The notes beneath the pieces are model-generated. The model did no database searches and was not told where the DNA came from. It worked only from the letters and a program-made list of their open reading frames with translations. The position numbers were made by a program, and so were the translations under genes. From Candidatus Gagatemarchaeum stordalenia (GTDB taxonomy: Archaea > Thermoproteota > Nitrososphaeria > Nitrososphaerales > Gagatemarchaeaceae), in contig PLUF01000069.1 of NCBI GenBank assembly GCA_003164815.1, forward strand, positions 1-64,000: DNA of 64,000 bases. Direction: 5' to 3'. Below, piece after piece: positions 1 through 64,000 of this stretch. Each line of letters begins with the position of its first letter. Positions within the stretch are counted from its first letter, which is position 1.

Positions 1-1
1 T

Positions 2-1057
2 AACACCGACATTCTGTGGGATCTTTACTCGATGACGGAACCTGGAAAGGAGCACGCGATATGTTCAGACACGGTGAAACAGCTAAACGACAGGGTCGAT
101 TGTGCATTCTACAATCGTGTTTACGTGCCGAGCGATACTCGGGGCAAAGTAGCCAGCGACTATCCTCTTGGACTCGGAAATCTTGCCAAGACGCTCTCGG
201 ATCTTAAGCTGATCGGGAATCCGAAAGACCAAAGAATCTCGAAAAGAACGTTCTGGAAGACAAATGCTGAAGAGACAACAACGAACGCAGTGAACAACAT
301 TCTTGAGCTCTACAGATACCTGGAGGCTAGGCTTGGAGAGGAAAGGTCGAATTGGTACTCGAGGTTCTTTCTTTCCAACAACGGATTCAATGTTGCGATG
401 CGACTTCTATCAGAAATCATTCAGAATGCCAAAGGGGGCGAATTCAACTTCAGCGTTCTCGACAGCATGCGGCTGGCAGATGGGTTACTCTTCTTTGTGG
501 ATAATGAAGATGAGAGCCCGTCGAGTCTCAAGACAACGACAAGCAGCGAGGGCGGCAGAGGAGATACCGCGGCTGAGCTAATCTTCGCGATTTGGTTGCA
601 TAATCAAGACTTCGCGGTTGACTTCCTTTCCGGAAGACGCGGTATCAAGTTCTTTCCAAAACTGAACGATCTCATCAAAGAGATAATATCAGACCTCAGA
701 AAACTCATAGACAAGGCTTTCGCAAAGGAACCTGACTGGTGGGACCGTTATGTCCCTGAGGATGTCAGACAATACGCTGCTGACCACAAGAGGACCTTGA
801 ATCAGACTGACTTGAAAGAAGAGCGACTATACTTCATCTCCGAGGGAGACTTGTTAAAAATAATCGATAAGAGATACAACGAATTCTTTTCGGCATTGCT
901 TCGAGAAAACTTCCGCGATCGGAATGAGTTCATGGCTCAAATTGGACTTTGGAAGAACACGAGAGACATAGATGGCCACGCAATCCCCATCACTCCCAAG
1001 CCGGCCGAGCTACGCGCGTTATACGACTTTCACGAGTCTATCCACCAAGAAAAGTAA
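2..1057 (+). CDS. HEPN-domain protein, 5' end cut by window edge
   Basis: The frame is open from base 2, so the N-terminus lies outside the window; the first internal ATG is at 32. Counting from that Met, the C-terminal part (about 265-320) reads like a Swt1-type HEPN domain: a helix with DLLKIIDKRYNEFF followed by R311-DIDG-H316, which matches the HEPN RNase signature R-x4-6-H. The middle part (FFLSNNGFNVAMRLL, about 112-126) resembles the segment before the C-terminus of DGQHR proteins, such as the 577-residue protein encoded just downstream on the other strand. The missing N-terminus may therefore carry a DGQHR domain; that is inference. HEPN domains in defence loci usually cut RNA. The gene is AT-rich compared with the bulk of the window and converges on the DGQHR gene with about 215 bp between them. 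Confidence 0.6.
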   Translation, partial: NTDILWDLYSMTEPGKEHAICSDTVKQLNDRVDCAFYNRVYVPSDTRGKVASDYPLGLGNLAKTLSDLKLIGNPKDQRISKRTFWKTNAEETTTNAVNNILELYRYLEARLGEERSNWYSRFFLSNNGFNVAMRLLSEIIQNAKGGEFNFSVLDSMRLADGLLFFVDNEDESPSSLKTTTSSEGGRGDTAAELIFAIWLHNQDFAVDFLSGRRGIKFFPKLNDLIKEIISDLRKLIDKAFAKEPDWWDRYVPEDVRQYAADHKRTLNQTDLKEERLYFISEGDLLKIIDKRYNEFFSALLRENFRDRNEFMAQIGLWKNTRDIDGHAIPITPKPAELRALYDFHESIHQEK

Positions 1058-1273
1058 GTCTTCTCCTTCTCAGTCTAGCAGTTATCTGTTGACGAGGCGG
1101 ATATCTGTTCCATTCAATGGAATCATTCCAACTTCGTCCTCCAAGTAGCGTGGCTCCTGCTCAGGTATGTGATTTTGTATAGCCCAGTTTCTCGGAGACG
1201 AATCTTACATTCGCCCAAGAACATTCATCCTTCTCTGAGAACATCGCGAGTGATTGCACGCCGAATCATCCAG

Positions 1274-3007
1274 CTACGCTGGATGCTGGACTTGCTTCGA
1301 ACTTGACTGATTCGCGTTTGCATAGGTAACTTGAATGATCGCTGGGAGCGCGCGGGCGCTAACGTCCAGTTTCAGCGGAGGAGAATCCAACTCAATGAAG
1401 TTTAGGGGGGTCTCAATAGTGTTGAGAACCTGGACCATCCCTCCTTGAGTCTGGCTGATGTACACTTCCGCTGTCGAGTATGCGTTTAGTGGACGAGGAA
1501 TCGCGGCACCTGAGAAGGGAGAGCGCGACTCCCATTGGAATTTCAGCTTCGGTTTGCCTGCTTTTCTCAGCGGATCTGCTCCCGAAGGGACTTGAATGAA
1601 TTGCACGGGGTCGGGTGGACCTTTGATCCAGCTATTGATCCACGGAGGTACCCTATCGGCCCCGATGGGATTTGGTGCTGTCTCGAAAATGTGCTGAAGG
1701 ATTCTAAGTAACATCTCTTTGTTCTTGTCGGGATTACTAAGACCGTTCCATGCAGGGTCGCTCCAGTCAATATTCTCTATGTACACGAATTCCGACTTAT
1801 AGTTCGCGAGATCAGGCGCAGCTCCCCTGTCAATCAGTCTCTTGGTTATTGTTGGGAATAACTTCAAAAAAACTTCGATAAGTCCTCTCTGCTGCAGCCA
1901 GCCAGTCGAAGATCTATTAGTAGACCAGTACTGATTTGACGTGCCTGACGGAGTTCCAGTACTCGCGGGCCATGTGAGAAGGAAGGACTCAAGGTAGTTC
2001 TGGAGCATCGAGACCGCAGTATCGAAATCGATCATTCCGTCAGGATTCTTCGCATCTTGAAAGACGCCGTTTGTTAGCCATTGTTCGACGAGTACCAAGA
2101 AATCATGAGCTTCTATGACATCTCCTCTGCGTTGTCTACCTGTTGCTTCAGGAAGTATAGTTATCCGGTCGTACCAACGGGAGTTTGACAGGGAACAAAG
2201 TTTGCAAACTATTTCGTAAGCTTTTCTGTTTCTTGTTCCCTTGGTGTTCTTTGATGGCGGAGTGGGGGGACTGATACTAAAGTCGGCTTCTGAAAGCGGC
2301 CCAATTCTCCCTCCGTGTAATTTGAAGGTGTAAAGAAGATAGATCTTGTGCAGTTCTGGCAAGTCAACGGCATAGGTGGTGATTTCTGTGAATATTTTTG
2401 CCATGTCTCCTATTGAGAACGATGACTCTGTAAGAACAACTGTAATGAGGTATTCGTCTTTCTGAGGACTCCCGGCCGCCGCAACGCCGCGAATTCTGTG
2501 CTGACCATCGATAATCATTCCAGGTCTGCCATCCCACCCACACATCGGACAGACATCGAATTTCTGTCCTGCTTGCTTCCCTTGGGGTACAAAGTTGCAA
2601 CTTGGATTCGGACACTTGTCTACGAACCAAGATACTGGAATGACGAATTTTACCCGATCATCTATCTCACTTACCCATTCGGGCTTTGGAGGAATAGACA
2701 CAACCGCACTGTTGATGATGAAGTTGAAAGGTTTCTGAAAGAACTCAGCGATAGCTGCAACCCGTCCTGGGTCAAGATCTCTCTGCCACTTATCCGAAGT
2801 GCCTGCGAGAACCCATGTGGCGATATCTCTATTGTCTTTGTCGAAAGGAATTGTTGGAACTTTGCATAACAGATCAAGATCCGAGGCCTTGGCTTTGACA
2901 ACATAGATCTTCTTTCCCTTCTGCAGAACTACCATTCCGTCAAATCTTATGGCAGAGGGACTGGAAGAAGAATAATGGGTTGACTTTGTCAGAACCTTCT
3001 GGCTCAT
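1274..3007 (-). CDS. DGQHR-domain protein with inserted zinc ribbon
   Basis: The 577-residue protein contains the diagnostic motif MIIDGQHRIRGV at about 165-175, with the following FTEIT...V segment typical of the DGQHR/DndB superfamily. These ParB/sulfiredoxin-fold proteins occur with phosphorothioate and 7-deazaguanine DNA-modification systems and other defence loci, where DndB acts as a regulator; no Dnd or Dpd partner is visible here. Just before the motif sits a four-cysteine ribbon (C132, C137, C153, C156), which could bind zinc. A C-terminal part of about 350 residues is of unknown role. The ATG start follows the HNH gene stop by 33 bp on the same strand, suggesting one operon of HNH nuclease then DGQHR protein. 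The family call is firm; the function is not known. Confidence 0.8.
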   Translation of the reverse strand: MSQKVLTKSTHYSSSSPSAIRFDGMVVLQKGKKIYVVKAKASDLDLLCKVPTIPFDKDNRDIATWVLAGTSDKWQRDLDPGRVAAIAEFFQKPFNFIINSAVVSIPPKPEWVSEIDDRVKFVIPVSWFVDKCPNPSCNFVPQGKQAGQKFDVCPMCGWDGRPGMIIDGQHRIRGVAAAGSPQKDEYLITVVLTESSFSIGDMAKIFTEITTYAVDLPELHKIYLLYTFKLHGGRIGPLSEADFSISPPTPPSKNTKGTRNRKAYEIVCKLCSLSNSRWYDRITILPEATGRQRRGDVIEAHDFLVLVEQWLTNGVFQDAKNPDGMIDFDTAVSMLQNYLESFLLTWPASTGTPSGTSNQYWSTNRSSTGWLQQRGLIEVFLKLFPTITKRLIDRGAAPDLANYKSEFVYIENIDWSDPAWNGLSNPDKNKEMLLRILQHIFETAPNPIGADRVPPWINSWIKGPPDPVQFIQVPSGADPLRKAGKPKLKFQWESRSPFSGAAIPRPLNAYSTAEVYISQTQGGMVQVLNTIETPLNFIELDSPPLKLDVSARALPAIIQVTYANANQSSSKQVQHPA

Positions 3008-3040
3008 TAGTAGTATTCAGGATACTTCGTCTATTTAACC

Positions 3041-3586
3041 TCACAATAACCAGAAATCGTCGAGCGCAAATGCAATATGCTGACCCTTCCAAAAAATGTT
3101 GTGATACCTGCAAAGTTTCTGTCCCAAACCTGCCTCGGCGAATCGCCCGGTCCTCGAAGTAGGGAAGATGTGATCGTCATCGAGCCTAGTAAATGGCTCG
3201 AACCTAGTACCTCTAAAGGTAGCTGACTCAACCCCTGGACAACCCATCACCCAATTGCACTTGTCTCCTGTGCTCGAGATCCTTGTTCTTGAATGCTTTT
3301 TGTCAAAAGCGTCGACGTAGATATCAACCAGGTCATCGGAATGTGTCAGCTTCACTTCGGCCGTTTCCATAGCACCTCTCAAAGAACTCTTAACGAGAAT
3401 CTTGAGTTTCCTACCAACCTCCTCGTCGGATTCGATCGAAAGAAGTGCTGAAGACACACTTGTTGACATTATCTGTTCAAGGATGATTCGAGAAAGCCCC
3501 GCGTAGATGGCCTCTCTGCTACTCCAAGGAAGAACTTCCGCAATCCTGATCATTCTCTCAAAGGCGAGCTCGTTTGGGCCTTTCAT
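3041..3586 (-). CDS. HNH endonuclease-like protein
   Basis: This 181-residue protein has a helical N-terminal half and a compact C-terminal half with the layout of a Cys-rich HNH nuclease: C110, C116, then D137-D138-H139 (DDDHIFPTS) and C159-xx-H162-N163 (CRYHNIFW). H139 would be the general base, N163 the HNH asparagine, and the Cys/His pairs a structural zinc site. HNH domains nick or cut DNA. It is the first gene of a minus-strand pair with the DGQHR gene. Its ATG lies only 10 bp from the divergent PIN gene start, so each promoter must lie inside the neighbouring coding sequence unless one start is wrong; Met12 (3553) is an alternative. Confidence 0.65.
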   Translation of the reverse strand: MKGPNELAFERMIRIAEVLPWSSREAIYAGLSRIILEQIMSTSVSSALLSIESDEEVGRKLKILVKSSLRGAMETAEVKLTHSDDLVDIYVDAFDKKHSRTRISSTGDKCNWVMGCPGVESATFRGTRFEPFTRLDDDHIFPTSRTGRFAEAGLGQKLCRYHNIFWKGQHIAFALDDFWLL

Positions 3587-3596
3587 GACTTCGTAA

Positions 3597-4667
3597 TTGT
3601 TGAATCACCTATTAGTTTCTTTACTGACCGGATCTCAGCAGACTTCAAGAGAAAAATCGAGGTTTGGAAAGGCATTTCAACGACACATCTCCACAGGAAT
3701 TGTGCACCGCCTCTGGGAGCGAAGCCAACTTGACAGCGAGATCAGAAGCTTGCAGAAACAGGTGTCCAGCATCAACCCCCAAGATGGAATCATATTGGAT
3801 ATCAAAGTCGCTGGCAATGTCGTGTTGAGCTACAACGCAAACAGTGAGATCATTCAAACCCGAGAAGATAACAAATTGATGGCAGAATGCACCCAAGTAC
3901 TGGATACAGCTGGGGCAGATGATTACTGGCTGAGTTACAATCCAGTCAACACCGGGACGTCGATGCAGAAGATGATTACTCCATCAAGTTGGAGCGAATG
4001 TAGACAATGGTTCAGATCGGTCGCGGTGCCAGAAACTGGTGGGGTCACCATCGTCCCTGATACGAATGTAATCATGAACCACTATTTGTCTAAAGTTATC
4101 TTCCCTATCGCCGATGAACTGATGTTTCATGACGTCCAAGTTGTGATTCCACGCACAGTCATCCTCGAGATTGAACGGCAAGGGAACCTTGAAGGCAAGA
4201 GCTTCAAGAAGAGAAAAGCGATCTTTGCGTGGAGCGAGTTACTTTGGCTCTTAGACAATGGAGCTCAAATTCTTAGCGAGCTTGATCCAAATATGTTGGA
4301 AGGATTCAGCTCTATAGCTGGATCAAGATTCGGGGATGCCCTGATTCGAAAGGAGATTCGTACCTACTTTGGGCAACCATTGATGAAAAATCAACCACGA
4401 GTATTATTCATTACCTGCGACTTGATGAATGCATTCGCAGCTTGTGCAGAACGCCTGGACACCCTCTACCTCTCAAGGACTGCTAGTTCTGAGCATCGCG
4501 GCGACTTAGGAAAGCTCGTGGACATAATTCTCTCAGCAGCAATCCTATGGGAAGAGATCGAAGTGGAGTTCAAGCAGCCGACAGGCATAACGTACAAGCT
4601 CTCCGGCATGTGGGAAGGAAAGAGCATTACTGACTGGCGGAACCAGTTGATCGAAGTAATGAACTGA
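3597..4667 (+). CDS. PIN-domain nuclease, large form
   Basis: The 356-residue protein has an N-terminal region of about 145 residues with a short coiled-coil-like stretch (DSEIRSLQKQ) and a PIN domain from about 150 to 300. The acidic PIN residues are all visible: D155 in VPDTNVIM, E191 in ILEIERQ, D247 in RFGDALIRKEI and D275 in ITCDLMNAF. PIN domains are Mg-dependent RNases; this one is longer than a VapC toxin (about 130 residues) and has no antitoxin gene in front, so it is more like the stand-alone PIN effectors of defence loci. The start used is TTG, the first after an in-frame TAA; GTG at 3702 (Val36) is an alternative that would leave room for a promoter. Confidence 0.75.
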   Translation: MLNHLLVSLLTGSQQTSREKSRFGKAFQRHISTGIVHRLWERSQLDSEIRSLQKQVSSINPQDGIILDIKVAGNVVLSYNANSEIIQTREDNKLMAECTQVLDTAGADDYWLSYNPVNTGTSMQKMITPSSWSECRQWFRSVAVPETGGVTIVPDTNVIMNHYLSKVIFPIADELMFHDVQVVIPRTVILEIERQGNLEGKSFKKRKAIFAWSELLWLLDNGAQILSELDPNMLEGFSSIAGSRFGDALIRKEIRTYFGQPLMKNQPRVLFITCDLMNAFAACAERLDTLYLSRTASSEHRGDLGKLVDIILSAAILWEEIEVEFKQPTGITYKLSGMWEGKSITDWRNQLIEVMN

Positions 4668-4680
4668 TACCTGGGCGCCT

Positions 4681-4695
4681 CGAGCTACTAGCTCG
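4681..4695. terminator. Inverted repeat between convergent genes
   Basis: CGAGCT-act-AGCTCG is a perfect 6-bp stem with a 3-base loop. It lies between the stops of the convergent PIN (4667) and winged-helix (4728) genes and is followed by a T-rich stretch. It could end transcription or stabilise the 3' ends; archaeal terminators do not need a stem, so the role is a guess. Confidence 0.35.
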
Positions 4696-4727
4696 GTTTC
4701 GAATTGAATACTTTCGGTCGGAATCGT

Positions 4728-4985
4728 TCAAAGCGTCTGTTCTATCTGTTGTAGCATCGTTGCTACTCTCTTTCCCTTCTCACTCAGTCGAATCATCCTC
4801 CTGCGAGGTGCTTCATTCTCTCTCGATTCAGAAACCAAGCCCCTCACTGAGAGCCATCTCACTGAATTGTAGACGGCGCTGCCTCCTAATTTGGCAATCT
4901 TTGGGAGAGTCATGATTGGTATCTGTTCGTTCTTTAGGAGTGCCAGTAGGACTTTGGTTTCGGACTCCCTGAGTGGCAACTTCAC
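4728..4985 (-). CDS. Winged-helix transcriptional regulator
   Basis: A small DNA-binding protein of about 85 residues with a MarR/PadR-like winged helix: ESETKVLLALLKN (helix 1), TLPKIAKLGGSAVYNSVRWL (helices 2-3), then a wing (RRRMIRLSEKGKRVATML). Two GTG starts are possible, 4997 and 4985. I prefer 4985, because a TATA-like ACTAAATCC on the minus strand (5011-5019) lies 26-34 bases before it, the distance seen for leaderless genes in this window. It is divergent from the AbrB gene at 5084, and the TATCCGG operator lies between the two promoters, so it may repress itself, its neighbour or both. Confidence 0.65.
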   Translation of the reverse strand: MKLPLRESETKVLLALLKNEQIPIMTLPKIAKLGGSAVYNSVRWLSVRGLVSESRENEAPRRRMIRLSEKGKRVATMLQQIEQTL

Positions 4986-5018
4986 GCAAGGATGCACAGT
5001 GGCGATCTAAGGATTTAG

Positions 5019-5042
5019 TATCCGGTATCCGGACTCCGGATA
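5019..5042. promoter_or_regulatory. TATCCGG operator between divergent regulators
   Basis: Two direct copies of TATCCGG (5019-5025 and 5026-5032) are followed after ACT by the inverted copy CCGGATA (5036-5042), giving a perfect 7-bp dyad plus an extra half-site. The element sits between the minus-strand TATA of the winged-helix gene (5011-5019) and the plus-strand TATA CTAAATAC (5053-5060) of the AbrB gene, the right place for a shared operator. Confidence 0.6.
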
Positions 5043-5083
5043 GCAGATATGGCTAAATACTCTCCGATCATCACTGTTTCGAG

Positions 5084-5239
5084 ATGGAGCTCCCGTTCAC
5101 TGTGAGGGTACAGGCACTTGGGCGAGTGGCGATTCCAAAGGAGATCCGTGAGGCATTGGCGATAGCCGAAGGTGATCTCGTATCAGTGAGAATCCGCAAA
5201 GTTGCTCCTGTGAAGACTCGCCAACGGAAAGAACCCTGA
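5084..5239 (+). CDS. AbrB/SpoVT-type DNA-binding protein, 51 residues
   Basis: This short gene has the swapped-hairpin AbrB core: QALGRVAIPKEIREALAI (10-27) then EGDLVSVRIRKV (29-40), with the usual G-R-x-x-I-P-K-E-I-R signature. Such proteins are antitoxins or small repressors. A TATA-like CTAAATAC at 5053-5060 lies 24-31 bases before the ATG, consistent with a leaderless mRNA. No toxin follows; the next open stretch is a methyltransferase stump, so it is either an orphan antitoxin or a viral/plasmid repressor working with the divergent winged-helix protein. Confidence 0.65.
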   Translation: MELPFTVRVQALGRVAIPKEIREALAIAEGDLVSVRIRKVAPVKTRQRKEP

Positions 5240-5249
5240 CTGTCCCACA

Positions 5250-5387
5250 ATGACCGACAACTGGAAGACACCCAAGAGATTCTACGACCGTCTCAACGAA
5301 GAACTTTACTTCGACTGCCCCATTCGCGTCCATTCCCGCTATCTATCGACCCACGGTGATCCGAGCCTGACGCAGGCTGATTTCTGA
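5250..5387 (+). pseudogene. N-terminal stump of phage-type N6-adenine methyltransferase
   Basis: A 45-codon open stretch encodes TDNWKTPKRFYDRLNEELYF followed by DCPI. This matches the conserved start of phage Dam-type adenine methyltransferases (W-x-TP, F-x-x-LN-x-E-F-x-FD). The homology stops after about 28 residues, before any catalytic DPPY motif or SAM-binding loop, and a TGA ends the frame. It can only be a remnant. It points to a viral or plasmid element as the source of this AT-rich stretch. Confidence 0.5.
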
Positions 5388-5414
5388 TTGAGAGCACGAC
5401 GCAGCGTAGCACGC

Positions 5415-5639
5415 ATGCATCGAATTGTCCCAACCAGTCCGGACGCCAAGAGCGCGGCGGTTCGGGAGCTCGATACCATACGTATTGAACTTGGGAGGGT
5501 TGGGATCCATTTCGCCCTCTTTACGCCGAGAATATCGCGGGAGGAACGCTCTGACTATCGTAAACTCCTGAAATCATACGGAGAGTCTATTGACAGGCTT
5601 CAGGAGTTTATTCATCGGCTCCAGGAAACTCGTAGGTGA
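5415..5639 (+). CDS. Small helical hypothetical protein
   Basis: About 74 residues from the ATG at 5415 (a TTG at 5388, directly after the stop of the methyltransferase stump, is less likely). The sequence is charged and helical, with heptad-like spacing in YGESIDRLQEFIHRLQETRR, so it may dimerise. I recognise no family. It lies between the methyltransferase stump and a convergent gene of unknown function, inside the AT-rich element-like stretch. Confidence 0.4.
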   Translation: MHRIVPTSPDAKSAAVRELDTIRIELGRVGIHFALFTPRISREERSDYRKLLKSYGESIDRLQEFIHRLQETRR

Positions 5640-5692
5640 TTGGCAAATAATCGCCGATAGCCGATGCAACTAACTTCTTCCGGGGCCACAAC

Positions 5693-6361
5693 TCACGGAA
5701 TCTGGTTTGGCTCTTCTGTGACCTGAAACTGGACAAGTTTGTCCCTCATCGCTTTTGGATCCAACCTGTAGACCCTGTCCTTGCTCGACAGGCGGATTCC
5801 GCACTCCGCAAGGTAGTCCTTCATCATCTTCGCTTCGTTCCGGTTCTTCTGAAATCTGCGCGTCCAACCGAATATCCATCCGTAAGCTTGGGACCAGTTC
5901 ACCACAACCTCCCCGTTCGCATCTACAACTAGGATGCGATCCGTCCTAACCTTGTGGTCGATGTCCCCCGACAGGGGCAAGAAGTACACGGTGATCGGTC
6001 TCTTGATTCCGTCATAGCGAGTCAGCTCTTCGTAAGACAACGAGCTTGCCTTCATGGCAGCCTCTTCGTAGGTGCCCTTGTCCATCAGGGCAATCTTGGA
6101 ATAGTCGACGCCGGCTTCCACATCCTCCTTTCTGTTGAAGTACATCTCCTGCACTATCCTTCTCTTTACGCCATCAGGGTCATCCATGCTTAACCCTCTG
6201 AGCAGCGTGTAACCTGGCAGGCCCCAACCCCATTCCGTAGTTAGTTTGCCCTTCTCATTGAATTTGAGAATCCCATAGAGCCGGACGGCATTTGTCCGAT
6301 TGCTTGACTCAACACCAGCATAGACCCAGTTGAGCTCATCTGTCCTCGGCCTCAATCCCAC
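5693..6361 (-). CDS. Hypothetical protein, 222 residues
   Basis: The protein is soluble, rich in Trp and Tyr (EWGWGLPGYTLL; AYGWIFGWTRRF), with a predicted mix of strands and helices and no signal peptide or membrane span. I do not recognise a family or catalytic motif. The coding character is good: no stop in 669 bases and regular hydrophobic patterning. It sits 66 bp downstream of the LAGLIDADG gene on the same strand and may be co-transcribed with it, and shares its AT-rich composition, so it may be a virus- or element-borne gene. Confidence 0.55.
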   Translation of the reverse strand: MGLRPRTDELNWVYAGVESSNRTNAVRLYGILKFNEKGKLTTEWGWGLPGYTLLRGLSMDDPDGVKRRIVQEMYFNRKEDVEAGVDYSKIALMDKGTYEEAAMKASSLSYEELTRYDGIKRPITVYFLPLSGDIDHKVRTDRILVVDANGEVVVNWSQAYGWIFGWTRRFQKNRNEAKMMKDYLAECGIRLSSKDRVYRLDPKAMRDKLVQFQVTEEPNQIP

Positions 6362-6427
6362 TACCGATTAATCCCGAATTCCGATTTAAGCACCCCTTGG
6401 AAGAAAAAAGAGGGAGGGGGAGGAATG

Positions 6428-7957
6428 TTAGGCTTTGGCGTGAGTCATGTACTTCTTGACAGTTTCGCTGCTGATCTTGTAGCCCGTGGATCTTGCGATT
6501 TCGAGGCAGGCTTTGCTGTAGACGGTGTTCAATAACAAGATGGGCCGAATTTGCTCGATGAACCAGTCGGGAAGTGGTTGTCGTTCTAGGAAGCGCTTCG
6601 CTGTTGCCATGGTCACCAGGTCGTCGTAGTAGTTGCTGTGGAGTCTCGGATTGAATGCAGGTAGCTTCAGGCCGTCCTCTGTTCCAAACAAGAGGATGTT
6701 GACCTTCTGCTCGTCCTGTCTTGGTATGATATCGAGAGTCCTGAGAAGTCCATCGAGAAGGGTTTCGTTAGGTGTTGCGACGATGATGACTTTGTCCGCT
6801 CCTGCGTTGACCCAGCCATCAGACTCTGCCAGACCCTGTAGGAAATGCACTTTGAAGCTCCGGGGCGCTTCGAGAAGCCAATTTGCTCTCATCGGATCAT
6901 AGGTCGTCAGTTCACCAGCCCTGTACCCCATCATCACTCGGAATATCCAAGCGAATAGAGGTGAGACCGGTGCGATCCATTGAAAGCATTCTGACTTACT
7001 GAATCTCTTGTCTGACACTGGTGCGTCCTTGACCCTGTGCATGTTGAGACCCAACGACGTGTTCGAGGTGAACGATGTGAACTCTCCGAACCGCTGGCTG
7101 TTGTTCTTCGCTTTTGAAAGAACTGCAGACACTTTCATGCTCGGGAACCTTTCCTGACTTCTCAGGCCTTTACCGCCGTCTCCAAGCATGAATCCCATGA
7201 AGAAACCGAGATGGTCTGTTCTGTCTCGAAGGAGTTCTTCTCTTGACGTGTACCCGTACTGGGTCATCAATTCGAAGCTTTCCTGGGTCGGTGTGAGTTG
7301 GTCAACCACAGAGATGACGTCGCTGATTTCGTCGATTTGCGTCGGCACTTGGATCCATGTCCTGTCTGGAGTTCCTCTGGGCTTGACTCGAAGAGGCAGC
7401 CACTTCCGTCCATCCGTAGGCGGTCCGAGGCGGTCATACTCTGCGCGAAGATGGGTCACGAACGACTGTTTCTTGCCCGACAGGTATTTCCTTACGTTGT
7501 TCACACCAAGGGTCCTCTGGATGTCAGAGTCTCGCATGCCTTGTTTCGAGAGGCTCAGCATCTTGATGAACTGCTGGTGCTTTGCAAGGTCGTCGTGGTC
7601 GTAGGTCGCTTCCCAGAAGTCATTCAGTATGGGTTCTACAGATTCGTCTATCCAGTGGTATGGCGGCCAACAAACTCCTTCTCTAATCTCCGGGTTCGTC
7701 GATTGGCTGACTTCATGATTCACTGGGTCGAATGATTGGGTATGTTCGGTTGCTTCCATTACTACTGATTCGTGCGAAGGTATTTCGTCACCAATGTCGT
7801 CGTCAGAACATGTTGTCGGATTGGTTTCGTCAGTTTGGGATCCGGTATCATTTCGGGCCGAAAAAGATGGCTCTACGTGAGGGACCGGAGCAGGCGGGCA
7901 TGAGGCACGTATTCCCAGCTTGTGTGTCTCAGGTATGGATGAATTATCTTCGTCCAT
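6428..7957 (-). CDS. Free-standing LAGLIDADG homing endonuclease-like protein
   Basis: Both motifs of a single-chain LAGLIDADG enzyme are present in this 509-residue protein: LGFFMGFMLGDGG at 250-262 and HFLQGLAESDGWV at 371-383, each ending in the Asp that binds the catalytic metal. An acidic, disordered N-terminal tail (1-120) is followed by a helix-turn-helix-like segment (SKQGMRDSDIQRTLGV, 137-152), and the last 30 residues look like another HTH (ACLEIARSTGYKISSETVKK). The HTH parts suggest sequence-specific binding or use as a regulator. It is not inside another gene or intein, so it is a stand-alone copy. It may have lost mobility; the active-site Asp residues are kept. Confidence 0.75.
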   Translation of the reverse strand: MDEDNSSIPETHKLGIRASCPPAPVPHVEPSFSARNDTGSQTDETNPTTCSDDDIGDEIPSHESVVMEATEHTQSFDPVNHEVSQSTNPEIREGVCWPPYHWIDESVEPILNDFWEATYDHDDLAKHQQFIKMLSLSKQGMRDSDIQRTLGVNNVRKYLSGKKQSFVTHLRAEYDRLGPPTDGRKWLPLRVKPRGTPDRTWIQVPTQIDEISDVISVVDQLTPTQESFELMTQYGYTSREELLRDRTDHLGFFMGFMLGDGGKGLRSQERFPSMKVSAVLSKAKNNSQRFGEFTSFTSNTSLGLNMHRVKDAPVSDKRFSKSECFQWIAPVSPLFAWIFRVMMGYRAGELTTYDPMRANWLLEAPRSFKVHFLQGLAESDGWVNAGADKVIIVATPNETLLDGLLRTLDIIPRQDEQKVNILLFGTEDGLKLPAFNPRLHSNYYDDLVTMATAKRFLERQPLPDWFIEQIRPILLLNTVYSKACLEIARSTGYKISSETVKKYMTHAKA

Positions 7958-7969
7958 CGTAACAGGTGA

Positions 7970-8215
7970 TTACGTAAGAAAAAGGGCGAGAAGGGGAGCA
8001 ACCATGGGCGCGAAGACAGGGGTTGGGACGGGAGGATGGGGTGGAAGAAATTAGGAGAGGACGGTAAGAAGGGACGGAAGCGGACAGAAGCTCAGGGGGA
8101 ACGGTGGCGAGAAGAGGAGGGAGGAAATCGGTACGGGGTGATGACGATGGTTTGGATGTGATACTAGGAGAGTTGGAAGACGGTTTTGAACGGCGGGTAG
8201 AGATGAAGCGTGAGA
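7970..8215 (+). other. Purine-rich strand-asymmetric tract
   Basis: About 245 bp upstream of the LAGLIDADG gene are strongly biased to G and A on the plus strand, with runs such as GGGACGGGAGGATGGGGTGG. A weak open frame on the minus strand (7944-8282) is Ser/Pro-rich only because of this bias. A TATA-like CTATATAG follows at 8231. I see no gene here. Confidence 0.5.
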
Positions 8216-8356
8216 CGCTCGGCGGGAATGCTATATAGAGTCGACCATGTCTTCTCTGGGGAGACGCTTGTCTCGTCTTCACGAGACGCCCGACTATCTC
8301 ATCGCGTCCCGTCTTTCCGAGACATCCCGAAGCTCACGTCTCGAGATTCCGAGACG
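8211..8356. repeat. Cluster of GAGAC/GTCTC hairpin motifs
   Basis: Within about 145 bp the pentamer GAGAC or its complement GTCTC occurs at least seven times. Two pairs make perfect 7-bp stems: GTCTCGT-cttc-ACGAGAC (8270-8287) and CGTCTCG-agattc-CGAGACG (8337-8356). A third possible pairing, GAGAC-gctt-GTCTC (8261-8274), competes with the first. This is far denser than chance and lies in a 520-bp gap without genes. It could be a binding-site array, a structured RNA or an end of a mobile element. Confidence 0.55.
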
Positions 8357-8479
8357 CGCCGAATTTGGCCTCTTATGAGAGAATTTCAGGGAAACACGTG
8401 ATAATCACAAAATCCTATCGGGCTATGAATGAACGTGACGGGGCGCCCACGCAGCTGGTTGCTATCATAGTGACCAGGC

Positions 8480-9325
8480 CTACGGGCCATCTGCTGTGAT
8501 CGCGTCTCCTATAATTGCCCAAGAATCGCCACCGAACGCCCAGGTCAGCGGCAGACTGGCTTGACTAATCGAGACCTGCCTGTATGCTTCGTTGAATGAC
8601 AGGTCTCCCCCACCCGCTATGACAGTGAAGTTGGCGGGAGTCGCGCCGTCCCCGCCTCCTCTAATCCACGTCGAACTGATTAGGAGATCGTCTGGGTTTG
8701 ACGTGCAGATGGTGGCGGTCCCGCTATTCGTGGTTGCGCTCGATTCCGCGGCCTGTGGCACAGCGGTCCGCGCCGGGCACGCCACGGAAGGGTCGAACGG
8801 GGATGCGAAATTTGCTCCCGTGACTCCCAGAACGGAACAGCCGATGCTCCCAGAATTCGCGAATGTCGCAGTGATGTTGTCGCCAGTCAGGGGCGACGCA
8901 GATATCGCATACCATTCGTCGAGTGTGTCAGCTTGGGTCGCGGTGTAGTTGTACGCCGAGCTCGCTCTATGCTGCCACGACAGCCCTGCCGTGTCGGTCA
9001 CGCCAACTATAGGGCCCGCGTTTTCCTGCCCCACAATCATCACAAGAACGTCGTCCGGCTTCGATGTGGTAAGAGTATCCCCGCAAGACTTGCCCCCGTA
9101 CTGAGTCTGGGAGAATCCATCTAGGACCGGCGGGTGCGGGTGTGAAGTAACGCTCGACGAATTGGTGCTCGTTGAGCTGGTGCCAGTCGCGCTAGTGGTG
9201 TTGGTGGCGCTCGTTACCCCGTTGAATGTTACGGCAGAGTAGGTGAGCGTCGTCGTAAGAGTGATGATGAGGAAAATCATGATGATCATTGAGCCCAAAT
9301 TGCCAGGGACGTCACGATTTGCCAT
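8480..9325 (-). CDS. Membrane-anchored extracellular protein
   Basis: A 281-residue protein with an uncleaved N-terminal membrane segment (GSMIIMIFLIITLTTTLTYS, 11-30), a Ser/Thr/Asn-rich linker (about 35-65) and an extracellular beta-rich domain (about 70-281) containing four cysteines. The pattern PDDVLVMIVGQENAG...VTDTAGLSW...DEWYAISASPL recurs in archaeal surface proteins of unknown role. The domain contains two half-repeats (DDVLVMIVG and DDLLISSTW). Start: ATG, with the hydrophobic segment at the usual distance. It is the first gene on the right of the gene-poor stretch. Ligand and function are unknown. Confidence 0.7.
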   Translation of the reverse strand: MANRDVPGNLGSMIIMIFLIITLTTTLTYSAVTFNGVTSATNTTSATGTSSTSTNSSSVTSHPHPPVLDGFSQTQYGGKSCGDTLTTSKPDDVLVMIVGQENAGPIVGVTDTAGLSWQHRASSAYNYTATQADTLDEWYAISASPLTGDNITATFANSGSIGCSVLGVTGANFASPFDPSVACPARTAVPQAAESSATTNSGTATICTSNPDDLLISSTWIRGGGDGATPANFTVIAGGGDLSFNEAYRQVSISQASLPLTWAFGGDSWAIIGDAITADGP

Positions 9326-9550
9326 CTAATGGCGCTCCAACGACTCACCACTCCTGCCTGAGGCGAAAAGGGTATCGGCCCCTTGAAAACTAGGGTCGCA
9401 AGCGAATCGCACCAAATTCTGGATTCAAATCAAGCAACACCTCATTTGACTTCCTACGGGAGCTGTTGTCATCCCCTGATGACTGTACAACCCAATCCTT
9501 CTTGCAATACCATCGGTTGGAATTTCCGGACTCTGCCCGAACAAGAGAGA

Positions 9551-9742
9551 CTACATCAGCATCCCGGAGAGGTGCGCGATAGAGCTTCGGAAGTACGGGT
9601 TCTCCCTCATCACGTGCGCAACGAGGCCGATACTGGTCAGCCCGAACATAATCGCGAACAGTAACACGCTCATCTCGCATATGTTGAACAACTCCGATGA
9701 CATCGAGGCTTCGGCGGGGTTCTTCATGGGTAGGACCTCCAT
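9551..9742 (-). CDS. Possible small membrane protein
   Basis: From the ATG at 9742 the frame gives 63 residues with one clear membrane segment (EMSVLLFAIMFGLTSIGLVA), a positively charged turn and a short tail. A longer frame from GTG 9811 is possible. There is no recognised family, and longer frames overlap on the same strand, so this is a modest candidate supported mainly by the membrane segment. Confidence 0.35.
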   Translation of the reverse strand: MEVLPMKNPAEASMSSELFNICEMSVLLFAIMFGLTSIGLVAHVMRENPYFRSSIAHLSGMLM

Positions 9743-9993
9743 CGCTGACTCTCTCAGGCGGCTCTCTGTCGGCGAGGCGATGATCCAGATCAACTCCCCG
9801 AAGCCACTCACTCCTATCCGGTGTAGGGTGGGAGCGATTGGGGTGGCCCATTAGAACTTCTCCCTGTCTACTCTGCTACCGGTTTGGGGTAGTAGTTTTG
9901 GTTAATCACAAATAATCTCTTGTTTCCTCAGAGCAAACCACAGTTGAGAGGAAAAATCGCCCTGCCGATACAAGCAGACCCGAATCAAGGTCC

Positions 9994-10010
9994 TTGAGCT
10001 ACGAGCTCAA
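9994..10010. promoter_or_regulatory. Inverted repeat upstream of surface propeller gene
   Basis: TTGAGCT-acg-AGCTCAA is a perfect 7-bp dyad. It ends 17 bases before the TATA-like TTAAATAC (10027-10034) of the gene starting at 10067, where an activator or repressor could bind near the TBP/TFB site. Confidence 0.45.
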
Positions 10011-10066
10011 ATCGCCCGGGGCATCGTTAAATACTCTTTTCCGTCGACACGGCGCAGGGTTCGTTT

Positions 10067-11269
10067 GTGAAAGCCAAGGCCACCAAGTTCTTGGGGTTCA
10101 TGATCATTCTGCTCTTTGCTCTGTCGGCGGCCAATACGGTTCGTGCCATCGGTGTGACCACAACAGTAACTGTAGGGAGCAATCCCGTCGGAGTAGCCTA
10201 TGATCCCGCCACGCATGAGGTCTTCGTGGCCAATTACCAGAGCGACGACGTCCAGATCTTCTCAGACAGCACGAACGCGGTCGTCGCCGACATAACAGGG
10301 CTTCCCGGCGTATACGACCTGGCCTATGATTCCGGCAAGGGCGAGATGTGGGTAACGGGCGGCACCGTGGCCTATGCCATATCGGACGCCACCAAAGCCA
10401 TCGTCGGAAACGTGACTGATGTCTTGCCTAACCTGACGCGCATAGCTTACGATTCTGGTAAAGGGGAAATATTCGTATCTGCATCTGCCTACGACGTCCC
10501 AACCCCCGACGTGGTCCAGGTCATATCAGACAGCAGCAACAAGGTCGTCGATAACATAACAACCCAGACCCCATTCGCGATGGTCTATGATTCAGCCAAA
10601 GGGGAAATATTCCTTTCACAATCTAACGGCGAAGCTGGAGGCGCCAACATTGCGGTCATATCAGATACGACAAATTCCGTCAACACGACCATACCCGTCA
10701 GTGGCACTGGGTTCTTGGCATATGATTCTGCCAAGGGCGAGATCTTCGCGCAGACCGGCTACACGGTCTCGGTCATATCGGACAGCAGCAACAAGGTCGT
10801 TGCCACCGTCAGCGGAGTGAACTTTGGATGGGAAGGGACCCTGGCATATGATTCTGGCAAAGGCGAGATATACATGAACGGGGAGAACCAGGTCGAAGTG
10901 ATTTCCGACAGCACCAACAAAGTGATAGGAACTTGGAACACCAGCTTCTCCCAGCCTACGGGCATAGCTTACGATTCGGGAACTGGCGAGATCTTCGCAG
11001 CGAATTCACTTATCCCTGGCACCGTAGCGGTGATATCAGACTCATCGAGCGGGACTTCAGTCTCGTCCACCTCCCCAACATCCAGCGTCACTTCTTCGAC
11101 CTCGAGTACGCCCACGACCACTTCCACATCTCCTACGACCTCGCCTAGCTCGAGCCAAGCATCCAGTACGTCCCTTTCTCTCTCCTACCTGCTTCTAGTC
11201 GCCGTGACGGCCGGAGTGATTCTGTCGCTGACCCTCGTCACCCTTCCGAGAACCAAGATCAGGGCCTGA
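10067..11269 (+). CDS. Surface YVTN-type beta-propeller protein
   Basis: A 400-residue protein with a signal peptide (KFLGFMIILLFALSAANTVRA), about seven repeats of the type AYDSGKGEIFV...VISDSSNKVVATV, a Ser/Thr-rich stalk (about 330-365) and a C-terminal membrane anchor (SYLLLVAVTAGVILSLTLV). The repeats match the YVTN/surface-layer beta-propeller family found on archaeal cell surfaces. The start is GTG; a TATA-like TTAAATAC (10027-10034) lies 33-40 bases upstream. It is probably heavily glycosylated on the stalk. Partners are unknown. Confidence 0.8.
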   Translation: MKAKATKFLGFMIILLFALSAANTVRAIGVTTTVTVGSNPVGVAYDPATHEVFVANYQSDDVQIFSDSTNAVVADITGLPGVYDLAYDSGKGEMWVTGGTVAYAISDATKAIVGNVTDVLPNLTRIAYDSGKGEIFVSASAYDVPTPDVVQVISDSSNKVVDNITTQTPFAMVYDSAKGEIFLSQSNGEAGGANIAVISDTTNSVNTTIPVSGTGFLAYDSAKGEIFAQTGYTVSVISDSSNKVVATVSGVNFGWEGTLAYDSGKGEIYMNGENQVEVISDSTNKVIGTWNTSFSQPTGIAYDSGTGEIFAANSLIPGTVAVISDSSSGTSVSSTSPTSSVTSSTSSTPTTTSTSPTTSPSSSQASSTSLSLSYLLLVAVTAGVILSLTLVTLPRTKIRA

Positions 11270-11400
11270 TTAACACCAAGATATCGACCTTCATCGATTG
11301 GCGGTCTCCATTGAACACGAAACGTTCTAATTTCGGCGACCCAAGTCATGCTAGAAACGTCTAGGCGCGCATGCCCTTCCATTCGGTGATCCCTTCACTC

Positions 11401-12567
11401 TCATGCGACATCAAAAAGCGGGTCGAACTTGATCAACTTGTGCTCTTGAAACCTTGAAGGATTCAGCATGTCCACATCAATCGCAGATGCCTTCTTGTTC
11501 AGCGCAATGTCGCACATGACCTCGCCAACCGAAGGAGCGATTTTGAAACCCTGCCCACTAAAACCGGCCGCAACATAGATGCCACTGACGCCAGGCATCT
11601 CGCCAATTATAGGCTGGTAGTCGGGGCTGTCATCCGATACGCAAGCATACGACCCTCGAAAAGCTGCGTTCTCTAGCCCTGGATAAAGAGAACCTCTCTC
11701 CAAGAATGCGTCGATCTTCGAGAGCGGGATGGTATCTTCATGATCGTCCGGATCTATCGAAAGATCGCTCTGGGAATACATCTCGATTGTGGGTTCGAAG
11801 ATTCCAATATCAGTGAAGTGTGAGTCCTGTGCGTGAACGCTGGAGAAGTTCACGTAGTCGATCAAGGTCATGTGTTCGCCCTTGAAACTATCCGGTCGCT
11901 TCAACGTGCACAGACCTGCCCAGCTGTTCATGATGGGCAAGTCCATCCCGGCCGTGTTTAGGAGAGGGCGTGTCCACGCCCCGCATGCACAGATTACGGC
12001 AGGAGTCCTTATGGTGCCTCGCTCTGTCAATACAGCGGTGATATTGTCCTTTTCTCTTTCGAGCCCTGTAACGGTGGTATGCTGGAAGAGCCTCGTGCCG
12101 AAGGTCCTGGATGCCTCAACGAGTCCTTGAACTGCCGTACGACTGTCGACGAAACCACCGTCTTCCTCATAGCACGCTCCGTAGAACTTCTCTTGAAAGA
12201 ACTCCGGTGCGACGCCCTTTATCTCCGCTGAGTCAAGTATCGATGGAAATAACCCATACCTCTTTTGTGATGAAACATTCTTCTCCCATTTCGGCGCCAG
12301 GCGTTCAGGATAGGCATACATCATCCCCACCCTGTGATAGACAGGAGAAGCGTTCTCCACCAACATGTCAAAATCTCGGAAGAACTTCCAGGACTTCGCA
12401 GTCATCCTTGCCATTGGTTCGATTGTGTAATACTGAGGTGTGTTGCCGTGAGACACACCTGATGCGCCATTGGAAATGGTCGATTTCTCTAGAAGGACCA
12501 CAGTTCCGCTGCCGGATTTGGCGAGGTTGTAAGCGATGCTCGCACCCATGATGCCCGCTCCAATCAC
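11401..12567 (-). CDS. FAD-dependent oxidoreductase, DAO family
   Basis: The protein begins with the FAD-binding dinucleotide motif IGAGIMGASIAYNLA, has the second beta strand ending in Glu (VVLLEKS), and ends with the DAO-family C-terminal motif GIYVAAGFSGQGFKIAPSVGE. The family oxidises amines or amino acids such as glycine or sarcosine with oxygen or another acceptor; the substrate cannot be told. The start is a problem: only GTG 12567 is available, yet the upstream in-frame codons (P-T-K-A-D-F-V) complete the usual first strand and contain no ATG, GTG or TTG. Either a non-canonical start is used or the 5' end has mutated. It is a single gene, with no linked transporter or dehydrogenase. 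Confidence 0.75.
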   Translation of the reverse strand: MIGAGIMGASIAYNLAKSGSGTVVLLEKSTISNGASGVSHGNTPQYYTIEPMARMTAKSWKFFRDFDMLVENASPVYHRVGMMYAYPERLAPKWEKNVSSQKRYGLFPSILDSAEIKGVAPEFFQEKFYGACYEEDGGFVDSRTAVQGLVEASRTFGTRLFQHTTVTGLEREKDNITAVLTERGTIRTPAVICACGAWTRPLLNTAGMDLPIMNSWAGLCTLKRPDSFKGEHMTLIDYVNFSSVHAQDSHFTDIGIFEPTIEMYSQSDLSIDPDDHEDTIPLSKIDAFLERGSLYPGLENAAFRGSYACVSDDSPDYQPIIGEMPGVSGIYVAAGFSGQGFKIAPSVGEVMCDIALNKKASAIDVDMLNPSRFQEHKLIKFDPLFDVA

Positions 12568-12755
12568 AACAAAATCTGCCTTCGTAGGAGGGTCAGGACT
12601 CAGCTCCGGTCCACCCCTTATTCCTCGGCAGGTCCATCTAAATCATTTCTCTCCATTTTTCAGTACACGACTTCCCAAATCTCAGGACGAAAGTCGCTCT
12701 GCCTTCCTTAGCGTGGCGCTAATGTTTGACGGCTGGACTCCATTCCGGTGAATCG

Positions 12756-12911
12756 ATGGCGGGCGAGACATGGGTCAGGGTGCAGATACACGGTCCGAGG
12801 GGATATGCAGACGTTGAGATGATTGCGGATACCGACGCTGCGTTGACGACGGTTCCTGAGCACGTCGTCAGGGCGGTGGGATTGATTCCGGCGGTCACCG
12901 TCGTCGGTTGA
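12756..12911 (+). pseudogene. Aspartyl protease stump fused to HerA remnant
   Basis: Fifty-one codons encode the start of a retropepsin-like protease closely resembling the intact gene at 39398: ADVEMIADTDAALTTVPEHV against RDVEMLVDTGALYTKLSPSL. Even the bases before the start match (GGTGAATC). The catalytic D-T-G is changed to D-T-D, and the frame stops after about half the domain. In the same frame, straight after the TGA, begins a HerA-type ATPase fragment, so two unrelated genes were joined here by a deletion. Confidence 0.6.
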
Positions 12912-13844
12912 AGCGAGGTCGCCGTCGTGATCATCGACAGGACAGGCGAGCACGCCGAGGCGCTCGCAGGCCTGCCCTACTGTACCGTCTATGCTCCCGG
13001 CAGGAACCTCCACCTCTCGCTGCTGGCTGCCGACCGGGGCTGGGACGCTGACGAGGCGGTCGAGGGGGCCATCGACACAATCTCCCACTATGTCCAGGTC
13101 TCCTATGAAGACGGCCAGCCGCTCGGCTTTCTGCAGCAGAAGATAGTCGGCAAGAGCATGGAGAGGCTGCAGGCCGACACCTCGAGGGGCGGGCAGCCGC
13201 GGATCTCCGACCTCATGGAGGCGGTCGAAGCATACAAGGAGGAGCGGCAGTTCTAGGGGCTCGCCGAGTCCCGGGAGTCTGTCCCCTCGAGGCTGAGGCC
13301 CCTGACGGTCGGCGCTGCAAAGAAGGTCTTCGACTCCGGGGAGACCCTCTCCCTCGAGACTTTCTTCGGGCCGGGCATCCACATCGTCGACCTTTCTCCC
13401 TTCAAGTTCGAGCACCCGAAGGACCTCGTATCGCAGGTCATCATCAAGCGCCTCTACCGGATGGCGAAGGAGAAGGAGCCTGTGGACTATCTCCGCCAGC
13501 TCCTCATCATCGACGAGGCGCACCACGTCGCGCCGGACAGGGGGAACCACAAGGGGTTTCTCGACGCGATGGTGGTCGAGAACAGGAAGTACGGCCAGGA
13601 GGTCCTCGTGGCGACGACCAGCCCTTCCCAGCTCTCGCAGTGGCTCCTCAAGAACATCTCCATCAAGGTCTGCCACCTGCCGAACGACGGCCGGGACATC
13701 GACCTGATGCTGCGGTTCATGGTGAACAAGTACGAGGAGGACAGGTTCGTCTCTGACTTCATCCTCCTGAAGATCGGCGAAGTCATGGTGCGCGTCTCGA
13801 CTCCGGACCACGTCGAGACGACCAAGGTGAAAGTCTCGGCATAG
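12912..13844 (+). pseudogene. herA: HerA-type ATPase fragment with internal stop
   Basis: One frame runs from 12912 to 13844, interrupted by a single TAG at 13254-13256. It contains the HerA/FtsK-like sequence VIIDRTGEHAEAL, a middle part, the Walker B motif LLIIDEAHHVA (about 13503), the sensor segment VLVATTSPSQLSQWLLKN, and the C-terminal beta hairpin MVRVSTPDHVETTKVKVS. The N-terminal HAS barrel and the Walker A loop are missing. HerA pumps DNA and works with NurA in end resection, or with Sir2 or nuclease partners in defence. With no P-loop and a stop in the middle this copy is dead. Its last 70 bases recur at 16808 and 23104. Confidence 0.75.
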
Positions 13845-14143
13845 GCTTGACGCTCTCGAGCGTCCTGGGATGATCATCGCCCGAAGGGCGCAGTACGCGT
13901 TCTTAGAATCCGCCAGGTCTCGGCGAGGATGGCAAAGAAATCCGTATCCAGCCGTCCACGGGCACCTCGGAAGGTCTCGCCCTGCGGAGAGCGGAGAGGT
14001 CACCTCATCGGGGTCGGTCACGCTCGCCTTCGAGGTTCTCCATTCGATCTGACCGAGCGCCAAGAGTTCACGGTCGTGAGTGTACACCTCCCAAGGCCGG
14101 CTCTGGCGAGTCGTTATATCAGCGGGGGCAATCGCCGCGTCCG

Positions 14144-15499
14144 ATGCTTCGCCGGGTCCTCTGGTACTGCAATGAGCTGTCGAGAAACCAGTGGGTTGGG
14201 CCCGAGAAGCTCAGACGACTTCAAGAGAAAAGGCTGAGAGAGATCATCAGCCATGCCTACAATAGCGTGCCTCTCTACAAGGAAAAGTTCGACGCCCAGG
14301 GGATCAAGCCGGAAGACATCAGGTCGCTGGAGGACCTCCGGAAACTTCCCTTCACAACGAAGCAAGAGGTCCGAGAAGGCATCCCCCACCGGAGCATAGC
14401 CAGGGGGTTTGATCTCCGGAACTGCATTCGAGCATCAACCTCTGGGACCAGCGGCGGCCCGATGCCCGTGTTCTACGACAAGAGGTTCTGGGACTACTGC
14501 CAGGCCGCCTGGATATTCAGGAAGCAGTGGGCAATCGGAGTCGAACCTTGGCAGAAGGTGTTGGTGATAGAATACAGCGCGCCCCCCAAGAGAGGTCAAG
14601 ACCGAAGCAGAGAGCCGGCGGAAGAGAGAAGAGAGTCTCGCGGAAGGGAAAGTCTGGGGCCGATAGTCCGTCTTCTGCGAGGTAGAAGAAGGAGCGTTCC
14701 CCTGTTTGATGATGCGAACCAGGTACTGACTCATATGTTGAGGTTCGATCCCAAGCTCGTCCGCGGTTCTCCGTCTTATCTCAGGTTGCTCGCAGAGGCG
14801 ATGGCTGACAGGGGAGTCGATGGCCTTGCCAACAGGGTCGTGAGAACCGAAGGGGAGCTCACGGACGTCGAAACGAGGCGATACCTCGAGTCGTCGTTCA
14901 AATGCAGGGTCTTCGACGAGTACTCTTCCTGGGATTTTGGGAACGGAGCTTGGGAGTGCACGAGAAGAGAGGGCTACCATATCGATGCGGACATGCTCAT
15001 CATGGAGGTGGTAAGGGGAGGTGAACAGGCCTCAGCTGGCGAAAGGGGAGAGATCGTCGTCACCAATCTCCTGAACTACGCCATGCCTCTGATAAGATAC
15101 AGGGTAGGGGACATAGGTATCCTCGACGACAAGTACTGCTCCTGCGGTCGAGGTCTACCGCTGTTGAAGTCCATCGAGGGAAGGATGGCCGACTGCTTTG
15201 CGCTCCCCGGCGGTCAACTGATCGCCCCGAGGACCATCATGACAGCAATACAAGGGTCTCCTGGGGTATCAAGATACCAGGCGGTGCAGGAGAGCATGAG
15301 CCAAGTCAGGATACAGCTGATGAAGAGAAAGAGTGAACCTGACGCGGCCAATGAAGAGCTCGTAGCCACGTGCCGCAGGATTCTGGGCGAGGATGTGGAG
15401 ATAGAGGTTTCAAACACCGAGAGAACAAATTTCAGGGCCAAATTCAGACCAGTGATATCAAAGGTCAGAGTGGCCGAGGAGCCTCGTATGACAGGATAG
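14144..15499 (+). CDS. Phenylacetate-CoA ligase (PaaK/CapK) family enzyme
   Basis: The 451-residue protein is an adenylate-forming enzyme of the PaaK/CapK group. It has the phosphate loop ASTSGTSGGP (97-106), the acceptor segment PLIRYRVGDIG, and a small cysteine pair (KYCSCGRGLPLL) common in this group. PaaK relatives activate aryl or acyl acids with ATP; many CapK members act in polysaccharide or lipid modification. The segment around 148-185 is unusually Arg/Glu-rich and may be an insertion. A TATA-like TTATATC (14114-14120) lies 24-30 bases before the ATG, so the mRNA is probably leaderless. It stands alone, with no phenylacetate pathway genes nearby. Confidence 0.8.
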   Translation: MLRRVLWYCNELSRNQWVGPEKLRRLQEKRLREIISHAYNSVPLYKEKFDAQGIKPEDIRSLEDLRKLPFTTKQEVREGIPHRSIARGFDLRNCIRASTSGTSGGPMPVFYDKRFWDYCQAAWIFRKQWAIGVEPWQKVLVIEYSAPPKRGQDRSREPAEERRESRGRESLGPIVRLLRGRRRSVPLFDDANQVLTHMLRFDPKLVRGSPSYLRLLAEAMADRGVDGLANRVVRTEGELTDVETRRYLESSFKCRVFDEYSSWDFGNGAWECTRREGYHIDADMLIMEVVRGGEQASAGERGEIVVTNLLNYAMPLIRYRVGDIGILDDKYCSCGRGLPLLKSIEGRMADCFALPGGQLIAPRTIMTAIQGSPGVSRYQAVQESMSQVRIQLMKRKSEPDAANEELVATCRRILGEDVEIEVSNTERTNFRAKFRPVISKVRVAEEPRMTG

Positions 15500-15679
15500 A
15501 AGCTCTGAGCATTTCGGGCGTCTCTAGGGAGGGACCTCCCTTCCCATGCGGCTGTCCAGCCAGACTATCCTCTTCTTCCTCTTCAGTACCATCTCGATGC
15601 GATACAGAGGATTAGCCTTGCTTCGCGCCAGGGCCGTGGAGAGTCGAGCAGAGCCTGATCGCCGAAGGCGGTCCACCGG

Positions 15680-15895
15680 CTAGAATGTCGCTTGAATGGT
15701 TGACAGCTCGTTCCGAGGGGGAGTGAACACAACAAGGGGCCCGGCCTGATCCGCCTTCCCCAGGATCCTGAAGAGCTTGGTCCCGCAGCTCGGGCACGTC
15801 CCCTGAAGCGCCCTTCTTCCGTTCCTCATCCGAACCTCAGACACCCCGTTCATCTCGCGCTTCGCCTTCTCTTTCATGCAGAATGCTTCGGTCAT
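15680..15895 (-). CDS. DUF5679-type small zinc-ribbon protein
   Basis: Starting at ATG 15895, this 71-residue protein has the DUF5679 pattern: AFCMKEKAKREMNG followed by RNGRRALQGTCPSCGTKLFR. The family normally has two C-x-x-C knuckles. Here the first pair is C-M-K-E, so one zinc ligand is lost while the second pair (CPSC) is intact. A TATA-like TTTATCGC on the minus strand (15918-15925) lies 23-30 bases upstream and supports this start over a longer frame from 16063. The tail after GKAD is not part of the family. The role of the family is not known. Confidence 0.65.
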   Translation of the reverse strand: MTEAFCMKEKAKREMNGVSEVRMRNGRRALQGTCPSCGTKLFRILGKADQAGPLVVFTPPRNELSTIQATF

Positions 15896-16087
15896 GAGCC
15901 TACTATCGTCCCCATGGCGATAAAGGGGACGTAGCCTAATCGTTTGAACCCGGGAATCAAGAAAACCCACTCGGGAAGCGGACGCCGGAGCCCCGCCAAT
16001 CCCGAAACTGCGACGGAGTTGGGCTGCGATCCGGGCGGGAAAGGCGAAGCCCACACCCAACAAATCACAGGTGCTTGGGCAGCAGGT

Positions 16088-16489
16088 CTACACCCTCTCC
16101 ACCCGCAGAGCGCGAACACCATCGAAGTCTACGTCCGCCCCTGTCACGAGTTTGGCGCCGAGCTCTAGCGCGGTCGCCGCCGCGAATGCGTCAGCCAGCG
16201 ACATGCTGTGCTCTGCCTTCAGGGAGGCTGCTCTCTTCCAGAGCGGCGAGACCGCGTTCACGGGGACGACCTTCACGCCATAGCTCCTCAAGCTCTCCTT
16301 CTTCTCTTCGGCGACCTCTCTGCTCTTCCTGTGAAGTATGTAGTATATCTCAGCAAGGTTCACGACATTGATCCATCCATCCAACCTCCCCTGCTCCACT
16401 TCCCGCAGCAGTCGAACCACTTCATCGGCACCCGTCTCACCAAGGTAGAGCTTTAGAAGCGATTGGCTGTCGAAGACGACGCCCTGCAT
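16088..16489 (-). CDS. vapC: VapC-type PIN toxin
   Basis: A 133-residue PIN ribonuclease with the four acidic residues in place: D7 (VVFDSQSLL), E47 (NLAEIYY), D100 (SLADAFAAA) and D119 (TGADVDF). VapC toxins cut tRNA or rRNA when freed from their antitoxin. It begins 7 bp after the stop of the AbrB-type antitoxin gene on the same strand, the classic antitoxin-first operon. The length is normal for the family, and no damage is visible. Confidence 0.85.
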   Translation of the reverse strand: MQGVVFDSQSLLKLYLGETGADEVVRLLREVEQGRLDGWINVVNLAEIYYILHRKSREVAEEKKESLRSYGVKVVPVNAVSPLWKRAASLKAEHSMSLADAFAAATALELGAKLVTGADVDFDGVRALRVERV

Positions 16490-16496
16490 GGAAAGC

Positions 16497-16751
16497 TCAC
16501 CGACGCCTGGTTGCGCGTTCTCTCACGCGCTCGACCGTCCGTGCCTCGTCGATCAGGTCTCCCGAGTTCATGCCGGTGAAGAGCCCCCTCAGAGAGCCCT
16601 TCTCCGCCAGCGGGTCGGGGAGGGGTTTCAACAGCACGCCTGCCTCTGTGTCCACGACCAGCACCTTTCTCCCTATCTTGTGCTTCCTCCTCAGCCGGAT
16701 CGGGATCGTGGCCTGCCCCTTCTTGGTAACCGTCACTATCGCTTCGGTCAT
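16497..16751 (-). CDS. vapB: AbrB/MazE-type antitoxin of VapBC pair
   Basis: The 84-residue protein starts with the swapped-hairpin DNA-binding core (VTKKGQATIPIRLRRKHKIG and KVLVVDTEAGVLLKPL) and ends in a basic tail that should wrap the toxin. It is expected to repress its own operon. The upstream DNA is AT-rich (TTAAGTATTA on the minus strand), about 30 bases before the ATG. Directly upstream lies a copy of the HerA 3' tail repeat. Confidence 0.8.
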   Translation of the reverse strand: MTEAIVTVTKKGQATIPIRLRRKHKIGRKVLVVDTEAGVLLKPLPDPLAEKGSLRGLFTGMNSGDLIDEARTVERVRERATRRR

Positions 16752-16807
16752 GAGTGGTAATACTGTGGCTAAAGTAATACTTAATCATTTTGCATTACCG
16801 AGCTCCC

Positions 16808-17000
16808 TGAGGCGATGGTGCGCGTCTCGACACCTGAGCCGGTCTCAACGATCAAGGTGAAGGTCTCTTAGTAGGCTCTTCGAGACGTATGGCTTCGCTC
16901 CTAGAGGTGCACAATCGAGCCGAGCGCACGGCCGCAACCAAAGCAGGCCGCTTGGCCGGCGGGAAGCTGCTGGCGAAGCGTCTCCACTTGTGGTCGCCCT
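16808..17000 (+). repeat. Dispersed repeat: HerA 3' tail, copy 2
   Basis: Bases 16814-16869 encode MVRVSTPEPVSTIKVKVS and a stop, matching the C-terminus of the HerA pseudogene at 13789. The next bases (TAGGCTCTTCGAGAC ... CAATCGAGC) match the repeat at 23104 for roughly another 70 bases, and GTGGTCGCC-CTCC near 16993 still matches after a gap. No other part of the ATPase is present. Confidence 0.7.
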
Positions 17001-17003
17001 CCT

Positions 17004-17399
17004 CTACATCTCTTCGTGGATGCGCTCCGCTTCGACCCTTATCAGCACCCGCGGGTCCTTTGGGGTCCGGTCCTCGTAGGGGTAGGGCTTCCCAAGGTAC
17101 TTCATGCTCATCCTGTCGATGTGCTCCTCCGCCCCCTCCTCCGTGATTTCGATGGCCTTTCCACGTATCGAGACGTTCGAGTACGGGTTGCCCTGGTCGA
17201 AGACGGTGATCGCGACCCGCTGGTCTCTCCTGAGGTTCTTGGTGCGCTGCCTGCTTCTGGTCGTGTTGAGTATGATGGTGTCCCCTTCACGGTCTATCCA
17301 GAGAGGTGCCACCTGAGGTGAGCCGTCCTGCATCAGCGTCGTCACGCTCCCGAAGTTCTTCCCGTCGATGAGCTCCTTCGCCTTGGTAGACAATCTCAT
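17004..17399 (-). CDS. PPOX-class F420/FMN-dependent oxidoreductase
   Basis: A 131-residue split-barrel protein of the pyridoxamine-phosphate-oxidase fold: FGSVTTLMQDGSPQVAPLWI, then DTIILNTTRSRQRTKNLRR, which in this family binds the flavin-like cofactor phosphate. It is like the small F420-dependent enzymes of archaea and actinobacteria that reduce quinones or other substrates, and it has a paralogue at 43473. The length is typical. It stands alone, and its 3' end abuts the HerA tail repeat. Confidence 0.75.
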   Translation of the reverse strand: MRLSTKAKELIDGKNFGSVTTLMQDGSPQVAPLWIDREGDTIILNTTRSRQRTKNLRRDQRVAITVFDQGNPYSNVSIRGKAIEITEEGAEEHIDRMSMKYLGKPYPYEDRTPKDPRVLIRVEAERIHEEM

Positions 17400-17569
17400 G
17401 GCGGCCGTGGTTGGGGATGATGAAGCTAAATCAGTTGAATAAGAGAGTTGGAACCCTCTCGCCCCTCTTTACTGGGTGCCCGTGATTGGCTGAACGTGTA
17501 TCTCTTCGCCGTTACCAATCTGACGCGTCGAGAAAGCGACTGCCGCGCGCCCTGAGGAGGCGACAGGCT

Positions 17570-18310
17570 CTATGTTACCTTCGCACCGCAGGACCGACAG
17601 AAGGTAGCTCCTGCGTCAAGCGCGCTGCCGCAGTTACCACAGTAAATCTTCCCACCTGCCTGCGCAGACGACGCTGGAGGGACGGCGGGGGCCGCGGGTA
17701 GCGCCTGGCCGGCCATCGAAGGCGTCTTCTTGCGCCTGCGCCACAGGAAGAGGAGAAGGACGAGGATTATGATCACGACCAGAGCGATGATCCAGTCGTA
17801 GTTGGCGCCCCCGGCCGCGATGGGGTTGCCTGACACGTCATAGGCCTGGGCGAAGAATTCGTTTATGGACACGCCGGCCGCGGTGTTTGTGCACTCGGAG
17901 GGAATGGTGCTGGCCACGCTATCGGAGCCATACGTCGCGCCGCCCTGGGTGTCAGTGCAGCTTGCGAGGACCACGCCGCCAGAGGTGGAGGTCTCCGTGA
18001 TGGTGCCCGTTGGGGGCGTGCTGCCCGTGCAGGGGATGGCGCCGATTCCCGGTCCCCAGATCCAGGTCGCTCCTGCCCCGGACCCGCCGAAGGACCCGCA
18101 GTCGTTGGTGTTGGTCCAGGTGGTGTTCACGTTGTTGAAGGTGTAGCCGCTGGACGTCAGATACTCGATGACCGACGTATACTGGGTTGACGAAGCGTTC
18201 CCGGCGTCCTGGGCGTGCGCCGCGTGCGCGGAGAGTGCAAGCACGAGAATGCTGAGAGCGACAACGAGAGATAGCGGACTAAGGGCCGGCTGACCTGCGA
18301 CTGTTCTCAC
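17570..18310 (-). CDS. Secreted-anchored protein with cytosolic zinc ribbon
   Basis: This 246-residue protein has a signal peptide (LSLVVALSILVLALSAHAAHA), an extracellular domain (about 35-165) with four cysteines likely in two disulfides, one membrane span (WIIALVVIIILVLLLFLW), a basic stop-transfer RRRKK, a Pro/Ala linker and a C-terminal double CxxC ribbon (CGNCGSALDAGATFCRSCG). The layout suggests a sensor or scaffold that links an outside domain to an inside zinc ribbon. Similar ribbons end or begin membrane proteins at 21173 (detached), 45957 and 56871. Function unknown. Confidence 0.75.
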   Translation of the reverse strand: MRTVAGQPALSPLSLVVALSILVLALSAHAAHAQDAGNASSTQYTSVIEYLTSSGYTFNNVNTTWTNTNDCGSFGGSGAGATWIWGPGIGAIPCTGSTPPTGTITETSTSGGVVLASCTDTQGGATYGSDSVASTIPSECTNTAAGVSINEFFAQAYDVSGNPIAAGGANYDWIIALVVIIILVLLLFLWRRRKKTPSMAGQALPAAPAVPPASSAQAGGKIYCGNCGSALDAGATFCRSCGAKVT

Positions 18311-18407
18311 GGATGGCGGTCCTTCTACAGGGTGACTAAATAAAGTGCCTATGATCGGTGTGACTACCTGCCGGCCGATACCGTCTGGGCGCGCCGTCGG
18401 TGTCTGT

Positions 18408-19562
18408 TCAGCGCTGTGAGCGAAGGGCTTCCCGAAGATAGTCTATCGACCGCACGAATGCCTCATCCGAGACGGGTATCTTGTGCCTGCCCTCCTTCGT
18501 GGTGTGCATGCGCCCCAGCCGCTCCGGGAGGCTCATCCTCAATGAGGACGAGGTCGTCTTCTTGTCTGCGAGGGCGAACCTCAACAGCCTCTTCTTGTTG
18601 CTCAGGACCGGTCGCAGGCCCGTGACCCCGGCACCCTTCCAGATCCTCAGGAGGAGCTCGGTCTGCTTCTCGTAGTCCGCCTCCCGGAAGACGCCCATCT
18701 GGGAGGCGATCCAGCCCTCCGCCAGCATCCCCAGGATCACGCAGGCGCCGTGGCTCAGCCTGTAGCCCGAGGAGCTCTCTAGGGCGTGGCCGACGGTATG
18801 CCCGTAGTTCAGGATGGCCCTGAGGTCGAGCTCCCTCTCGTCCCGGGAGACCACGCCGGCCTTGACCCTGCAGGCACCCACGATGAGCTCGACGGGGATG
18901 CCCGAAGAACCGTCGAACCCCGCTGGGAGCGAGGAGATCCTCTCGAACATCCCCTCGTCGGCGATCACGGCGCACTTCACTATCTCGGCCAGACCGTTGA
19001 TCCACTCCCTGCGAGGGAGGGTCCCGAGGACGGTCGGATCGGTGATGACTGCCAGCGGCTGGTGGAAGGTGCCGAGCTGGTTCTTGCCCCAGGGCGCGTC
19101 GACGCCGGTCTTCCCCCCGATGCTGCTGTCGACCTGGGCGAGCAGGGTCGTTGGTATCTGCACGTAGCCGATGCCCCTCTTGTAGACGGACGCGACGAAC
19201 CCCGCGACGTCGCCGACCACGCCTCCTCCCAGGGCGAGGATCACGCTCCCCCTCTCGGCGCCGAGCGCGCCGAGCCTGGATGCCAGCGCCCAAGCGGTCC
19301 CGACGTTCTTCCGCGCTTCTCCGGCGCGAAACGAGAGCAGCTCCACCCTGCCTCGACGTTGCCCCGAGAGACCATTCCTCAGCCTCCCTCCGTAGAGCCT
19401 GGCCACGTTCGAGTCGGTAACGACGTAGTACGACTCGGCATCCGGGAGCCTCAGGGACCCCGCCCCCAGCTCCTCGAGGACCCCCTCACGGATCAGTACG
19501 TCGTAGCTCCTGTCCCCGACCCCGCGGGACAGGTCGACCCTAACGGTGGCCGTCTTTTCCAT
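18408..19562 (-). CDS. aroB: 3-dehydroquinate synthase
   Basis: AroB converts DAHP to 3-dehydroquinate with catalytic NAD and a divalent metal, the second step of the shikimate pathway. The 384-residue protein shows the NAD-binding GGGVVGDVAGF (112-122), QVDSSIGGKTGVD (143-155) and the metal-binding NYGHTVGHALE (near 260). The start overlaps the end of the DAHP synthase gene by 23 bp, so the two are translated from one mRNA. Many archaea use the alternative ADTH/DHQ route instead; this one has the bacterial-type pair. Length and motifs are complete. Confidence 0.93.
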   Translation of the reverse strand: MEKTATVRVDLSRGVGDRSYDVLIREGVLEELGAGSLRLPDAESYYVVTDSNVARLYGGRLRNGLSGQRRGRVELLSFRAGEARKNVGTAWALASRLGALGAERGSVILALGGGVVGDVAGFVASVYKRGIGYVQIPTTLLAQVDSSIGGKTGVDAPWGKNQLGTFHQPLAVITDPTVLGTLPRREWINGLAEIVKCAVIADEGMFERISSLPAGFDGSSGIPVELIVGACRVKAGVVSRDERELDLRAILNYGHTVGHALESSSGYRLSHGACVILGMLAEGWIASQMGVFREADYEKQTELLLRIWKGAGVTGLRPVLSNKKRLLRFALADKKTTSSSLRMSLPERLGRMHTTKEGRHKIPVSDEAFVRSIDYLREALRSQR

Positions 19563-20613
19563 CGCCCAGGTCGCTCGAGAAGGGGGTCTCGCTTTCGTCG
19601 ATGGTCTTGTGGAGGAGGTTGCAGGTCCTGATTATCCCTGCGAGCTGAGAGGGGAGAAGCGCCTGCGCGCCGTCGCTCAGGGCCTCTTCCGGCCTGTCGT
19701 GCACCTCGATCATGAGGCCGTGCGCGCCCGCCGCTATCGCGGCCCTGCTCATTGGCGCGATCAGGTCCCTCCTCCCCGTCCCGTGGCTCGGGTCGGCGAT
19801 GACGGGGAACGGCGTCTCCCTCCTGAGGATGGGGACCGCGTTGAGGTCGAGCGTGAACCTAGTCTGGGGCTTGAAGCTGCCGCCCAGTGGCATTATGCCC
19901 CTCTCGCAGAGGAGGAGGTTCTTGTTGTGGTTGGCCACTATCCTCTCAGCGAAGCTCAGGTACTCGTCTATCTGGGCTGCGAAGGACCTCTTGAAGAGGA
20001 TGGGCTTGCCCGTCCTCGCCGTCGCCTCGATGAGGTCCTGGTTGAACATGTTCCTGGCCCCGATCTGGATGATGTCGGCGTGCTTCGCGACGATCTCGAC
20101 CTCGGTCTCACTCCTCACCTCCGTGACCGTCGGGAGGCCGAGGTCCCTGCCCGCAGCCTGCAGGTGCTCAAGACCCTCGTCCCCGAGCCCCTGGAAGGAG
20201 TGGACCGAGGTCCTTGGCTTGTAGGCCCCTCCCCTGAGGACCTGCGCCCCGGCCTCCTTCGCCACTTTCCCGATCCTGTAGAGCTGCTCGTAGCTCTCGA
20301 TCGAGCAGGGTCCGCACATGTACACGGGCGGGCTGTCGCCTCCCATGGAGACGTCCCCGACCTTCACCACGACGTCCTTCGGGATGTAGCTGCGGCTGAC
20401 GAGCCTATAGGGGACCTGGATCCTGATCGCGTCGTAGACGCCCGGCATCAGTTTGACCTGGTCGAAGTCGAGCTTCTTCTCGTCCCCGATGACGCCTATG
20501 ACGGTCTGGAACTCCCCCGAGGAGACGTCGGTCCCGAGACCCAGTGCCTTCACCCTGCGGATGACCTCCTCGAGCTCTCCCTTGGTGGCGCTCGGCTTCA
20601 TCACTATGCTCAT
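19540..20613 (-). CDS. aroF: DAHP synthase, type I beta with N-terminal regulatory domain
   Basis: The enzyme condenses phosphoenolpyruvate and erythrose-4-phosphate to DAHP. From ATG 20613 the 357-residue protein has a ferredoxin-like N-terminal domain (1-90), as in the Thermotoga enzyme where it mediates feedback control by aromatic amino acids, and a catalytic barrel with CGPCSIES (100-107), RGGAYKPRTS (127-136), LLCERG and DPSHGTGRR. The longer frame upstream to 20859 has no family similarity and overlaps vapC debris, so I reject it. It overlaps aroB by 23 bp in an operon. Confidence 0.92.
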   Translation of the reverse strand: MSIVMKPSATKGELEEVIRRVKALGLGTDVSSGEFQTVIGVIGDEKKLDFDQVKLMPGVYDAIRIQVPYRLVSRSYIPKDVVVKVGDVSMGGDSPPVYMCGPCSIESYEQLYRIGKVAKEAGAQVLRGGAYKPRTSVHSFQGLGDEGLEHLQAAGRDLGLPTVTEVRSETEVEIVAKHADIIQIGARNMFNQDLIEATARTGKPILFKRSFAAQIDEYLSFAERIVANHNKNLLLCERGIMPLGGSFKPQTRFTLDLNAVPILRRETPFPVIADPSHGTGRRDLIAPMSRAAIAAGAHGLMIEVHDRPEEALSDGAQALLPSQLAGIIRTCNLLHKTIDESETPFSSDLGDGKDGHR

Positions 20614-20702
20614 GAGTTTCCCTCCAGAGTATCCTCTTGGGGTGTCATGAAGTTTCTCTCCCTGCGACGCGGTGTTCGGCGGTCGGAAGTCGCAGGCTCC
20701 GC

Positions 20703-20891
20703 TCACCGCTGCAGCATGATGGCGTCGTGCAAATCTTTGAAGTGCAGGTCGGCGGTCACGACCTTCGCCGCGACGTCGCCCTGTACCGCGAAGATGTCGT
20801 CGAGGCCGCTGTCGTAGTTCGAAAAGAAGAGGTGTCTCTCGGTGTTGGCGTCGACCCACCCGACCTCAAAGGAGTCCACGGTGGTCTCCAC
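20703..20891 (-). pseudogene. vapC with internal deletion
   Basis: The C-terminus KVVTADLHFKDLHDAIML is almost the same as RVVTGDLHFKDLPDAIML of the intact vapC at 23326, and the DNA matches too (ATCTTTGAAGTGCAGGTC in both). The N-terminus TTVDSFEVGWVDANTER corresponds to YVIDSFAWVEYFRGTEA. About 60 residues of the middle, including the helix with the catalytic Glu, are gone. No antitoxin remains beside it. It is a decayed toxin gene just upstream of the aroF start. Confidence 0.65.
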
Positions 20892-21141
20892 GAAGACGAG
20901 ATGACGATTCCCTTCGCAGCCATGTGGGGCTCGGATTTGTAGGATTAGGACGCGCGGGGTTCTTCATGCGTGGGACGTCCGTCAAGTACTCGCTCCGGGA
21001 GGCCACGCTGCCCTGAGGAACCCGCGTGACTCTTCATCTCGAAAAAGCACCATGAAGGCGTCTGCAGTAGTTCACCGAGAGGCCCGACACGCATGAAGGG
21101 GATGGGATTTCGTATAGATTATGGAATCATCTCGGAAATCC

Positions 21142-21149
21142 GCTAAATA
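21142..21149 (+). promoter_or_regulatory. TATA box of FG-GAP surface protein gene
   Basis: CTAAATAG lies 24-31 bases before ATG 21173, which decides for that start rather than ATG 21152, which would lie only 3-10 bases after the box. Confidence 0.55.
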
Positions 21150-21172
21150 GAATGCAGCCGGTACCACGTGAG

Positions 21173-22984
21173 ATGGCGAAGCACCCGAGCGCTTTCTTCC
21201 GAACCGGGTCACACTCGGTTGGGAGGTTGACGAAGGGACGATGCCGCTCGAGACTGGGTAACAGGCGTGCGACAGGGAGGGTGGGGATTGTGACCGCGGT
21301 CATCGCTCTTTTGTTTGTTGCAGTCGTCATCGCGAATGTCGCGGGGGTCTTCGCGCTCCCGAGCACCTCTGGCACTTTCAGCGCAGCCTTCAGCGCCACG
21401 ACCCTTCAGAGCACCACAGCCACCATCACGCCAGCGTCGACGACTTCCACTTCGACTGCCTCCACGACCTCGACTTCCTCCTCCGTAACAATCGTGGGCC
21501 AGAAAACCGCCACCTCCACCGCCTCCACCGCGACGACTCAGTTCCCCTCGATTCAGCTCACCAGTCCAGGGACGGGTTCCCCGAGCGGGAGCACCACCGC
21601 GGGGCTGTTCGGGGAGTCGCTGGCCGTCGGCGGGCTCTTTCTTGTGGTCGGTGCTCCCAACGAGACCTCGAGCAGCCTAGCAGCGGCTGGGAATATCTAC
21701 GTCTACAACTGGTCCAGCGGGACACTTCTCAGGGCCCTGACGAGTCCGGCTCCCCAGGAGCTTGGGTCCTTCGGCTGGTCTGTAGCGGTGAGTGGGAACC
21801 TGGCGATAGTGGGCGCCCCAGGTGAGAACGCGAGCGGGAAACTGGCGGCTGGGCATGTCTACGCCTACAGTTTGACCACAGGGAAGCTGGTGTACACCCT
21901 TTCGAGCCCGAACGCCCAGTCCGTGGGAGAGTTCGGTGGTGTGCTTGCGACAAGTGGATCTCTGCTCGTAGTCGGGGCGGTAAATGAGAACACAACCGTC
22001 GGGTTCGCCGGGCGTGCATACGTCTACAATGCCACGACAGGCTCACTCATCGGATCGCTCAAGTCCCCCAACCCGGATTTCGAGGGGGAGTTCGGCTCGA
22101 CCGTCTACGCGACGCCTAGCTACGTGATTATTGGTGCCCAGAATGAGACCGCGGATGGCCACTTGGGGGCGGGAAACGTCTACGTCTTCAGCGCCTCGAA
22201 CCTTGCGCTGGTCAAGACGCTCACCAGCCCCAACGCGCAACTGAACGGTGAGTTCGGATTCTCCTTGGCAGGCACTGGTTCCGTGCTGGTCGTAGGAGCG
22301 CCGTTCGAGGCTGTGGCCGGCGAACCGGAGATAGGGAACGCGTACGTCTACAATACCGCATCCTGGACACTCCTCATGACATTCAGCGGGTCCACGGCCA
22401 CGCAGGCATACCCACCCAACTTCGGCTTCACCGTCGCGGCTGGGAATGGCCTAATCGCCGCCGGGGCGCCATACAACGGCACCGCAATCACTTCTAGCAC
22501 AATTACCGGTGGAGCCGTCTACATCTACAACGCCACAACTTTCGGGCTGATTACGGGCATAACGGCCCCGAGCGTGTTGAACGGATACTATAGTTCCGAG
22601 TTCGGCTCTGCGATTGCAATCGGCTCCGGGACCCTCATCGTGGGAGATCCAGTAGCCGTTGAGCTGATATCAGCTTCACCGGGCTACGCCTTTCCGGGTG
22701 ACGCGTTCATCTTTAGTGTCGGCCCCACTACCAATTCGGCCACGAGCTCCAGCTCGGCCACGAACTCCGTTTCCTCTTCGACCACAGGATCCGCGACGAG
22801 TTCATCTTCGTCCACGACGACCACCGCATCTCAATCCTCCTCCACGGGAGGCGGGCCTCCCTACCTCGTTTACGTAGCTACGGGGGCCGCTATCGGCGCT
22901 GTGATCATTGTCGCGTTAGTCATGGCGACAAGGGGGAGGGGCGGTCCTAGGGGTCGGGGACAAGAACCAGCGGCAGCGGCGTGA
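21173..22984 (+). CDS. Surface FG-GAP beta-propeller protein
   Basis: From ATG 21173 about 603 residues: a short basic cytosolic end, a membrane segment (VGIVTAVIALLFVAVVIANV), a Ser/Thr-rich linker, then about seven FG-GAP-like blades (FGWSVAVSGNLAIVGAPGEN; FGFSLAGTGSVLVVGAPFE), a second Ser/Thr stalk and a C-terminal membrane span (VYVATGAAIGAVIIVALVMA) with a basic tail. FG-GAP propellers resemble integrin heads and mediate binding at the surface. The frame ends in a TGA; the same frame goes on for 29 codons encoding a zinc ribbon that belonged to this protein (see 22985). Confidence 0.8.
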   Translation: MAKHPSAFFRTGSHSVGRLTKGRCRSRLGNRRATGRVGIVTAVIALLFVAVVIANVAGVFALPSTSGTFSAAFSATTLQSTTATITPASTTSTSTASTTSTSSSVTIVGQKTATSTASTATTQFPSIQLTSPGTGSPSGSTTAGLFGESLAVGGLFLVVGAPNETSSSLAAAGNIYVYNWSSGTLLRALTSPAPQELGSFGWSVAVSGNLAIVGAPGENASGKLAAGHVYAYSLTTGKLVYTLSSPNAQSVGEFGGVLATSGSLLVVGAVNENTTVGFAGRAYVYNATTGSLIGSLKSPNPDFEGEFGSTVYATPSYVIIGAQNETADGHLGAGNVYVFSASNLALVKTLTSPNAQLNGEFGFSLAGTGSVLVVGAPFEAVAGEPEIGNAYVYNTASWTLLMTFSGSTATQAYPPNFGFTVAAGNGLIAAGAPYNGTAITSSTITGGAVYIYNATTFGLITGITAPSVLNGYYSSEFGSAIAIGSGTLIVGDPVAVELISASPGYAFPGDAFIFSVGPTTNSATSSSSATNSVSSSTTGSATSSSSSTTTTASQSSSTGGGPPYLVYVATGAAIGAVIIVALVMATRGRGGPRGRGQEPAAAA

Positions 22985-23071
22985 CCTCCGTCTGAGCTCT
23001 GCGCCAACTGCGGCAACCCGATCGCGCCGACCGCAGGGTTCTGTCCCAACTGCGGCGCTGCTGTGAGATAG
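22985..23071 (+). pseudogene. In-frame zinc ribbon cut off by a TGA
   Basis: In the same frame as the upstream surface protein, directly after its TGA, the codons read PPSELCANCGNPIAPTAGFC then PNCGAAVR and TAG. This is a complete double CxxC ribbon like the one ending the 17570 gene (CGNCG...CRSCG). One base change in the TGA would restore the typical architecture of outside domain, membrane span and cytosolic ribbon. Recent nonsense mutation, readthrough or a sequencing error are the options. Confidence 0.6.
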
Positions 23072-23103
23072 ACAGGGGAATGTGTTGAACCCGGAATCCG
23101 ACT

Positions 23104-23270
23104 GTGAAGATCGGTAAGGTCATGGTGCGCGTCTCGACACCTGAGTCGGTCCCTACGACCAAGGTGAACTTCTCTCAGTAGGCTCTTCGAGACTCATGAC
23201 TTCTCCCCCCTAGGTATACAATCGAGCTGAGTGCACAGCCGCAACCCGCTACGTGGTCGCCTCCTGGTTC
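23104..23270 (+). repeat. Dispersed repeat: HerA 3' tail, copy 3
   Basis: The codons from 23104 give VKIGKVMVRVSTPESVPTTK, the C-terminus of the HerA pseudogene (LKIGEVMVRVSTPDHVETTK), then a stop at 23179. The next 65 bases match the repeat at 16808 (TAGGCTCTTCGAGAC, CAATCGAGC, GCCGCAACC). Copies 2 and 3 therefore come from one longer duplicated unit. The 3' end of vapC follows 55 bp further on. Confidence 0.7.
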
Positions 23271-23325
23271 CCGATGATCAATTGAGCCGCTGGGTACGGA
23301 AGGCATGCCGAAGCTCCGCTTGCCG

Positions 23326-23712
23326 CTACAGCATGATTGCATCAGGCAGATCTTTGAAGTGCAGGTCCCCGGTCACGACCCTGGCCGACACAGTCCTCGC
23401 GGTCGCTAGGATTATCGAGTCCACCATCCCCCAGCCCTTGACCGTCTTCTTGCGAGCATGGTTCAGCTCGCCGGCCAGGAGGGCGATCTCCCTGTCGACC
23501 GGGGTGACCAGGGTGCGACCCGCGATGAACGCGACATCACCGTCTGAGGAAGCCCAGTCCGCCCTGAGGTACTTTTCCTTCAGTTCGGCGAGGGTCAGTG
23601 TTGAGGTCGCGGCGTGGTCGCTCTCGATGTACCGACGAACCTTCCTGCCTGCTTCTGTCCCCCTGAAGTACTCTACCCAGGCGAAGGAATCTATCACGTA
23701 TTCATAACTCAT
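23326..23712 (-). CDS. vapC: VapC-type PIN toxin
   Basis: A 128-residue PIN ribonuclease with D8 (YVIDSFAW), E43 (LAELKEKYL), D98 (GWGMVDSIILA) and D116 (VVTGDLHF). Its start overlaps the end of the antitoxin gene by 11 bp, so the two are translationally coupled. The C-terminal 20 residues are nearly identical in the vapC remnant at 20703. It looks intact. Confidence 0.87.
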   Translation of the reverse strand: MSYEYVIDSFAWVEYFRGTEAGRKVRRYIESDHAATSTLTLAELKEKYLRADWASSDGDVAFIAGRTLVTPVDREIALLAGELNHARKKTVKGWGMVDSIILATARTVSARVVTGDLHFKDLPDAIML

Positions 23713-23905
23713 GACGCGGTTCCTCCTGCCGCACGAAAGGCTTCAGCTCAGGGTGAGCTCCAAACATCGACTCGGGGATGTTCTCTGCCTTGCTGATGAG
23801 ACGTCTGACCGTCTCGTCCATGCTCTTCGCGCCATACTTCTTCTTGAGTTCCTCCAGCATCTTCGCCGTGTTCCTCTTCAACTCCACCGTGGTCGTGGAC
23901 AACAT
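23702..23905 (-). CDS. vapB: VapB-type antitoxin
   Basis: The 67-residue protein starts TTTVELKRNTAKMLEELKKK, a short strand then helix as in ribbon-helix-helix or related VapB proteins, followed by DETVRRLISKAE and an acidic/Pro-rich toxin-binding tail. Seven bases before the ATG is a perfect 16-bp palindrome that should be its own operator. It overlaps vapC by 11 bp. Confidence 0.78.
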   Translation of the reverse strand: MLSTTTVELKRNTAKMLEELKKKYGAKSMDETVRRLISKAENIPESMFGAHPELKPFVRQEEPRHEL

Positions 23906-23911
23906 TTACCC

Positions 23912-23927
23912 ATAGTCCATGGACTAT
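23912..23927. promoter_or_regulatory. Perfect 16-bp palindrome, vapBC operator
   Basis: ATAGTCCATGGACTAT equals its own complement. It lies between the TATA-like CTTTTAGA (minus strand, about 23934-23941) and the vapB start at 23905, covering the expected transcription start of a leaderless mRNA. Dimeric VapB proteins repress through such palindromes. Confidence 0.7.
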
Positions 23928-24048
23928 AGCGAATCTAAAAGGGTTGTGGCCTCTTCCTCTTTGGACAGGAATCATCGTTGTCGCGGAGGAACCGCCGTCG
24001 GCGGGCGCTTAAATAGTGGGACAGAATGAGGAAACGTGGGACATTCAC

Positions 24049-24294
24049 GTGACCGAATCGACCGTCGTCGTTGACTCCAAGTACAGGGTCGTGCTCGAGA
24101 AGCGAGTACGCACCGCGGCAGGGATTGTCAAGGGCGAGAGACTCGTCGCCGTCCCCTTCGCGGGAGGCGTCATCCTGGCCTCCGCCGCCGGGAAGAGGTT
24201 TGCGGGGAGTCTCAACAGGCTCGGGTTCAGGGAGGAGGACCACGAAGCCGACCGCTTTCTTGCGAAGCTGACGAAGAGCGATGCCAATAGTTGA
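24049..24294 (+). CDS. vapB: Antitoxin of AbrB type
   Basis: The gene starts at GTG 24049 in my reading (an upstream GTG at 24016 lies inside the TATA-like TTAAATAG). The protein of 81 residues has an AbrB-like hairpin: TVVVDSKYRVVLEKRVRTAA then IVKGERLVAVPFAGGVILAS, ending in a charged helical tail. It overlaps the following PIN gene by 14 bp, the usual antitoxin-toxin coupling. It is divergent from the vapBC pair to its left, so two toxin-antitoxin pairs sit back to back. Confidence 0.7.
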   Translation: MTESTVVVDSKYRVVLEKRVRTAAGIVKGERLVAVPFAGGVILASAAGKRFAGSLNRLGFREEDHEADRFLAKLTKSDANS

Positions 24295-24682
24295 CACTGT
24301 GGCGCTGTTCGCCGCCGCCGACCCTTCGGACAGATTCCATGGCAACGCCACGGCCCAACTCAGAAAGCTTGGCGGCAGGCTCCAGCTAGGAACTTTTGCC
24401 CTGATGGAATTCGACGTGGTTCTCCGGAGCCGCGGCTTCTCCGCACGGGCCAGGAGGGAGGAGATGACCCTGCTCGCGCTCGACTTCCCCGGCGCGGTCG
24501 CCTCGGTGCACCCCGTGACCCCGAAGACGCTCTATCTGGCCGCGCTCTACGAAGAGGAGTTCGCCCTCGGCTACTTCGACTCCCTCATCGCGGCCGAAGC
24601 GTCGGAGCACGACGGCACCGTCGTCTCTACGGACAGGGAATTTGACAGGATCCCCGGCCTGCGAAGGGTGTCGCTGGATTAG
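24281..24682 (+). CDS. vapC: VapC-type PIN toxin
   Basis: This 133-residue PIN protein has D5 (MPIVDTVALF), E43 (ALMEFDVVL), D100 (GYFDSLIAAEA) and D118 (VVSTDREFDRI), the complete acidic set. It overlaps its antitoxin gene by 14 bp. It is only distantly similar to the PIN proteins at 16088 and 23326, so it is a separate acquisition rather than a recent duplicate. Confidence 0.83.
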   Translation: MPIVDTVALFAAADPSDRFHGNATAQLRKLGGRLQLGTFALMEFDVVLRSRGFSARARREEMTLLALDFPGAVASVHPVTPKTLYLAALYEEEFALGYFDSLIAAEASEHDGTVVSTDREFDRIPGLRRVSLD

Positions 24683-24819
24683 GATCCTGTGACACCTCGG
24701 ATGATGGCCCCGTCGGATGACTGGGAGGATCGAGGTCTCCAAACGGTTGACAATGATCGCCGAGAGCGAGCCGAGCTTATATCGACCCGCCAGCGCTCGC
24801 TCTCTCCTAGAAGATTGAC

Positions 24820-25674
24820 ATGGCGAACCAACTGAGATTCGGACTGGCATCGATAAACTCAGGCTTCAACAGCTCCCCTGAAAGGATGGCCCGGCTCGCC
24901 CAGGCCGCTGAGAAGGCCGGCTTCGACTCCATCTGGGCGGGCGGCCACCCGTTCCTCTCCGAGAAGCAGACGCGCATGCCGCCCAGCCTGCGGATGCTCG
25001 ACCCGATCGTGGCGCTCACCTTCATCGCGGCTCACACGCAGACGATCCGGCTCGGGACCGGGATCCTCCTGCTTCCGCAGTTCAACCCGGTGATCGCGGC
25101 GAAGCAGCTAGCCAGCCTCGACGTCCTCTCCGAGGGGCGGCTGACCGTGGGCATCGGCGTCGGCTGGTCGGAGCACGAGTACGAGGTGCTGGGGATTCCC
25201 TACCACGACCGCGGAAGCCGGGCTGACGACTATCTGAAGGCGATGAAGGCCCTCTGGAGCCAGGACAAGCCGGTCTATCACGGAAAGTTCGTCTCCTTCG
25301 ACGGCCTGCAGGCGAACCCCCGGCCCGTACAGCAGCCGAACCCCCCAATCGTGATAGGCGGCCTCTCGGAGGAGGCGTACCGTCGGGCCGTGCGGCAGGG
25401 GAACGGATGGTTCGGCTTTGGGCTCGATGTGGAGGACACCAAGCGCGCCCTCGCGGGCTTGCGAGAAGCAGCGACCAGGCATTCGCGTCCTACCGAGCTG
25501 GGGGAGCTCGAGATTAGCGTAGCCCCTAGGGTGCCCGTCGACAAGGCGACCGCCCAGAAGTTCTCGGAACTCGGCGTCCACCGATTGAACCTTATGCCTC
25601 CGCAGGATGCGGACGAGAAAGTAGTGGAGGGATTCATCGAAACGGTGGGTGGCACGCTGATCGGCCAGGTGTGA
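24820..25674 (+). CDS. LLM-class F420-dependent oxidoreductase
   Basis: A 284-residue TIM-barrel enzyme of the luciferase-like monooxygenase class: RMARLAQAAEKAGFDSIWAG, TIRLGTGILLLPQFNPVIAA, LDVLSEGRLTVGIGVGWSEH and PNPPIVIGGLSEEAYRR. These are the standard F420-type blocks. Family members oxidise or reduce alcohols, ketones or imines with F420; the substrate is unknown. A TATA-like CTTATATC (24776-24783) lies about 40 bases upstream. It has relatives at 25797 and 34352. Confidence 0.85.
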   Translation: MANQLRFGLASINSGFNSSPERMARLAQAAEKAGFDSIWAGGHPFLSEKQTRMPPSLRMLDPIVALTFIAAHTQTIRLGTGILLLPQFNPVIAAKQLASLDVLSEGRLTVGIGVGWSEHEYEVLGIPYHDRGSRADDYLKAMKALWSQDKPVYHGKFVSFDGLQANPRPVQQPNPPIVIGGLSEEAYRRAVRQGNGWFGFGLDVEDTKRALAGLREAATRHSRPTELGELEISVAPRVPVDKATAQKFSELGVHRLNLMPPQDADEKVVEGFIETVGGTLIGQV

Positions 25675-25796
25675 AGTCGTCGACCAGTTTGAACGACAAG
25701 ACCGTCTCTGACATATAGAGGGGCATCAGCAATGCGGACGGGGCCGCGGTCGGGAATCAGAAGAGACCTGGCCCCTCTTTCCGCTAGCGTGGGGCT

Positions 25797-26729
25797 TCAG
25801 AATGTAGACATCACTTCTTTCGCGAACCGAGTTACCGTCTCCAGCTCGTTTCTAGGGTCGAATGAGAAGATCAGATAGTCTACGCCAATCTCCCTGAAAG
25901 CCTCGAGCTGCTGGCGTATCTGCTCGGCGTTCCCGTAGGTCATGAACTCCTTCATCCTCTCTGCCGGGACGCCCATCTGCCTGAACGTCTTCTCAATGCC
26001 CTCGCGGTCACCGATGAAGACCCTTCCCAGCTTCGACTTTACGATAGAATCGTAATCCCTCCCCACGTCCTTGCAGTGCCCGCGCAGGATGTCCAGCTTC
26101 GCCTTGACCGTGTCCACGGAGCCGAAGAGGTTGGTTGCGTCCCCGTACTTGGCGACCGTCTTCAGCGTCCTCTTCTCGCCGCTTCCCCCTATCAGGATCG
26201 GAGGGTGCGGCTTCTGTACCGGCTTGGGGTTGCAGTAGGCGCCGCGGAGCTGGTAGAACTTTCCATCGAAGGTGGCCTTGTCCTCCGTCCACATCCGGAG
26301 GACCACCTGGACGGCCTCGTCCATGCGCTGCAGCCTCTCCTTCGTCGAGGGAAACGGGATGCCGTAGGCGGACGCTTCCTCTTCATTCCACGCCGCCCCT
26401 ATACCCATGTAGAGCCTCCCCTTGCTCAGCACGTCCACCGTGGCGCCCATCTTCGCGAGCACGGAAGGATGCCTGTAGGTGTTCCCCGTCACCATGGTGC
26501 CCAGCTTGATCTTCGATGTCAGACCCGCAAGGACCGATATCGTCGCCCAGCCTTCGAGCATCGGCTCCTGCGGCGCCCCCACGTTCTGGATTTGGTGGAA
26601 GTGGTCCATCACCCAGAAGGAGTCGTAGCCGAGCTCCTCTCCCGTGACTGCGACCTTCCGCAGTGAATCCACGATTGCGGGACCGGACCCGTCGAACGAG
26701 TAGTTTGGGTGCTGGATGCCGAACTTCAT
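25797..26729 (-). CDS. LLM-class F420-dependent oxidoreductase
   Basis: The 310-residue protein starts MKFGIQHPNYSFDG and carries the blocks GYDSFWVMDHFHQI, KIKLGTMVTGNTYRHPSVLA, VDVLSKGRLYMGIGAAWNEE and PPILIGGSGEKRTLK. The fold and cofactor site are those of F420-dependent LLM enzymes; the substrate is unknown. It converges with the LLM gene at 24820 but the two are quite different in sequence, so this is not a tandem duplication. Confidence 0.87.
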   Translation of the reverse strand: MKFGIQHPNYSFDGSGPAIVDSLRKVAVTGEELGYDSFWVMDHFHQIQNVGAPQEPMLEGWATISVLAGLTSKIKLGTMVTGNTYRHPSVLAKMGATVDVLSKGRLYMGIGAAWNEEEASAYGIPFPSTKERLQRMDEAVQVVLRMWTEDKATFDGKFYQLRGAYCNPKPVQKPHPPILIGGSGEKRTLKTVAKYGDATNLFGSVDTVKAKLDILRGHCKDVGRDYDSIVKSKLGRVFIGDREGIEKTFRQMGVPAERMKEFMTYGNAEQIRQQLEAFREIGVDYLIFSFDPRNELETVTRFAKEVMSTF

Positions 26730-26783
26730 CTTGCCTTCGCTAGGGACGTGGTGCTATTGAGTGTTCTGCCTCATCAAGCGTCC

Positions 26784-28367
26784 CTAGGAGAGCCTGGACC
26801 TAGAAGGGTAGAAGCGGGGGATTAGACAGAGCTCGAAAGGTGCCAGTACCGCAGGAATCATGGAGGACAACGGGCTTGCCCGCATCATGGCTTGCGTCTG
26901 TGTCACCTCGTAGACCGCCACGACCGTCGTGGCGCTGTGATCGAGCTTTATCGTCCTGGTGGCGTCCGTGCTCCCGGTGTCGTTCCAGTAGGCGAACTTC
27001 ACGTTGCCGTACGCCGTGGTCATCTGGACCGTGTAGGACTCGCCGGCGAAGAGCACGAACGGGAGGAGGCTACCGCCGGTGTCCGACCCTGTGTACGGGG
27101 CGGTGGCACCCGGAGGGGTTACCGTCAGCCACATCCCGGGGGTGTGCTGGATGTAGTCCGTCGTGTTGGAGGTGGTGCCGATCTGGGTCCCGTTCGGGAA
27201 CTCCGCGATGATGTTGAGTGTGGCCGCCTGGAGCGGAGGGACGTATTCATAGATAGCATCGTAACTTACGGCCGTGTTGCCGGTCGAGTTGAAAGTGACC
27301 AGCTCGTACCTGTTCAGGTCTCCGCCGGAGAAGTCCCTGAAGTAGTAGTTCCCTGCCCAGTACGCGACGACCTGGTACTGCAGACCCGGCTCCAGGTTCG
27401 TGAAGGTCACCGGGGTGTAGCCGTTCGCTATGGCGTAACCGCCGACCCGGAGGTCGACGAGATATCCGCTGATCGCGGTCCCGTTGAGGGTCTTGCTATC
27501 GATCGTGATGCTGTACGGGGTCGACGGGGACGGCTGGGGAGTGGTCGTGAATACCGCCGTCAGCGAGACCTCTGACCCGGTGGCTACGACCGGTATGACC
27601 CTCGAGGAGAAGTCGTTGGACCACCGGTTGAAGTAGACGTTCTTCGAGTCGGAGACTGTCACGGTGTAGTCCTGGCCGCTCACTGTCTGGAAGATGACGG
27701 GTGTGTATCCGGTGGACACTTCAGCGCCGTTAAGCGCCAGCTCGGTGAACACGCCGATTACTGCGGTCCCGTTGGGGAACTGCGAAGCGACCGCTATCTC
27801 AGAGTAGCTCGGGCTCGAGGTGCTCTGCGTACTGGTCGACGCGCTCGATGTCGTGGATGTGGTGGTGCTGGTGGTGGTGCTGGTCGTGGATGCGCTGGTG
27901 CTCGTGGTTGAGCTCGTGCTTGTTGATGCGCTCGTAGAAGTGGTTGAAGAGGTCGAGGGGGTTGAAGTGCTCGTGGAGGTGCTGTCGGAGGTGCTTGTGG
28001 TCGTCGTCGGCGTGCTGGTGGAGCTTGTCGTAGATGTGGTGGTCGTGCTGGTGGCCGTGGATGTGCTGCTTGTCGGGCTGCTGGTAGTCGTGATGCTGGC
28101 GCTTGTGGTTGTGCTGGTTGTGGGTAGGGTTGACGCTGTCACACTCGAGCTCGAAGTCGTGTCCCCAGTCGTTGTGGAGGTTGTCGCCGTGCTCAACGCG
28201 CTCGTCGCGCTGGTGGTGCTGCCCGTGCCAGTTTCCTGGGTGGCCGAATGGTTCCCGGCAAACAGCGAATCGCCCACAAGCACGACCGAAGCCCCGCCCA
28301 CGACAAGGATCAGGATGACAATCCCGATTGCCAGGGAGATTCCGCGTGACCTGCGTGGGCGGTGCAT
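26784..28367 (-). CDS. Ser/Thr-rich surface protein with repeated beta domains
   Basis: From ATG 28367 (preceded by GGAG; a TTG at 28385 is less likely) the protein has an N-terminal membrane anchor (ISLAIGIVILILVVGGASVV), an almost pure Ser/Thr stalk of about 140 residues, then repeated domains of about 90 residues with the pattern YTP...F...GQ.Y.V....YFNRW...SR, similar to the domain in the gene at 47695. The stalk is built of TCG/ACG-type codons, so the DNA is nearly repetitive (about 27800-28210) and its antisense strand shows a spurious open frame. The protein probably projects a carbohydrate-coated stalk; the ligand is unknown. Confidence 0.72.
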   Translation of the reverse strand: MHRPRRSRGISLAIGIVILILVVGGASVVLVGDSLFAGNHSATQETGTGSTTSATSALSTATTSTTTGDTTSSSSVTASTLPTTSTTTSASITTTSSPTSSTSTATSTTTTSTTSSTSTPTTTTSTSDSTSTSTSTPSTSSTTSTSASTSTSSTTSTSASTTSTTTSTTTSTTSSASTSTQSTSSPSYSEIAVASQFPNGTAVIGVFTELALNGAEVSTGYTPVIFQTVSGQDYTVTVSDSKNVYFNRWSNDFSSRVIPVVATGSEVSLTAVFTTTPQPSPSTPYSITIDSKTLNGTAISGYLVDLRVGGYAIANGYTPVTFTNLEPGLQYQVVAYWAGNYYFRDFSGGDLNRYELVTFNSTGNTAVSYDAIYEYVPPLQAATLNIIAEFPNGTQIGTTSNTTDYIQHTPGMWLTVTPPGATAPYTGSDTGGSLLPFVLFAGESYTVQMTTAYGNVKFAYWNDTGSTDATRTIKLDHSATTVVAVYEVTQTQAMMRASPLSSMIPAVLAPFELCLIPRFYPSRSRLS

Positions 28368-28542
28368 AATGGTATCTCCTATCAAGCCGCTCGCAGGGTA
28401 AAATAGAGGACCTAACCTTCCAAAGGGAGAATGTTACAGTACTCTTCTACTCAACACTGGACTGAAGGGTGACAACGATCCAAGCGCATCAGGATTCTCG
28501 CAACGTGAATCGGCAGTTGCGCTGTATACATTTTGCCCTTTG

Positions 28543-28575
28543 CGGATATCCGAATACTCGGACATAACTATTAAT
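28543..28575 (+). promoter_or_regulatory. Palindrome and TATA of beta-propeller gene
   Basis: CGGATATCCG (28543-28552) is a perfect 10-bp palindrome. It is followed by the AT-rich CTATTAATC (about 28567-28575), 28-36 bases before the ATG at 28603. The palindrome lies just upstream of the TATA/BRE site, where an activator would bind. Confidence 0.45.
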
Positions 28576-28602
28576 CATGAACGGCGTTCAACAGCCCAAT
28601 GA

Positions 28603-30648
28603 ATGAAACCCACGCTCGAAGCGGTTTCGAGAAGGCAGGGAGCGGCCGACAGAACCCCCGTTCTCTTTGTAGCGATAGTTCTCGTGCTTGCGGCAGCGAT
28701 AGGGTTCGTTCCGGCGCTGACAGGCAGTAACACGCCGCCGTCCACGAGTTCCTCGTTCAACGCGCAATCCGGGCCGCTTCGCTCGTTCCAGAACTTCTCC
28801 CAGCTCCAGGACTTCATGGCAGCGAACGCGAAGAGCGCCCAGGAGTACGACGCCTACGGAGGGTCGTCATTCATAGGCGGCCCGGCGATGTTCGTCGGAG
28901 GCCTTGTCACCATGACCGACACAATTGCGTCGAGCGCGACCATGACCGTGGCAGGCGCTGCGACAGCCTTGCAGACAGCTGTCTCGTCGGTCTCCTCTCC
29001 CTCGTTCACCGGGACCAACGTCCAGGTCCAGGGCGTCGACGAGCCTGACATCGTCAAGACCGACGGCACACACCTCTTCGTAGCGAGCGCTAGCTCATCG
29101 TCGACAGGAGGCAACGCGATTACGATCATACAGGCCTATCCGCCCTCCTCCAATTCAGTCCTATCCACGGTGAGCCTCTCCGGTCAGGTCATCGGTATCG
29201 AGATAGCCCAGGGTCGCCTCATGGTCATCGACCAGGGGTACACGAACGGCACCACTGACATCGGGCTGCTACTCTACAACACCTCGAGCCTCTCGTCGCC
29301 TAAGCTCATCGGCAACGTGACCGTCGCAGGGACCTACGTCGCCGCACGCATGGCGCAGGGCTACCTCTACGCGGTCGTCCAGCAGCCCTCCTACAGCTTC
29401 AACAGCCAGGGGAACGCGACCGGAGTGATGCCGTATCTGACCGTGAACGGCCAGAGAGCGGCGCTGCCCCCGTCCTCCATCCTCTACACGCCGAACAACT
29501 CGCAGATAGGCGATTACACGATGATCCTCAGCGTCAGCATGGCCTCCGGCGCCGAGACGACGGTCTCGGTCCTTACGGGGCCTTCATCGACGGTCTACGT
29601 CTCGACCTCGAACATCTATGTCGTCTATTCCGACTACATGTTGTTCGCCAACGTCGATGACATCCCCGGGAACGTCTTCACCGGCGGAGTCCTCATCACC
29701 TCGCCCTCGGTCCAGCAGGACCAGAACAGCACCATCTTCCGTGCTTCTTACTCGTCGAACGGGATCGTCGTCGTTCAAGCGGTGGGGATGGTTCCCGGGT
29801 CCGTCCTGAACCAGTTCTCGATGGACGAGTACAACGGCTACTTCAGGGTCGCGACGAGCCGCCTCGCCACCATCGACGGGAACGCCACCGAGAGCGACGA
29901 CGTCTACGTCCTGAACCAGAACATGAGCCAGGTCTCGGCCCTCCGGAACATCGCGCCCGGGGAGAACCTCTATGCGGTAAGGTTCTCGGGCGACATGGGG
30001 TACGTGGTGACCTTCGAGCAGGTCGACCCGCTCTTCGCGATCTCCTTCGCGGACATCACCCACCCTGTCATCCTCAGCGCGCTGAAGGTGAACGGCTACT
30101 CGGACTACCTCCAGCCGCTCTTCGGCAGCTCGTACCTGCTCGGCGTGGGCAAGGACACCGTGGCCTCGTCGTCGGGAGACTTCGCCTACTACCTCGGGCT
30201 GAAGCTCTCGCTCTTCCACGTCGCGGCCAACGGGTCGTCTTCGGACGTCTCCGATTTCATGATCGGCGACCGCGGGACCGACTCGCCCGTCCTGACCGAC
30301 CACCTGGCGCTGACCTACGACCCCGCGAACAACATCACAGTGATCCCGGTCCTCCTCGCCCAGGTACCCGCGAGCGAGCAGTCCAGCGGCACTTCGCAGA
30401 GTCCGCCCCCCGAAGGGAACCCCGTGTGGCAGGGCGCCTACGTCTTCAGGGTCAACTCGACGGGATTCACACTCCTCGGGACGGTGACCCAGTACCCTGC
30501 GGGCCAGAACTACGGCGACTCTCCGAACGGCAACCTGCAGATAGACCGGTCCGTCATCATCGGGGACTACCTCTACACCATCTCGCAGAGCGAGGTTATG
30601 GTCAGCAGCCTGAGCTCCCTCGCCACGATTGCGACGGTGCCCCTGTAG
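28603..30648 (+). CDS. Secreted Beta_propel (PF09826-type) protein
   Basis: A 681-residue exported protein. A hydrophobic N-terminal segment (VLFVAIVLVLAAAIGFVPAL) is followed by the family signature VQGVDEPDIVKTDGTHLFVA (about 146-165), and long strands with an Ala/Ser/Gly-rich composition follow to the end (YGDSPNGNLQIDRSVIIGDY). These match the family of extracytoplasmic beta-propellers of archaea and bacteria. There is no C-terminal anchor, so it is held by the N-terminal segment or released. Function in the family is unknown. Confidence 0.83.
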   Translation: MKPTLEAVSRRQGAADRTPVLFVAIVLVLAAAIGFVPALTGSNTPPSTSSSFNAQSGPLRSFQNFSQLQDFMAANAKSAQEYDAYGGSSFIGGPAMFVGGLVTMTDTIASSATMTVAGAATALQTAVSSVSSPSFTGTNVQVQGVDEPDIVKTDGTHLFVASASSSSTGGNAITIIQAYPPSSNSVLSTVSLSGQVIGIEIAQGRLMVIDQGYTNGTTDIGLLLYNTSSLSSPKLIGNVTVAGTYVAARMAQGYLYAVVQQPSYSFNSQGNATGVMPYLTVNGQRAALPPSSILYTPNNSQIGDYTMILSVSMASGAETTVSVLTGPSSTVYVSTSNIYVVYSDYMLFANVDDIPGNVFTGGVLITSPSVQQDQNSTIFRASYSSNGIVVVQAVGMVPGSVLNQFSMDEYNGYFRVATSRLATIDGNATESDDVYVLNQNMSQVSALRNIAPGENLYAVRFSGDMGYVVTFEQVDPLFAISFADITHPVILSALKVNGYSDYLQPLFGSSYLLGVGKDTVASSSGDFAYYLGLKLSLFHVAANGSSSDVSDFMIGDRGTDSPVLTDHLALTYDPANNITVIPVLLAQVPASEQSSGTSQSPPPEGNPVWQGAYVFRVNSTGFTLLGTVTQYPAGQNYGDSPNGNLQIDRSVIIGDYLYTISQSEVMVSSLSSLATIATVPL

Positions 30649-30763
30649 GAGAGCTAACGCGCCCCGGCCATGCCCTGGAATTCAAGGGCCGAAGACCCCC
30701 GTGAGGACTTCAATGAAACTCGCCATGTTCCGGATTGGGCGCGCTGCTTCTTGGAGGATAGAC

Positions 30764-31627
30764 CTACAGGATTCCGTAAAGGTGCAGGAAGAGCAGCAGG
30801 ATTGCTGACGCCTCGGCGTAGGACGAGAGGATTCCCCTCGTCCTCATGGTCCTCCCACGCAGGCCGAACCGGTATACCCCCTCGATCGCAACAAGAAGTA
30901 TGACGAACCATAGGTAGAACTCGGAGACTGCCAGGGAGATGGCGGCTGCGATGGCTACCCCTACAACGAAGAAGGGCGGATCCTCCCCGATCGAACCTCG
31001 TCTGGAAACGCCTGCTGGAATCCTCGCGTTCTCGGCCTGCTGGACAACGTTCGCGACGAGAAGCAGGCCAACCAAAGAAATCATAGTGAAGGCGATGATC
31101 TCGAAGCTCGTGACGGTCCCGCTGAGGGCCGAATTCACGAGGAGGAACTGCGAATCAACTGTCAGGATCGAGACTGCCCTCGTGACTATGTGCCTCTCCT
31201 TCAGGTAGCGGAATGCGACCCCCTCCGAGACGAGGGCGACGGCCACGACCAGCACAGGGATCCAGGGCATCAGGTTCAACGCCAGACCCGCGGCGACGTA
31301 GACGAGCGCAACCGAGAGGATGACCAGGGCAGGTGCTCCCACCTTCTGGACCAGCATCACACGCAGGTTGGCCTTCCCCAGAGACCAGAATCTCAGGCCC
31401 ACGATGATCCTGTCGTAGACGAACAGGGTCGGCACGAGCACGATTATCAGACCGAACCCGTAGGAGTTGAACCCGGAAGACAGGAGCAATGCCCCCACTA
31501 TCATCATGAACCACGACACGATGAGCCCGTACTCTACGGGGAGGAACTTCACTCCGGTTGTCGGCCTCCGGAGCAGATACGCGAGAGATGACCGAACAAG
31601 GAGCAAGAGACGGGGTTCATCATTCAA
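30764..31627 (-). CDS. Polytopic membrane protein, unknown family
   Basis: The 287-residue protein has about eight hydrophobic segments (YGLIVSWFMMIVGALLLSSG, IIVLVPTLFVYDRIIVGL, LVILSVALVYVAAGLALNLM, WIPVLVVAVALVSEGVAF and others) with short loops and Arg-rich cytosolic turns. I recognise no family or functional motif. It stands alone between the propeller gene and a cyclase remnant. Confidence 0.6.
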   Translation of the reverse strand: MNDEPRLLLLVRSSLAYLLRRPTTGVKFLPVEYGLIVSWFMMIVGALLLSSGFNSYGFGLIIVLVPTLFVYDRIIVGLRFWSLGKANLRVMLVQKVGAPALVILSVALVYVAAGLALNLMPWIPVLVVAVALVSEGVAFRYLKERHIVTRAVSILTVDSQFLLVNSALSGTVTSFEIIAFTMISLVGLLLVANVVQQAENARIPAGVSRRGSIGEDPPFFVVGVAIAAAISLAVSEFYLWFVILLVAIEGVYRFGLRGRTMRTRGILSSYAEASAILLLFLHLYGIL

Positions 31628-31689
31628 GCACTCCGTTGAATTCCATGATCTCCTCTCTCGCTATCTTCATCGTCTCGCCCAGAAGAATT

Positions 31690-31971
31690 TCAGGATGGTC
31701 CTAGCTCGCTGTCAATCGCTGACCACCTGGGGTCAGAGCGATATCGGGCGAGATACGGGAACCCTTTCAGGTAGAGGAGGAATCCGTCTCCGACCGACTC
31801 GACATCCACATTGCCATGTTTCTGGAAAGCCACCTGAATGAAGGCTCTGTTCTCCTCCGGCATCTTGAGCGACCGCGCTTCGTACGGCGAGGTGAAACTG
31901 TAGTAACCGACGAGGCCCGTGAACATTATCGCCCCGAGCCTGCGTTCGCCAGCTGTCAAGAGGATTTGCAA
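31690..31971 (-). pseudogene. Class III nucleotide cyclase remnant
   Basis: The sequence RRLGAIMFTGLVGYYSFTSP, then KHGNVDVESVGDGFLLYLKG, matches the first 70 residues of class III adenylate/guanylate cyclase domains (R-L-A-A-I-M-F-T-D-x-V-G-Y, then G-D-x-F-L-x-x-F). The metal-binding Asp of F-T-D is Gly here, and the homology breaks off after YLKGF, about a third into the domain, without the second metal Asp or the purine-binding Lys/Asp. It is a dead stump. Confidence 0.6.
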
Positions 31972-32193
31972 CTCCCGATCTTCACCCGTGATAAACCCTC
32001 TGTACCTGAAGAAGGTCTCGACCCGTTTGAGGGACGAGGTGAGTCGAGCGGCCGCTTCCTTTCCATCGAGGAGTACTCGATACCGCCGTTACCGCAACTC
32101 GCCCACGACCTTCAGGGCATCGTCCCGCGGCCCTGAGCGGAGAAAGGAAGATAACGCATACCGCGTCGCATCCGCCCTCCGGAAGATATCCAA

Positions 32194-33528
32194 TTGGGGA
32201 GCACTCAGCCAGAGAGCGCAGTATCGACGAAGAATCGGAAGAGCTGGGTCTGGTCCGTCCTCCCGCTCAACGTCGGGGTCGGGGGATTCGGCACCATGGT
32301 CCCGCTCTACATCCTCTATCTCGGAGGGAACGTGGTCCAGGTCGCGCTCATCACGACGCTCTACAACGCCGTTCTAATTCCCGCCTCCATATTCTGGGGG
32401 CGGATGACCGACCGGCTGGAGAGGCGGCGCGTCTTCTTCGTGATCGCCTCCGCCGGGACGACGGCGATCTTCGCCGCGATGTTCCTGCTTCCCAACCTCA
32501 GCGACCTGGCCGCGCTCTACGGTGCCCTGGGGCTGGTCGTGACCGCCAACGCGGTCGCGGCGAACCTCCTCGTGATGGAGACCTCGGAGAAGAAGGACTG
32601 GGTCGCCTCCTACTCGACCCTCTACCTGATCGTCAATCTCGGGACGATCATTGGGGTTGCGGTCGGCGTCGTCTGGACGAGCACCCTGCCGCTCGGACCC
32701 TTCCTAGTCTTCTGCGCGGCGGCGACCTGCGCCTCTGTGGTGCTCTCCTATCGCTTGATCTCGGAACCTAAGCGGACAATGGAGACCGGTCACCTGTCGC
32801 CCAATCCAGCGGACATCCCGTCCAGGTTGTACCGCCATGCGGTCCTTCTCGCCCACCCAATTTCCGTCTCGAAGGGGACGGCCAGGGATGCCCTGCGTGT
32901 GCTGCGCGCGGCGCGCGCCGGAGCGATGACCGGCAGCTTCCTCCTCTTCTCTTCGGCCTTCCTTTTCACGACAGCGTCCGCGTTCTTCAACACCCCGTTC
33001 GTGCCCTTCCTGGTCCGCTCGGGCCTCGGCGACAACGAGGTCTTCGCGGTCGCGCTGATCAACACGGTCGCCGCGGTAGCGGTGTATCGCTGGATGGGGG
33101 GCTTCGCCAGGTGGCTGGGAGGTCCCAAGGGCGGCCTCTATTCCCTCGTCGCACGCACGATTCTCTGCCTCGTGCTTGCAGCCGCTGCACTGGCAGTCAG
33201 CGGATTCGCAATGTTCTTGCTTGCCATGGTCTTCTACGCCCTGATGGGTCTTACCTACGCAGTCTGGAACTCCTCGACCTCGGTGGTCCTTCTGTCCAGC
33301 CTTGGCCAGGCGCGCCAGGGCAGCATCATAGGACTCTACGCAGCCCTGGGGGCGCTCGGGACCGTCGCAGGCTCGCTGTTCACCGGCTACGTAGCCTACT
33401 ACCTGGGTTACGCGACTACCTTCACGGTGGCCGCGGCCCTCATGCTCCTCTCGTTCTTCGTGCTGAGGTCCGCTCTCAAGAGTCTGGGTCACACGACCGC
33501 TCGAAGCCCTCCCCAACCCCCAGATTAG
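32194..33528 (+). CDS. MFS transporter
   Basis: The 444-residue protein has about twelve membrane spans and the MFS loop 2-3 motif GRMTDRLERRRVFF (G-x-x-x-D-R-x-x-R-R). It resembles the drug/metabolite exporter branch. The start is TTG 32194 by frame; no strong promoter is visible. Its substrate cannot be inferred. It is not similar enough to the MFS gene at 42052 to be a recent copy. Confidence 0.82.
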   Translation: MGSTQPESAVSTKNRKSWVWSVLPLNVGVGGFGTMVPLYILYLGGNVVQVALITTLYNAVLIPASIFWGRMTDRLERRRVFFVIASAGTTAIFAAMFLLPNLSDLAALYGALGLVVTANAVAANLLVMETSEKKDWVASYSTLYLIVNLGTIIGVAVGVVWTSTLPLGPFLVFCAAATCASVVLSYRLISEPKRTMETGHLSPNPADIPSRLYRHAVLLAHPISVSKGTARDALRVLRAARAGAMTGSFLLFSSAFLFTTASAFFNTPFVPFLVRSGLGDNEVFAVALINTVAAVAVYRWMGGFARWLGGPKGGLYSLVARTILCLVLAAAALAVSGFAMFLLAMVFYALMGLTYAVWNSSTSVVLLSSLGQARQGSIIGLYAALGALGTVAGSLFTGYVAYYLGYATTFTVAAALMLLSFFVLRSALKSLGHTTARSPPQPPD

Positions 33529-33663
33529 CATCATGTGTTCCTCCGGAGTGCCGCAGCGGTCGTCGCAGTCTTGGGCAACCAAACCACACCATATGTTATA
33601 CCCATTTCCCGTATGATTGGTTTATGATGCTGTAGTCGAGGGCCGCGCTTGGAAGTCGAGAAG

Positions 33664-34230
33664 ATGTCAACCATGCAAGAGTCTAAGTTTGAACCAGCTC
33701 CCCTGAAGGTCGGAGATTACAAGCGAACTAATGGCGAGAATCGTCCCAATGCAGGGAGTCGACTCTCCGCACAGGGAGGATTGAGCGCAGCGGGCGATCT
33801 GGTGCTTCCGTTGGATGGCAGGACCGATTTTGAGGGGGCCCTGGAGCACTCCATCAAGCTGGCGAAGACCTACGGCGCCAGGATAGTCCTGATGTACGTC
33901 GCCAGCGGGAGGGCCGTGCCTGAAGGATACGCGGCGTACGCGAAGGTAGAGAAGATCCGCGACTTCGGCTCGTCGTACTACAACTCGCTTGGAGCCAGCA
34001 CGATCGCGAGTCTGAGACGCCGGGTGGAAGGGGAAGGCGTGGAGTGCACCGGCCATGTCTTCCTGGGGAGCCTCGAGGACGCGATAAAGGCCAGCCAGCG
34101 GGACTCCCGGGTCCTCATGCTGGTGTTGACTCTTCCAAAGAAGTCGTCACGATTCAAGATAGGTAAAGTCAGCCTCAGGCTGAGCGCGCTCTCCGGCCTG
34201 GGTGTGCCGGTGGTGCTCGTGCCGGCCTAG
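33664..34230 (+). CDS. Universal stress protein (UspA) family
   Basis: The protein has a disordered N-terminal part of about 40 residues, then a Usp-like Rossmann domain: DLVLPLDGRTDFEGALEHSI, KLAKTYGARIVLMYVA, EDAIKASQRDSRVLMLVLTL and a final GVPVVLVPA. The ATP-binding G-x2-G-x9-G-S/T of ATP-type members is not evident, so it is likely the non-ATP type. I choose ATG 33664; a TTG at 33649 is possible. Stand-alone gene. Confidence 0.65.
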   Translation: MSTMQESKFEPAPLKVGDYKRTNGENRPNAGSRLSAQGGLSAAGDLVLPLDGRTDFEGALEHSIKLAKTYGARIVLMYVASGRAVPEGYAAYAKVEKIRDFGSSYYNSLGASTIASLRRRVEGEGVECTGHVFLGSLEDAIKASQRDSRVLMLVLTLPKKSSRFKIGKVSLRLSALSGLGVPVVLVPA

Positions 34231-34351
34231 CAGACCCGTTCACCACAGGGGGGGCATCGGTGCCGACCGCCAAACTACATATTGAGGATGCTCCTGCGCG
34301 AATCGGGTAGGAATCAGTAAAGTAGCCATGCCCCAGAGGGTCGCGTATACC

Positions 34352-35242
34352 ATGAAGTTCGGCGTGTGCGTGCCAAACTACGGAGCTACTTCCTCGGTCG
34401 AGGCCGTCTCCGCCATTGCACTCGAGGCCGAGGCGCTTGGGTACGACTCGGTCTGGACGACCGACCACGTCCTCATGCCAAGGAACAGCGGGACGCCCTA
34501 CGAGAGAATCCTCGACAGCATCGCGACGCTCGCCTATCTGGCCCCTCAGACCAGGAACGTCAGGCTCGGCGTCTCCTCCCTCATCATTGCGATGCGCAAC
34601 CCAGCGGTCGTAGCGAAGCAGCTCGCCTCCATCGACGCCTTTAGCGGGGGAAGAGTCCTCCTGGCGATAGGGGTGGGCTGGAACCAAAGGGAGTTCACCT
34701 CGGTGGGCAGCGACTTCCACGACAGGGGGAGGAGGGTGGACGAGTCGATCCGGCTCCTCAAGTCCCTGTGGAGAGGCGAGACCGACTTCGAGAGCACGCT
34801 GCTGCCGCAGAAGTTCGAGGACGCCATCTTCGAACCCCGCCCAGCCTCGAAGGAGATTGAGATCTGGATAGGCGGGAACAGCGAGCCGGCAATGAGGAGG
34901 GCCGCGAACCTCGGCGACGCGTGGCACCCCAACGTCTACCCGATTGACACCTTCAGGGACCTCGTCGCTCAGTTCAGGAGGCTCTCCCCGAAGGCGGCCG
35001 AGAAGCGGATCTGTGTGAGGCTGGGACTCGATATGCAGGCGGAGAAGGCTGAGTACGTCGGGCCTCAGGGCGACAGGCGCGTCAGGCTCACGGGAAACAT
35101 GGAGGGGAACGAGAAGACCATCGCGGACCTCGAGGAGCTCGGAGTCTCTTTCGCGGTCATCGTCCCGAGCCCCGAGGGGAAGACCCCGCTCCAGGAACAG
35201 CTCGAAGGCATCCGCGCATTTGCGAGCAAGTTCGTGAGTTAG
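34352..35242 (+). CDS. LLM-class F420-dependent oxidoreductase
   Basis: The protein starts MKFGVCVPNYG, as is usual for the family (ATG 34328 would add eight residues), with GYDSVWTTDHVLMP, NVRLGVSSLIIAMRNPAVVA, IDAFSGGRVLLAIGVGWNQR and IEIWIGGNSEPAMRR. This is the F420-dependent LLM pattern. Its C-terminus (VSFAVIVPSPEGK) also fits. It is the third member of the class in 10 kb, pointing to an F420-rich metabolism. Confidence 0.87.
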   Translation: MKFGVCVPNYGATSSVEAVSAIALEAEALGYDSVWTTDHVLMPRNSGTPYERILDSIATLAYLAPQTRNVRLGVSSLIIAMRNPAVVAKQLASIDAFSGGRVLLAIGVGWNQREFTSVGSDFHDRGRRVDESIRLLKSLWRGETDFESTLLPQKFEDAIFEPRPASKEIEIWIGGNSEPAMRRAANLGDAWHPNVYPIDTFRDLVAQFRRLSPKAAEKRICVRLGLDMQAEKAEYVGPQGDRRVRLTGNMEGNEKTIADLEELGVSFAVIVPSPEGKTPLQEQLEGIRAFASKFVS

Positions 35243-35483
35243 CCCGCATCACGTCCGAAACCCGTACCCGCCGCGCGACGCTTGAATCCACCCTGTCTTT
35301 ACATGGGGAGGGACCTTTGCAACGCCAGTTGAGTCGGCCCAGGTCAACTCCTCGGGGATTGGGCCCTGGAAGTCTCTATCGAACTACCCCGCCGATATCG
35401 CATATTCGTCCTGCGTGGTCTTTGAAGGGTAGTATCCTCCCCTCCGCCTCTCAGGCAGACGAGCACCGTGCCATACATCACCT

Positions 35484-35624
35484 GCGTCGGCGGTCCAGAA
35501 CACCGTCACTGCGACCGCCAGCGGCTCCCAGGACCTGACGCCGTACCTGATCGTGGGAGCAGCAATAGTTCTAGCCGGCGGGTTGATGGGGGTCGCCATG
35601 GTCAGACGCGGGAAGTCCGTCTGA
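35484..35624 (+). pseudogene. Remnant of a C-terminal membrane anchor
   Basis: In a 448-bp stretch without an intact gene, one frame reads ASAVQNTVTATASGSQDLTP, then YLIVGAAIVLAGGLMGVAMV and RRGKSV with a TGA. This is the stalk and anchor that end many surface proteins in this window. The frame is blocked by a stop at 35430 and has no start, so only the 3' end of a former surface-protein gene survives. I see nothing else in 35243-35690. Confidence 0.4.
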
Positions 35625-35690
35625 GCTCTCGAAAGCGAATCGTGAGGGGTTTCTTGATAAGACGGGACTTTTGGGTGTCAGGAAGTAACC

Positions 35691-36149
35691 TTGGCGGTAA
35701 TCATCAGAGAAGGGAACGAAAAGGACTTTCCGGTCCTCCTGGGTCTGATCAAGGACCTCGCGACCTTTGAAGGAGCGCCGGAACAGGTGAAGAACTCGGT
35801 CGGGCAGATGAAGCGGGAGAGGGACTCGTTCGGCTTCTTCCTCGCCGAGGAGGATGGCAAGGTCCTGGGGGCCGCCGTCTACTTCTTCGCCTACTACACC
35901 TGGGTCGGGAAGAGCCTCTACCTGGATGACCTCTACGTGATGCCCGAGCATAGGCGCAAGAAAGTGGGGTCCATGCTGCTGGAGAGGGTCTTCGAGCTCG
36001 CAAAGAAGGAGGACTGCAAGAGGCTTCGCCTCGAGGTCCTCGACTGGAACGAAGTCGCAATCTCGTTCTACAAGAAGCATGGGGGAGCCATCAGCAGGGA
36101 ATGGCTCAACTGCGACTTTGATCCCAAGGCCTTGAAGAACCTGCGCTAG
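35691..36149 (+). CDS. GNAT acetyltransferase, diamine acetyltransferase-like
   Basis: A 152-residue GNAT enzyme with the acetyl-CoA loop VMPEHRRKKVGSMLLERVF (Q/R-x-x-G-x-G/S type), preceded by FFAYYTWVGKSLYLDDLYV. That block is typical of spermidine/diamine (SAT-like) N-acetyltransferases, so a small amine or aminoglycoside-like substrate is plausible. The start used is TTG 35691. It ends 4 bp past the stop of the convergent SRPBCC gene. Confidence 0.8.
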   Translation: MAVIIREGNEKDFPVLLGLIKDLATFEGAPEQVKNSVGQMKRERDSFGFFLAEEDGKVLGAAVYFFAYYTWVGKSLYLDDLYVMPEHRRKKVGSMLLERVFELAKKEDCKRLRLEVLDWNEVAISFYKKHGGAISREWLNCDFDPKALKNLR

Positions 36150-36571
36150 GGCAAGCTCTCGACGTATCGGGCGAACGATTCGAGCTCCTCCCGGATCGCG
36201 GGCTCGAACTCGTCGCCCTCCCTCGTGGCCAGGAGCTTGGCCCACAACCCTTTGACCTGTACCTCGAGCTTCGCAGTCACCTTCGTTCCTTCAGGGACCT
36301 CCTCGAACGCAACGGTCCGTTTCGTCCGGGTGAACCTCGTCTCGCTCTCGGACTCTACCAGACTTGGCTCCGTGAGCTTCAGGCTTCTGGTAGCGTTCCG
36401 CCCTCTTCTCCGGGGTCCTCCCTCGCTCTCTAGGTGAACTGAGTCTCCCTCCTTCGTCACCGTCACGGTGCCCTGCATCTTCGCCCACCTCGGCATGGAC
36501 CCAAAGTCAGTGTACGCCGCGTAGACCTTGGGGCGTGGCGCCTTTACCGTGACCGCGATCTCAAGATGCAC
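36146..36571 (-). CDS. SRPBCC (START/polyketide cyclase) family protein
   Basis: The 141-residue protein reads HLEIAVTVKAPRPKVYAAYT, then MPRWAKMQGTVTV, strands in the middle, and a C-terminal helix (FEPAIREELESFARYVESLP), the fold outline of SRPBCC hydrophobic-ligand-binding proteins. Members bind lipids or act as cyclases; no catalytic residue can be pointed to. It ends 4 bp inside the end of the convergent GNAT gene. Confidence 0.65.
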   Translation of the reverse strand: MHLEIAVTVKAPRPKVYAAYTDFGSMPRWAKMQGTVTVTKEGDSVHLESEGGPRRRGRNATRSLKLTEPSLVESESETRFTRTKRTVAFEEVPEGTKVTAKLEVQVKGLWAKLLATREGDEFEPAIREELESFARYVESLP

Positions 36572-36726
36572 GACAACTGCTCGGTGAGTTGTTGAACCTT
36601 AAGGATTCTCCGCGGTTAGCTCTAACCTCCTGCAACACAGGGAAGGATAATGCGTCGGGTTAATCTAAGCGTGAAGGTTCCTTCACCCTCGCCGGTATTA
36701 CCTCCTCTGGCCATCGGGGAGCTGGT

Positions 36727-37371
36727 ATGTCACACTTCTCTGCGAATTGGGATGATAAGAAGAAGGGGCCCGGGCTGGGCGTTAGGCTGCGCGGCAGCGT
36801 GAACCAGGGGACGCCGCTCAAGCCCCGTCTCGAGCAGGCGAATCGCGAGATTCAAGGCGTGATAGGAAGGCTCGACTCGACCATGGCGAAGCTGCGCGAG
36901 AAGGACACCACCCTCTTCAACAAGATCGTGGCGGCGACACAGAAGCGCGACTCCGCGAGGGCCTCCGTGTATGCGAACGAGCTCGGAGAACTGAGAAAGA
37001 TGAACAGGATGGTGACTCAGTCGAGGCTCGCCCTCGAGCAGATCAACCTGAGACTCAACACGATTAGCGACATGGGCGACATCATAACGACCCTCGCGCC
37101 AGCCACCTCCATCCTCAGCGGCATGAGACAGAGCCTCTCGGGATTGGTGCCTGAGGCAGAAAGCGGGATGAGCGAGATATCGAGCCTTCTCGGCGGGATA
37201 TTGGTAGACGCCGGCTCGGTTAGCGGCTCCTCGATAGACTTCGGGGTCGCAAACGAGGAGGCCGAGAGCGTCCTCTCAGAGGCGGCGGCGGTAGCGGAGT
37301 CGAGGATGGAACGCACCTTCCCCGACATCCCCGTCACGGCCCGCCAATCGACCGAGATGGAAGAGGCCTAG
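36727..37371 (+). CDS. cdvB: ESCRT-III-like (CdvB family) protein
   Basis: The 214-residue protein has the Snf7/CdvB core: a basic N-terminus (about 1-35), then long amphipathic helices (LEQANREIQGVIGRLDSTMA; KDTTLFNKIVAATQKRD; YANELGELRKMNRMVTQSR), and the CdvB-specific segment ALEQINLRLNTISDMGDIIT then LAPATSILSGMRQSL. It ends in a short acidic tail with no winged helix. CdvB proteins form filaments in cytokinesis or vesicle budding together with CdvC and CdvA. Neither partner is near, so it is a stand-alone paralogue. This gene supports a TACK origin for the window. Confidence 0.82.
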   Translation: MSHFSANWDDKKKGPGLGVRLRGSVNQGTPLKPRLEQANREIQGVIGRLDSTMAKLREKDTTLFNKIVAATQKRDSARASVYANELGELRKMNRMVTQSRLALEQINLRLNTISDMGDIITTLAPATSILSGMRQSLSGLVPEAESGMSEISSLLGGILVDAGSVSGSSIDFGVANEEAESVLSEAAAVAESRMERTFPDIPVTARQSTEMEEA

Positions 37372-37425
37372 ACAGTTTCAGGCTGCCCGCGGCCACACCA
37401 AGCGGCTGTCCCTGACTCGCCCGGT

Positions 37426-37821
37426 CTAGGGGCCCTGCCACACCATCAGCAGGTTGCCCTCAGAGTCCTTGAAGAAGGCCTCGGCTCCCCACGAGTCGCG
37501 GGATATGGGGCCCTCGATCTTAGTCTTGGGACTGGATCGTTCTGCCCGGCTGAACTTAACCCCGCGGCCCTTCAGCTCGGCGACCGCAGCGGAGATGTCG
37601 TCCACGACGAAGGCGTTGTAGGTGAGCTCCCGCTTCTCCCAGGCCGACGGAGTTATCAGCCAGAACTCATGCCTGCCTATCTTCACCGAGGCGAACGAGT
37701 CTTTCATCCCGCCCTCTCCCCTCGATTTGAGCTTCCCGCCGAGCCCCTCCGTGTAGAACTTCAGAGCGCGGTCCATTTTCTTGACCGGCACGAACGTCAC
37801 GAAGCCTGCCTTTTCTAGCAT
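37426..37821 (-). CDS. VOC/glyoxalase-fold protein
   Basis: A 131-residue protein of two beta-alpha-beta-beta-beta units: FVTFVPVKKMDRALKFYTEG, HEFWLITPSAW, YNAFVVDDISAAVAELKGRG and AFFKDSEGNLLMVWQ. The end motif (F-x-D-x-E-G-N) is typical of glyoxalase/bleomycin-resistance-fold proteins. The enzyme or binding activity cannot be told. Similar in class, not in sequence, to 51635. Confidence 0.75.
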   Translation of the reverse strand: MLEKAGFVTFVPVKKMDRALKFYTEGLGGKLKSRGEGGMKDSFASVKIGRHEFWLITPSAWEKRELTYNAFVVDDISAAVAELKGRGVKFSRAERSSPKTKIEGPISRDSWGAEAFFKDSEGNLLMVWQGP

Positions 37822-37880
37822 GAATGCGCTGAGGAACGTGAAAGTAATAAACGTGTCAGGACTGTCATTTCTGAAGCAAC

Positions 37881-38126
37881 GTGACGTTCAAGGCTTACCT
37901 CGACAACATCCAGGCAAAGACGGGCAAGTCGCCGAAGGAATTCCTGGAGCTGGCCAAGAAGAAGGGGTTCATAACGAATGGAAAGATAGTGGCGAAACAC
38001 GCCGAACTCCTAGGATGGCTCAAGTCTGACATGGGTCTGGGACACGGCCACGCAAACGCGATGATCCTGTATCTCCGCATCCAGACCAAGGATCCCAAGC
38101 TGACCGGCACGAAGCTGCCCAAGTGA
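37881..38126 (+). CDS. DUF4287 protein
   Basis: The 81 residues read TFKAYLDNIQAKTGKSPKEF, then a helical middle and WLKSDMGLGHGHANAMILYL, the two conserved blocks of DUF4287 (the G-L-G-H-G-H-A motif). The start is GTG 37881. The family is widespread in bacteria and archaea without a known role. It is divergent from the VOC gene, with 60 bp between. Confidence 0.78.
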   Translation: MTFKAYLDNIQAKTGKSPKEFLELAKKKGFITNGKIVAKHAELLGWLKSDMGLGHGHANAMILYLRIQTKDPKLTGTKLPK

Positions 38127-38134
38127 GATAGACG

Positions 38135-39262
38135 CTAGGAGGAGTACCAGACGCCGCTCAGCACGCTACCTGACGCCGTCTCGCCCCCGACGCAGTACAA
38201 GTAGCCTCCCGACGTTACACAGGTCTCGCCCCAGACCGCGACCGGATAGCTCGTGGCGTTCACCCACTCTCCGACACCGGAAGCAGAGATAGGAGCGTGA
38301 TAGACGTCGTTCGAGACCTCCGAGCCAGTGTGGCCTCCCACGCAGTACACCTCATCCCCGATCGTCACGCAGGATGCCAGGTTGGCGCCGACCGTGAACG
38401 GGTAGCCCGTTGTGTTCGTCCACCTGCCTACCCCTGTCGGGGAGAGCGACGCGTAGTAGACGCTGGTGCTCAGGTAGCCGCCGACGCAGTAGATGTCGCT
38501 GGCGGATGAGACACAGGCCTCCTGTTTGACGCCGACGGGGTAGCTGGAGGTGCTGACCCATTGGCCGATCCCCGATGACGAGAAGGGCGCAAAGTAGACA
38601 TCCTGCGTCGAGGTCAAGGTTGGCGAGGACGTTCCACCTCCGACGCAGTAGATGCCGCTGCTCGATGCCACACACGCGGTCAGCCACACCGCTAGGGGGT
38701 GGGCCGTCGCGTTCGCCCAGGCACCAACCCCGGACGACGAGAGCCGAGCGTAGTAAACGGCGTCCGACAGGGTTGAACCGGCGTAGCCTCCGACGCAATA
38801 CACCGTGCTCGACTCGGTCACGCATGACTCGGATCTGATGCTGGTCGGGTAGGCGGTCGTGTTCGTCCAGCTGCCGATGCCCGAGGACGAGACCGGGGCA
38901 TAGTAGACGGCGCTGGTGGAGTCCGTTACTGTGTTGGAACCGGTCAGACCCCCTACGCAATAGAGGTAGCCGCCCGACTCGACGCACGACTGGGTCCAGA
39001 CTGTGAGCGGGTAGCTGGTGGAGGGGTTCCATGCCAGGGCCGCCGGCGCACCCTTGGAAGTCGTGGAAGTCGACATGCTTGCGACGCTGACGGTTTTGGA
39101 GCTCGAAAACGCGGGGTTGAGCGTCGCGGAGTAGCCCACCGTTGTGGTAACCACGACCATGACTATGATGACGACCATGACTATGATGATGACCATGACC
39201 ATCGAGTTGTCGAAGGTGCCCGTGATGGTGGAGTTGCTACCTGGAGCGCTGTTCCGGGACAT
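38135..39262 (-). CDS. Membrane-anchored kelch-like propeller with paired cysteines
   Basis: The 375-residue protein has an N-terminal membrane span (MVIIIVMVVIIVMVVVTTTV), a linker and six repeats of about 48 residues. Each has the core SCVESGGYLYCVGG followed by YYAP.SSSGIG.WTNTT.YP, so it should form a six-bladed kelch-type propeller. Every blade has two cysteines eight or nine residues apart, which would give one disulfide per blade and a very stable outer domain. Ligand unknown. Confidence 0.8.
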   Translation of the reverse strand: MSRNSAPGSNSTITGTFDNSMVMVIIIVMVVIIVMVVVTTTVGYSATLNPAFSSSKTVSVASMSTSTTSKGAPAALAWNPSTSYPLTVWTQSCVESGGYLYCVGGLTGSNTVTDSTSAVYYAPVSSSGIGSWTNTTAYPTSIRSESCVTESSTVYCVGGYAGSTLSDAVYYARLSSSGVGAWANATAHPLAVWLTACVASSSGIYCVGGGTSSPTLTSTQDVYFAPFSSSGIGQWVSTSSYPVGVKQEACVSSASDIYCVGGYLSTSVYYASLSPTGVGRWTNTTGYPFTVGANLASCVTIGDEVYCVGGHTGSEVSNDVYHAPISASGVGEWVNATSYPVAVWGETCVTSGGYLYCVGGETASGSVLSGVWYSS

Positions 39263-39362
39263 TCAGCTTGTGGGATAGATTCGGGAGACACTGGCTTAAG
39301 CATTTGCCGGTGAGTGAGCGTTCCCGGCACCGTGGACGAAGTTACCGGGTTGGGGTGGTGCT

Positions 39363-39371
39363 AATATTTAT
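39363..39371 (+). promoter_or_regulatory. TATA box of aspartyl protease gene
   Basis: AATATTTAT lies 27-35 bases before ATG 39398. It supports that start over a TTG at 39371 and fits a leaderless transcript. Confidence 0.5.
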
Positions 39372-39397
39372 TGCCGGGGCTCACTAGCGGTGAATCA

Positions 39398-39757
39398 ATG
39401 AAGATGGGAGAGACCAGGGCCACCGTCCGTGTACACGGGACGAAGGGTAGCAGAGACGTGGAGATGCTCGTCGACACCGGGGCTCTCTACACGAAACTTT
39501 CGCCCTCACTGGCCCGGGCGCTCGGAATAACCCCGAATGAGGTAATCAAGGTCAGCCTCGCCGACGGAACTACCAGAGAAGCAAGTCTGGCGGACGCAGT
39601 GATCGAGTACGGTCCCTCAAAGAGAGCTGTGACAGTCCTTGTGGGACCCGGAGACGCCCCGCTTCTAGGAGTAACGACTTTAGAAGCTCTCCGCCTCAAG
39701 GTCAACCCGGTTGAGGGCACGCTGGAGCCTACGACACCTTACCTCTACGCGCTGTAG
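39398..39757 (+). CDS. Retropepsin-like aspartyl protease family protein
   Basis: From ATG 39398 the protein of 119 residues has the single-domain aspartyl protease signature: RDVEMLVDTGALYTKLSPSL (D-T-G-A), a middle flap region (VSLADGTTREASLADAVIEY) and the hydrophobic LLGVTTLEALRLKVNP that packs beside the active site. As in other one-domain retropepsins it would work as a dimer. There is no signal peptide, so it is cytosolic. A truncated copy with DTG changed to DTD lies at 12756. The substrate is unknown. Confidence 0.75.
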   Translation: MKMGETRATVRVHGTKGSRDVEMLVDTGALYTKLSPSLARALGITPNEVIKVSLADGTTREASLADAVIEYGPSKRAVTVLVGPGDAPLLGVTTLEALRLKVNPVEGTLEPTTPYLYAL

Positions 39758-39976
39758 CGCTACCGAGGGCCCATTGGTTCGGAGCCGCAGATGCCAACGC
39801 GGTCGCATTCCACCCTTACGCCTGTCCAGGGAACGAGAGCGCGTGTGCAAAACTGGGGATAACCTGCCCGCAGGGCGACATCCAGGCCTGCGCCGGGACG
39901 CCGGGACCGGTGCACTCAGCGTCCTAGAAGCAAACATACCACCTCAACCTGACGCCTGCGAGGAGCCGGTGACGAG

Positions 39977-40420
39977 ATGACATCGACGTTCGGGAGGGTC
40001 TTCAAGTTCTACGTCAACCGGCTCTCCATCGTCTACGCCGGGACCGGGGCTGTGAACGCCCTCATGATCGACGGGTGGCTCTACCTCCTCACGCACGACG
40101 CGCATCTCGCTCTCCCGATCTCGACCCTCATCGCCGTGGTGACCTCAATCTTCACGGACTACACTTGGAAGTGCGAGGTCGTCTTCCGCAGCCCGCTACT
40201 GTCCAGCCACCGTTTCTCCAAGTACTTCCTCAACGGTTCGGCTGCCACGATCATCCAGTACGTCCTCACCCTCCTGCTCTCGACGCTGATCTTCTACTCG
40301 ATAGCGTACATCATTGCGGTAGCGGTCGGCTTCCTGTTTGCCTATACCATCTCGAGGCTGAAGATATGGAGCCAGTTCGCCTCGCGAGACTCTCAATCCA
40401 GCGGTGCGAGCGATAGTTAA
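39977..40420 (+). CDS. GtrA-like four-helix membrane protein
   Basis: This 147-residue protein has four membrane segments (SIVYAGTGAVNALMIDGWLY; LPISTLIAVVTSIFTDYTWK; IQYVLTLLLSTLIFYSIAYI; VAVGFLFAYTISRLKIW) with the GtrA-like W-x-x-x-x-x-VF (TWKCEVVFRS) after helix 2. GtrA proteins help move polyprenyl-linked sugars across the membrane. No glycosyltransferase is adjacent, so the role is tentative. Confidence 0.6.
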   Translation: MTSTFGRVFKFYVNRLSIVYAGTGAVNALMIDGWLYLLTHDAHLALPISTLIAVVTSIFTDYTWKCEVVFRSPLLSSHRFSKYFLNGSAATIIQYVLTLLLSTLIFYSIAYIIAVAVGFLFAYTISRLKIWSQFASRDSQSSGASDS

Positions 40421-40425
40421 GCCGC

Positions 40426-40836
40426 CTAGAGCGTTCCGGACTGACTCACGAAGCGGATTGGGCCGTAGATCTTCTCAAGAATCTGGACGCGCTTGTCTCC
40501 TGCATCAAGGGAGTACCTCGGCTTCTCCGGCGTGCCGCGGTTCACGACGATACCTGCTCCTGAGAGTCTCTCCACGACGATCCTTACTCTCCCCTCTGGC
40601 AAGACCGACCTCCTGCCGCAGCCACACCTCGCGGCGATAGCCTTCAGAGACAGCGGCTCGACGGAACCACAGAGGATCTCCAGCACGAGCCTTCCCGGCA
40701 AGTCAGCGAACGCGGCATCGACCACCTCGCAGATGCAGGAGACGATCTCCTCTTCCCGGATGGCCACGAGGGCGGCAAGGACCGCGCCGAGCCTCCGGAA
40801 CTCCTCGGAGTCGTAGTCGACCATCTGGTTAGCCAT
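40426..40836 (-). CDS. Predicted winged-helix regulator with cysteines
   Basis: A 136-residue protein in which the middle segment LSLKAIAARCGCGRRSVLPE then RVRIVVERLSGAGIVVNRG looks like a winged helix with its wing (KPRYSLD). Upstream helices contain two cysteines (EIVSCICEVVD), and C-G-C lies in the HTH, so a metal or redox signal is possible. I do not recognise the family. It converges on the GtrA-like gene with 5 bp between stops. Confidence 0.5.
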   Translation of the reverse strand: MANQMVDYDSEEFRRLGAVLAALVAIREEEIVSCICEVVDAAFADLPGRLVLEILCGSVEPLSLKAIAARCGCGRRSVLPEGRVRIVVERLSGAGIVVNRGTPEKPRYSLDAGDKRVQILEKIYGPIRFVSQSGTL

Positions 40837-41074
40837 AGGTCCTCACTATCGCCCTGAGCTGTGGCCTGGTCAGCTCGACCTGCGCGGCCCCGAGGGAGTT
40901 GATCATCATACTCACTCTCGCATGGCTCTACGTCGGCGCGGTCAACTACCTCTTCTCGACAAGGCTGGGCAGGCAGGTCTAGCAGGCGAGAGCCAAAGAA
41001 GAGGAGATAGAGAAGCGGATACCCGGATCCCCCTAGATAGTGGCGACCCTATCGCCGGGCAAGCTGTTAATCGA

Positions 41075-41971
41075 CTACTTGCTTCCGGGGCCGGGATAGT
41101 TCTTGTTTAGCCACGCTACTAGGGGGCCCCATGATCCCTCAGGAAACGCAGCGTGCCGGCCGCCTGGTATGACGATAAACTCCTTCCTGGGCGATCCAAT
41201 GCTATCCATCAACTCTCTTGCGGAATCCGCGGGGAAGAGCTCATCCTGGTCGCCGACACCTACCAACACGGGGATGTCTGGCCTCCCTGAGATAATGAGG
41301 TTCGGAGATTCGATAAGATTCTTCCCGGCCATCCTGACTACCGACATGGCGCTCGTCCCATACATCGTCGAATAGAACCTGGCCGAGTAGTGGAAATTGA
41401 ACAGGGGATCGTCAAGACCGCCCATCCCTCTCCTCTTGTACTCTATCAGCCGGCTTCCCGGTAAGAATGCGATTCCGAGCAGGGTCTTCAGCGCGGCTCC
41501 CGCTGATGGTTTGCTGTAGACGCCCGGTCTAATCTTCCTCCCCGCGCTAAGGAGGATTAGCCCGTCGACATTGTTCCCGCAGCTATTCACCGCGGCGACG
41601 GCGGAGAGAACGCCCAGACTGTGTCCCAGCACGACGACCTTAGCGAACTTCCCTTTGAGGAACGCTATCGTCTCGCACAGATCATTCGAGAGCCTCTCCC
41701 GGCTCGGGTAGTCACCTCTCGTCCCGTCGGATAGCCCGTGACCCCTCAGGTCCATCCCGAACACGTTGAAGCCGGCTCTCGCGACCTCCTCCGCGAGGAG
41801 CTTCCCGTATGGTCCGCTGTGCGCCGTTATCCCGTGGAGGATGAGGACCGCGAGGTCGGGTCTGGCGCCCTCCCAGTGCCGAAGGAAGATGGTCTTGCCG
41901 TCGGAGGTCTTCACGAGCTCGTGAGGTGCCTTGAACTCTGCCCGCAGTTTGATTACGTCAGGTGCCGCCAC
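41075..41971 (-). CDS. Alpha/beta hydrolase, monoacylglycerol lipase-like
   Basis: The 298-residue protein has the nucleophile elbow GHSLGV (Ser), GMDLRGHGLSDG (oxyanion/lid region typical of the Hydrolase_4/monoacylglycerol lipase group), Asp in VGDQDELFPA and His in PGGRHAAFPEG, so the triad is complete. It would cleave esters such as lysolipids. There is no signal peptide. The start is GTG 41971; a TATA-like CTATAACA lies about 38-45 bases upstream. Confidence 0.83.
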   Translation of the reverse strand: MAAPDVIKLRAEFKAPHELVKTSDGKTIFLRHWEGARPDLAVLILHGITAHSGPYGKLLAEEVARAGFNVFGMDLRGHGLSDGTRGDYPSRERLSNDLCETIAFLKGKFAKVVVLGHSLGVLSAVAAVNSCGNNVDGLILLSAGRKIRPGVYSKPSAGAALKTLLGIAFLPGSRLIEYKRRGMGGLDDPLFNFHYSARFYSTMYGTSAMSVVRMAGKNLIESPNLIISGRPDIPVLVGVGDQDELFPADSARELMDSIGSPRKEFIVIPGGRHAAFPEGSWGPLVAWLNKNYPGPGSK

Positions 41972-42051
41972 TTTATCTTGCGCTTCGGTAGGATTGCGAT
42001 ACAGCGGCTATAACATCATCGGGTCGCCTTCGTCAAGATACGAAAACACCC

Positions 42052-43329
42052 TCAAAGACGCGATATCACTGAAGCTGCTTGAGGTTCCTTGGGATCAGCA
42101 GTGAAACCTAGCTTCCGGAGGTCGGCAAACCCCCAGAACGCCAGCGAGCTGATCAGGATTCCTCCGCTCGCAATCCCATAGCTCCACGATAGGCCGAGGG
42201 CCGCGATGGCGAGGCCTCCTACTATCTGCCCGACCGGGATGACAGCGAAGCTTCCAAGCTGGTCGATCCCGAAGTAGCGGCCCTGCATCTCGTTTGGGAC
42301 GATGATCTGCACGATCGACACCCACGTCGTGGCGGCGAAGCCCATGAACACCCCAAAGATGAAGATCGCAGAGAAGGCCACCAACGTGTCCGGGACGAGT
42401 ACTAGTACCAGGAGGAGAATCCCTCCGACTACGCCCGCTATCGTCCAGGTGAGCCCGGCACGCCTCACGGCCCCGATCCTCGCGACCAAGAGCGAGCCAG
42501 GGGCGGCTCCGAGCGAGAAGAGGCCGAGGAATATCCCGTAGGTCGTCGCGTCGCCGTGCAGCAGCTCCTCCGTATAGATCACGAAGAACGGGAGGATCAT
42601 CCCGAAGAAGAAATTGAAGACGCCCGCCGAGATCGTGAGCAGGAGGAGAGGCCGGTTGGCGACAAGATACCGCAGCCCTTCGCGGGTGTCCTCCATGAAG
42701 CCCACCTTCGGCTTCTCAGGATTCTTGGCCGCCTCCTCTGTCGTATGTGGTTTCCGGGTCGCGAGCGTCGCGATGAGCAGACCGGAGACCAGGAATGTCA
42801 CCGAATTGAGACCGATCGCCAGGATCGCACCCACGGCTACGACCAGAGCCCCTCCAAGGGCGTTAGAGAGAGCCTGCGCGAGGGAGGATGTGAGCTGGAT
42901 CAGGCCGTTTGCATCGGCGAGCTGTTCCTTCTCGAGGATCGACGGGATCATGGCGCGCTCTGCGGGCTGAAAGACCGCGCTGAAGGCCCCCAGGATGAAG
43001 CTCGCCGCGAGGACGAGCCAGAGGTTGAACCCCAGGACGATGAGGGCTATCGCGACGAGCGCGAGCGAGACGGCCCGAACTCCGTCAGACACTATCATCA
43101 GGATTCGCCGGTCCTGTCTGTCCGCCATGGTCCCCCCGAACAGGCTGAAGCTCACCAGGGCTACCGTGAAGGCGACTCCCGTGAATGCAATGTCGACCGA
43201 CGAGTGCGTGCTGGTGTAGACGAGGTAGCTGAGTGCTACCTGCCCTATGGAGAAACCTGCTATAGACGCGGCGCCCGCGAAGAAAAGACGCGCGAAGTTC
43301 CTATTCTTCAGGACGCCGCTCGGGTTCAA
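42052..43329 (-). CDS. MFS transporter
   Basis: Twelve predicted spans in 425 residues, with GGTMADRQDRRILMIV as the loop 2-3 motif (G-x-x-x-D-R-x-x-R-R) and the long cytosolic loop 6-7. It is like the MFS_3/enterobactin-exporter (EntS-like) branch of multidrug exporters. The gene starts ATGAACCCG, as in NPSGVLKNRNFARLF. Substrate unknown. Confidence 0.83.
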   Translation of the reverse strand: MNPSGVLKNRNFARLFFAGAASIAGFSIGQVALSYLVYTSTHSSVDIAFTGVAFTVALVSFSLFGGTMADRQDRRILMIVSDGVRAVSLALVAIALIVLGFNLWLVLAASFILGAFSAVFQPAERAMIPSILEKEQLADANGLIQLTSSLAQALSNALGGALVVAVGAILAIGLNSVTFLVSGLLIATLATRKPHTTEEAAKNPEKPKVGFMEDTREGLRYLVANRPLLLLTISAGVFNFFFGMILPFFVIYTEELLHGDATTYGIFLGLFSLGAAPGSLLVARIGAVRRAGLTWTIAGVVGGILLLVLVLVPDTLVAFSAIFIFGVFMGFAATTWVSIVQIIVPNEMQGRYFGIDQLGSFAVIPVGQIVGGLAIAALGLSWSYGIASGGILISSLAFWGFADLRKLGFTADPKEPQAASVISRL

Positions 43330-43472
43330 TGTGGATGCCTGGGGTCGCCAAACTTCAAACCAAGATAAGTCTTGACGTAGACTCGCATAGTCCGGAAGGA
43401 CGGGGGCTGCTCTCCGACAGACGAACCACTATCTAGTTATATCACAAACCCAAATCTGTCGATTGGATCTAA

Positions 43473-43910
43473 ATGAAACCTCTTCCAGATGCTGTCAAGG
43501 CGCTAATCGAGGCAAAGACTTACGCGAACGTCGCCACGCTGATGCCGGACGGCTCTCCCCACGTTACTCAGACGTGGGTCGACCACGAAGGCGACCTCAT
43601 CCTGATCAATACCTTTGAAGGGAGCCAAAAGCACAGAAACGCCGTAAGGAACCCCAAGATCGCGCTCGACATCTGCGACCCGACCAGCCCGTACAACATG
43701 GCCGTCATCCGAGGACGCGTAAAGGAAGTGACATTCGATGGAGCGGAGGAGCACATAGACAAGATGGCGAAGAAGTACACGGGGCAGGACAAGTATCAGA
43801 TGCGGAGGCCCGGAGTAAGACGCGTTCTCATCAAGATCGAAGCAACCCACGTGACGGCTCCATTCACAGACAGCCCCCGTTGGAAGGCCTGGAAAGCGCA
43901 GAAAAAATAG
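43473..43910 (+). CDS. PPOX-class F420/FMN-dependent oxidoreductase
   Basis: A 145-residue split-barrel protein: YANVATLMPDGSPHVTQTWV, GDLILINTFEGSQKHRNAVR, then PYNMAVIRGRVKEVT and GAEEHIDKMAKKYTGQDKY. It is the paralogue of 17004, with the same order of blocks. A TATA-like AGTTATATC (43435-43443) lies 30-38 bases before the ATG. The cofactor may be F420 given the LLM enzymes around. Substrate unknown. Confidence 0.77.
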   Translation: MKPLPDAVKALIEAKTYANVATLMPDGSPHVTQTWVDHEGDLILINTFEGSQKHRNAVRNPKIALDICDPTSPYNMAVIRGRVKEVTFDGAEEHIDKMAKKYTGQDKYQMRRPGVRRVLIKIEATHVTAPFTDSPRWKAWKAQKK

Positions 43911-43993
43911 GTCGATGGCTGAACCTGGTTCGACCGCATGCTGGCGCGCATGGTCTGGAGGACAAAGAAGAAGAACCTCCACATTGAGCCTTG

Positions 43994-44353
43994 ATGGTTC
44001 GTGCATTGAAGCGAGGAGCAGTATCTAAGAGGCCGTGGGGCCACTTCACGACCTACATCTCCAACGCCAACGGCGTCACGGTGAAGACGATAGTGATCAA
44101 CCCCGGCCAGCGCCTGAGCCTCCAGTACCACTCCAAGCGCAGCGAGAGGTGGATCTGCCTCGAAGGCGAGGCGACCGTGGAGATCAACGGCAGAAAGCGT
44201 GCCCTCCGCGTCGATCAGGAGGTCATGGTCCCGGTAGCGGCGAAGCATCGCCTCGGGGCCGGCCCCCTAGGTGCAATGGTCCTGGAGATCGTGCAGGGCG
44301 AGTTCAGCGAGGACGACATCGTGAGGCTAGAGGACGACTACCGCAGAGTCTGA
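43994..44353 (+). CDS. Cupin, mannose-6-phosphate isomerase type II-like
   Basis: The 119-residue protein reads KRPWGHFTTYISNANGVTVK, PGQRLSLQYHSKRSERWICL and EGEATVEINGRK, the cupin domain found at the end of bifunctional mannose-1-phosphate guanylyltransferase/phosphomannose isomerases and as stand-alone isomerases. The metal-binding His (QYH) and Glu (SERW) are present. It would interconvert mannose-6-P and fructose-6-P. The ATG at 43994 is preferred to TTG 43991. Confidence 0.75.
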   Translation: MVRALKRGAVSKRPWGHFTTYISNANGVTVKTIVINPGQRLSLQYHSKRSERWICLEGEATVEINGRKRALRVDQEVMVPVAAKHRLGAGPLGAMVLEIVQGEFSEDDIVRLEDDYRRV

Positions 44354-44400
44354 AGGACTGACAAAAGACCAAATACCGAGATTCAGTGGATATCGTCCAG

Positions 44401-45069
44401 ATGCTGAGACAGACCGGCGACGGGCGGCCGCGTCCACGGATGGAGACGCTCGCGGATCTGATCTTCGGCCTCTCCCTTTCCATAGGGTCCATCGCCCTAA
44501 TCGCGAACTCCCCTTCGAACTCGGGTGAGATCAACAGCCACATCCTCGCCTTCATCTTCTCTTTCCTTATCCTGATCACGGCGTGGATGATCTACACTAC
44601 CCAGATGTCCGTGCTCCCATTGGAGTCGAGAGCTGCGACGTACCTCAACGTGGCGCTCCTGCTGCTTGTTGCCCTCGTCCCCTATCTGCTGAACAATGTG
44701 GAGCTCGTCGATGCCTCGCTGACCCCCGCGGCGTCCTCCGCCCTGAGGGACTACGCCTCCACGCTCTTTGCAATCGACCTGACAGGTGTCCAGGTGATTC
44801 TGGCGCTCTTCGCCCACGTAATCAGCATGGAGGAGAAGAAGCTCGTGGCGCCTGTCGTCGCCAGAGCTTTCCGAATCGGAAGGAACATGATGGTAATCTG
44901 CGCGCTCCTGATGCTGGTCTCGGTGGCGCCGATCTTCTGGCAATGGACGTTGTTCGGTACACCACTCAGACTGTACATCTGGTACCTGCCGCTGATATTC
45001 TACTGGGTCGGGAGGGCCGTCCGTCCAGATATATCCGCGAACGACGTGGCGGCAGCTTCGCAACGATGA
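44401..45069 (+). CDS. TMEM175/DUF1211-like membrane protein
   Basis: Six membrane spans in about 220 residues. The first (METLADLIFGLSLSIGSIAL) has the layout of the pore helix of TMEM175-type potassium channels (R-x-x-x-F-S-D-x-x-F-A), with S-D changed to A-D and F-A to F-G. The start is set at ATG 44401 by the TATA-like CCAAATAC 25-32 bases upstream (44369-44376). Prokaryotic TMEM175 proteins form K+-selective tetramers; this relative is divergent, so a channel role is only likely. Confidence 0.6.
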   Translation: MLRQTGDGRPRPRMETLADLIFGLSLSIGSIALIANSPSNSGEINSHILAFIFSFLILITAWMIYTTQMSVLPLESRAATYLNVALLLLVALVPYLLNNVELVDASLTPAASSALRDYASTLFAIDLTGVQVILALFAHVISMEEKKLVAPVVARAFRIGRNMMVICALLMLVSVAPIFWQWTLFGTPLRLYIWYLPLIFYWVGRAVRPDISANDVAAASQR

Positions 45070-45123
45070 TGGACGAACGATCGAAGCTCCTCCAGACGAC
45101 ATGCCAGCGACGCGAAATATCCG

Positions 45124-45130
45124 TAAATAT
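45124..45130 (+). promoter_or_regulatory. TATA box of gene 45154
   Basis: TAAATAT lies 24-30 bases before the ATG. The sequence AAATATCCG occurs twice in tandem here (45116 and 45126). Confidence 0.5.
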
Positions 45131-45153
45131 CCGCCACCACACCATGAACTGCC

Positions 45154-45498
45154 ATGGAAAGCCAAAAGGCCTGGCAGATCATCGGTGCAAACCTGGACAA
45201 ACTCGTCGCTGTGATGTTGACGGTCCAGAAAGGGGGCTCGATCGACGTCTTCAGTGACCCGACCGGGGCGAACCTCGCTGTCTCCCATCCCTCTGGGACC
45301 GCAAGCATCAAGCTCTGCTCCGTGACCGCGCCCGACCTGGAGGGCAGCTATGGTGTCCATCCACGTGGCACCACCTTCGTCAACGACGACGGGGAAGAGA
45401 TTCCTAGGGATCTGCTCGTCGCATACCTGGTGCAATACATCATCGGCGCCAAGGACGGGGGCGCGGAGTGGGGCTGGGAGTTCAAACTGGGAGCTTGA
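45154..45498 (+). CDS. Hypothetical small soluble protein
   Basis: A 114-residue protein, probably a mixed alpha/beta fold: DKLVAVMLTVQKGGSIDVFS, SIKLCSVTAPDLEG and LLVAYLVQYIIGAKDGG. I recognise no family. The leaderless-type TATA box and uninterrupted frame support it being a gene. There is no signal peptide; it stands alone. Confidence 0.55.
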   Translation: MESQKAWQIIGANLDKLVAVMLTVQKGGSIDVFSDPTGANLAVSHPSGTASIKLCSVTAPDLEGSYGVHPRGTTFVNDDGEEIPRDLLVAYLVQYIIGAKDGGAEWGWEFKLGA

Positions 45499-45578
45499 TG
45501 GCCGATAGCGACTCGCAACAAGCAAGAGCAGTCCTTACGGAGCCAAGTTTAAATCGAGACGCTCTTCAATTCTGCGTC

Positions 45579-45680
45579 ATGGTCCCGAAGAAGAAGAAAC
45601 CTCCCTTCGCAAGCTTCTAGTCGTCAGCGTGCATGCCGCTCGGTCGTGGTTCTTCTCCCGAGCTGGCTGAGCTCAAGTAA
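45579..45680 (+). CDS. Possible 33-residue leaderless peptide
   Basis: ATG 45579 opens a 33-codon frame reading MVPKKKKPSLRKLLVVSVHA then ARSWFFSQLAELK. The TATA-like TTTAAATC (45548-45555) lies exactly 24-31 bases before the ATG, the spacing of the best leaderless genes in this window. The peptide is basic at the start and amphipathic, so it could bind membranes or nucleic acid. It converges on the CWC gene with 22 bp between stops. Without comparison to relatives this is only a candidate. Confidence 0.4.
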
Positions 45681-45702
45681 GGTGGGCTCAAGGTCCACGA
45701 AA

Positions 45703-45867
45703 TCAATCCTGTTTTTTGAGACAGTTTTTGCAGAGACAGTCATTGCTTTCCTCTCCAATCTCGCCGAGACGCTGCGACCCGACCACAACAGAAGCGCACC
45801 AGCAGTCGGTCGTGCCGTCACACTCAAACGTCTTCCCGCACCTGCCACAGACCAAAGTTCTCGGCAC
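45703..45867 (-). CDS. Cysteine-rich CWC family protein, 54 residues
   Basis: A very short gene from GTG 45867: PRTLVCGRCGKTFECDGTTD, then CWCASVVVG, and at the end NDCLCKNCLKKQD. This is the cysteine-rich CWC family (C-x-x-C-G-x-x-F-x-C, C-W-C, C-L-C-x-x-C-L) with all eight expected cysteines, probably two metal sites. A TATA-like TTTAGA lies about 30 bases upstream on the minus strand. The family is known in bacteria and some archaea, without a defined role. Confidence 0.7.
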   Translation of the reverse strand: MPRTLVCGRCGKTFECDGTTDCWCASVVVGSQRLGEIGEESNDCLCKNCLKKQD

Positions 45868-45956
45868 GACGGTCGGGAAGAAGTACCAGACCGTTCTAAA
45901 CCTGTCTGATGCCTCGCGTTCGGTCGACTGGCGGACTTCCTCTTCAGACGGTCAAA

Positions 45957-46361
45957 CTAGGGCTGGTAGACCATCGCCGGCTCGGCGGAGATGAATCCCT
46001 TCTTTCCCTTTGCCTTGACGTACCCGTCGTATGCTAGGACGAGCACGAGGATCAGGGAGACTATTCCTAACCCGAAGATTGATAGCACGATGTCGATGAT
46101 GAAGACCACGATGACAAAGAGGATTGTTTGCAGACCGAAGATCTTCTTGTATCCGAGATAGAGATAGCCGATTCCCCAGAATAGATTCAGGATCGCGGCG
46201 ACGAAACGATTCTTCGCTCCAGCCATCGTTGGAGCTGGAGCCATGCTTCCGCCCTGAGACGCCTGGACTGGGGCGCTAACTTCCTGACCTAACGCCGTGC
46301 CGCATTTAGCGCAGAACGAGACGCCATCCGGGTTCGGGGCACCGCAGTTGCTACAAAACAT
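45957..46361 (-). CDS. Membrane protein with N-terminal zinc ribbon
   Basis: The protein begins with a double CxxC ribbon (FCSNCGAPNPDGVSFCAKCG), then a Pro/Ala linker and three hydrophobic segments (AAILNLFWGIGYLYLGYKKI, TILFVIVVFIIDIVLSIFGL, GIVSLILVLVLAYDGY), the middle part resembling TM2-type domains. The start is fixed by a TATA-like CTTAAATA (minus strand, 46384-46391) 23-30 bases upstream. It is one of several ribbon-plus-membrane proteins in this window. Confidence 0.75.
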   Translation of the reverse strand: MFCSNCGAPNPDGVSFCAKCGTALGQEVSAPVQASQGGSMAPAPTMAGAKNRFVAAILNLFWGIGYLYLGYKKIFGLQTILFVIVVFIIDIVLSIFGLGIVSLILVLVLAYDGYVKAKGKKGFISAEPAMVYQP

Positions 46362-46373
46362 CGAGGATACTTC

Positions 46374-46412
46374 GAGAATTCATTATTTAAGACTTAAAAC
46401 TCTAGAATTCTC
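46374..46412. promoter_or_regulatory. Nested dyads over the promoter of gene 46361
   Basis: GAGAATTC (46374-46381) and GAATTCTC (46405-46412) are an inverted pair. Centred inside them is TTTAAG-a-CTTAAA (46386-46398), which contains the TATA box. Two almost concentric dyads at a promoter suggest a regulator that bends or covers it. Confidence 0.5.
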
Positions 46413-46509
46413 CGTCGGATTGCAGCGAGTTCCTGGATAGAGGCTGTTTTGAGGGAAGATGGTGAGGTTTGGAAGAGGCGGGCTGCCCAAAGGAACCTTG
46501 TAATAGTTA

Positions 46510-46545
46510 TGTCACGACATGCCAATCAACCTATATAGTGTGACA
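46510..46545. promoter_or_regulatory. Inverted repeat flanking TATA of dual-RAM gene
   Basis: TGTCAC (46510-46515) and GTGACA (46540-46545) are perfect inverted arms around the TATA box CTATATAG (46531-46538) of the gene starting at 46568. The arrangement suits autoregulation or control by a dimeric regulator. Confidence 0.5.
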
Positions 46546-46567
46546 GGTATTACATTCTCGAAGACAA

Positions 46568-47083
46568 ATGATAACATCAACAATGAATCCGACGACCATC
46601 ATCGCAACCATTCATCCAAAAATGCGCAGCCAGGTGGCTGAGCAGTTGAGGAAGATTCAAGGGATCACCTACTCCTCACCACTCACCGGTAGATTCGACT
46701 TCGCCATCGAGCTGAAGGCAGCCGATCCGAAGCAGGTCTATGAAGTGATCAAGCAGGTACGCTCCATAACTGGAGTCACCTCGACAAGAACCTACACCCC
46801 ATTCGAGGGCTTTGCTAACGGCAAGAACATTCAGCCAACCGACGCACTTGCACTTGTACTGCTCCGCGTCAACGAGCAGACTCAGGCGCTAAGGGTGCTA
46901 CAATCCATGGAGCAATACCCACAAGTCCGCAACGCCTATGTCGTCCCCGGCGAAATCGACATCCTAGCGACCGTGTACGGAAAGAACCAAGAGGAAGTTC
47001 TCTCTCAGGTCTCGAAGATCGACGACGTCGATGGCGTATGGGCCAGCGAGACGCTCTTCGCCTACATGCCGAAGTGGCAGTAG
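46568..47083 (+). CDS. Lrp/AsnC-type protein with two RAM domains, no HTH
   Basis: The 171-residue protein is two tandem RAM (AsnC C-terminal) domains: TIIATIHPKMRSQVAEQLRK to FAIELKAADPKQVYEVIKQV (about 9-75), and LALVLLRVNEQTQALRVLQS to IDILATVYGKNQEEVLSQVS (about 98-160). No helix-turn-helix precedes them. Stand-alone RAM proteins bind amino acids or modulate full-length Lrp partners. The promoter carries a TGTCAC inverted repeat. A T-rich stretch follows the stop. Confidence 0.75.
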   Translation: MITSTMNPTTIIATIHPKMRSQVAEQLRKIQGITYSSPLTGRFDFAIELKAADPKQVYEVIKQVRSITGVTSTRTYTPFEGFANGKNIQPTDALALVLLRVNEQTQALRVLQSMEQYPQVRNAYVVPGEIDILATVYGKNQEEVLSQVSKIDDVDGVWASETLFAYMPKWQ

Positions 47084-47088
47084 GCACT

Positions 47089-47098
47089 TTTTTCTTAA
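47089..47098 (+). terminator. T-run after the dual-RAM gene
   Basis: The bases CTTTTTTCTT follow the stop codon within 10 bases. Archaeal RNA polymerase ends at such U-runs. Confidence 0.45.
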
Positions 47099-47303
47099 CC
47101 GGTTACGATGCCACATGGGGGCCACGCGAACGGCGGATTGGCCCTCTACAACGTTCCTCCCGGGGGCCTCCTGCTCCCGGGAAGTGACACAGAATCAAAC
47201 ATTGCAGTGCCGATTGGGACTAGAGCAATCTTCCCGTAGTATCTGCCCGTAAAAACCCCGTTTCTCTATAAAAAGGCCTGTCCCAATGTGGTTCTGATAA
47301 TAA

Positions 47304-47561
47304 ATGAGCGCAGGAGACGTCGTGGCCGGAGCAATAGTGCTGCTACTGGGTGCTGTCGGGTTTATGGCGATCGACGGAAGGATCGTATTACCTATCAATC
47401 TAAGCGTCCTGAGTGTCTACCTTACAACATTGGGCGCGGAGATCATGTTCGGGGCAATCGCCATCATCGGCTTTGGCGTGATGATTGGTGGCATCGCATC
47501 GATGGGCGACGAAGAACCAACCAGAACGGTAGTGGAAAGAACGGTAGTCATCAACTCCTAG
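47304..47561 (+). CDS. Small two-span membrane protein
   Basis: The 85 residues contain two or three hydrophobic segments (VVAGAIVLLLGAVGFMAI; VYLTTLGAEIMFGAIAIIGF) and a charged tail (GDEEPTRTVVERTVVINS). A TATA-like TATAAAAA (47267-47274) lies 30-37 bases before the ATG. I recognise no family. Confidence 0.55.
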   Translation: MSAGDVVAGAIVLLLGAVGFMAIDGRIVLPINLSVLSVYLTTLGAEIMFGAIAIIGFGVMIGGIASMGDEEPTRTVVERTVVINS

Positions 47562-47694
47562 ACGGTCTCGCCTCGACCGTCCGCGGGATGCGTCGGAGTC
47601 CGGGCTTCCGGCTCCGAGCACAGACCGGAGTACATAGCATTCTTCTTCTCGAATCAGTCACTTAGTACATCTCCCCGCAGGTGTACCGTAGCAC

Positions 47695-48777
47695 ATGAGT
47701 CGACCTGCGAGCGCGATTTGGGTTCTGGCGTCCTCGGTCGCCTTGATGACGCTCTTCCTTCTGCCGATTGCTCAGACGGCGGCAGCGCCACAAGCCGCCC
47801 GCGCGGCGACTCCGAACCTGTCGATCTTCACGACGAACGTCATTGGAAACCCGCTCCCCGGCTACTACACGACCGTAAGCGAGGACGGCCTGGTATTGCA
47901 GAGAGGATACTCCCCCGCATCCTTCACGCTGTCTCCGGGCCAGTATCAGGTTGCGGTCTCAGACTACGGGGGTTACTTCTTCGACCGATGGAACGATAGC
48001 GTCACCAGCAGGGTCCAGACTGTGACGATCACCACCACGAACACGATTTCGCTCACGGCTCTCTATTTCACGTCACCATCAACTGCCCCTAACTTCGCCA
48101 TGGCGTCGTCTCCCGCCACGATCACTCTCGCGGCCGGAGCGACTGCAGTGTCAGGACTGACGTTCGCATCGGTCAACGGGTTCAGCTCGGCGCTGTCCCT
48201 CCGCGCCGCAACGAATTCGTCGGTCAGCATCAGAGCGTCATTCGCACCCTCATCGCTGAAGCTGGGCGCCCTCGGGACAGCAACGGCGACAATGACGATA
48301 ACCGTGGCGGCGAACGCCACCCTTGGAACTTACCCACTGACGGTAACAGCAGTCGGCGGCAACGTGTCTAACTCGATAACTCTGCCGCTAACTGTGTCAA
48401 AGCCCGCGCCTGCCGACGGGATAACTGTCTATGCAGACAGAGTACCCGCGTCATATTGGGCTCCCTGCTTCGCGACGACCTGCGCCCTGGGAACCGGCCC
48501 AGGAGCCGCCATGTGGGTCGTGCTCTACAGCTCCTCTGGTAGCGTCGTGCAGACAGGATTTGCCAACGAGAACGGCTACACGTTCACGGGCCTCAATCCC
48601 GGCGCTACGTACTACGTCTATCCATCCGATTGCGACAACTGTCACGGTTCTACCCATGATGTCCTGTTCTCCTACTGGGGAGACAACATCAGCAGCACTA
48701 CGAGGCCACTGGCTGTGATCGTGGGCACGAGCGTCGATGCCTGGTACATCTGCACGAACGGATGCTCGGGCGTCTAA
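47695..48777 (+). CDS. Secreted multi-domain surface protein
   Basis: A 360-residue protein with a signal peptide (VLASSVALMTLFLLPIAQTA), a first domain (about 42-130) with the RW/SR pattern GYFFDRWNDSVTSRVQTV as in the repeats of the 26784 gene, an Ig/Big-like second domain (about 135-235) and a C-terminal domain with paired cysteines (PCFATTC, DCDNC, CTNGC; six in all). The last domain is probably disulfide-stabilised. No anchor, so it may be released or bound to another surface protein. Confidence 0.7.
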   Translation: MSRPASAIWVLASSVALMTLFLLPIAQTAAAPQAARAATPNLSIFTTNVIGNPLPGYYTTVSEDGLVLQRGYSPASFTLSPGQYQVAVSDYGGYFFDRWNDSVTSRVQTVTITTTNTISLTALYFTSPSTAPNFAMASSPATITLAAGATAVSGLTFASVNGFSSALSLRAATNSSVSIRASFAPSSLKLGALGTATATMTITVAANATLGTYPLTVTAVGGNVSNSITLPLTVSKPAPADGITVYADRVPASYWAPCFATTCALGTGPGAAMWVVLYSSSGSVVQTGFANENGYTFTGLNPGATYYVYPSDCDNCHGSTHDVLFSYWGDNISSTTRPLAVIVGTSVDAWYICTNGCSGV

Positions 48778-48897
48778 GACCGTAAAGTCCCGGCAGGGGG
48801 AACTGTACCATCGGCGCGCTGGCCCGGTCGACCCTCACGCTTGACCCAACTCCACCAGTTGATATGTAGGTGGCACCGGACAGGGCGTGGGTTAGAG

Positions 48898-49383
48898 TTG
48901 GCCGAGGTCGCAAGGCTGGACGAGAACGATGCCGAGGATGTCCACGAACTGCTGCAGGTAACTTGGGCGGACACATATCGCGGCCTCCTGTCCGACTCGG
49001 TCATCGGGACCGCGAGCTCTGTCTGGCACAGCGCCGAGACCCTGCGGCGACAGATGAAGAACAGGGACATCCTCTTCGCGGGGTACAAGGAAGACCGGAA
49101 ACTGCTTGGGATGGCCCGAGCGGCGATGATTGACGACAAGACAGCGCGAATCTTCCAGCTATACGTCCTCCCAGCCAGCCAGCGACAAGGGATCGGGACA
49201 AAGCTGATGGACTATTCTGTCTCTCACTTTGCAAGTGCAAGGAGCTTCATCCTGGACGTGGCGAAGGGGAATGAGAAGGGTCTCTCCTTCTATGCGAGAT
49301 ACGGGTTCGTCTTCCTGAAGGAGACCACCATGAGAGTAGGCCAGGAGGAGATCCAGAACCTCGAAGGGACCCTCGAACGTTGA
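48898..49383 (+). CDS. GNAT acetyltransferase
   Basis: About 160 residues with the acetyl-CoA signature LYVLPASQRQGIGTKLMDYS (R/Q-x-x-G-x-G) and the C-terminal ILDVAKGNEKGLSFYARYGF. The start is TTG 48898, chosen since a TATA-like GATATGTA lies 30-37 bases upstream and the GNAT fold begins there (AEVARLDENDAEDV); a TTG at 48841 is possible. Substrate unknown. Confidence 0.75.
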   Translation: MAEVARLDENDAEDVHELLQVTWADTYRGLLSDSVIGTASSVWHSAETLRRQMKNRDILFAGYKEDRKLLGMARAAMIDDKTARIFQLYVLPASQRQGIGTKLMDYSVSHFASARSFILDVAKGNEKGLSFYARYGFVFLKETTMRVGQEEIQNLEGTLER

Positions 49384-49489
49384 GGCCCCATAGTTCAGCT
49401 ACTGAAGACGAGTCGAGAGGGCGCTGCAGCTTTTCGGCCGCTCCATCCCCTGCCATGGGTGGTGATATGCCGCCGTCTGTTGCATAGAC

Positions 49490-49789
49490 ATGTCCCCGAT
49501 TGCGCTGTTGTCCGTTCCTAACATCCTCCTCTGGCTCCTCATCATGGGCTCTGTGGGGTTCGCCGGGATGGGGATCGATAAGGCGCTGGCGCGATTCAAT
49601 TGGGGTGACAGGATCAGCGAGAGGTCGCTATGGATCGCCGCGCTCATCGGCGGGTTCCTCGGGATAATCGTCGGAGCAGTTACCTTCCACCACAAGACTT
49701 CGAAGGGGTCGTTCTGGCCGCCGGTCGTACTCGCGGTCGCCTTGTGGGTCCTGCTCCTGTACTTGGTCCAAGGAAGCCCCATCCCATAG
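49490..49789 (+). CDS. DUF1294 membrane protein
   Basis: A 99-residue protein with three spans. It has the family features GMGIDKALARFNWGDRISER then LWIAALIGGFLGIIVGAVTF and HHKTSKGSF (the F-x-H-K-T-x-K-x-x-F motif). DUF1294 proteins are common in bacteria and archaea, of unknown role. Confidence 0.75.
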   Translation: MSPIALLSVPNILLWLLIMGSVGFAGMGIDKALARFNWGDRISERSLWIAALIGGFLGIIVGAVTFHHKTSKGSFWPPVVLAVALWVLLLYLVQGSPIP

Positions 49790-49824
49790 CGGACTGCATT
49801 CGCTAGCGGGTCTGACTCGCTCGG

Positions 49825-50427
49825 CTAGCCCGGTGGGTAGTAGAACTGAATCCCGGTCAGGATGAACTGGACCGCGATGGCGGCTATGAACACTGCCATG
49901 AGGGTGGAGAGCACGGCGGTACCTCTCTTTCCGAGCAGAGAGTCGATCCTGTCGAGGTACCTCAGCACGAGCCAGGCCACCGACATCACTATGACGATTG
50001 AGAGGAGCGTGACTAGGATTCCATAGGTCTGCAACGAGACTATGGTGGTCGTTATAGCCCCGGGTCCCACGAGCAGGGGGAAGGCGATTGGGACTACTCC
50101 CACTTCGTCCGCAGAAATCGACGAGGAACCAACGAACCCTCCACGGAAGATCATCTGCATGGCGAGGATCATGAGGAGGATGCCACCTGCGATCATGAAG
50201 CTGTCGACCGTTATGCCGAACAGGTTCAAGAGCTCCTGACCTGCCACCGCGAAGATGACGAGGAGGACTATAGCGACCAGCATCGCCACCCTGAACGTTC
50301 CCCTGCGCTCCTCCTTCTTCATGCCCTTCGTGAGCGCCAGGACGACGGGGACGAGGCCGGCAGGATCGACCACAACCAAGAGTGCTACCGTGGCCTTCAG
50401 TAACTCGTCCAGGAACGGCACAGCCAT
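49825..50427 (-). CDS. marC: MarC family membrane protein
   Basis: The 200-residue protein has six spans and the MarC hallmarks: LLVVVDPAGLVPVVLALTKG in span 1, GITVDSFMIAGGILLMILAM and VVPIAFPLLVGPGAITTTIV. MarC relatives were linked to multiple antibiotic resistance by name only; the family (NAAT) may move small amino acids. Intact and of normal length. Confidence 0.85.
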   Translation of the reverse strand: MAVPFLDELLKATVALLVVVDPAGLVPVVLALTKGMKKEERRGTFRVAMLVAIVLLVIFAVAGQELLNLFGITVDSFMIAGGILLMILAMQMIFRGGFVGSSSISADEVGVVPIAFPLLVGPGAITTTIVSLQTYGILVTLLSIVIVMSVAWLVLRYLDRIDSLLGKRGTAVLSTLMAVFIAAIAVQFILTGIQFYYPPG

Positions 50428-50548
50428 GGTCGGACCCAGACCTCCGGCCTGAACATCGCCTACAAAGCGGTTGCTATGGGATGCCTAGCGCCTTCGGCAG
50501 ACCCCGAGGGCGACGACCCTGGTTTGGGCGGGCCGCGATATCGAGTTT

Positions 50549-51517
50549 CTATCTCAGATCGTCGATTGCAAAGACACCCGGGCGGTTGTATCCGGGTTCG
50601 TTCGGCCTCTGCATCGAGACACCCTGGAACTCGGTCAGAAAACCACACGCTCGCATCTCGGCGTAGGCCTCGGTCCGGGCGAGGTTGACGCCTGCCTCCA
50701 GCGTCTCTGCCCCGTTCTGAGATCCGACTGACTCGCAGGCCGCCAGCAGGTCTCGGAACCTCGCGCCGGCCCCGGCTCTTCCTCCGGCAAGTCCGAACTT
50801 GATGTAGCATGTACCGCTTCCGGCCTCGGTGTTCGGCCCGACGTGGCAAACCGCGAAGCCGACGGTCTGAGAACCGTCCCTGACCAAGACGGTGTCCCCG
50901 AGCTTGAGCTCCTGCACAGCCTTGATCTCTTCAGAGACGTCAAGGCCCGCCAGGATGCTGTCCGTCAGTTCCTGGCATTCCTTCAAGACGGCCCTCCTCT
51001 CCTTGTCTCCGCGCAGGCCAGAGAAGGTATCGAACGTCACCCGATTGCGCTTCGTGGATGGAGCCTCCACCTTCTTCTGCATTATCGCGGTCAGGAACCT
51101 CGGGTGGAAGCCGAACTTCTGGTAGAGCCCGAGATGCTTGGGGCTGTTGGCGAAGGTCATCAGCCCCTCGTGGGTCGTCTTCCAGCTCGAGAACAGTTCC
51201 ATGGTGGGTCCCATGAGCTTACCAGCGATTCCCCTGTCCCACAGGTCTGGCCTGACGGTGAGCGGCCCGAACCAGCCAAACGCTCCCCACTTCGTCAGCA
51301 CGTTCGACCCGACGAGCTCCCCGTCCAGACGGGCGCCGAGTATCCACAACGGGTTCATCCGCCACCTGTTTGCGATGATCTGCCTGTCTCCAAAAATCCT
51401 GGCCGGTTCAGGGACTCCGAGGAAGGTTCCGAACGCGAGGCGCAGGATGTGGTCGGCCTCAGACAGCTCCTCCTTTCTAAGGGGCGCTATGGTGACCTCG
51501 GACGGTCCTGCGGAATG
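50549..51517 (-). CDS. Two-domain GNAT acetyltransferase
   Basis: From ATG 51517 about 322 residues. The first domain has FGPLTVRPDLWDRGIAGKLM (acetyl-CoA loop) and SPKHLGLYQKFGFHPRFLTA; the second domain (about 180-320) has GNAT-like strands (GTCYIKFGLAGG; LEAGVNLARTEAYAEMRACG) without a clear CoA loop. Such tandem GNATs act on amines or proteins; substrate unknown. A longer frame starting at 51574 is not needed. Confidence 0.7.
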   Translation of the reverse strand, partial: HSAGPSEVTIAPLRKEELSEADHILRLAFGTFLGVPEPARIFGDRQIIANRWRMNPLWILGARLDGELVGSNVLTKWGAFGWFGPLTVRPDLWDRGIAGKLMGPTMELFSSWKTTHEGLMTFANSPKHLGLYQKFGFHPRFLTAIMQKKVEAPSTKRNRVTFDTFSGLRGDKERRAVLKECQELTDSILAGLDVSEEIKAVQELKLGDTVLVRDGSQTVGFAVCHVGPNTEAGSGTCYIKFGLAGGRAGAGARFRDLLAACESVGSQNGAETLEAGVNLARTEAYAEMRACGFLTEFQGVSMQRPNEPGYNRPGVFAIDDLR

Positions 51518-51634
51518 CATCCTCTGCGAATCTCCTAAAAAGTCGGTAAAAGCCTTCTGTCCGCTCCGCCTCATGAAGGTTTATCTCGAAGATGGGTTCG
51601 GCCGGCCAATGAATTCGGCCATGGCGACGAAGCG

Positions 51635-51988
51635 ATGATAGCGGATCTCCACACGATGTTCGACAAGAAAGACGTGAATGAGGTTCGCGATTTTCTGATC
51701 GACGTCATGGAATACCCGTTCATGGACGGCGATTTCTGGCTCATCCCTGTCCTGACCAGCGCGGAGGTGGGTGTCCCCCTTAAGGGAGGGAAGAACGCCA
51801 ATGAGCTCTATCTCATCTCCGACAACCTGGAGACGACCGTCAAGGAGCTCGGAACCAAGGGGGTCGAATTCACTAAACCGATCTCAGAGACAAGCCTCGG
51901 TTATGTGACCTCGATCAAGGTTCCCGGCGGTGGTGAGATCGGCATGTGCCAGCAGAAGGAACAGCTATCAGCGAAGGCGTCCTCGTGA
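51635..51988 (+). CDS. VOC/glyoxalase-fold protein
   Basis: The 117-residue protein reads NEVRDFLIDVMEYPFMDGDF, ELYLISDNLETTVKELGTKG, VEFTKPISETSLGYVTSIKV and PGGGEIGMCQ, the two-repeat VOC fold. Metal ligands are not clear in the first half. It is at the left border of the arsenic island; some VOC proteins (ArsI) act on organoarsenicals, but the ArsI cysteines are not present. Confidence 0.65.
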   Translation: MIADLHTMFDKKDVNEVRDFLIDVMEYPFMDGDFWLIPVLTSAEVGVPLKGGKNANELYLISDNLETTVKELGTKGVEFTKPISETSLGYVTSIKVPGGGEIGMCQQKEQLSAKASS

Positions 51989-52068
51989 CCACCTAGGCTG
52001 GGTCCGTAAGCTCGATTCAGAAACAATATCTTGGTCCTGGCTAGCGTCGCGATCGAGAGCACAAGCAA

Positions 52069-52080
52069 GTCAATAAATAG
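52069..52080 (+). promoter_or_regulatory. arsR promoter with GTCAATAAATAG element
   Basis: GTCAATAAATAG holds the TATA box (AATAAATA, 23-30 bases before ATG 52102) fused to the GTCAATAA half-site also found at the arsC/channel and arsM promoters. The same 12 bases occur upstream of arsM. Confidence 0.65.
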
Positions 52081-52101
52081 CACAGCCTCCGCTTCATCCC
52101 C

Positions 52102-52353
52102 ATGCCTATCGTCTGTGCTTCAGGGACCTGCGACCCAGACGAGTGCGTCGAACTTACGACCAGGGAGCTGTCCGTCTGCGATGTCGTCTGCAGTTCCCAT
52201 GAGCCAGTCTCATTCACCCAGCTGAAGGAGTCTACCAACCTCCACCAGGAGATCCTGTCGCGCATCCTTCACAGGCTGGACGTGCACGGTCTGGTCCAGA
52301 AGGTAGACGGCAAGTACGAAGGCGATTGCAGGGCGCCAGTCTCCGATCCCTAA
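52102..52353 (+). CDS. arsR: ArsR-type arsenic-responsive repressor
   Basis: The 83-residue protein has cysteines near the N-terminus (CASGTCDPDEC) and CDVVC at about 25-29, close to the ELCVCD metal site of classical ArsR, then a winged helix (VSFTQLKESTNLHQEILSRI, LHRLDVHGLVQKVDGKY). It is shorter than usual ArsR (about 100). It should release DNA when As(III) binds the cysteines. The gene overlaps the end of the convergent arsC-type gene by 4 bp. Confidence 0.72.
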   Translation: MPIVCASGTCDPDECVELTTRELSVCDVVCSSHEPVSFTQLKESTNLHQEILSRILHRLDVHGLVQKVDGKYEGDCRAPVSDP

Positions 52354-52784
52354 CGGGCTCTCGGCGAGGATTCCTTCGCCAGGACCTTCACCACCCGTTC
52401 GATCACGTCCCTGATGTACCGTATCTCCTCGATCGACTTTCCTTGAGGATCGGGGATGCTCCACTCGACGAGCTTCTTGCTCATCTTCTTGCGTAGATTG
52501 CCTGGGAGGGACTTCTCAAGGGTCGAGTCGGTCAGGACGACAAGGCCTGCGCTCTCTATCATCTCGGCCGTGAGCTCTTTCGGGATGTTCCGAGAAACGT
52601 CGATTCCGACCTCCCCCATCGCGGACAGGACGAGCGGATTGACGTGCGTTGAAGGAAACGTGCCTGCGCTGGAGGCTTCCAGACCGAGGTTCTTCGCGAA
52701 CGCCTCCGCCATCACGCTGCGGCTGGAATTCTCGATGCAAACGAACAGTATGGGCCTCCTGCGGCCGTCTTCGAGTGAGGGCAT
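52350..52784 (-). CDS. ArsC-like low-molecular-weight phosphatase lacking redox cysteines
   Basis: A 144-residue protein of the LMW-phosphatase/arsenate reductase fold, with the P-loop VCIENSSRS (C16-x5-R22) and the C-terminal WSIPDPQGKSIEEIRYIRD. Unlike its paralogue at 53603, it has no second or third cysteine: the segment reads VVLTDSTLEKSLPGN where the reductase has MGCSVEEACP. It therefore cannot run the usual triple-cysteine reduction and may be a phosphatase or use another thiol. It is divergent from the channel gene, with the 17-bp inverted repeat between. Confidence 0.75.
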   Translation of the reverse strand: MPSLEDGRRRPILFVCIENSSRSVMAEAFAKNLGLEASSAGTFPSTHVNPLVLSAMGEVGIDVSRNIPKELTAEMIESAGLVVLTDSTLEKSLPGNLRKKMSKKLVEWSIPDPQGKSIEEIRYIRDVIERVVKVLAKESSPRAR

Positions 52785-52813
52785 GGCATCCCGAACAACC
52801 CGGGTTTGGGTTA

Positions 52814-52872
52814 TTATTGACCAACCTGCTCCGGCCCCTTGATATATACTCGGTCAGCAGGTTAGTCAATAA
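52814..52872. promoter_or_regulatory. 17-bp inverted repeat, probable ArsR operator
   Basis: TTATTGACCAACCTGCT (52814-52830) and AGCAGGTTAGTCAATAA (52856-52872) are inverted with one mismatch. The TATA box GATATATAC (52841-52849) of the channel gene lies between them. The outer half-sites TTATTGAC/GTCAATAA are shared with the arsR and arsM promoters. A repressor bound here would shut both divergent genes. Confidence 0.72.
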
Positions 52873-52884
52873 GTACCCCCTGGC

Positions 52885-53619
52885 GTGGAGTTTTCTGCAA
52901 GGGTCGCGCGGGAGATTTTGCGATTATTTCCAAGTCCTGGGAGCAAGAAGCAATGCCTTTCGGAGCTGTTTGGGACCTACATGCTCGTCTTCCTCGGTCC
53001 CGGCTCGGTTGTCGCCGCCTCCCTTCTCGGCATGGCGCCGACCGACTCTCTCGTGTTCGTGGCCGCGGTCTTTGGGGGGACGGTCGCCGGGATGATTAGG
53101 TTGCTCGGCTGGACTTCGGGGGCGAACATCAATCCCGCGGTCACCCTCGGGAGCACGCTGGCCGGAATCTCCAAGAGCGACCTGTTGCTTCCGTATGTCC
53201 TCTTCCAGGTCGCCGGCGCGCTGCTCGCGGGTCTCAGCCTCGCGCTCGTCTTTGGGTCTCAGGGCTCAGCGACCAGCCTCGGCTCAACCAAGCTAGCCGC
53301 CGGCGTCTCGCCGACCGAGGGTGTAGCGCTCGAGATCGTGGGGACATTCATCCTCGTCGTCTCAGCGCTCTCGGCGGGTTCCTTTCTGAAGAGTTCCCTG
53401 AGGCAGGCCCTCCTTGTGGGCGGGACGCTCTTCGTCCTCATACTCTTCATAGGGCCGCTCACGGGGGCGTCGCTCAATCCTGCTCGGAGCCTCGGGCCCT
53501 CCCTCTTCTCGGGCTACTTTGACAACCAGGCCATCTACTACATCGGGCCCGCCCTCGGCGGAGCCTGCGCTGGTTTAATATTCAGGAGACTGAAGAGACC
53601 ACATGGCAACGGAAGCTAG
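52885..53619 (+). CDS. Aquaporin-family (MIP) channel of arsenic island
   Basis: The 244-residue protein has six spans and both MIP motifs: GANINPAVTLG (NPA at 83-85) and GASLNPARSLGP. In ars loci such channels (AqpS type) let arsenite leave by its gradient or take up organoarsenicals. The start is GTG 52885. The gene overlaps the next arsC by 17 bp. No ArsB or Acr3 pump is in the window, so this channel may be the As(III) exit route. Confidence 0.82.
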   Translation: MEFSARVAREILRLFPSPGSKKQCLSELFGTYMLVFLGPGSVVAASLLGMAPTDSLVFVAAVFGGTVAGMIRLLGWTSGANINPAVTLGSTLAGISKSDLLLPYVLFQVAGALLAGLSLALVFGSQGSATSLGSTKLAAGVSPTEGVALEIVGTFILVVSALSAGSFLKSSLRQALLVGGTLFVLILFIGPLTGASLNPARSLGPSLFSGYFDNQAIYYIGPALGGACAGLIFRRLKRPHGNGS

Positions 53620-54031
53620 AACCTCGATTCTGTTTGTCTGCGTGGAGAACGCGGGGAGGAGCCAGATGGCCGAGGCCTTTGCGAGGAAACAAGGGATGAA
53701 CGCCTCAAGCGCCGGGACCGTCCCGTCGTCGAAGGTGAACCCAATCGTGGTCCAGGCCATGAAGGAGAAGGGAATAGAGATTGGGTCGAAACTCCCCAGG
53801 ATGCTGACGACCGAGATGATAAGTCAAGCAAGCCTAGTCGTAACCATGGGCTGTTCCGTGGAGGAGGCGTGCCCGAGGCCCATGCTGGCTCAGATGCAGA
53901 AGAAGCTCGTGGACTGGAACCTACCCGACCCTAAGGGCAAGCCGATCGAGGAGGTGCGGACGATCAGAGACGAGATAGAGAGGCGGGTCACTGAGCTATC
54001 GGAGACGCGGGGACCGGCTTCTTCGCCTTGA
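53603..54031 (+). CDS. arsC: Arsenate reductase, thioredoxin-coupled type
   Basis: The 142-residue protein has the P-loop VCVENAGRS (C13-x5-R19) and two further cysteines, C84 and C90 (MGCSVEEACP), the triad used to reduce As(V) to As(III) with thioredoxin. It ends WNLPDPKGKPIEEVRTIRDE as in ArsC. It overlaps the channel gene by 17 bp and the convergent arsM by 44 bp. Confidence 0.87.
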   Translation: MATEARTSILFVCVENAGRSQMAEAFARKQGMNASSAGTVPSSKVNPIVVQAMKEKGIEIGSKLPRMLTTEMISQASLVVTMGCSVEEACPRPMLAQMQKKLVDWNLPDPKGKPIEEVRTIRDEIERRVTELSETRGPASSP

Positions 54032-54746
54032 TGTGCGAGCTGTAGTACTTGAAGGGGTACTCCCCTATGTTGGAGTCGGAGATGTGCTCGATCTCGACGT
54101 CGGTGAATCCGACGCTGAGCAGCTTGTCCCTGTAGTCCGAGTCAGTCAGGGCCCCTGCGAGGCACGCCGACCATGCGTCCATGTCCGCCCTCGCGCTCTC
54201 GGGGATCTCGTTCTGGAGCGTGATGTCCGCGACGGCAAACACGCCGCCCTCCTTCAGCGCGCGAAAGGACTCCCTGAAGACCGCGGGCTTGTCTGGCGAG
54301 AGATTTATCACACAGTTCGATATGATGTAGTCCACGCTGCTCGACTGGATAGGGAGGTGTTCGATCTCGCCCAGCCTGAACTCGGCGTTGTCGTACTTGC
54401 TCCCGTACTTCGCCTTCGTCTCCCGCGCCCTCCAGACCATCTCTGGAGTGGCATCAACGCCGATGGCCTTGCCGGTGGCTCCCACAATCTGCGAAGCCCT
54501 GAAGATGTCAATTCCACCACCGCTCCCCAGGTCGAGAACCACGGCACCCTCGGTGGGGGTGACGAGCTGCAAAGGTGACCCGCACCCGGCGTTGACCGAA
54601 GAGGCCTCTGGTGGGACGGAGCCGTCCAAAGAAATGACGCCGGAGTCCCCATCACAGCCGCCCGCGCCACAGCAGTCCGATGCCGAGGACACGGCAATCT
54701 TGGAGTACCTCTCCTTTACCGCCTTGCGGATTTCCAGCTCAGACAT
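53988..54746 (-). CDS. arsM: Arsenite S-adenosylmethionine methyltransferase
   Basis: From ATG 54746 the 252-residue protein has the SAM loop VLDLGSGGGIDIF (70-82) and the ArsM-type cysteines: C25/C26/C31, C55 in NAGCGSP, C145 in IISNCVINLSPDK and C195 in SACLAGAL. The last two plus C55 bind As(III). It methylates arsenite to volatile or less harmful products. The promoter carries CTATTTATTGAC (the arsR element reversed) 23-34 bases upstream, which also sets the start; the longer frame to 54986 is rejected. Confidence 0.88.
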   Translation of the reverse strand: MSELEIRKAVKERYSKIAVSSASDCCGAGGCDGDSGVISLDGSVPPEASSVNAGCGSPLQLVTPTEGAVVLDLGSGGGIDIFRASQIVGATGKAIGVDATPEMVWRARETKAKYGSKYDNAEFRLGEIEHLPIQSSSVDYIISNCVINLSPDKPAVFRESFRALKEGGVFAVADITLQNEIPESARADMDAWSACLAGALTDSDYRDKLLSVGFTDVEIEHISDSNIGEYPFKYYSSHIKAKKPVPASPIAQ

Positions 54747-54768
54747 GGGATCAGCCTGAACGCACCGG

Positions 54769-54780
54769 CTATTTATTGAC
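54769..54780 (-). promoter_or_regulatory. arsM promoter with the shared arsenic element
   Basis: On the minus strand GTCAATAAATAG is identical to the arsR promoter element at 52069. It includes the TATA box, 24-31 bases before the arsM ATG. Confidence 0.65.
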
Positions 54781-54784
54781 TGAT

Positions 54785-55864
54785 TCAGCCCGTGCTGACC
54801 GAGTAGATCGGCGGCAGCCCGTCGGCAATGAGCTCCCATCTCTTTCCGCCATTCCTGCTTCCGTACAGCTGGCCGGTGGTGGTCCCGAAGTAGATGCCGC
54901 ACGGGTCCTCCATGTCCGAGGACATACCATCTCTGAGGACATTGTAGTACGAGCGCCTCGGGAGGCCGGAGCCCAACGGCGTCCAACTCTTCCCGGAGTC
55001 GTCAGACCCCCAGACGAGGAATCTACCGTTCGGAGGAAGCCGCGCATCCCCAGACTCCTCAGGGGCCACGAAGACCCTCTTGGGGTCATTGGCATCTGTC
55101 GCAATGGCGAAACCGAAGCGTGCGGGAAGGCCCTTGCTGATATCGACCCAGTTCTGCGCCCCATCGTCGCTCCGATACACCCCGCAATGGTTCTGCTGGT
55201 AGATCAGTTCAGAACGCTGGGGGTGGCGGACGAGGTGGTGAGGGCACTGGCCGAAGACCGGGTACTGGTGCTTGGGCGGGAAGAAGTCGGCGAGCGTGTC
55301 CTTGTTGCGGAAGCCCCAGGTCTTGCCACCGTCGGTGGTCTTCATGACCCCTACCGAGGACGAGGCCACGACTATTGTGTCGGGGTCCCTCGGGTCGACG
55401 AGTATCGTGTGCAGGCAGAGGCCGCCTTGCCCAGGATTCCATTTCGATCTGGTCTCGTGGTTGGATAGGCCCCGGTTGAGCGCCCAGGTATCACCTGCGT
55501 CGTCGCTCCTGAACAGTGCTGCCGGATCCACGCCACAGTAGGTCACGCTCGGCTCGTCTTCGTTGGCAGGCTGGATGTGCCATACCCTTGCGACGGTCAG
55601 GTCGCTCTTCTTGGGGAACTTCGGCGGCTTCGCGCTCTGCTTCCACGTCTTTCCGTAGTCGGCGCTCCTGGCGATGGTCGGTCCCCAGACGGAGCTGTCG
55701 ACCGCGGCCAGAACCAGCTTGTTCCGGGGGTCGTAGGCCAGATGGTAGATTTGCGTACCCTTGAAGTGGGGGCCGGTCGACTTCCACGTCCTCCTCCCGT
55801 CCTTGGATTCGAAGACGAAGGCCCCCTTCTTCGTCCCTACCATCAAGAGGTTTCTCGAGTTCAT
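54785..55864 (-). CDS. BNR/sortilin-like beta-propeller protein
   Basis: The 359-residue protein is built from propeller blades with Asp-box motifs (SADYGKTWKQ, SDDAGDTWAL, TTDGGKTWGF, SDDGAQNWVD, SDDSGKSWTP, RNGGKRWEL), as in exo-alpha-sialidase-like/VPS10-type proteins. There is no signal peptide, so it is cytosolic. It lies 11 bp downstream of a MoaD-like gene on the same strand; this pairing of a glycosyl-hydrolase-like propeller with a MoaD/ThiS-like protein is seen in other genomes, but its role is unknown. Confidence 0.8.
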   Translation of the reverse strand: MNSRNLLMVGTKKGAFVFESKDGRRTWKSTGPHFKGTQIYHLAYDPRNKLVLAAVDSSVWGPTIARSADYGKTWKQSAKPPKFPKKSDLTVARVWHIQPANEDEPSVTYCGVDPAALFRSDDAGDTWALNRGLSNHETRSKWNPGQGGLCLHTILVDPRDPDTIVVASSSVGVMKTTDGGKTWGFRNKDTLADFFPPKHQYPVFGQCPHHLVRHPQRSELIYQQNHCGVYRSDDGAQNWVDISKGLPARFGFAIATDANDPKRVFVAPEESGDARLPPNGRFLVWGSDDSGKSWTPLGSGLPRRSYYNVLRDGMSSDMEDPCGIYFGTTTGQLYGSRNGGKRWELIADGLPPIYSVSTG

Positions 55865-55875
55865 CGTAATCTCTC

Positions 55876-56154
55876 TTATCCCCCGGCGACGGAGGGAAGG
55901 ATGTAGACCTCGTCTCCGTCCTTGACCTTCGTCTTCTCGCTCTGAAGGTCCCTGATGTTCTCCTCGTTCAAGAAGATGTTGACGTACGGCCTCGTCTTGT
56001 CGTGCTCGTCGAGAATCCTGTCTCGCACTGCCGGGAAGATAACAAAAAGCTTCATCAGAAGATCGAGGATATCCCCCGCTTGGGGAATCTCAATGTCCAA
56101 CTTACTCTCGGTGTAGGTTCCAAGATGCCCGGTGAGGTGGATCCTTACGGACAA
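55876..56154 (-). CDS. MoaD/ThiS-like small ubiquitin-fold protein
   Basis: A 92-residue beta-grasp protein: SVRIHLTGHLGTYTESKLDI, ILDLLMKLFVIFPAVRDRIL, NIFLNEENIRDL and DGDEVYILPSVAGG. The terminal Gly-Gly is the part that is adenylated and carries sulfur or forms isopeptide bonds in MoaD, ThiS and SAMP proteins. A TATA-like box (GTTTATTA, 56179-56186) lies 25-32 bases upstream. It is the first gene of the pair with the BNR propeller, not of a molybdopterin operon. Confidence 0.82.
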   Translation of the reverse strand: MSVRIHLTGHLGTYTESKLDIEIPQAGDILDLLMKLFVIFPAVRDRILDEHDKTRPYVNIFLNEENIRDLQSEKTKVKDGDEVYILPSVAGG

Positions 56155-56245
56155 CCAATCGGTCTAGTGCCCCCCAGCTAATAAACAGAGATGTTCAGTA
56201 GAAACTGATTCGTTCCGCCGCAGCCCGGCGCTCAGGTCTTCGGAC

Positions 56246-56716
56246 TTACATCAGGCCGATTTGCCTCATCAGCCCCACCAAGTCATAGAACAGCCTCTCC
56301 TCGAGGATCTCACCGCTCTCGCTCCAGTGGGCGACCGTACAGAACTCGACTTGGAACTTCTTGTTCGTCGGAGGTATGGTCTTCCCGCCAGCTACTTCCA
56401 TCCGGCCCTTCATGGTGCCGAAGAAGTCCGCCACCGTGCACGTCATGTCCCCCTGGCCGAATAGAATCTTGTATGGGTTGTTGATCAGGTGGTTGTCCGG
56501 GAAAGTCATGAAAAACTCCTTTGCCTCTGCCTCGTGGTTGTCCCGTCCGCGGGTCGGGTTAGGCTGGCCAGGCCAGAAGACCGCTGTGTCAGCTGCGTGA
56601 CGTTTCCTGAAGACCTTCCAGTCCTGACCATTCCAGGCGTCGTCCAAGGTCTTCATCAACTCGAGATTCCTCTCCACTTTTTGTCTCTCCTTCTCAGCCG
56701 GGGAGGCGGATTTCAT
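56246..56716 (-). CDS. SnoaL-like ester cyclase/polyketide cyclase family
   Basis: About 156 residues with a SnoaL-like cone fold: RNLELMKTLDDAWNGQDWKV, DTAVFWPGQPNPTRG, FPDNHLINNPYKILFGQGDM, FCTVAHWSESGEILEERLFYD. Members act as cyclases or hydrolases on small organic acids or are simply binding proteins. ATG 56716 is set by a TATA-like CATATTAG 24-31 bases upstream. Stand-alone gene. Confidence 0.75.
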   Translation of the reverse strand: MKSASPAEKERQKVERNLELMKTLDDAWNGQDWKVFRKRHAADTAVFWPGQPNPTRGRDNHEAEAKEFFMTFPDNHLINNPYKILFGQGDMTCTVADFFGTMKGRMEVAGGKTIPPTNKKFQVEFCTVAHWSESGEILEERLFYDLVGLMRQIGLM

Positions 56717-56870
56717 TGAGCGAAAGTGACACACCGGAACTAATATGCTCTCTCGCGCCCCCAAGGCCCAACGGAGCCTCACGAGTCCCCATCCGAACTA
56801 CCGATGTTTCGCTTGCCCTCGTTCTATCCCTTAAATAACAAGGGTCTGCCCAGAGAAAAGACAGCCGAAA

Positions 56871-57470
56871 TTGCGAAACTCGACCGCCGTCTACCTGACA
56901 GTTGTGGGGGGCGTATTCTATGTAATTGGAGGCGCACTCGTGTTCTCGCTGGCGGGCGCACTCTCGAGTTTCGGTAATTTAGGAGATCTTTTCGGCAATT
57001 ACGGGGGCTTGGTGGCGCCAACTACCACACCCGCGCTCAGCACCTCCGGACTCAATGACGTTGTGTATGCAGTCGGGGGTTTTGGCATTGTGGCTGGTAT
57101 CCTGATAATCGCGGGAGGCGTCCTGATGGGCGCTGAGCAACCAAACCGGAGGAAGGCCGGCAGCATACTCGCGATTGTGATGTTGATCCTCGGGGCTCTG
57201 CCTGCGCTGGGTGGCCTCCTCATCGGATTCATCCTCGCGGCGATTGGGTGTTACATGGGACTGACCTACAAGGCGGCGAGGTCCAACTTCACGGTCGGGT
57301 TCGGACCGGTCGGCTCGGTCACTCTAGGACCTCAGTCGCCCTCGAATCCATCTGCGGGCGCACCCTCGGAGGCAGGTCGAGGACCGCTGAACTACTGCAT
57401 CAAGTGCGGGTCGAGGCTCCGCGACGGCGCAGTGTTCTGCGGAGCCTGTGGTGCGAGGGTGCCCGAGTGA
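56871..57470 (+). CDS. Four-span membrane protein with C-terminal zinc ribbon
   Basis: A 199-residue protein: four hydrophobic segments (VYLTVVGGVFYVIGGALVFS, VVYAVGGFGIVAGILIIAGG, ILAIVMLILGALPALGG, LIGFILAAIGCYMGLTY), a linker and a double CxxC ribbon at the end (CIKCGSRLRDGAVFCGACG). The start is TTG 56871, with a TATA-like TTAAATAA 33-40 bases upstream. Its 3' end overlaps the convergent membrane protein gene by 79 bp. Function unknown. Confidence 0.72.
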   Translation: MRNSTAVYLTVVGGVFYVIGGALVFSLAGALSSFGNLGDLFGNYGGLVAPTTTPALSTSGLNDVVYAVGGFGIVAGILIIAGGVLMGAEQPNRRKAGSILAIVMLILGALPALGGLLIGFILAAIGCYMGLTYKAARSNFTVGFGPVGSVTLGPQSPSNPSAGAPSEAGRGPLNYCIKCGSRLRDGAVFCGACGARVPE

Positions 57471-58308
57471 CTTGGATCCTGAGGATGGAACCCATCTGAC
57501 GCCCGGCTGCCCGCTATCCATCCTGTGAAGTAATAGGCGACGAAGGACAGAGGTATCGCCACAGCATATGCGGCAATGGTTCCGAAGAGGACGCCAAGGA
57601 TGGGGAATGAGAACCGGACCACCGCTGTGTAGGGGACGATGGTGAACAAGGTCGAGATCATGACCGGGACTGCTATACCACGCGACGCCTCCACCCCTTC
57701 GACCAGCTTGACGATGTAGATCGTGGACGTTATGATCGCGGGGAAGGATGCGAAGACGCCCCCGACGAGGGGCCCGAGGGTCGAGCTGAACAGGACTGCG
57801 CAGACGACGATCCCTCCGGCAAGGACGAACCGCCAGACCCACTCGAACGGGGTGAGTCTGACCGTTCTGCCCGCCACCCTCGGCCTCTGCTTTTTCGCCA
57901 GCGTGATGTAGAACGCTGCCGATATGGCGTAGAACCCCACCAGCGAGACCCAGTAGTCGGCCCCGAGCGTGATGGATACGGCTGAGAGGACGAACGAGGC
58001 AGTCCCCAGAAGACCAGGGACCCCGCTAGTGCGAACCGGAACCTCCCTCCTTTCGCAAGAAAGGCATAGACCAGCGGGAAAGCAGCTGTGAAAGCGAGCG
58101 CCAGGGGCAGAGCCGTGGTGGCCTCCACGGCCGTTCCCGCAGACTGGGTCCATCCGATGAAGGCGAGCGAGAATGCAACGGTCGAGGGGAAGCCGGCCAG
58201 TAGGCCACCGGCCCTGGGCCCGTACTTTACCGTCGACTCGGTAATGATGGTGACCCAGGTCCCTCCTATCAGGAACGAGAGGAGGAGTCGTACCAAGAAC
58301 AGGTCCAA
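57392..58308 (-). pseudogene. Polytopic membrane protein with frameshift
   Basis: The first frame (from ATG 58308) reads MDLFLVRLLLSFLIGGTWVT to FALAGSLVFW and then turns to nonsense. The other frame continues with GLLGTASFVLSAVSITLGAD and further spans (YAISAAFYITLAKKQRPRV; VVCAVLFSSTLGPLVGGVFA). The switch lies at about 58005-58025, near a GGGG run, and one or two bases are missing or added. Joined, it is a protein of about 290 residues with eight or more spans, like DUF3147-type families but not firmly placed. It may be a true mutation or a sequence error. Confidence 0.55.
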
Positions 58309-58493
58309 TGTTTACTGTCTCGCCGCCCTGAAGCTCCGCCGTTCTAAGCGTTGGGCCGACCGTGCGAACCACGTCCCCTTGCTCAAGGCTGCCGCGTACA
58401 ACAAAGGTGAACACCCGGCTGGCAGACCCTCTTGGGATGTGGGGCCTGTTCAAAGATGCTGGTTCAAGTGCCCCGCCCCTCCATGGTATGCCC

Positions 58494-59750
58494 ATGAACA
58501 CGAAGAAGTCAGCGGCGCTCGCAGCTACGATTGCAGTAGCGGCAGCCCTTGCGCTCATAACGGCGGCGATGTTCTCAGGAATCTTACCGACGACCACAAG
58601 CAGTCAGATTGGTACCGTTGTACTAGCTACGACCAGCACCAGCGTGGCCACGACATCGCAGCAGTCTTCGACTCAGGCGTCGACCCAGTCTTCAAAGCAG
58701 TCTTCAACCGAATCCTCGACCCAGTCGAGCACCCAAATCTCCTCCCAGCAGGGAACCCTCTCGATACTTCTGACCGACCCGCCCACGGTCCCTGTGGGCG
58801 TGACCAAGGTCTACATCAGCTACGCCAACCTCGCGGTGCATGTCTCCGGTGTGGCCAACAGCAGCGGTTGGACGACGGTGCAGGCGTCGGGTTCCATCGA
58901 GCTTCTGGGAACCGTCAACGTCAGCAAGACCATCTCCTCAGTCAAGATCGAGGCCGGCACCTACAACCTGATCAGATTCAATGTGACGGCGGCAGAGGTG
59001 ACCTACTACGGCCAGAACTACACCGCCTTCGTGCAGACCACTGAGCTTACGATGCCCATAGTTGGCGGAGTCGGTGTCACCGCCTCGACGCCCTGCGCGA
59101 CCATAATCGACTTCTCCCCTACCGTAATCAACACCGGAACCCAGTCAAGTCCGGAGTTCATCATAACCTCAGTCGCCTCGGCCTACCCCGTCCCATCCAC
59201 CGCTGTGACGGTGCAGCAGGAGCAGACAGGTTCTCAGATGAACCTGAGTACCATGAGCTGGTGGCAGGCCATCGCGTCGCAGACCACGGCCCATCTGTCC
59301 ATCGGTTCGGCAGCGCTCAACTCCACGTACCTCAACCTCAAGGTCACCAACACCGGAGGCGGCTCCACCGTGCTCCACCTAGTCACGATCACTCCCGTCC
59401 TCAACGCCACGGCTGCAGGTAGCCAGGGAGTGCTCCCGACGGCACTTGGTCAGGCGGCCATCTTCGTCGTCCTCAGCAACGGTACGCTGGTCCAGGTGCA
59501 GGTCTTCATGAACTCGATGATGGGCAGCACGAGCGCAAGCGCAATCTCCGCATCGCTCTTCGCTCAGCCGGGATTGAAGCTCCCGCCCGGCTCGACTGCC
59601 AGCCTCACACACCCCCACGGCACAATCCTTCTCGGCTTCACGGGAATGGCAATAGAGACCCCTGTGGGAATCATCCTCAAGGGCCACCAGTACCTCGTGA
59701 CCGTGATCGGCGAGCAAGCATCCGCAAGCATGATAGTGACGGCCTCGTAG
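58494..59750 (+). CDS. DUF4382 surface protein
   Basis: From ATG 58494 (or 58488) about 418 residues: a membrane segment (SAALAATIAVAAALALITAA), a Ser/Thr/Gln-rich stalk (SQQSSTQASTQSSKQSSTES) and the DUF4382 domain starting LSILLTDPPTVPVGVTKVYI. The domain has LLGTVNVSKTISSVKIEAGT YNLIRFNV-type blocks. The family is a beta-sandwich exported domain of unknown function, widespread in archaea and Bacteroidetes. Confidence 0.75.
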   Translation: MNTKKSAALAATIAVAAALALITAAMFSGILPTTTSSQIGTVVLATTSTSVATTSQQSSTQASTQSSKQSSTESSTQSSTQISSQQGTLSILLTDPPTVPVGVTKVYISYANLAVHVSGVANSSGWTTVQASGSIELLGTVNVSKTISSVKIEAGTYNLIRFNVTAAEVTYYGQNYTAFVQTTELTMPIVGGVGVTASTPCATIIDFSPTVINTGTQSSPEFIITSVASAYPVPSTAVTVQQEQTGSQMNLSTMSWWQAIASQTTAHLSIGSAALNSTYLNLKVTNTGGGSTVLHLVTITPVLNATAAGSQGVLPTALGQAAIFVVLSNGTLVQVQVFMNSMMGSTSASAISASLFAQPGLKLPPGSTASLTHPHGTILLGFTGMAIETPVGIILKGHQYLVTVIGEQASASMIVTAS

Positions 59751-59817
59751 CCGCCGCTATCCCAACCTTGTTTCTTCATGCTCACTTGGCTTAATAGAGT
59801 CCGGAGTTGTCGCTAGC

Positions 59818-60270
59818 TTGGCCCGAGTCTTGACCGAGAAGGGAAAGGTGGACGCAGAACTGAAGGGGAACACACTCAGGGTATACGTCTACGCCCTGAA
59901 GAAGAATCGGGTCGGCGTGAGGGAAGTGCAGCGTGCCCTAGGGTTCTCCAACGCCTCGCTCGCCCAGTACCACCTCGGCAAGTTGAAGGACCTCGGTCTG
60001 GTTCGCGAGGAGAACGGCGAGTATGAGGTGATGAACGAGGTGAAGGTCGACGTTATGCGCGACTTCCTCAGGATCGGTACATCGCTGATCCCCCGATTCG
60101 TCTTCTACGCCGTCTTCTTCACGATACTAGCCGCCTACATGGGCTGGATCACCCAGGTCGACTACTCCGGTCTGCCTCTCGCGAAGTGGTTCACCGCCTT
60201 AATCGCCGTCGCTTGCGGCATCTTCTGGTACGAGACGCTCCGGGCCTGGCGTGCAATTCCCCAGGCTTGA
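59818..60270 (+). CDS. Winged-helix protein with two membrane spans
   Basis: The 150-residue protein has a DNA-binding winged helix (LRVYVYALKKNRVGVREVQR, ALGFSNASLAQYHLGKLKDL, GLVREENGEYEV) followed by two hydrophobic segments (FVFYAVFFTILAAYMGWI; WFTALIAVACGIFWYETL). The start is TTG 59818, with a TATA-like TTAATAGA 20-27 bases upstream. A membrane-bound HTH would tether DNA or sense the membrane. Such proteins occur in related archaea; the target is not known. Confidence 0.72.
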   Translation: MARVLTEKGKVDAELKGNTLRVYVYALKKNRVGVREVQRALGFSNASLAQYHLGKLKDLGLVREENGEYEVMNEVKVDVMRDFLRIGTSLIPRFVFYAVFFTILAAYMGWITQVDYSGLPLAKWFTALIAVACGIFWYETLRAWRAIPQA

Positions 60271-60292
60271 AGCAGCCTTCTTCGAGTTGAAG

Positions 60293-60332
60293 TTGGATAT
60301 CCAATGCCTTTATATCGGGTCTCCAATATTGG
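60293..60332. promoter_or_regulatory. Two palindromes around the LUD gene TATA box
   Basis: TTGGATATCCAA (60293-60304) and CCAATATTGG (60323-60332) are both perfect palindromes. They flank the TATA box TTTATATC (60309-60316) of the gene at 60346, and share the half-site TTGG/CCAA. A repressor dimer could bind each. Confidence 0.6.
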
Positions 60333-60345
60333 GTAACCGATACAC

Positions 60346-61035
60346 ATGTCAACCTTAAGCGCGAGTGAAGACGGAAGTACAGACACTTCAGAGGTAACCA
60401 AGACGCCGTCCGGAATCCCGATTGACTACGCCTTCTCGAAGGCAGCCTCGGAGGAGATGATCCAGAGGGCGGCGGAAGCGCTCCGGAAGCACAACTTCGA
60501 GGTTGAGGTCGTGAACACGGCCGCAGACGCCCGGGCCTTCGTAAAGTCGATTCTCCCGAAAGGCAAGACCGTCTTCACCGCCGCCAGCGAGACGGTGAGG
60601 CTCTCGGGGTTGGATGAGGACATTAACAACTCCGGCGAGTACATCTCAATCCGCCAGCAGCTCGCGAAGATGGACCGCAACACCCAGATGCCCGAGATGA
60701 AGCGGCTCAGCGCCACCCCCGACGTGGTCGTCGGGAGCGTTCACGCCGTCACCGAGGACGGAAGGCTGGTTGTGGCTTCGGCGGGTGGCAGCCAGTTCGG
60801 ACCGTACGCCTCGGGCGCCAGGAAGGCCATATTCGTTGTCGGATCCCAAAAGGTCGTTCCTGACCTCGAGACTGCGCTGAGGCGGATAAAGAGCTACAGC
60901 TACCCAAAGGAGGACACCAGGATGCGGGAGAAATACAACATGCCCAGCGGTCTACTGAAGATTCTGATACTGAACGGCGATTGGCCGGCGACCCGCTCGA
61001 CCGTCGTCCTGATTCGGGAATGCATAGGCTTCTGA
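60346..61035 (+). CDS. LUD-domain (LutC/YkgG-like) protein
   Basis: The 229-residue protein has an N-terminal linker and the LUD fold: AAEALRKHNFEVEVVNTAAD, ILPKGKTVFTAASETVRLSG, PDVVVGSVHAVTEDGRLVVA and GARKAIFVVGSQKVVPDLET. LutC-like proteins form part of lactate oxidation complexes, though many act as stand-alone proteins. LutA and LutB are absent. The promoter has a double palindrome, so it is specifically regulated. Confidence 0.78.
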   Translation: MSTLSASEDGSTDTSEVTKTPSGIPIDYAFSKAASEEMIQRAAEALRKHNFEVEVVNTAADARAFVKSILPKGKTVFTAASETVRLSGLDEDINNSGEYISIRQQLAKMDRNTQMPEMKRLSATPDVVVGSVHAVTEDGRLVVASAGGSQFGPYASGARKAIFVVGSQKVVPDLETALRRIKSYSYPKEDTRMREKYNMPSGLLKILILNGDWPATRSTVVLIRECIGF

Positions 61036-61082
61036 GACGTCCCCAATCTTGACCGGAGGGCGCGACCCCCCGGTCTATTCCG

Positions 61083-61703
61083 CTAGGTCAAGATTCCGCT
61101 CGTAAGTATGATCAGTGACCCGATGATCAGGAACACGACCACCGAGAGATTCCTGAGCCTATTGGCGGAGAGCACTTTGCCGATCTGGCTCCCGAGCGCG
61201 GTCTCCACGGCGCTGGCTCCCACCAGAGCCACAACCACCCCCGCAAAGACAAACAGCAGGTCCCTGAACTGCGCCACGAAGATCACGGTCAGGAGTTCGG
61301 TAGCATCTCCCGCCAGATCGAGGACCATGAGCGAAGCGACAATGCCGAGGAAGGCGTAGGCCTCCTTCTTGCCGAAATTTTTGAAGAGCCTCTCCTCCCT
61401 GCTCTGGATGCCCTTCTCCATCCTGAGGCCGCGAACGTACTCGAGCACGGCGTAGCCGAGCATTATCGCACCGCCAGCGATCTTGACCCAGAAGATCGGG
61501 ACATAGCGGACGAGCGCCGAACCTACCAGGACGATTACAGCCGAGGACGCCGTGAACGCAATCGCGCCGGCCGCGAACGCGTACAGCCGCCTCATCCTGG
61601 TTGCGAGCGAGAGGAGGAGGAGCGCGTCCTTGTCGGTGAGCTCCGCGACGAATATCGTCCCTACGATGGTCAGAAAGCCCGCCGCGAGGCCCGAGTTGTC
61701 CAA
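61083..61703 (-). CDS. GDT1/TMEM165-like cation transporter
   Basis: The protein has two repeats of three spans, with the family motifs in altered form: AELTDKDALLLLSLATR (for E-x-G-D-K-T) and VLDLAGDATELLTVIF (for D/E-x-G-D-x-T). GDT1/TMEM165 proteins move Mn2+ or Ca2+ against H+. I set the start at TTG 61703 (206 residues), where the first span begins soon after; a longer frame to 61835 overlaps the divergent Lrp promoter. It is divergent from an Lrp-type regulator. Confidence 0.68.
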   Translation of the reverse strand: MDNSGLAAGFLTIVGTIFVAELTDKDALLLLSLATRMRRLYAFAAGAIAFTASSAVIVLVGSALVRYVPIFWVKIAGGAIMLGYAVLEYVRGLRMEKGIQSREERLFKNFGKKEAYAFLGIVASLMVLDLAGDATELLTVIFVAQFRDLLFVFAGVVVALVGASAVETALGSQIGKVLSANRLRNLSVVVFLIIGSLIILTSGILT

Positions 61704-61788
61704 TGCACCCCTAACACCGTTCGTGTTGCAGGGCCGAGACAAAGACTTAATTGTTCTTGCTCGATTCAGACATACATCTCGAATTGCC

Positions 61789-62352
61789 ATGATATCAAAT
61801 GACAGAATTAACCGCCGTGGGAGGGCGTCCTTCACCGCAGACGCTCTGGACCTGAGAGTGATGGAGCTCCTGGCGGAGGACGGAAGCCTCAGTTACAAGC
61901 AGCTCGCTGAGAAGCTGAAAGTCGACAAGAGGACTGTCTCCAAGCACCTCGAGGCTCTCAAGCGGAACGGCGCGGTCAGGATCACGGCCGAGATAGACTG
62001 GTCGCTCATCGGGGTCAATGCGTTTGCTTTCGTGGGGACCATGACGGCCCTGGGCGACGAAGATGTGGCGAAGCTCTACGAGTTCATAAGGAACGAACCG
62101 CGGGTAATCGAGGCCTATTCCACCCTCGGCTCTGACGAGTACTTCTTAGTCGTCCTCGACCGAGACCTCCAGACACTGAGGGAGGAGGTACTCAGGAAGC
62201 TCGAGCCGCTGACGGCGGACCTCTCGACGGCCATCGTCTCTACCAGGATCAAGGCAAAGGACTATGCCGCCTTCCTTTCCTTCCTGCGCAAGAGGCGAGA
62301 ACTAGCATCGCCGAAGAGCGCTGCTAAACACGCCCCAATCTCCAAACCCTAG
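61789..62352 (+). CDS. Lrp/AsnC family transcriptional regulator
   Basis: From ATG 61789 the 187-residue protein has an HTH (ALDLRVMELLAEDGSLSYKQ, LAEKLKVDKRTVSKHLEALK, RNGAVRITAEIDW) and a RAM domain (AFAFVGTMTALGDEDVAKLY, IEAYSTLGSDEYFLVVLDRD). It has a short C-terminal Lys-rich tail. The ATG is preferred over the frame start at 61552, which runs antisense to the transporter. Its promoter faces the GDT1-like gene, so it may control that transporter and itself. Confidence 0.85.
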   Translation: MISNDRINRRGRASFTADALDLRVMELLAEDGSLSYKQLAEKLKVDKRTVSKHLEALKRNGAVRITAEIDWSLIGVNAFAFVGTMTALGDEDVAKLYEFIRNEPRVIEAYSTLGSDEYFLVVLDRDLQTLREEVLRKLEPLTADLSTAIVSTRIKAKDYAAFLSFLRKRRELASPKSAAKHAPISKP

Positions 62353-62405
62353 GCGGTCGCACGAAAGGCTCCGCCGTGGAAGCGTAGCTCTCCTGGGAAC
62401 CGGGC

Positions 62406-62741
62406 CTATTTGCGGACGACCTCGTACGGGAGGTCCTTGTATACGGTCAGGTCGTGCGTGATCGTCTCGGTGTAGTTGTTCCTTTCCTGGTCAGAATAGG
62501 TGATAACGGCGGTGAACTTCGTCGGCTGCTCGCTCGCGAAATATGCCGTCGCGCTCCCAACAAGGATGCGGAACTCCCTCCCGGGAGCGAAGAACTCGAG
62601 CACCCTGAAGAGGTTCAGTCCGTTCAGGTCGGACTTCCCGTCTGGGCCCATAATCTTCTCCCCTATCTTCGTGACGACTTTGGTCGCGGGCTGCTCTCCG
62701 ATGTTCTTGAGGACCAGGAAGAAGAATCCCCTGTCCAGCAC
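62406..62741 (-). CDS. Beta-rich partner of the tail-tube-like protein
   Basis: The protein of at least 111 residues has Ig-like beta strands (FFFLVLKNIGEQPATKVVTK; FFAPGREFRILVGSATAYF; FTAVITYSDQERNNYTETIT). The first usable start is GTG 62741, but the in-frame codons before it (RPKVILDAVLDRG) continue the same strand pattern, without any ATG, GTG or TTG, up to the end of the tail-tube gene. The true N-terminus is therefore uncertain; translation may be coupled to the upstream gene. I recognise no family. Confidence 0.55.
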   Translation of the reverse strand: MLDRGFFFLVLKNIGEQPATKVVTKIGEKIMGPDGKSDLNGLNLFRVLEFFAPGREFRILVGSATAYFASEQPTKFTAVITYSDQERNNYTETITHDLTVYKDLPYEVVRK

Positions 62742-62824
62742 CGCGTCGAGGATGACCTTCGGCCTGCCTTGGTTGGGGGTTCCTCCCTCTGCGGATGCTA
62801 ATGTCGTGGTCCTTACCTTCGATT

Positions 62825-63277
62825 CTAGTTGCCTTGTCCGAGGTTCAGGACGGTCATTCCTTCCACTGCGATCTCGAGGGTCTCGATCGCAAGCGCGCTC
62901 CTCTTACCGTCGAGGACGGGGGATTGGAATTTGACGGGCCACGCGTTTGCGAAGCCCCACTGGTAAACTTGGTTCTTCTGCCCGTCGAGAAGGGATACCG
63001 TGATAGACTTGGTTGTCCCGGTTCCCTGGACGAATGAGCTGAACCACCCCCAGAGCGCGTTAGAGGAGGTAAGACCGTTTCTCAGGATCAGGTTGTCATA
63101 CTTCACGAGACCTGGTAACTTGTGGACGTTGTTCTGGAGGTCTGCCCCCTCTCTGTACTCTATCACATCGATCGAGACCGCGGGGAGGACGCATTCTGTG
63201 AACGCCGCCACAGGAATTCCCTCGATTGCCACGGTGAAGTGGAAAGCGTCGTACGGATTAGCGAGGCCAGCTGACAT
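62825..63277 (-). CDS. Phage/contractile-injection tail tube protein (gp19-like)
   Basis: The 150-residue protein has the blocks of the T4 gp19-like/phage-tail-region family: NPYDAFHFTVAIEGIPVAAF, VSIDVIEYREGADLQNNVHK, LPGLVKYDNLILRNGLTSSN, KSITVSLLDGQKNQVYQWGF and ANAWPVKFQSPVLDG then LAIETLEIAVEGM. Members form the inner tube of phage tails, R-pyocins and extracellular contractile injection systems. No sheath, baseplate, ATPase or spike genes are in the window. It is followed by one gene of unknown type in an operon and preceded by an unrelated surface-protein gene. Confidence 0.82.
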   Translation of the reverse strand: MSAGLANPYDAFHFTVAIEGIPVAAFTECVLPAVSIDVIEYREGADLQNNVHKLPGLVKYDNLILRNGLTSSNALWGWFSSFVQGTGTTKSITVSLLDGQKNQVYQWGFANAWPVKFQSPVLDGKRSALAIETLEIAVEGMTVLNLGQGN

Positions 63278-63385
63278 TAGGAGAAATACACCGAGATAGA
63301 TTGGCCCTGCCGGGTCTTAAACCCTAGCCTCGTCGAGAAGTCCTCAGGTTCTGACTCGCCCAGAGGATGTGACCGTGCCACGTGC

Positions 63386-64000
63386 TCAGGTTACCTGGAC
63401 GTACACGAACAGGAGGTTGCCCCACTCGTCTCCTCCAACCACAGTGTAAGTTCCGGGGCTGAGGGGCTGCCCTGCCGACGAATAGTCAGGGTATCCGCTG
63501 CCCACAGTGACGCTGCCGGCCACCGCGGTCCCGTTCCCGCCAAAGCTCGGGAGCCAGAATGCGATGTCGCTAAGAGGCTGAAAGTAGAACCCTGTGATCA
63601 CCCTGATGAACTGCGGGCACGCCACCGGAGAGGGGTAGATGCCGAGAGGCTGCGCCTGGGAGACGTTGGCGGCAGTATACCGTCCCGAGAAGACCTCAAC
63701 ACCCAGTGGACCTTGGGTCGGACCATAACTGTGACCGCACGGACCTAGCTCGAGGCCGTCCAGGGCCCAGTAGTTTGCCGATGTGACGTTGTTTGTAGTC
63801 GTGAGCGTGTTGAACTCGCTGATCGATATGGCGAACGCGTGGCCCGGAGCAACGATAGTGGCGTTGAGAGAGAGCCGGAGCTGCAGGTTGTCATTCGTAT
63901 CTTCGGCCGCTATTGTGTTCGCAAGTTGGCTGGTCGTGCTCGAGGTGGAGACACTGCTCGAAGAAGTGACACTGCTCGAGGAGTAGCTATCGCTCGAAGA
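63386..64000 (-). CDS. Ser/Thr-rich surface protein, cut by right window edge
   Basis: The frame is open from the right edge to the TGA at 63386, so the N-terminus lies outside. The 204 visible residues begin with a Ser-rich stalk (SSSVTSSSSVSTSSTTSQ) and go on to a beta-rich domain with LQLRLSLNATIVAPGHAFAI, LGPCGHSYGPTQGPLGVEVF, ACPQFIRVITGFYF and YSSAGQPLSPGTYTVVGGDE. It has two cysteines, no C-terminal anchor, and fits the other exported proteins here. The internal GTG at 63625 is not the start. Confidence 0.65.
   Translation of the reverse strand, partial: SSSDSYSSSSVTSSSSVSTSSTTSQLANTIAAEDTNDNLQLRLSLNATIVAPGHAFAISISEFNTLTTTNNVTSANYWALDGLELGPCGHSYGPTQGPLGVEVFSGRYTAANVSQAQPLGIYPSPVACPQFIRVITGFYFQPLSDIAFWLPSFGGNGTAVAGSVTVGSGYPDYSSAGQPLSPGTYTVVGGDEWGNLLFVYVQVT

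Follow-up and report, generated by a model that had tools for sequence, protein, structure and literature searches.

A DGQHR–HEPN protein gene divided between two contigs of Candidatus Gagatemarchaeum stordalenia, its unusual neighbours, and the DNA-modification genes that accompany its family

The window analyzed here is a 64,000-nucleotide stretch, bases 1-64,000 of contig C7, of the draft metagenome-assembled genome of Candidatus Gagatemarchaeum stordalenia (2.84 Mb, 115 contigs, 96% complete, 5% contamination). The first gene of the window turned out to be the C-terminal half of a 712-aa protein in which an N-terminal PD-(D/E)xK-like (REase-like) domain, a DGQHR/ParB-Srx core and a Swt1-type HEPN domain are joined. 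The locus is a variant of the already known ParB–HEPN fusion, and the pairings of this protein family with partner genes appear undescribed in the literature searched. An earlier note, made from the sequence of positions 2 to 4,667, had proposed a new defence system of four genes, namely HEPN, DGQHR, HNH and PIN genes. The open reading frames lie where that note placed them, and the locus is of a defence type, as the DGQHR–HEPN family adjoins DNA-modification genes and rides on plasmids and prophage-like contigs. The four-gene neighbourhood, however, does not recur, and by the criterion that the note itself had set this tells against a four-gene system. Around the DGQHR–HEPN protein it is instead DNA methylases or radical-SAM modules that recur.

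Base 1 of the window is a contig end. The reading frame at 2-1057 (+) encodes 351 aa, assigned by contig-end overlap, spanning homologues and a family profile as the C-terminal part of the 712-aa protein. A profile search of the same genome found one further DGQHR copy, which is cut short by the end of contig C29; it encodes the N-terminal 361 aa, outside the window (G000:C29 36966-38049, which is 16967-18050 of locus L027). C29 ends in ...GCTGTTA and C7 begins with TAACACC, so that the two overlap by the two bases TA with the frame kept, and the in-frame junction peptide runs from ...FLSINKKQTAV on C29 into NTDILWDLY... on C7. The uninterrupted sequence expected over the join is INKKQTAVNTDILWDLY. 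Homologues in L032, L033 and L037 cover both halves of the split gene; the C29 half aligns up to residue 315 of the L032 protein and the window half, from its residue 3, begins at residue 318, that is, with zero residues missing. When compared with a profile built from 78 relatives, the joined protein aligned over residues 10-708 with an hhalign probability of 100 (E 2e-53). From these alignments we regard it as established that window 2-1057 and the C29 end form one gene, the join having been deduced from homology and not read across. Thus, of the HEPN gene reported in the earlier note, the RxxxxH motif stands and is conserved, but it does not belong to a separate gene. Because the supposed HEPN gene is half of another DGQHR protein, the locus holds two DGQHR proteins.

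The base composition agrees with the AT-richness that had been noted. The G+C content is 0.46-0.50 in the first 5 kb of the window versus about 0.60 in the rest, and the low G+C carries on into C29, the last kilobase of which is at 0.48, preceded by 0.55 and about 0.62. This continuous low-G+C stretch across the junction suggests a single acquisition. On C29, the 56-nt tail of a gene for Tes (tetraether lipid synthase; L027 16426-16481) is repeated with 80% identity 414 nt downstream, at 16840-16895, just before the DGQHR–HEPN gene, and may be an old insertion scar. A further copy of this tail marking the far end of the island was not found in the window.

The domains of the joined protein were compared with those of its relatives. 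DGQHR is present in 78 of 78 relatives, YQR and FxxIN are also conserved, and all three occur in the joined protein. The HEPN catalytic motif RxxxxH (RDIDGH; R682/H687 of the joined protein) lies at 962-979 (+); among relatives the Arg is kept in 75 of 76 and the His in 75 of 77. The HEPN part (window 2-1054) matches PADLOC PDC-M34B (E 7e-6), and the relatives L037 and L057 match PF18731 HEPN_Swt1. The PD-(D/E)xK-like domain was recognized through a Card1_endonuc match in the relative L083 (E 2e-4). The domain itself still aligns in the joined protein; the catalytic acid, which is Asp in 75 of 75 relatives, is replaced by Lys, and the EC(K) motif of the relatives reads DAF. Judged by these residues, the REase of the joined protein is presumed dead, perhaps with DNA binding left. 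The Lys position of the motif already varies (T, F, H, A) within the archaeal clade to which the protein belongs, and an ordinary nuclease may never have been there. The nearest relative shares only 25% identity. The joined protein falls together with L074 and the archaeal-type clade in the tree, on a branch of length 2.13, and since the branches are long the placement is tentative.

Plasmid pNL1 of Novosphingobium aromaticivorans encodes a 769-aa DGQHR–HEPN protein which, from the species, we take to be Saro_3948. A ParB–HEPN fusion with that designation was listed in the 2013 survey of the HEPN superfamily, as was a Swt1-HEPN/DUF262/HNH fusion (PMC3710099). The likeness to the Saro_3948 type lies in a DGQHR/ParB-Srx core followed by a Swt1-type HEPN domain with RxxxxH. 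The difference is that the joined protein has no REase catalytic acid and is not accompanied by the radical-SAM/GHKL/second-DGQHR module of the pNL1 type. The N-terminal PD-(D/E)xK nuclease (D…ExK/ECK) is a trait of the relatives that lies outside the 2013 definition of the ParB–HEPN fusion. We therefore class the joined protein, on its residues, as a ParB–HEPN fusion with a presumably dead REase.

When 84,980 species genomes were scanned with the profile, at least 198 genome loci of the DGQHR–HEPN family came to light in archaea and many bacterial phyla, from Nanoarchaeota to Pseudomonadota, and further members were found on plasmids, a phage and prophage-like viral contigs. Among the confirmed relatives, 80 of the 198 were listed, and the neighbourhood counts refer to 82 non-redundant loci. 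A D12 adenine methylase gene is a near neighbour in 36 of these 82 loci, which are spread over many phyla (L036, L067, L071-L073, L076-L078 and 28 others); of 37 D12 copies, 35 immediately adjoin the family gene in the same orientation (29 at +1 and 6 at -1). Genes with methylase motifs make up 34 of 160 near neighbours versus 2 of 480 distant ones. Other loci of the family carry C5 or N4/N6 methylases, or DpnI. From gene order and motifs, the DGQHR–HEPN and D12 pair is in our view a candidate for a restriction-modification system that includes its own RNase. The present locus shares with these pairs the same REase–DGQHR–HEPN protein, but it has no methylase in the first genes of the window or on C29, and no match to D12 (PF02086) was found in the whole genome.

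In 12 of the 82 loci, and also on plasmids, the gene for the REase–DGQHR–HEPN protein has one for a radical-SAM enzyme beside it (L091, L095, L100, L122, L126, L127 and L128; also L065, L066, L075, L079, L083, L087 and L093). A GHKL ATPase (HATPase_c_3) often follows, and six loci have a second, DndB-like gene (VDCQHR) in front. The block is also present on pNL1 and an Agrobacterium plasmid, where it lies beside a PIN-like gene. The block has the look of a module for modifying DNA or nucleotides that has yet to be described. For neither the methylase nor the radical-SAM pairing did the literature searched yield a description as a system. Most members of the archaeal-type clade have no fixed partner, and a few are near DpnI-type genes. 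DpnI-family genes or fragments were seen at L053 12048-12815, L074 4435-5163, L057 6944-7393 and L062 3290-3538.

The second DGQHR protein of the locus, of 577 aa, is encoded at 1274-3007 (-), as the earlier note had it. It is supported by TIGR03187 (E 8e-12, with 45.5 bits against a cut-off of 58.85, and so below threshold) and by hhalign, which aligns its residues 72-392 to the DGQHR–HEPN family (probability 95, E 2e-8). A Cys4 zinc-ribbon-like insert (CPNPSC…CPMCGW) immediately precedes IIDGQHRIRG, and the FxxIN motif reads IFTEIT, with Thr replacing the conserved Asn. The protein is an orphan: several hundred archaeal genomes, two collection scans, plasmids and phages gave no real relative, and three matches at E 0.002-0.01 proved to be out-of-frame chance matches. 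Its AF2 model (pLDDT 45) was too poor for a structure search.

The 181-aa gene at 3041-3586 (-) lies 33 bp upstream of the 577-aa gene on the same strand, so that the operon arrangement that had been described holds. The domain assignment made with it is backed by motif only: the protein has C-x5-C … DDDHIFP … LCRYHN, and in Pfam it reaches PF14279 HNH_5 at no better than E 0.14. The spaced motif arose in 0 of 200,000 shuffles and was present in one other of 2,628 compared proteins, apparently an ordinary HNH protein. We thus regard the product, by its motif, as a probable HNH (His-Me finger) endonuclease. Its AF2 model was unusable (pLDDT 38). As far as plasmids, phages, viral contigs and archaeal genomes were searched, there was no credible homologue. 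The sequences matched in L134 and L135 (E 0.006-0.009) are ABC-transporter-type solute-binding proteins, that in L133 (E 0.006-0.009) is another unrelated long ORF, and that in L132 (E 1e-4) contains two stops and is overlapped by a better ORF on the reverse strand.

The PIN gene at 3597-4667 (+) is divergent from the HNH gene, as had been reported, and encodes up to 356 aa. The product matches PF13638 PIN_4 (E 4.5e-4) and has all four acidic positions intact (PDTN / E / FGD / TCD). Its start is uncertain, since TTG 3597 sits 10 bp from the opposing ATG, and a start at ATG 3879 would give 262 aa. A PADLOC match to CARF_m1--CARF_PIN (E 9e-8) covers residues 126-355, which are the PIN part, and no Pfam CARF match was found at E up to 1. 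A single weak relative was detected (E 6e-4); plasmids and viral contigs gave none, and the PIN_8 protein encoded next to DGQHR genes on plasmids, considered as a relative, is without similarity. Just to the right of the PIN gene, a short gene for a TrmB-like winged-helix protein (4728-4997, -) is followed by a MazE/AbrB-like gene of 51 aa (5084-5239, +), and L032 has a TrmB-like relative about 4.7 kb from its DGQHR–HEPN gene. Farther on, in a stretch of intermediate G+C past the locus, 6428-7957 (-) encodes a free-standing protein of 509 aa that has a LAGLIDADG_3-like domain (E 0.005) and is possibly a homing endonuclease.

The locus was also compared with known systems that combine such domains. 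HNH, HEPN and PIN genes next to Dnd modules have been described (PMC10853773), and a DGQQR NTPase domain gates an HNH nuclease in SspE (PMC13251355) and in DndI (PMC11662687); for GmrSD, a DGQQR-type control of the nuclease has been proposed (PMC4619093). The locus resembles these three in combining a ParB/Srx DGQ[QH]R domain with HNH, here in adjacent co-directional genes like a split GmrS and GmrD. It differs in that no DUF262 (PF03235) or DUF1524 was detected in Pfam, the motif is DGQHR and not DGQQR, a zinc-ribbon insert is present and the HNH gene comes first. With DndB (PF14072) and DpdB the likeness is the DGQHR domain, with weak profile matches (E 0.03 for DndB and 0.01-0.02 for DpdB); the scores are, however, far under the equivalog cut-offs, and the flanking 38 kb lack DndACDE, SspABCD and DpdA/C genes. 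That flank, to the left of base 1 on C29, carries the housekeeping genes Tes, XdhC/TusA-like, DEAD-box helicase and QueC. PADLOC matches to DpdF, BrxH and QueC in it are due to the DEAD-box RNA helicase and to that QueC, a housekeeping gene at a distance of 35 kb. Neither the 38 kb of C29 nor the window flank yielded a dnd or dpd modification gene, and DndC was absent from the whole genome as well, which bears out the earlier view that the locus stands apart from Dnd and Dpd. Assignment to Dnd, Dpd or GmrSD was considered and dropped.

We lean, by a modest degree, towards a restriction-type, probably abortive, anti-invader locus in which the DGQHR–HNH pair would work like GmrSD or SspE. The DGQHR domain would be a module of the NTPase type, reading DNA state and controlling both nuclease ends. 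The adjacency of the family to DNA methylases suggests the reading of DNA state, and the licensing of the nuclease ends is suggested by analogy with the DGQQR domains of SspE and DndI and with the proposal for GmrSD. The HEPN RNase of the joined protein, with its active site kept, would cut RNA in the infected cell, that is, cause abortive infection. The 577-aa and HNH proteins may form, by analogy with GmrS plus GmrD, SspE or DndI, a split pair of sensor/NTPase and DNA-nicking enzyme, and this pair could supply the DNA cutting lost by the REase. The divergent PIN RNase, the weakest part of the proposal, may be an accessory or an unrelated toxin-type gene. A type IV-like reading of modified or otherwise foreign DNA is likelier than self-marking, as neither a D12 methylase nor DndC was found in the genome. 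A more specific form would be a new composite system in which a split, zinc-ribbon-bearing DGQHR plus HNH pair and a PIN RNase complement a DGQHR–HEPN protein deprived of its own DNA nuclease, the two DGQHR sensors licensing DNA and RNA cutting separately against the same invader; this is unlikely in our estimate.

It counts against the anti-invader locus as we propose it that neither the 577-aa DGQHR gene nor the HNH or PIN gene is tied by conserved linkage to the HEPN protein or to either of the others. Also weighing against it are the motif-only HNH call, the Thr in the FxxIN motif of the 577-aa protein, the Lys position of the REase motif that already varies in the clade, and the draft assembly with its deduced join. 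For the 577-aa, HNH and PIN genes there is no credible homologue, so the set of four does not recur as a neighbourhood; homologues of the HNH and PIN genes occur in 0 of the 82 DGQHR–HEPN loci within up to 10 kb on each side. The genes might thus be unrelated neighbours in a defence island, namely a solitary DGQHR–HEPN gene, an orphan HNH–DGQHR unit inserted by chance and a PIN toxin-type gene. Besides the lack of recurrence, this agrees with the archaeal-type clade, mostly without a fixed partner, and with the convergent orientation of the two units, in which about 200 bp separate the HEPN stop from the 577-aa DGQHR stop. Against it stand the unbroken low G+C, suggestive of one acquisition, and the paired DGQHR-type proteins of pNL1, the Agrobacterium plasmid and six genome loci, the second protein there being of a different subfamily. 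Taken comprehensively, we find this arrangement rather doubtful, if the strongest of the rivals.

The association of the family with D12, C5 and N4/N6 methylases would also fit restriction-modification with the methylase encoded at another place in the genome, or hidden in a gap of the assembly, and with DNA that lacks the host mark as the target of the DGQHR–HEPN protein. We judge this quite improbable. The genome is 96% complete and has no methylase of the D12 class, the class covered by the genome-wide search, and the catalytic acid of the REase is lost. DpnI-like enzymes cut methylated DNA, and it is near such enzymes that the nearest relatives are found. That the locus is a decaying remnant, with a dead REase, orphan partners and DGQHR proteins that are regulatory (as proposed for DndB) or functionless, is very improbable: the long branch and the lost REase residues would fit, but every frame is open and of full length, and the DGQHR, YQR and HEPN Arg/His residues, which decay would not spare, are intact, as are the PIN acids.

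DGQHR proteins other than those of Dnd and Dpd are for the most part unassigned. The window copy suggests that the DNase part of the joined protein can go while the RNase stays. For the family as a whole, the recurring partners of the REase–DGQHR–HEPN protein are DNA-modifying genes, and this points to a directly testable class of restriction systems that carry an RNase of their own.
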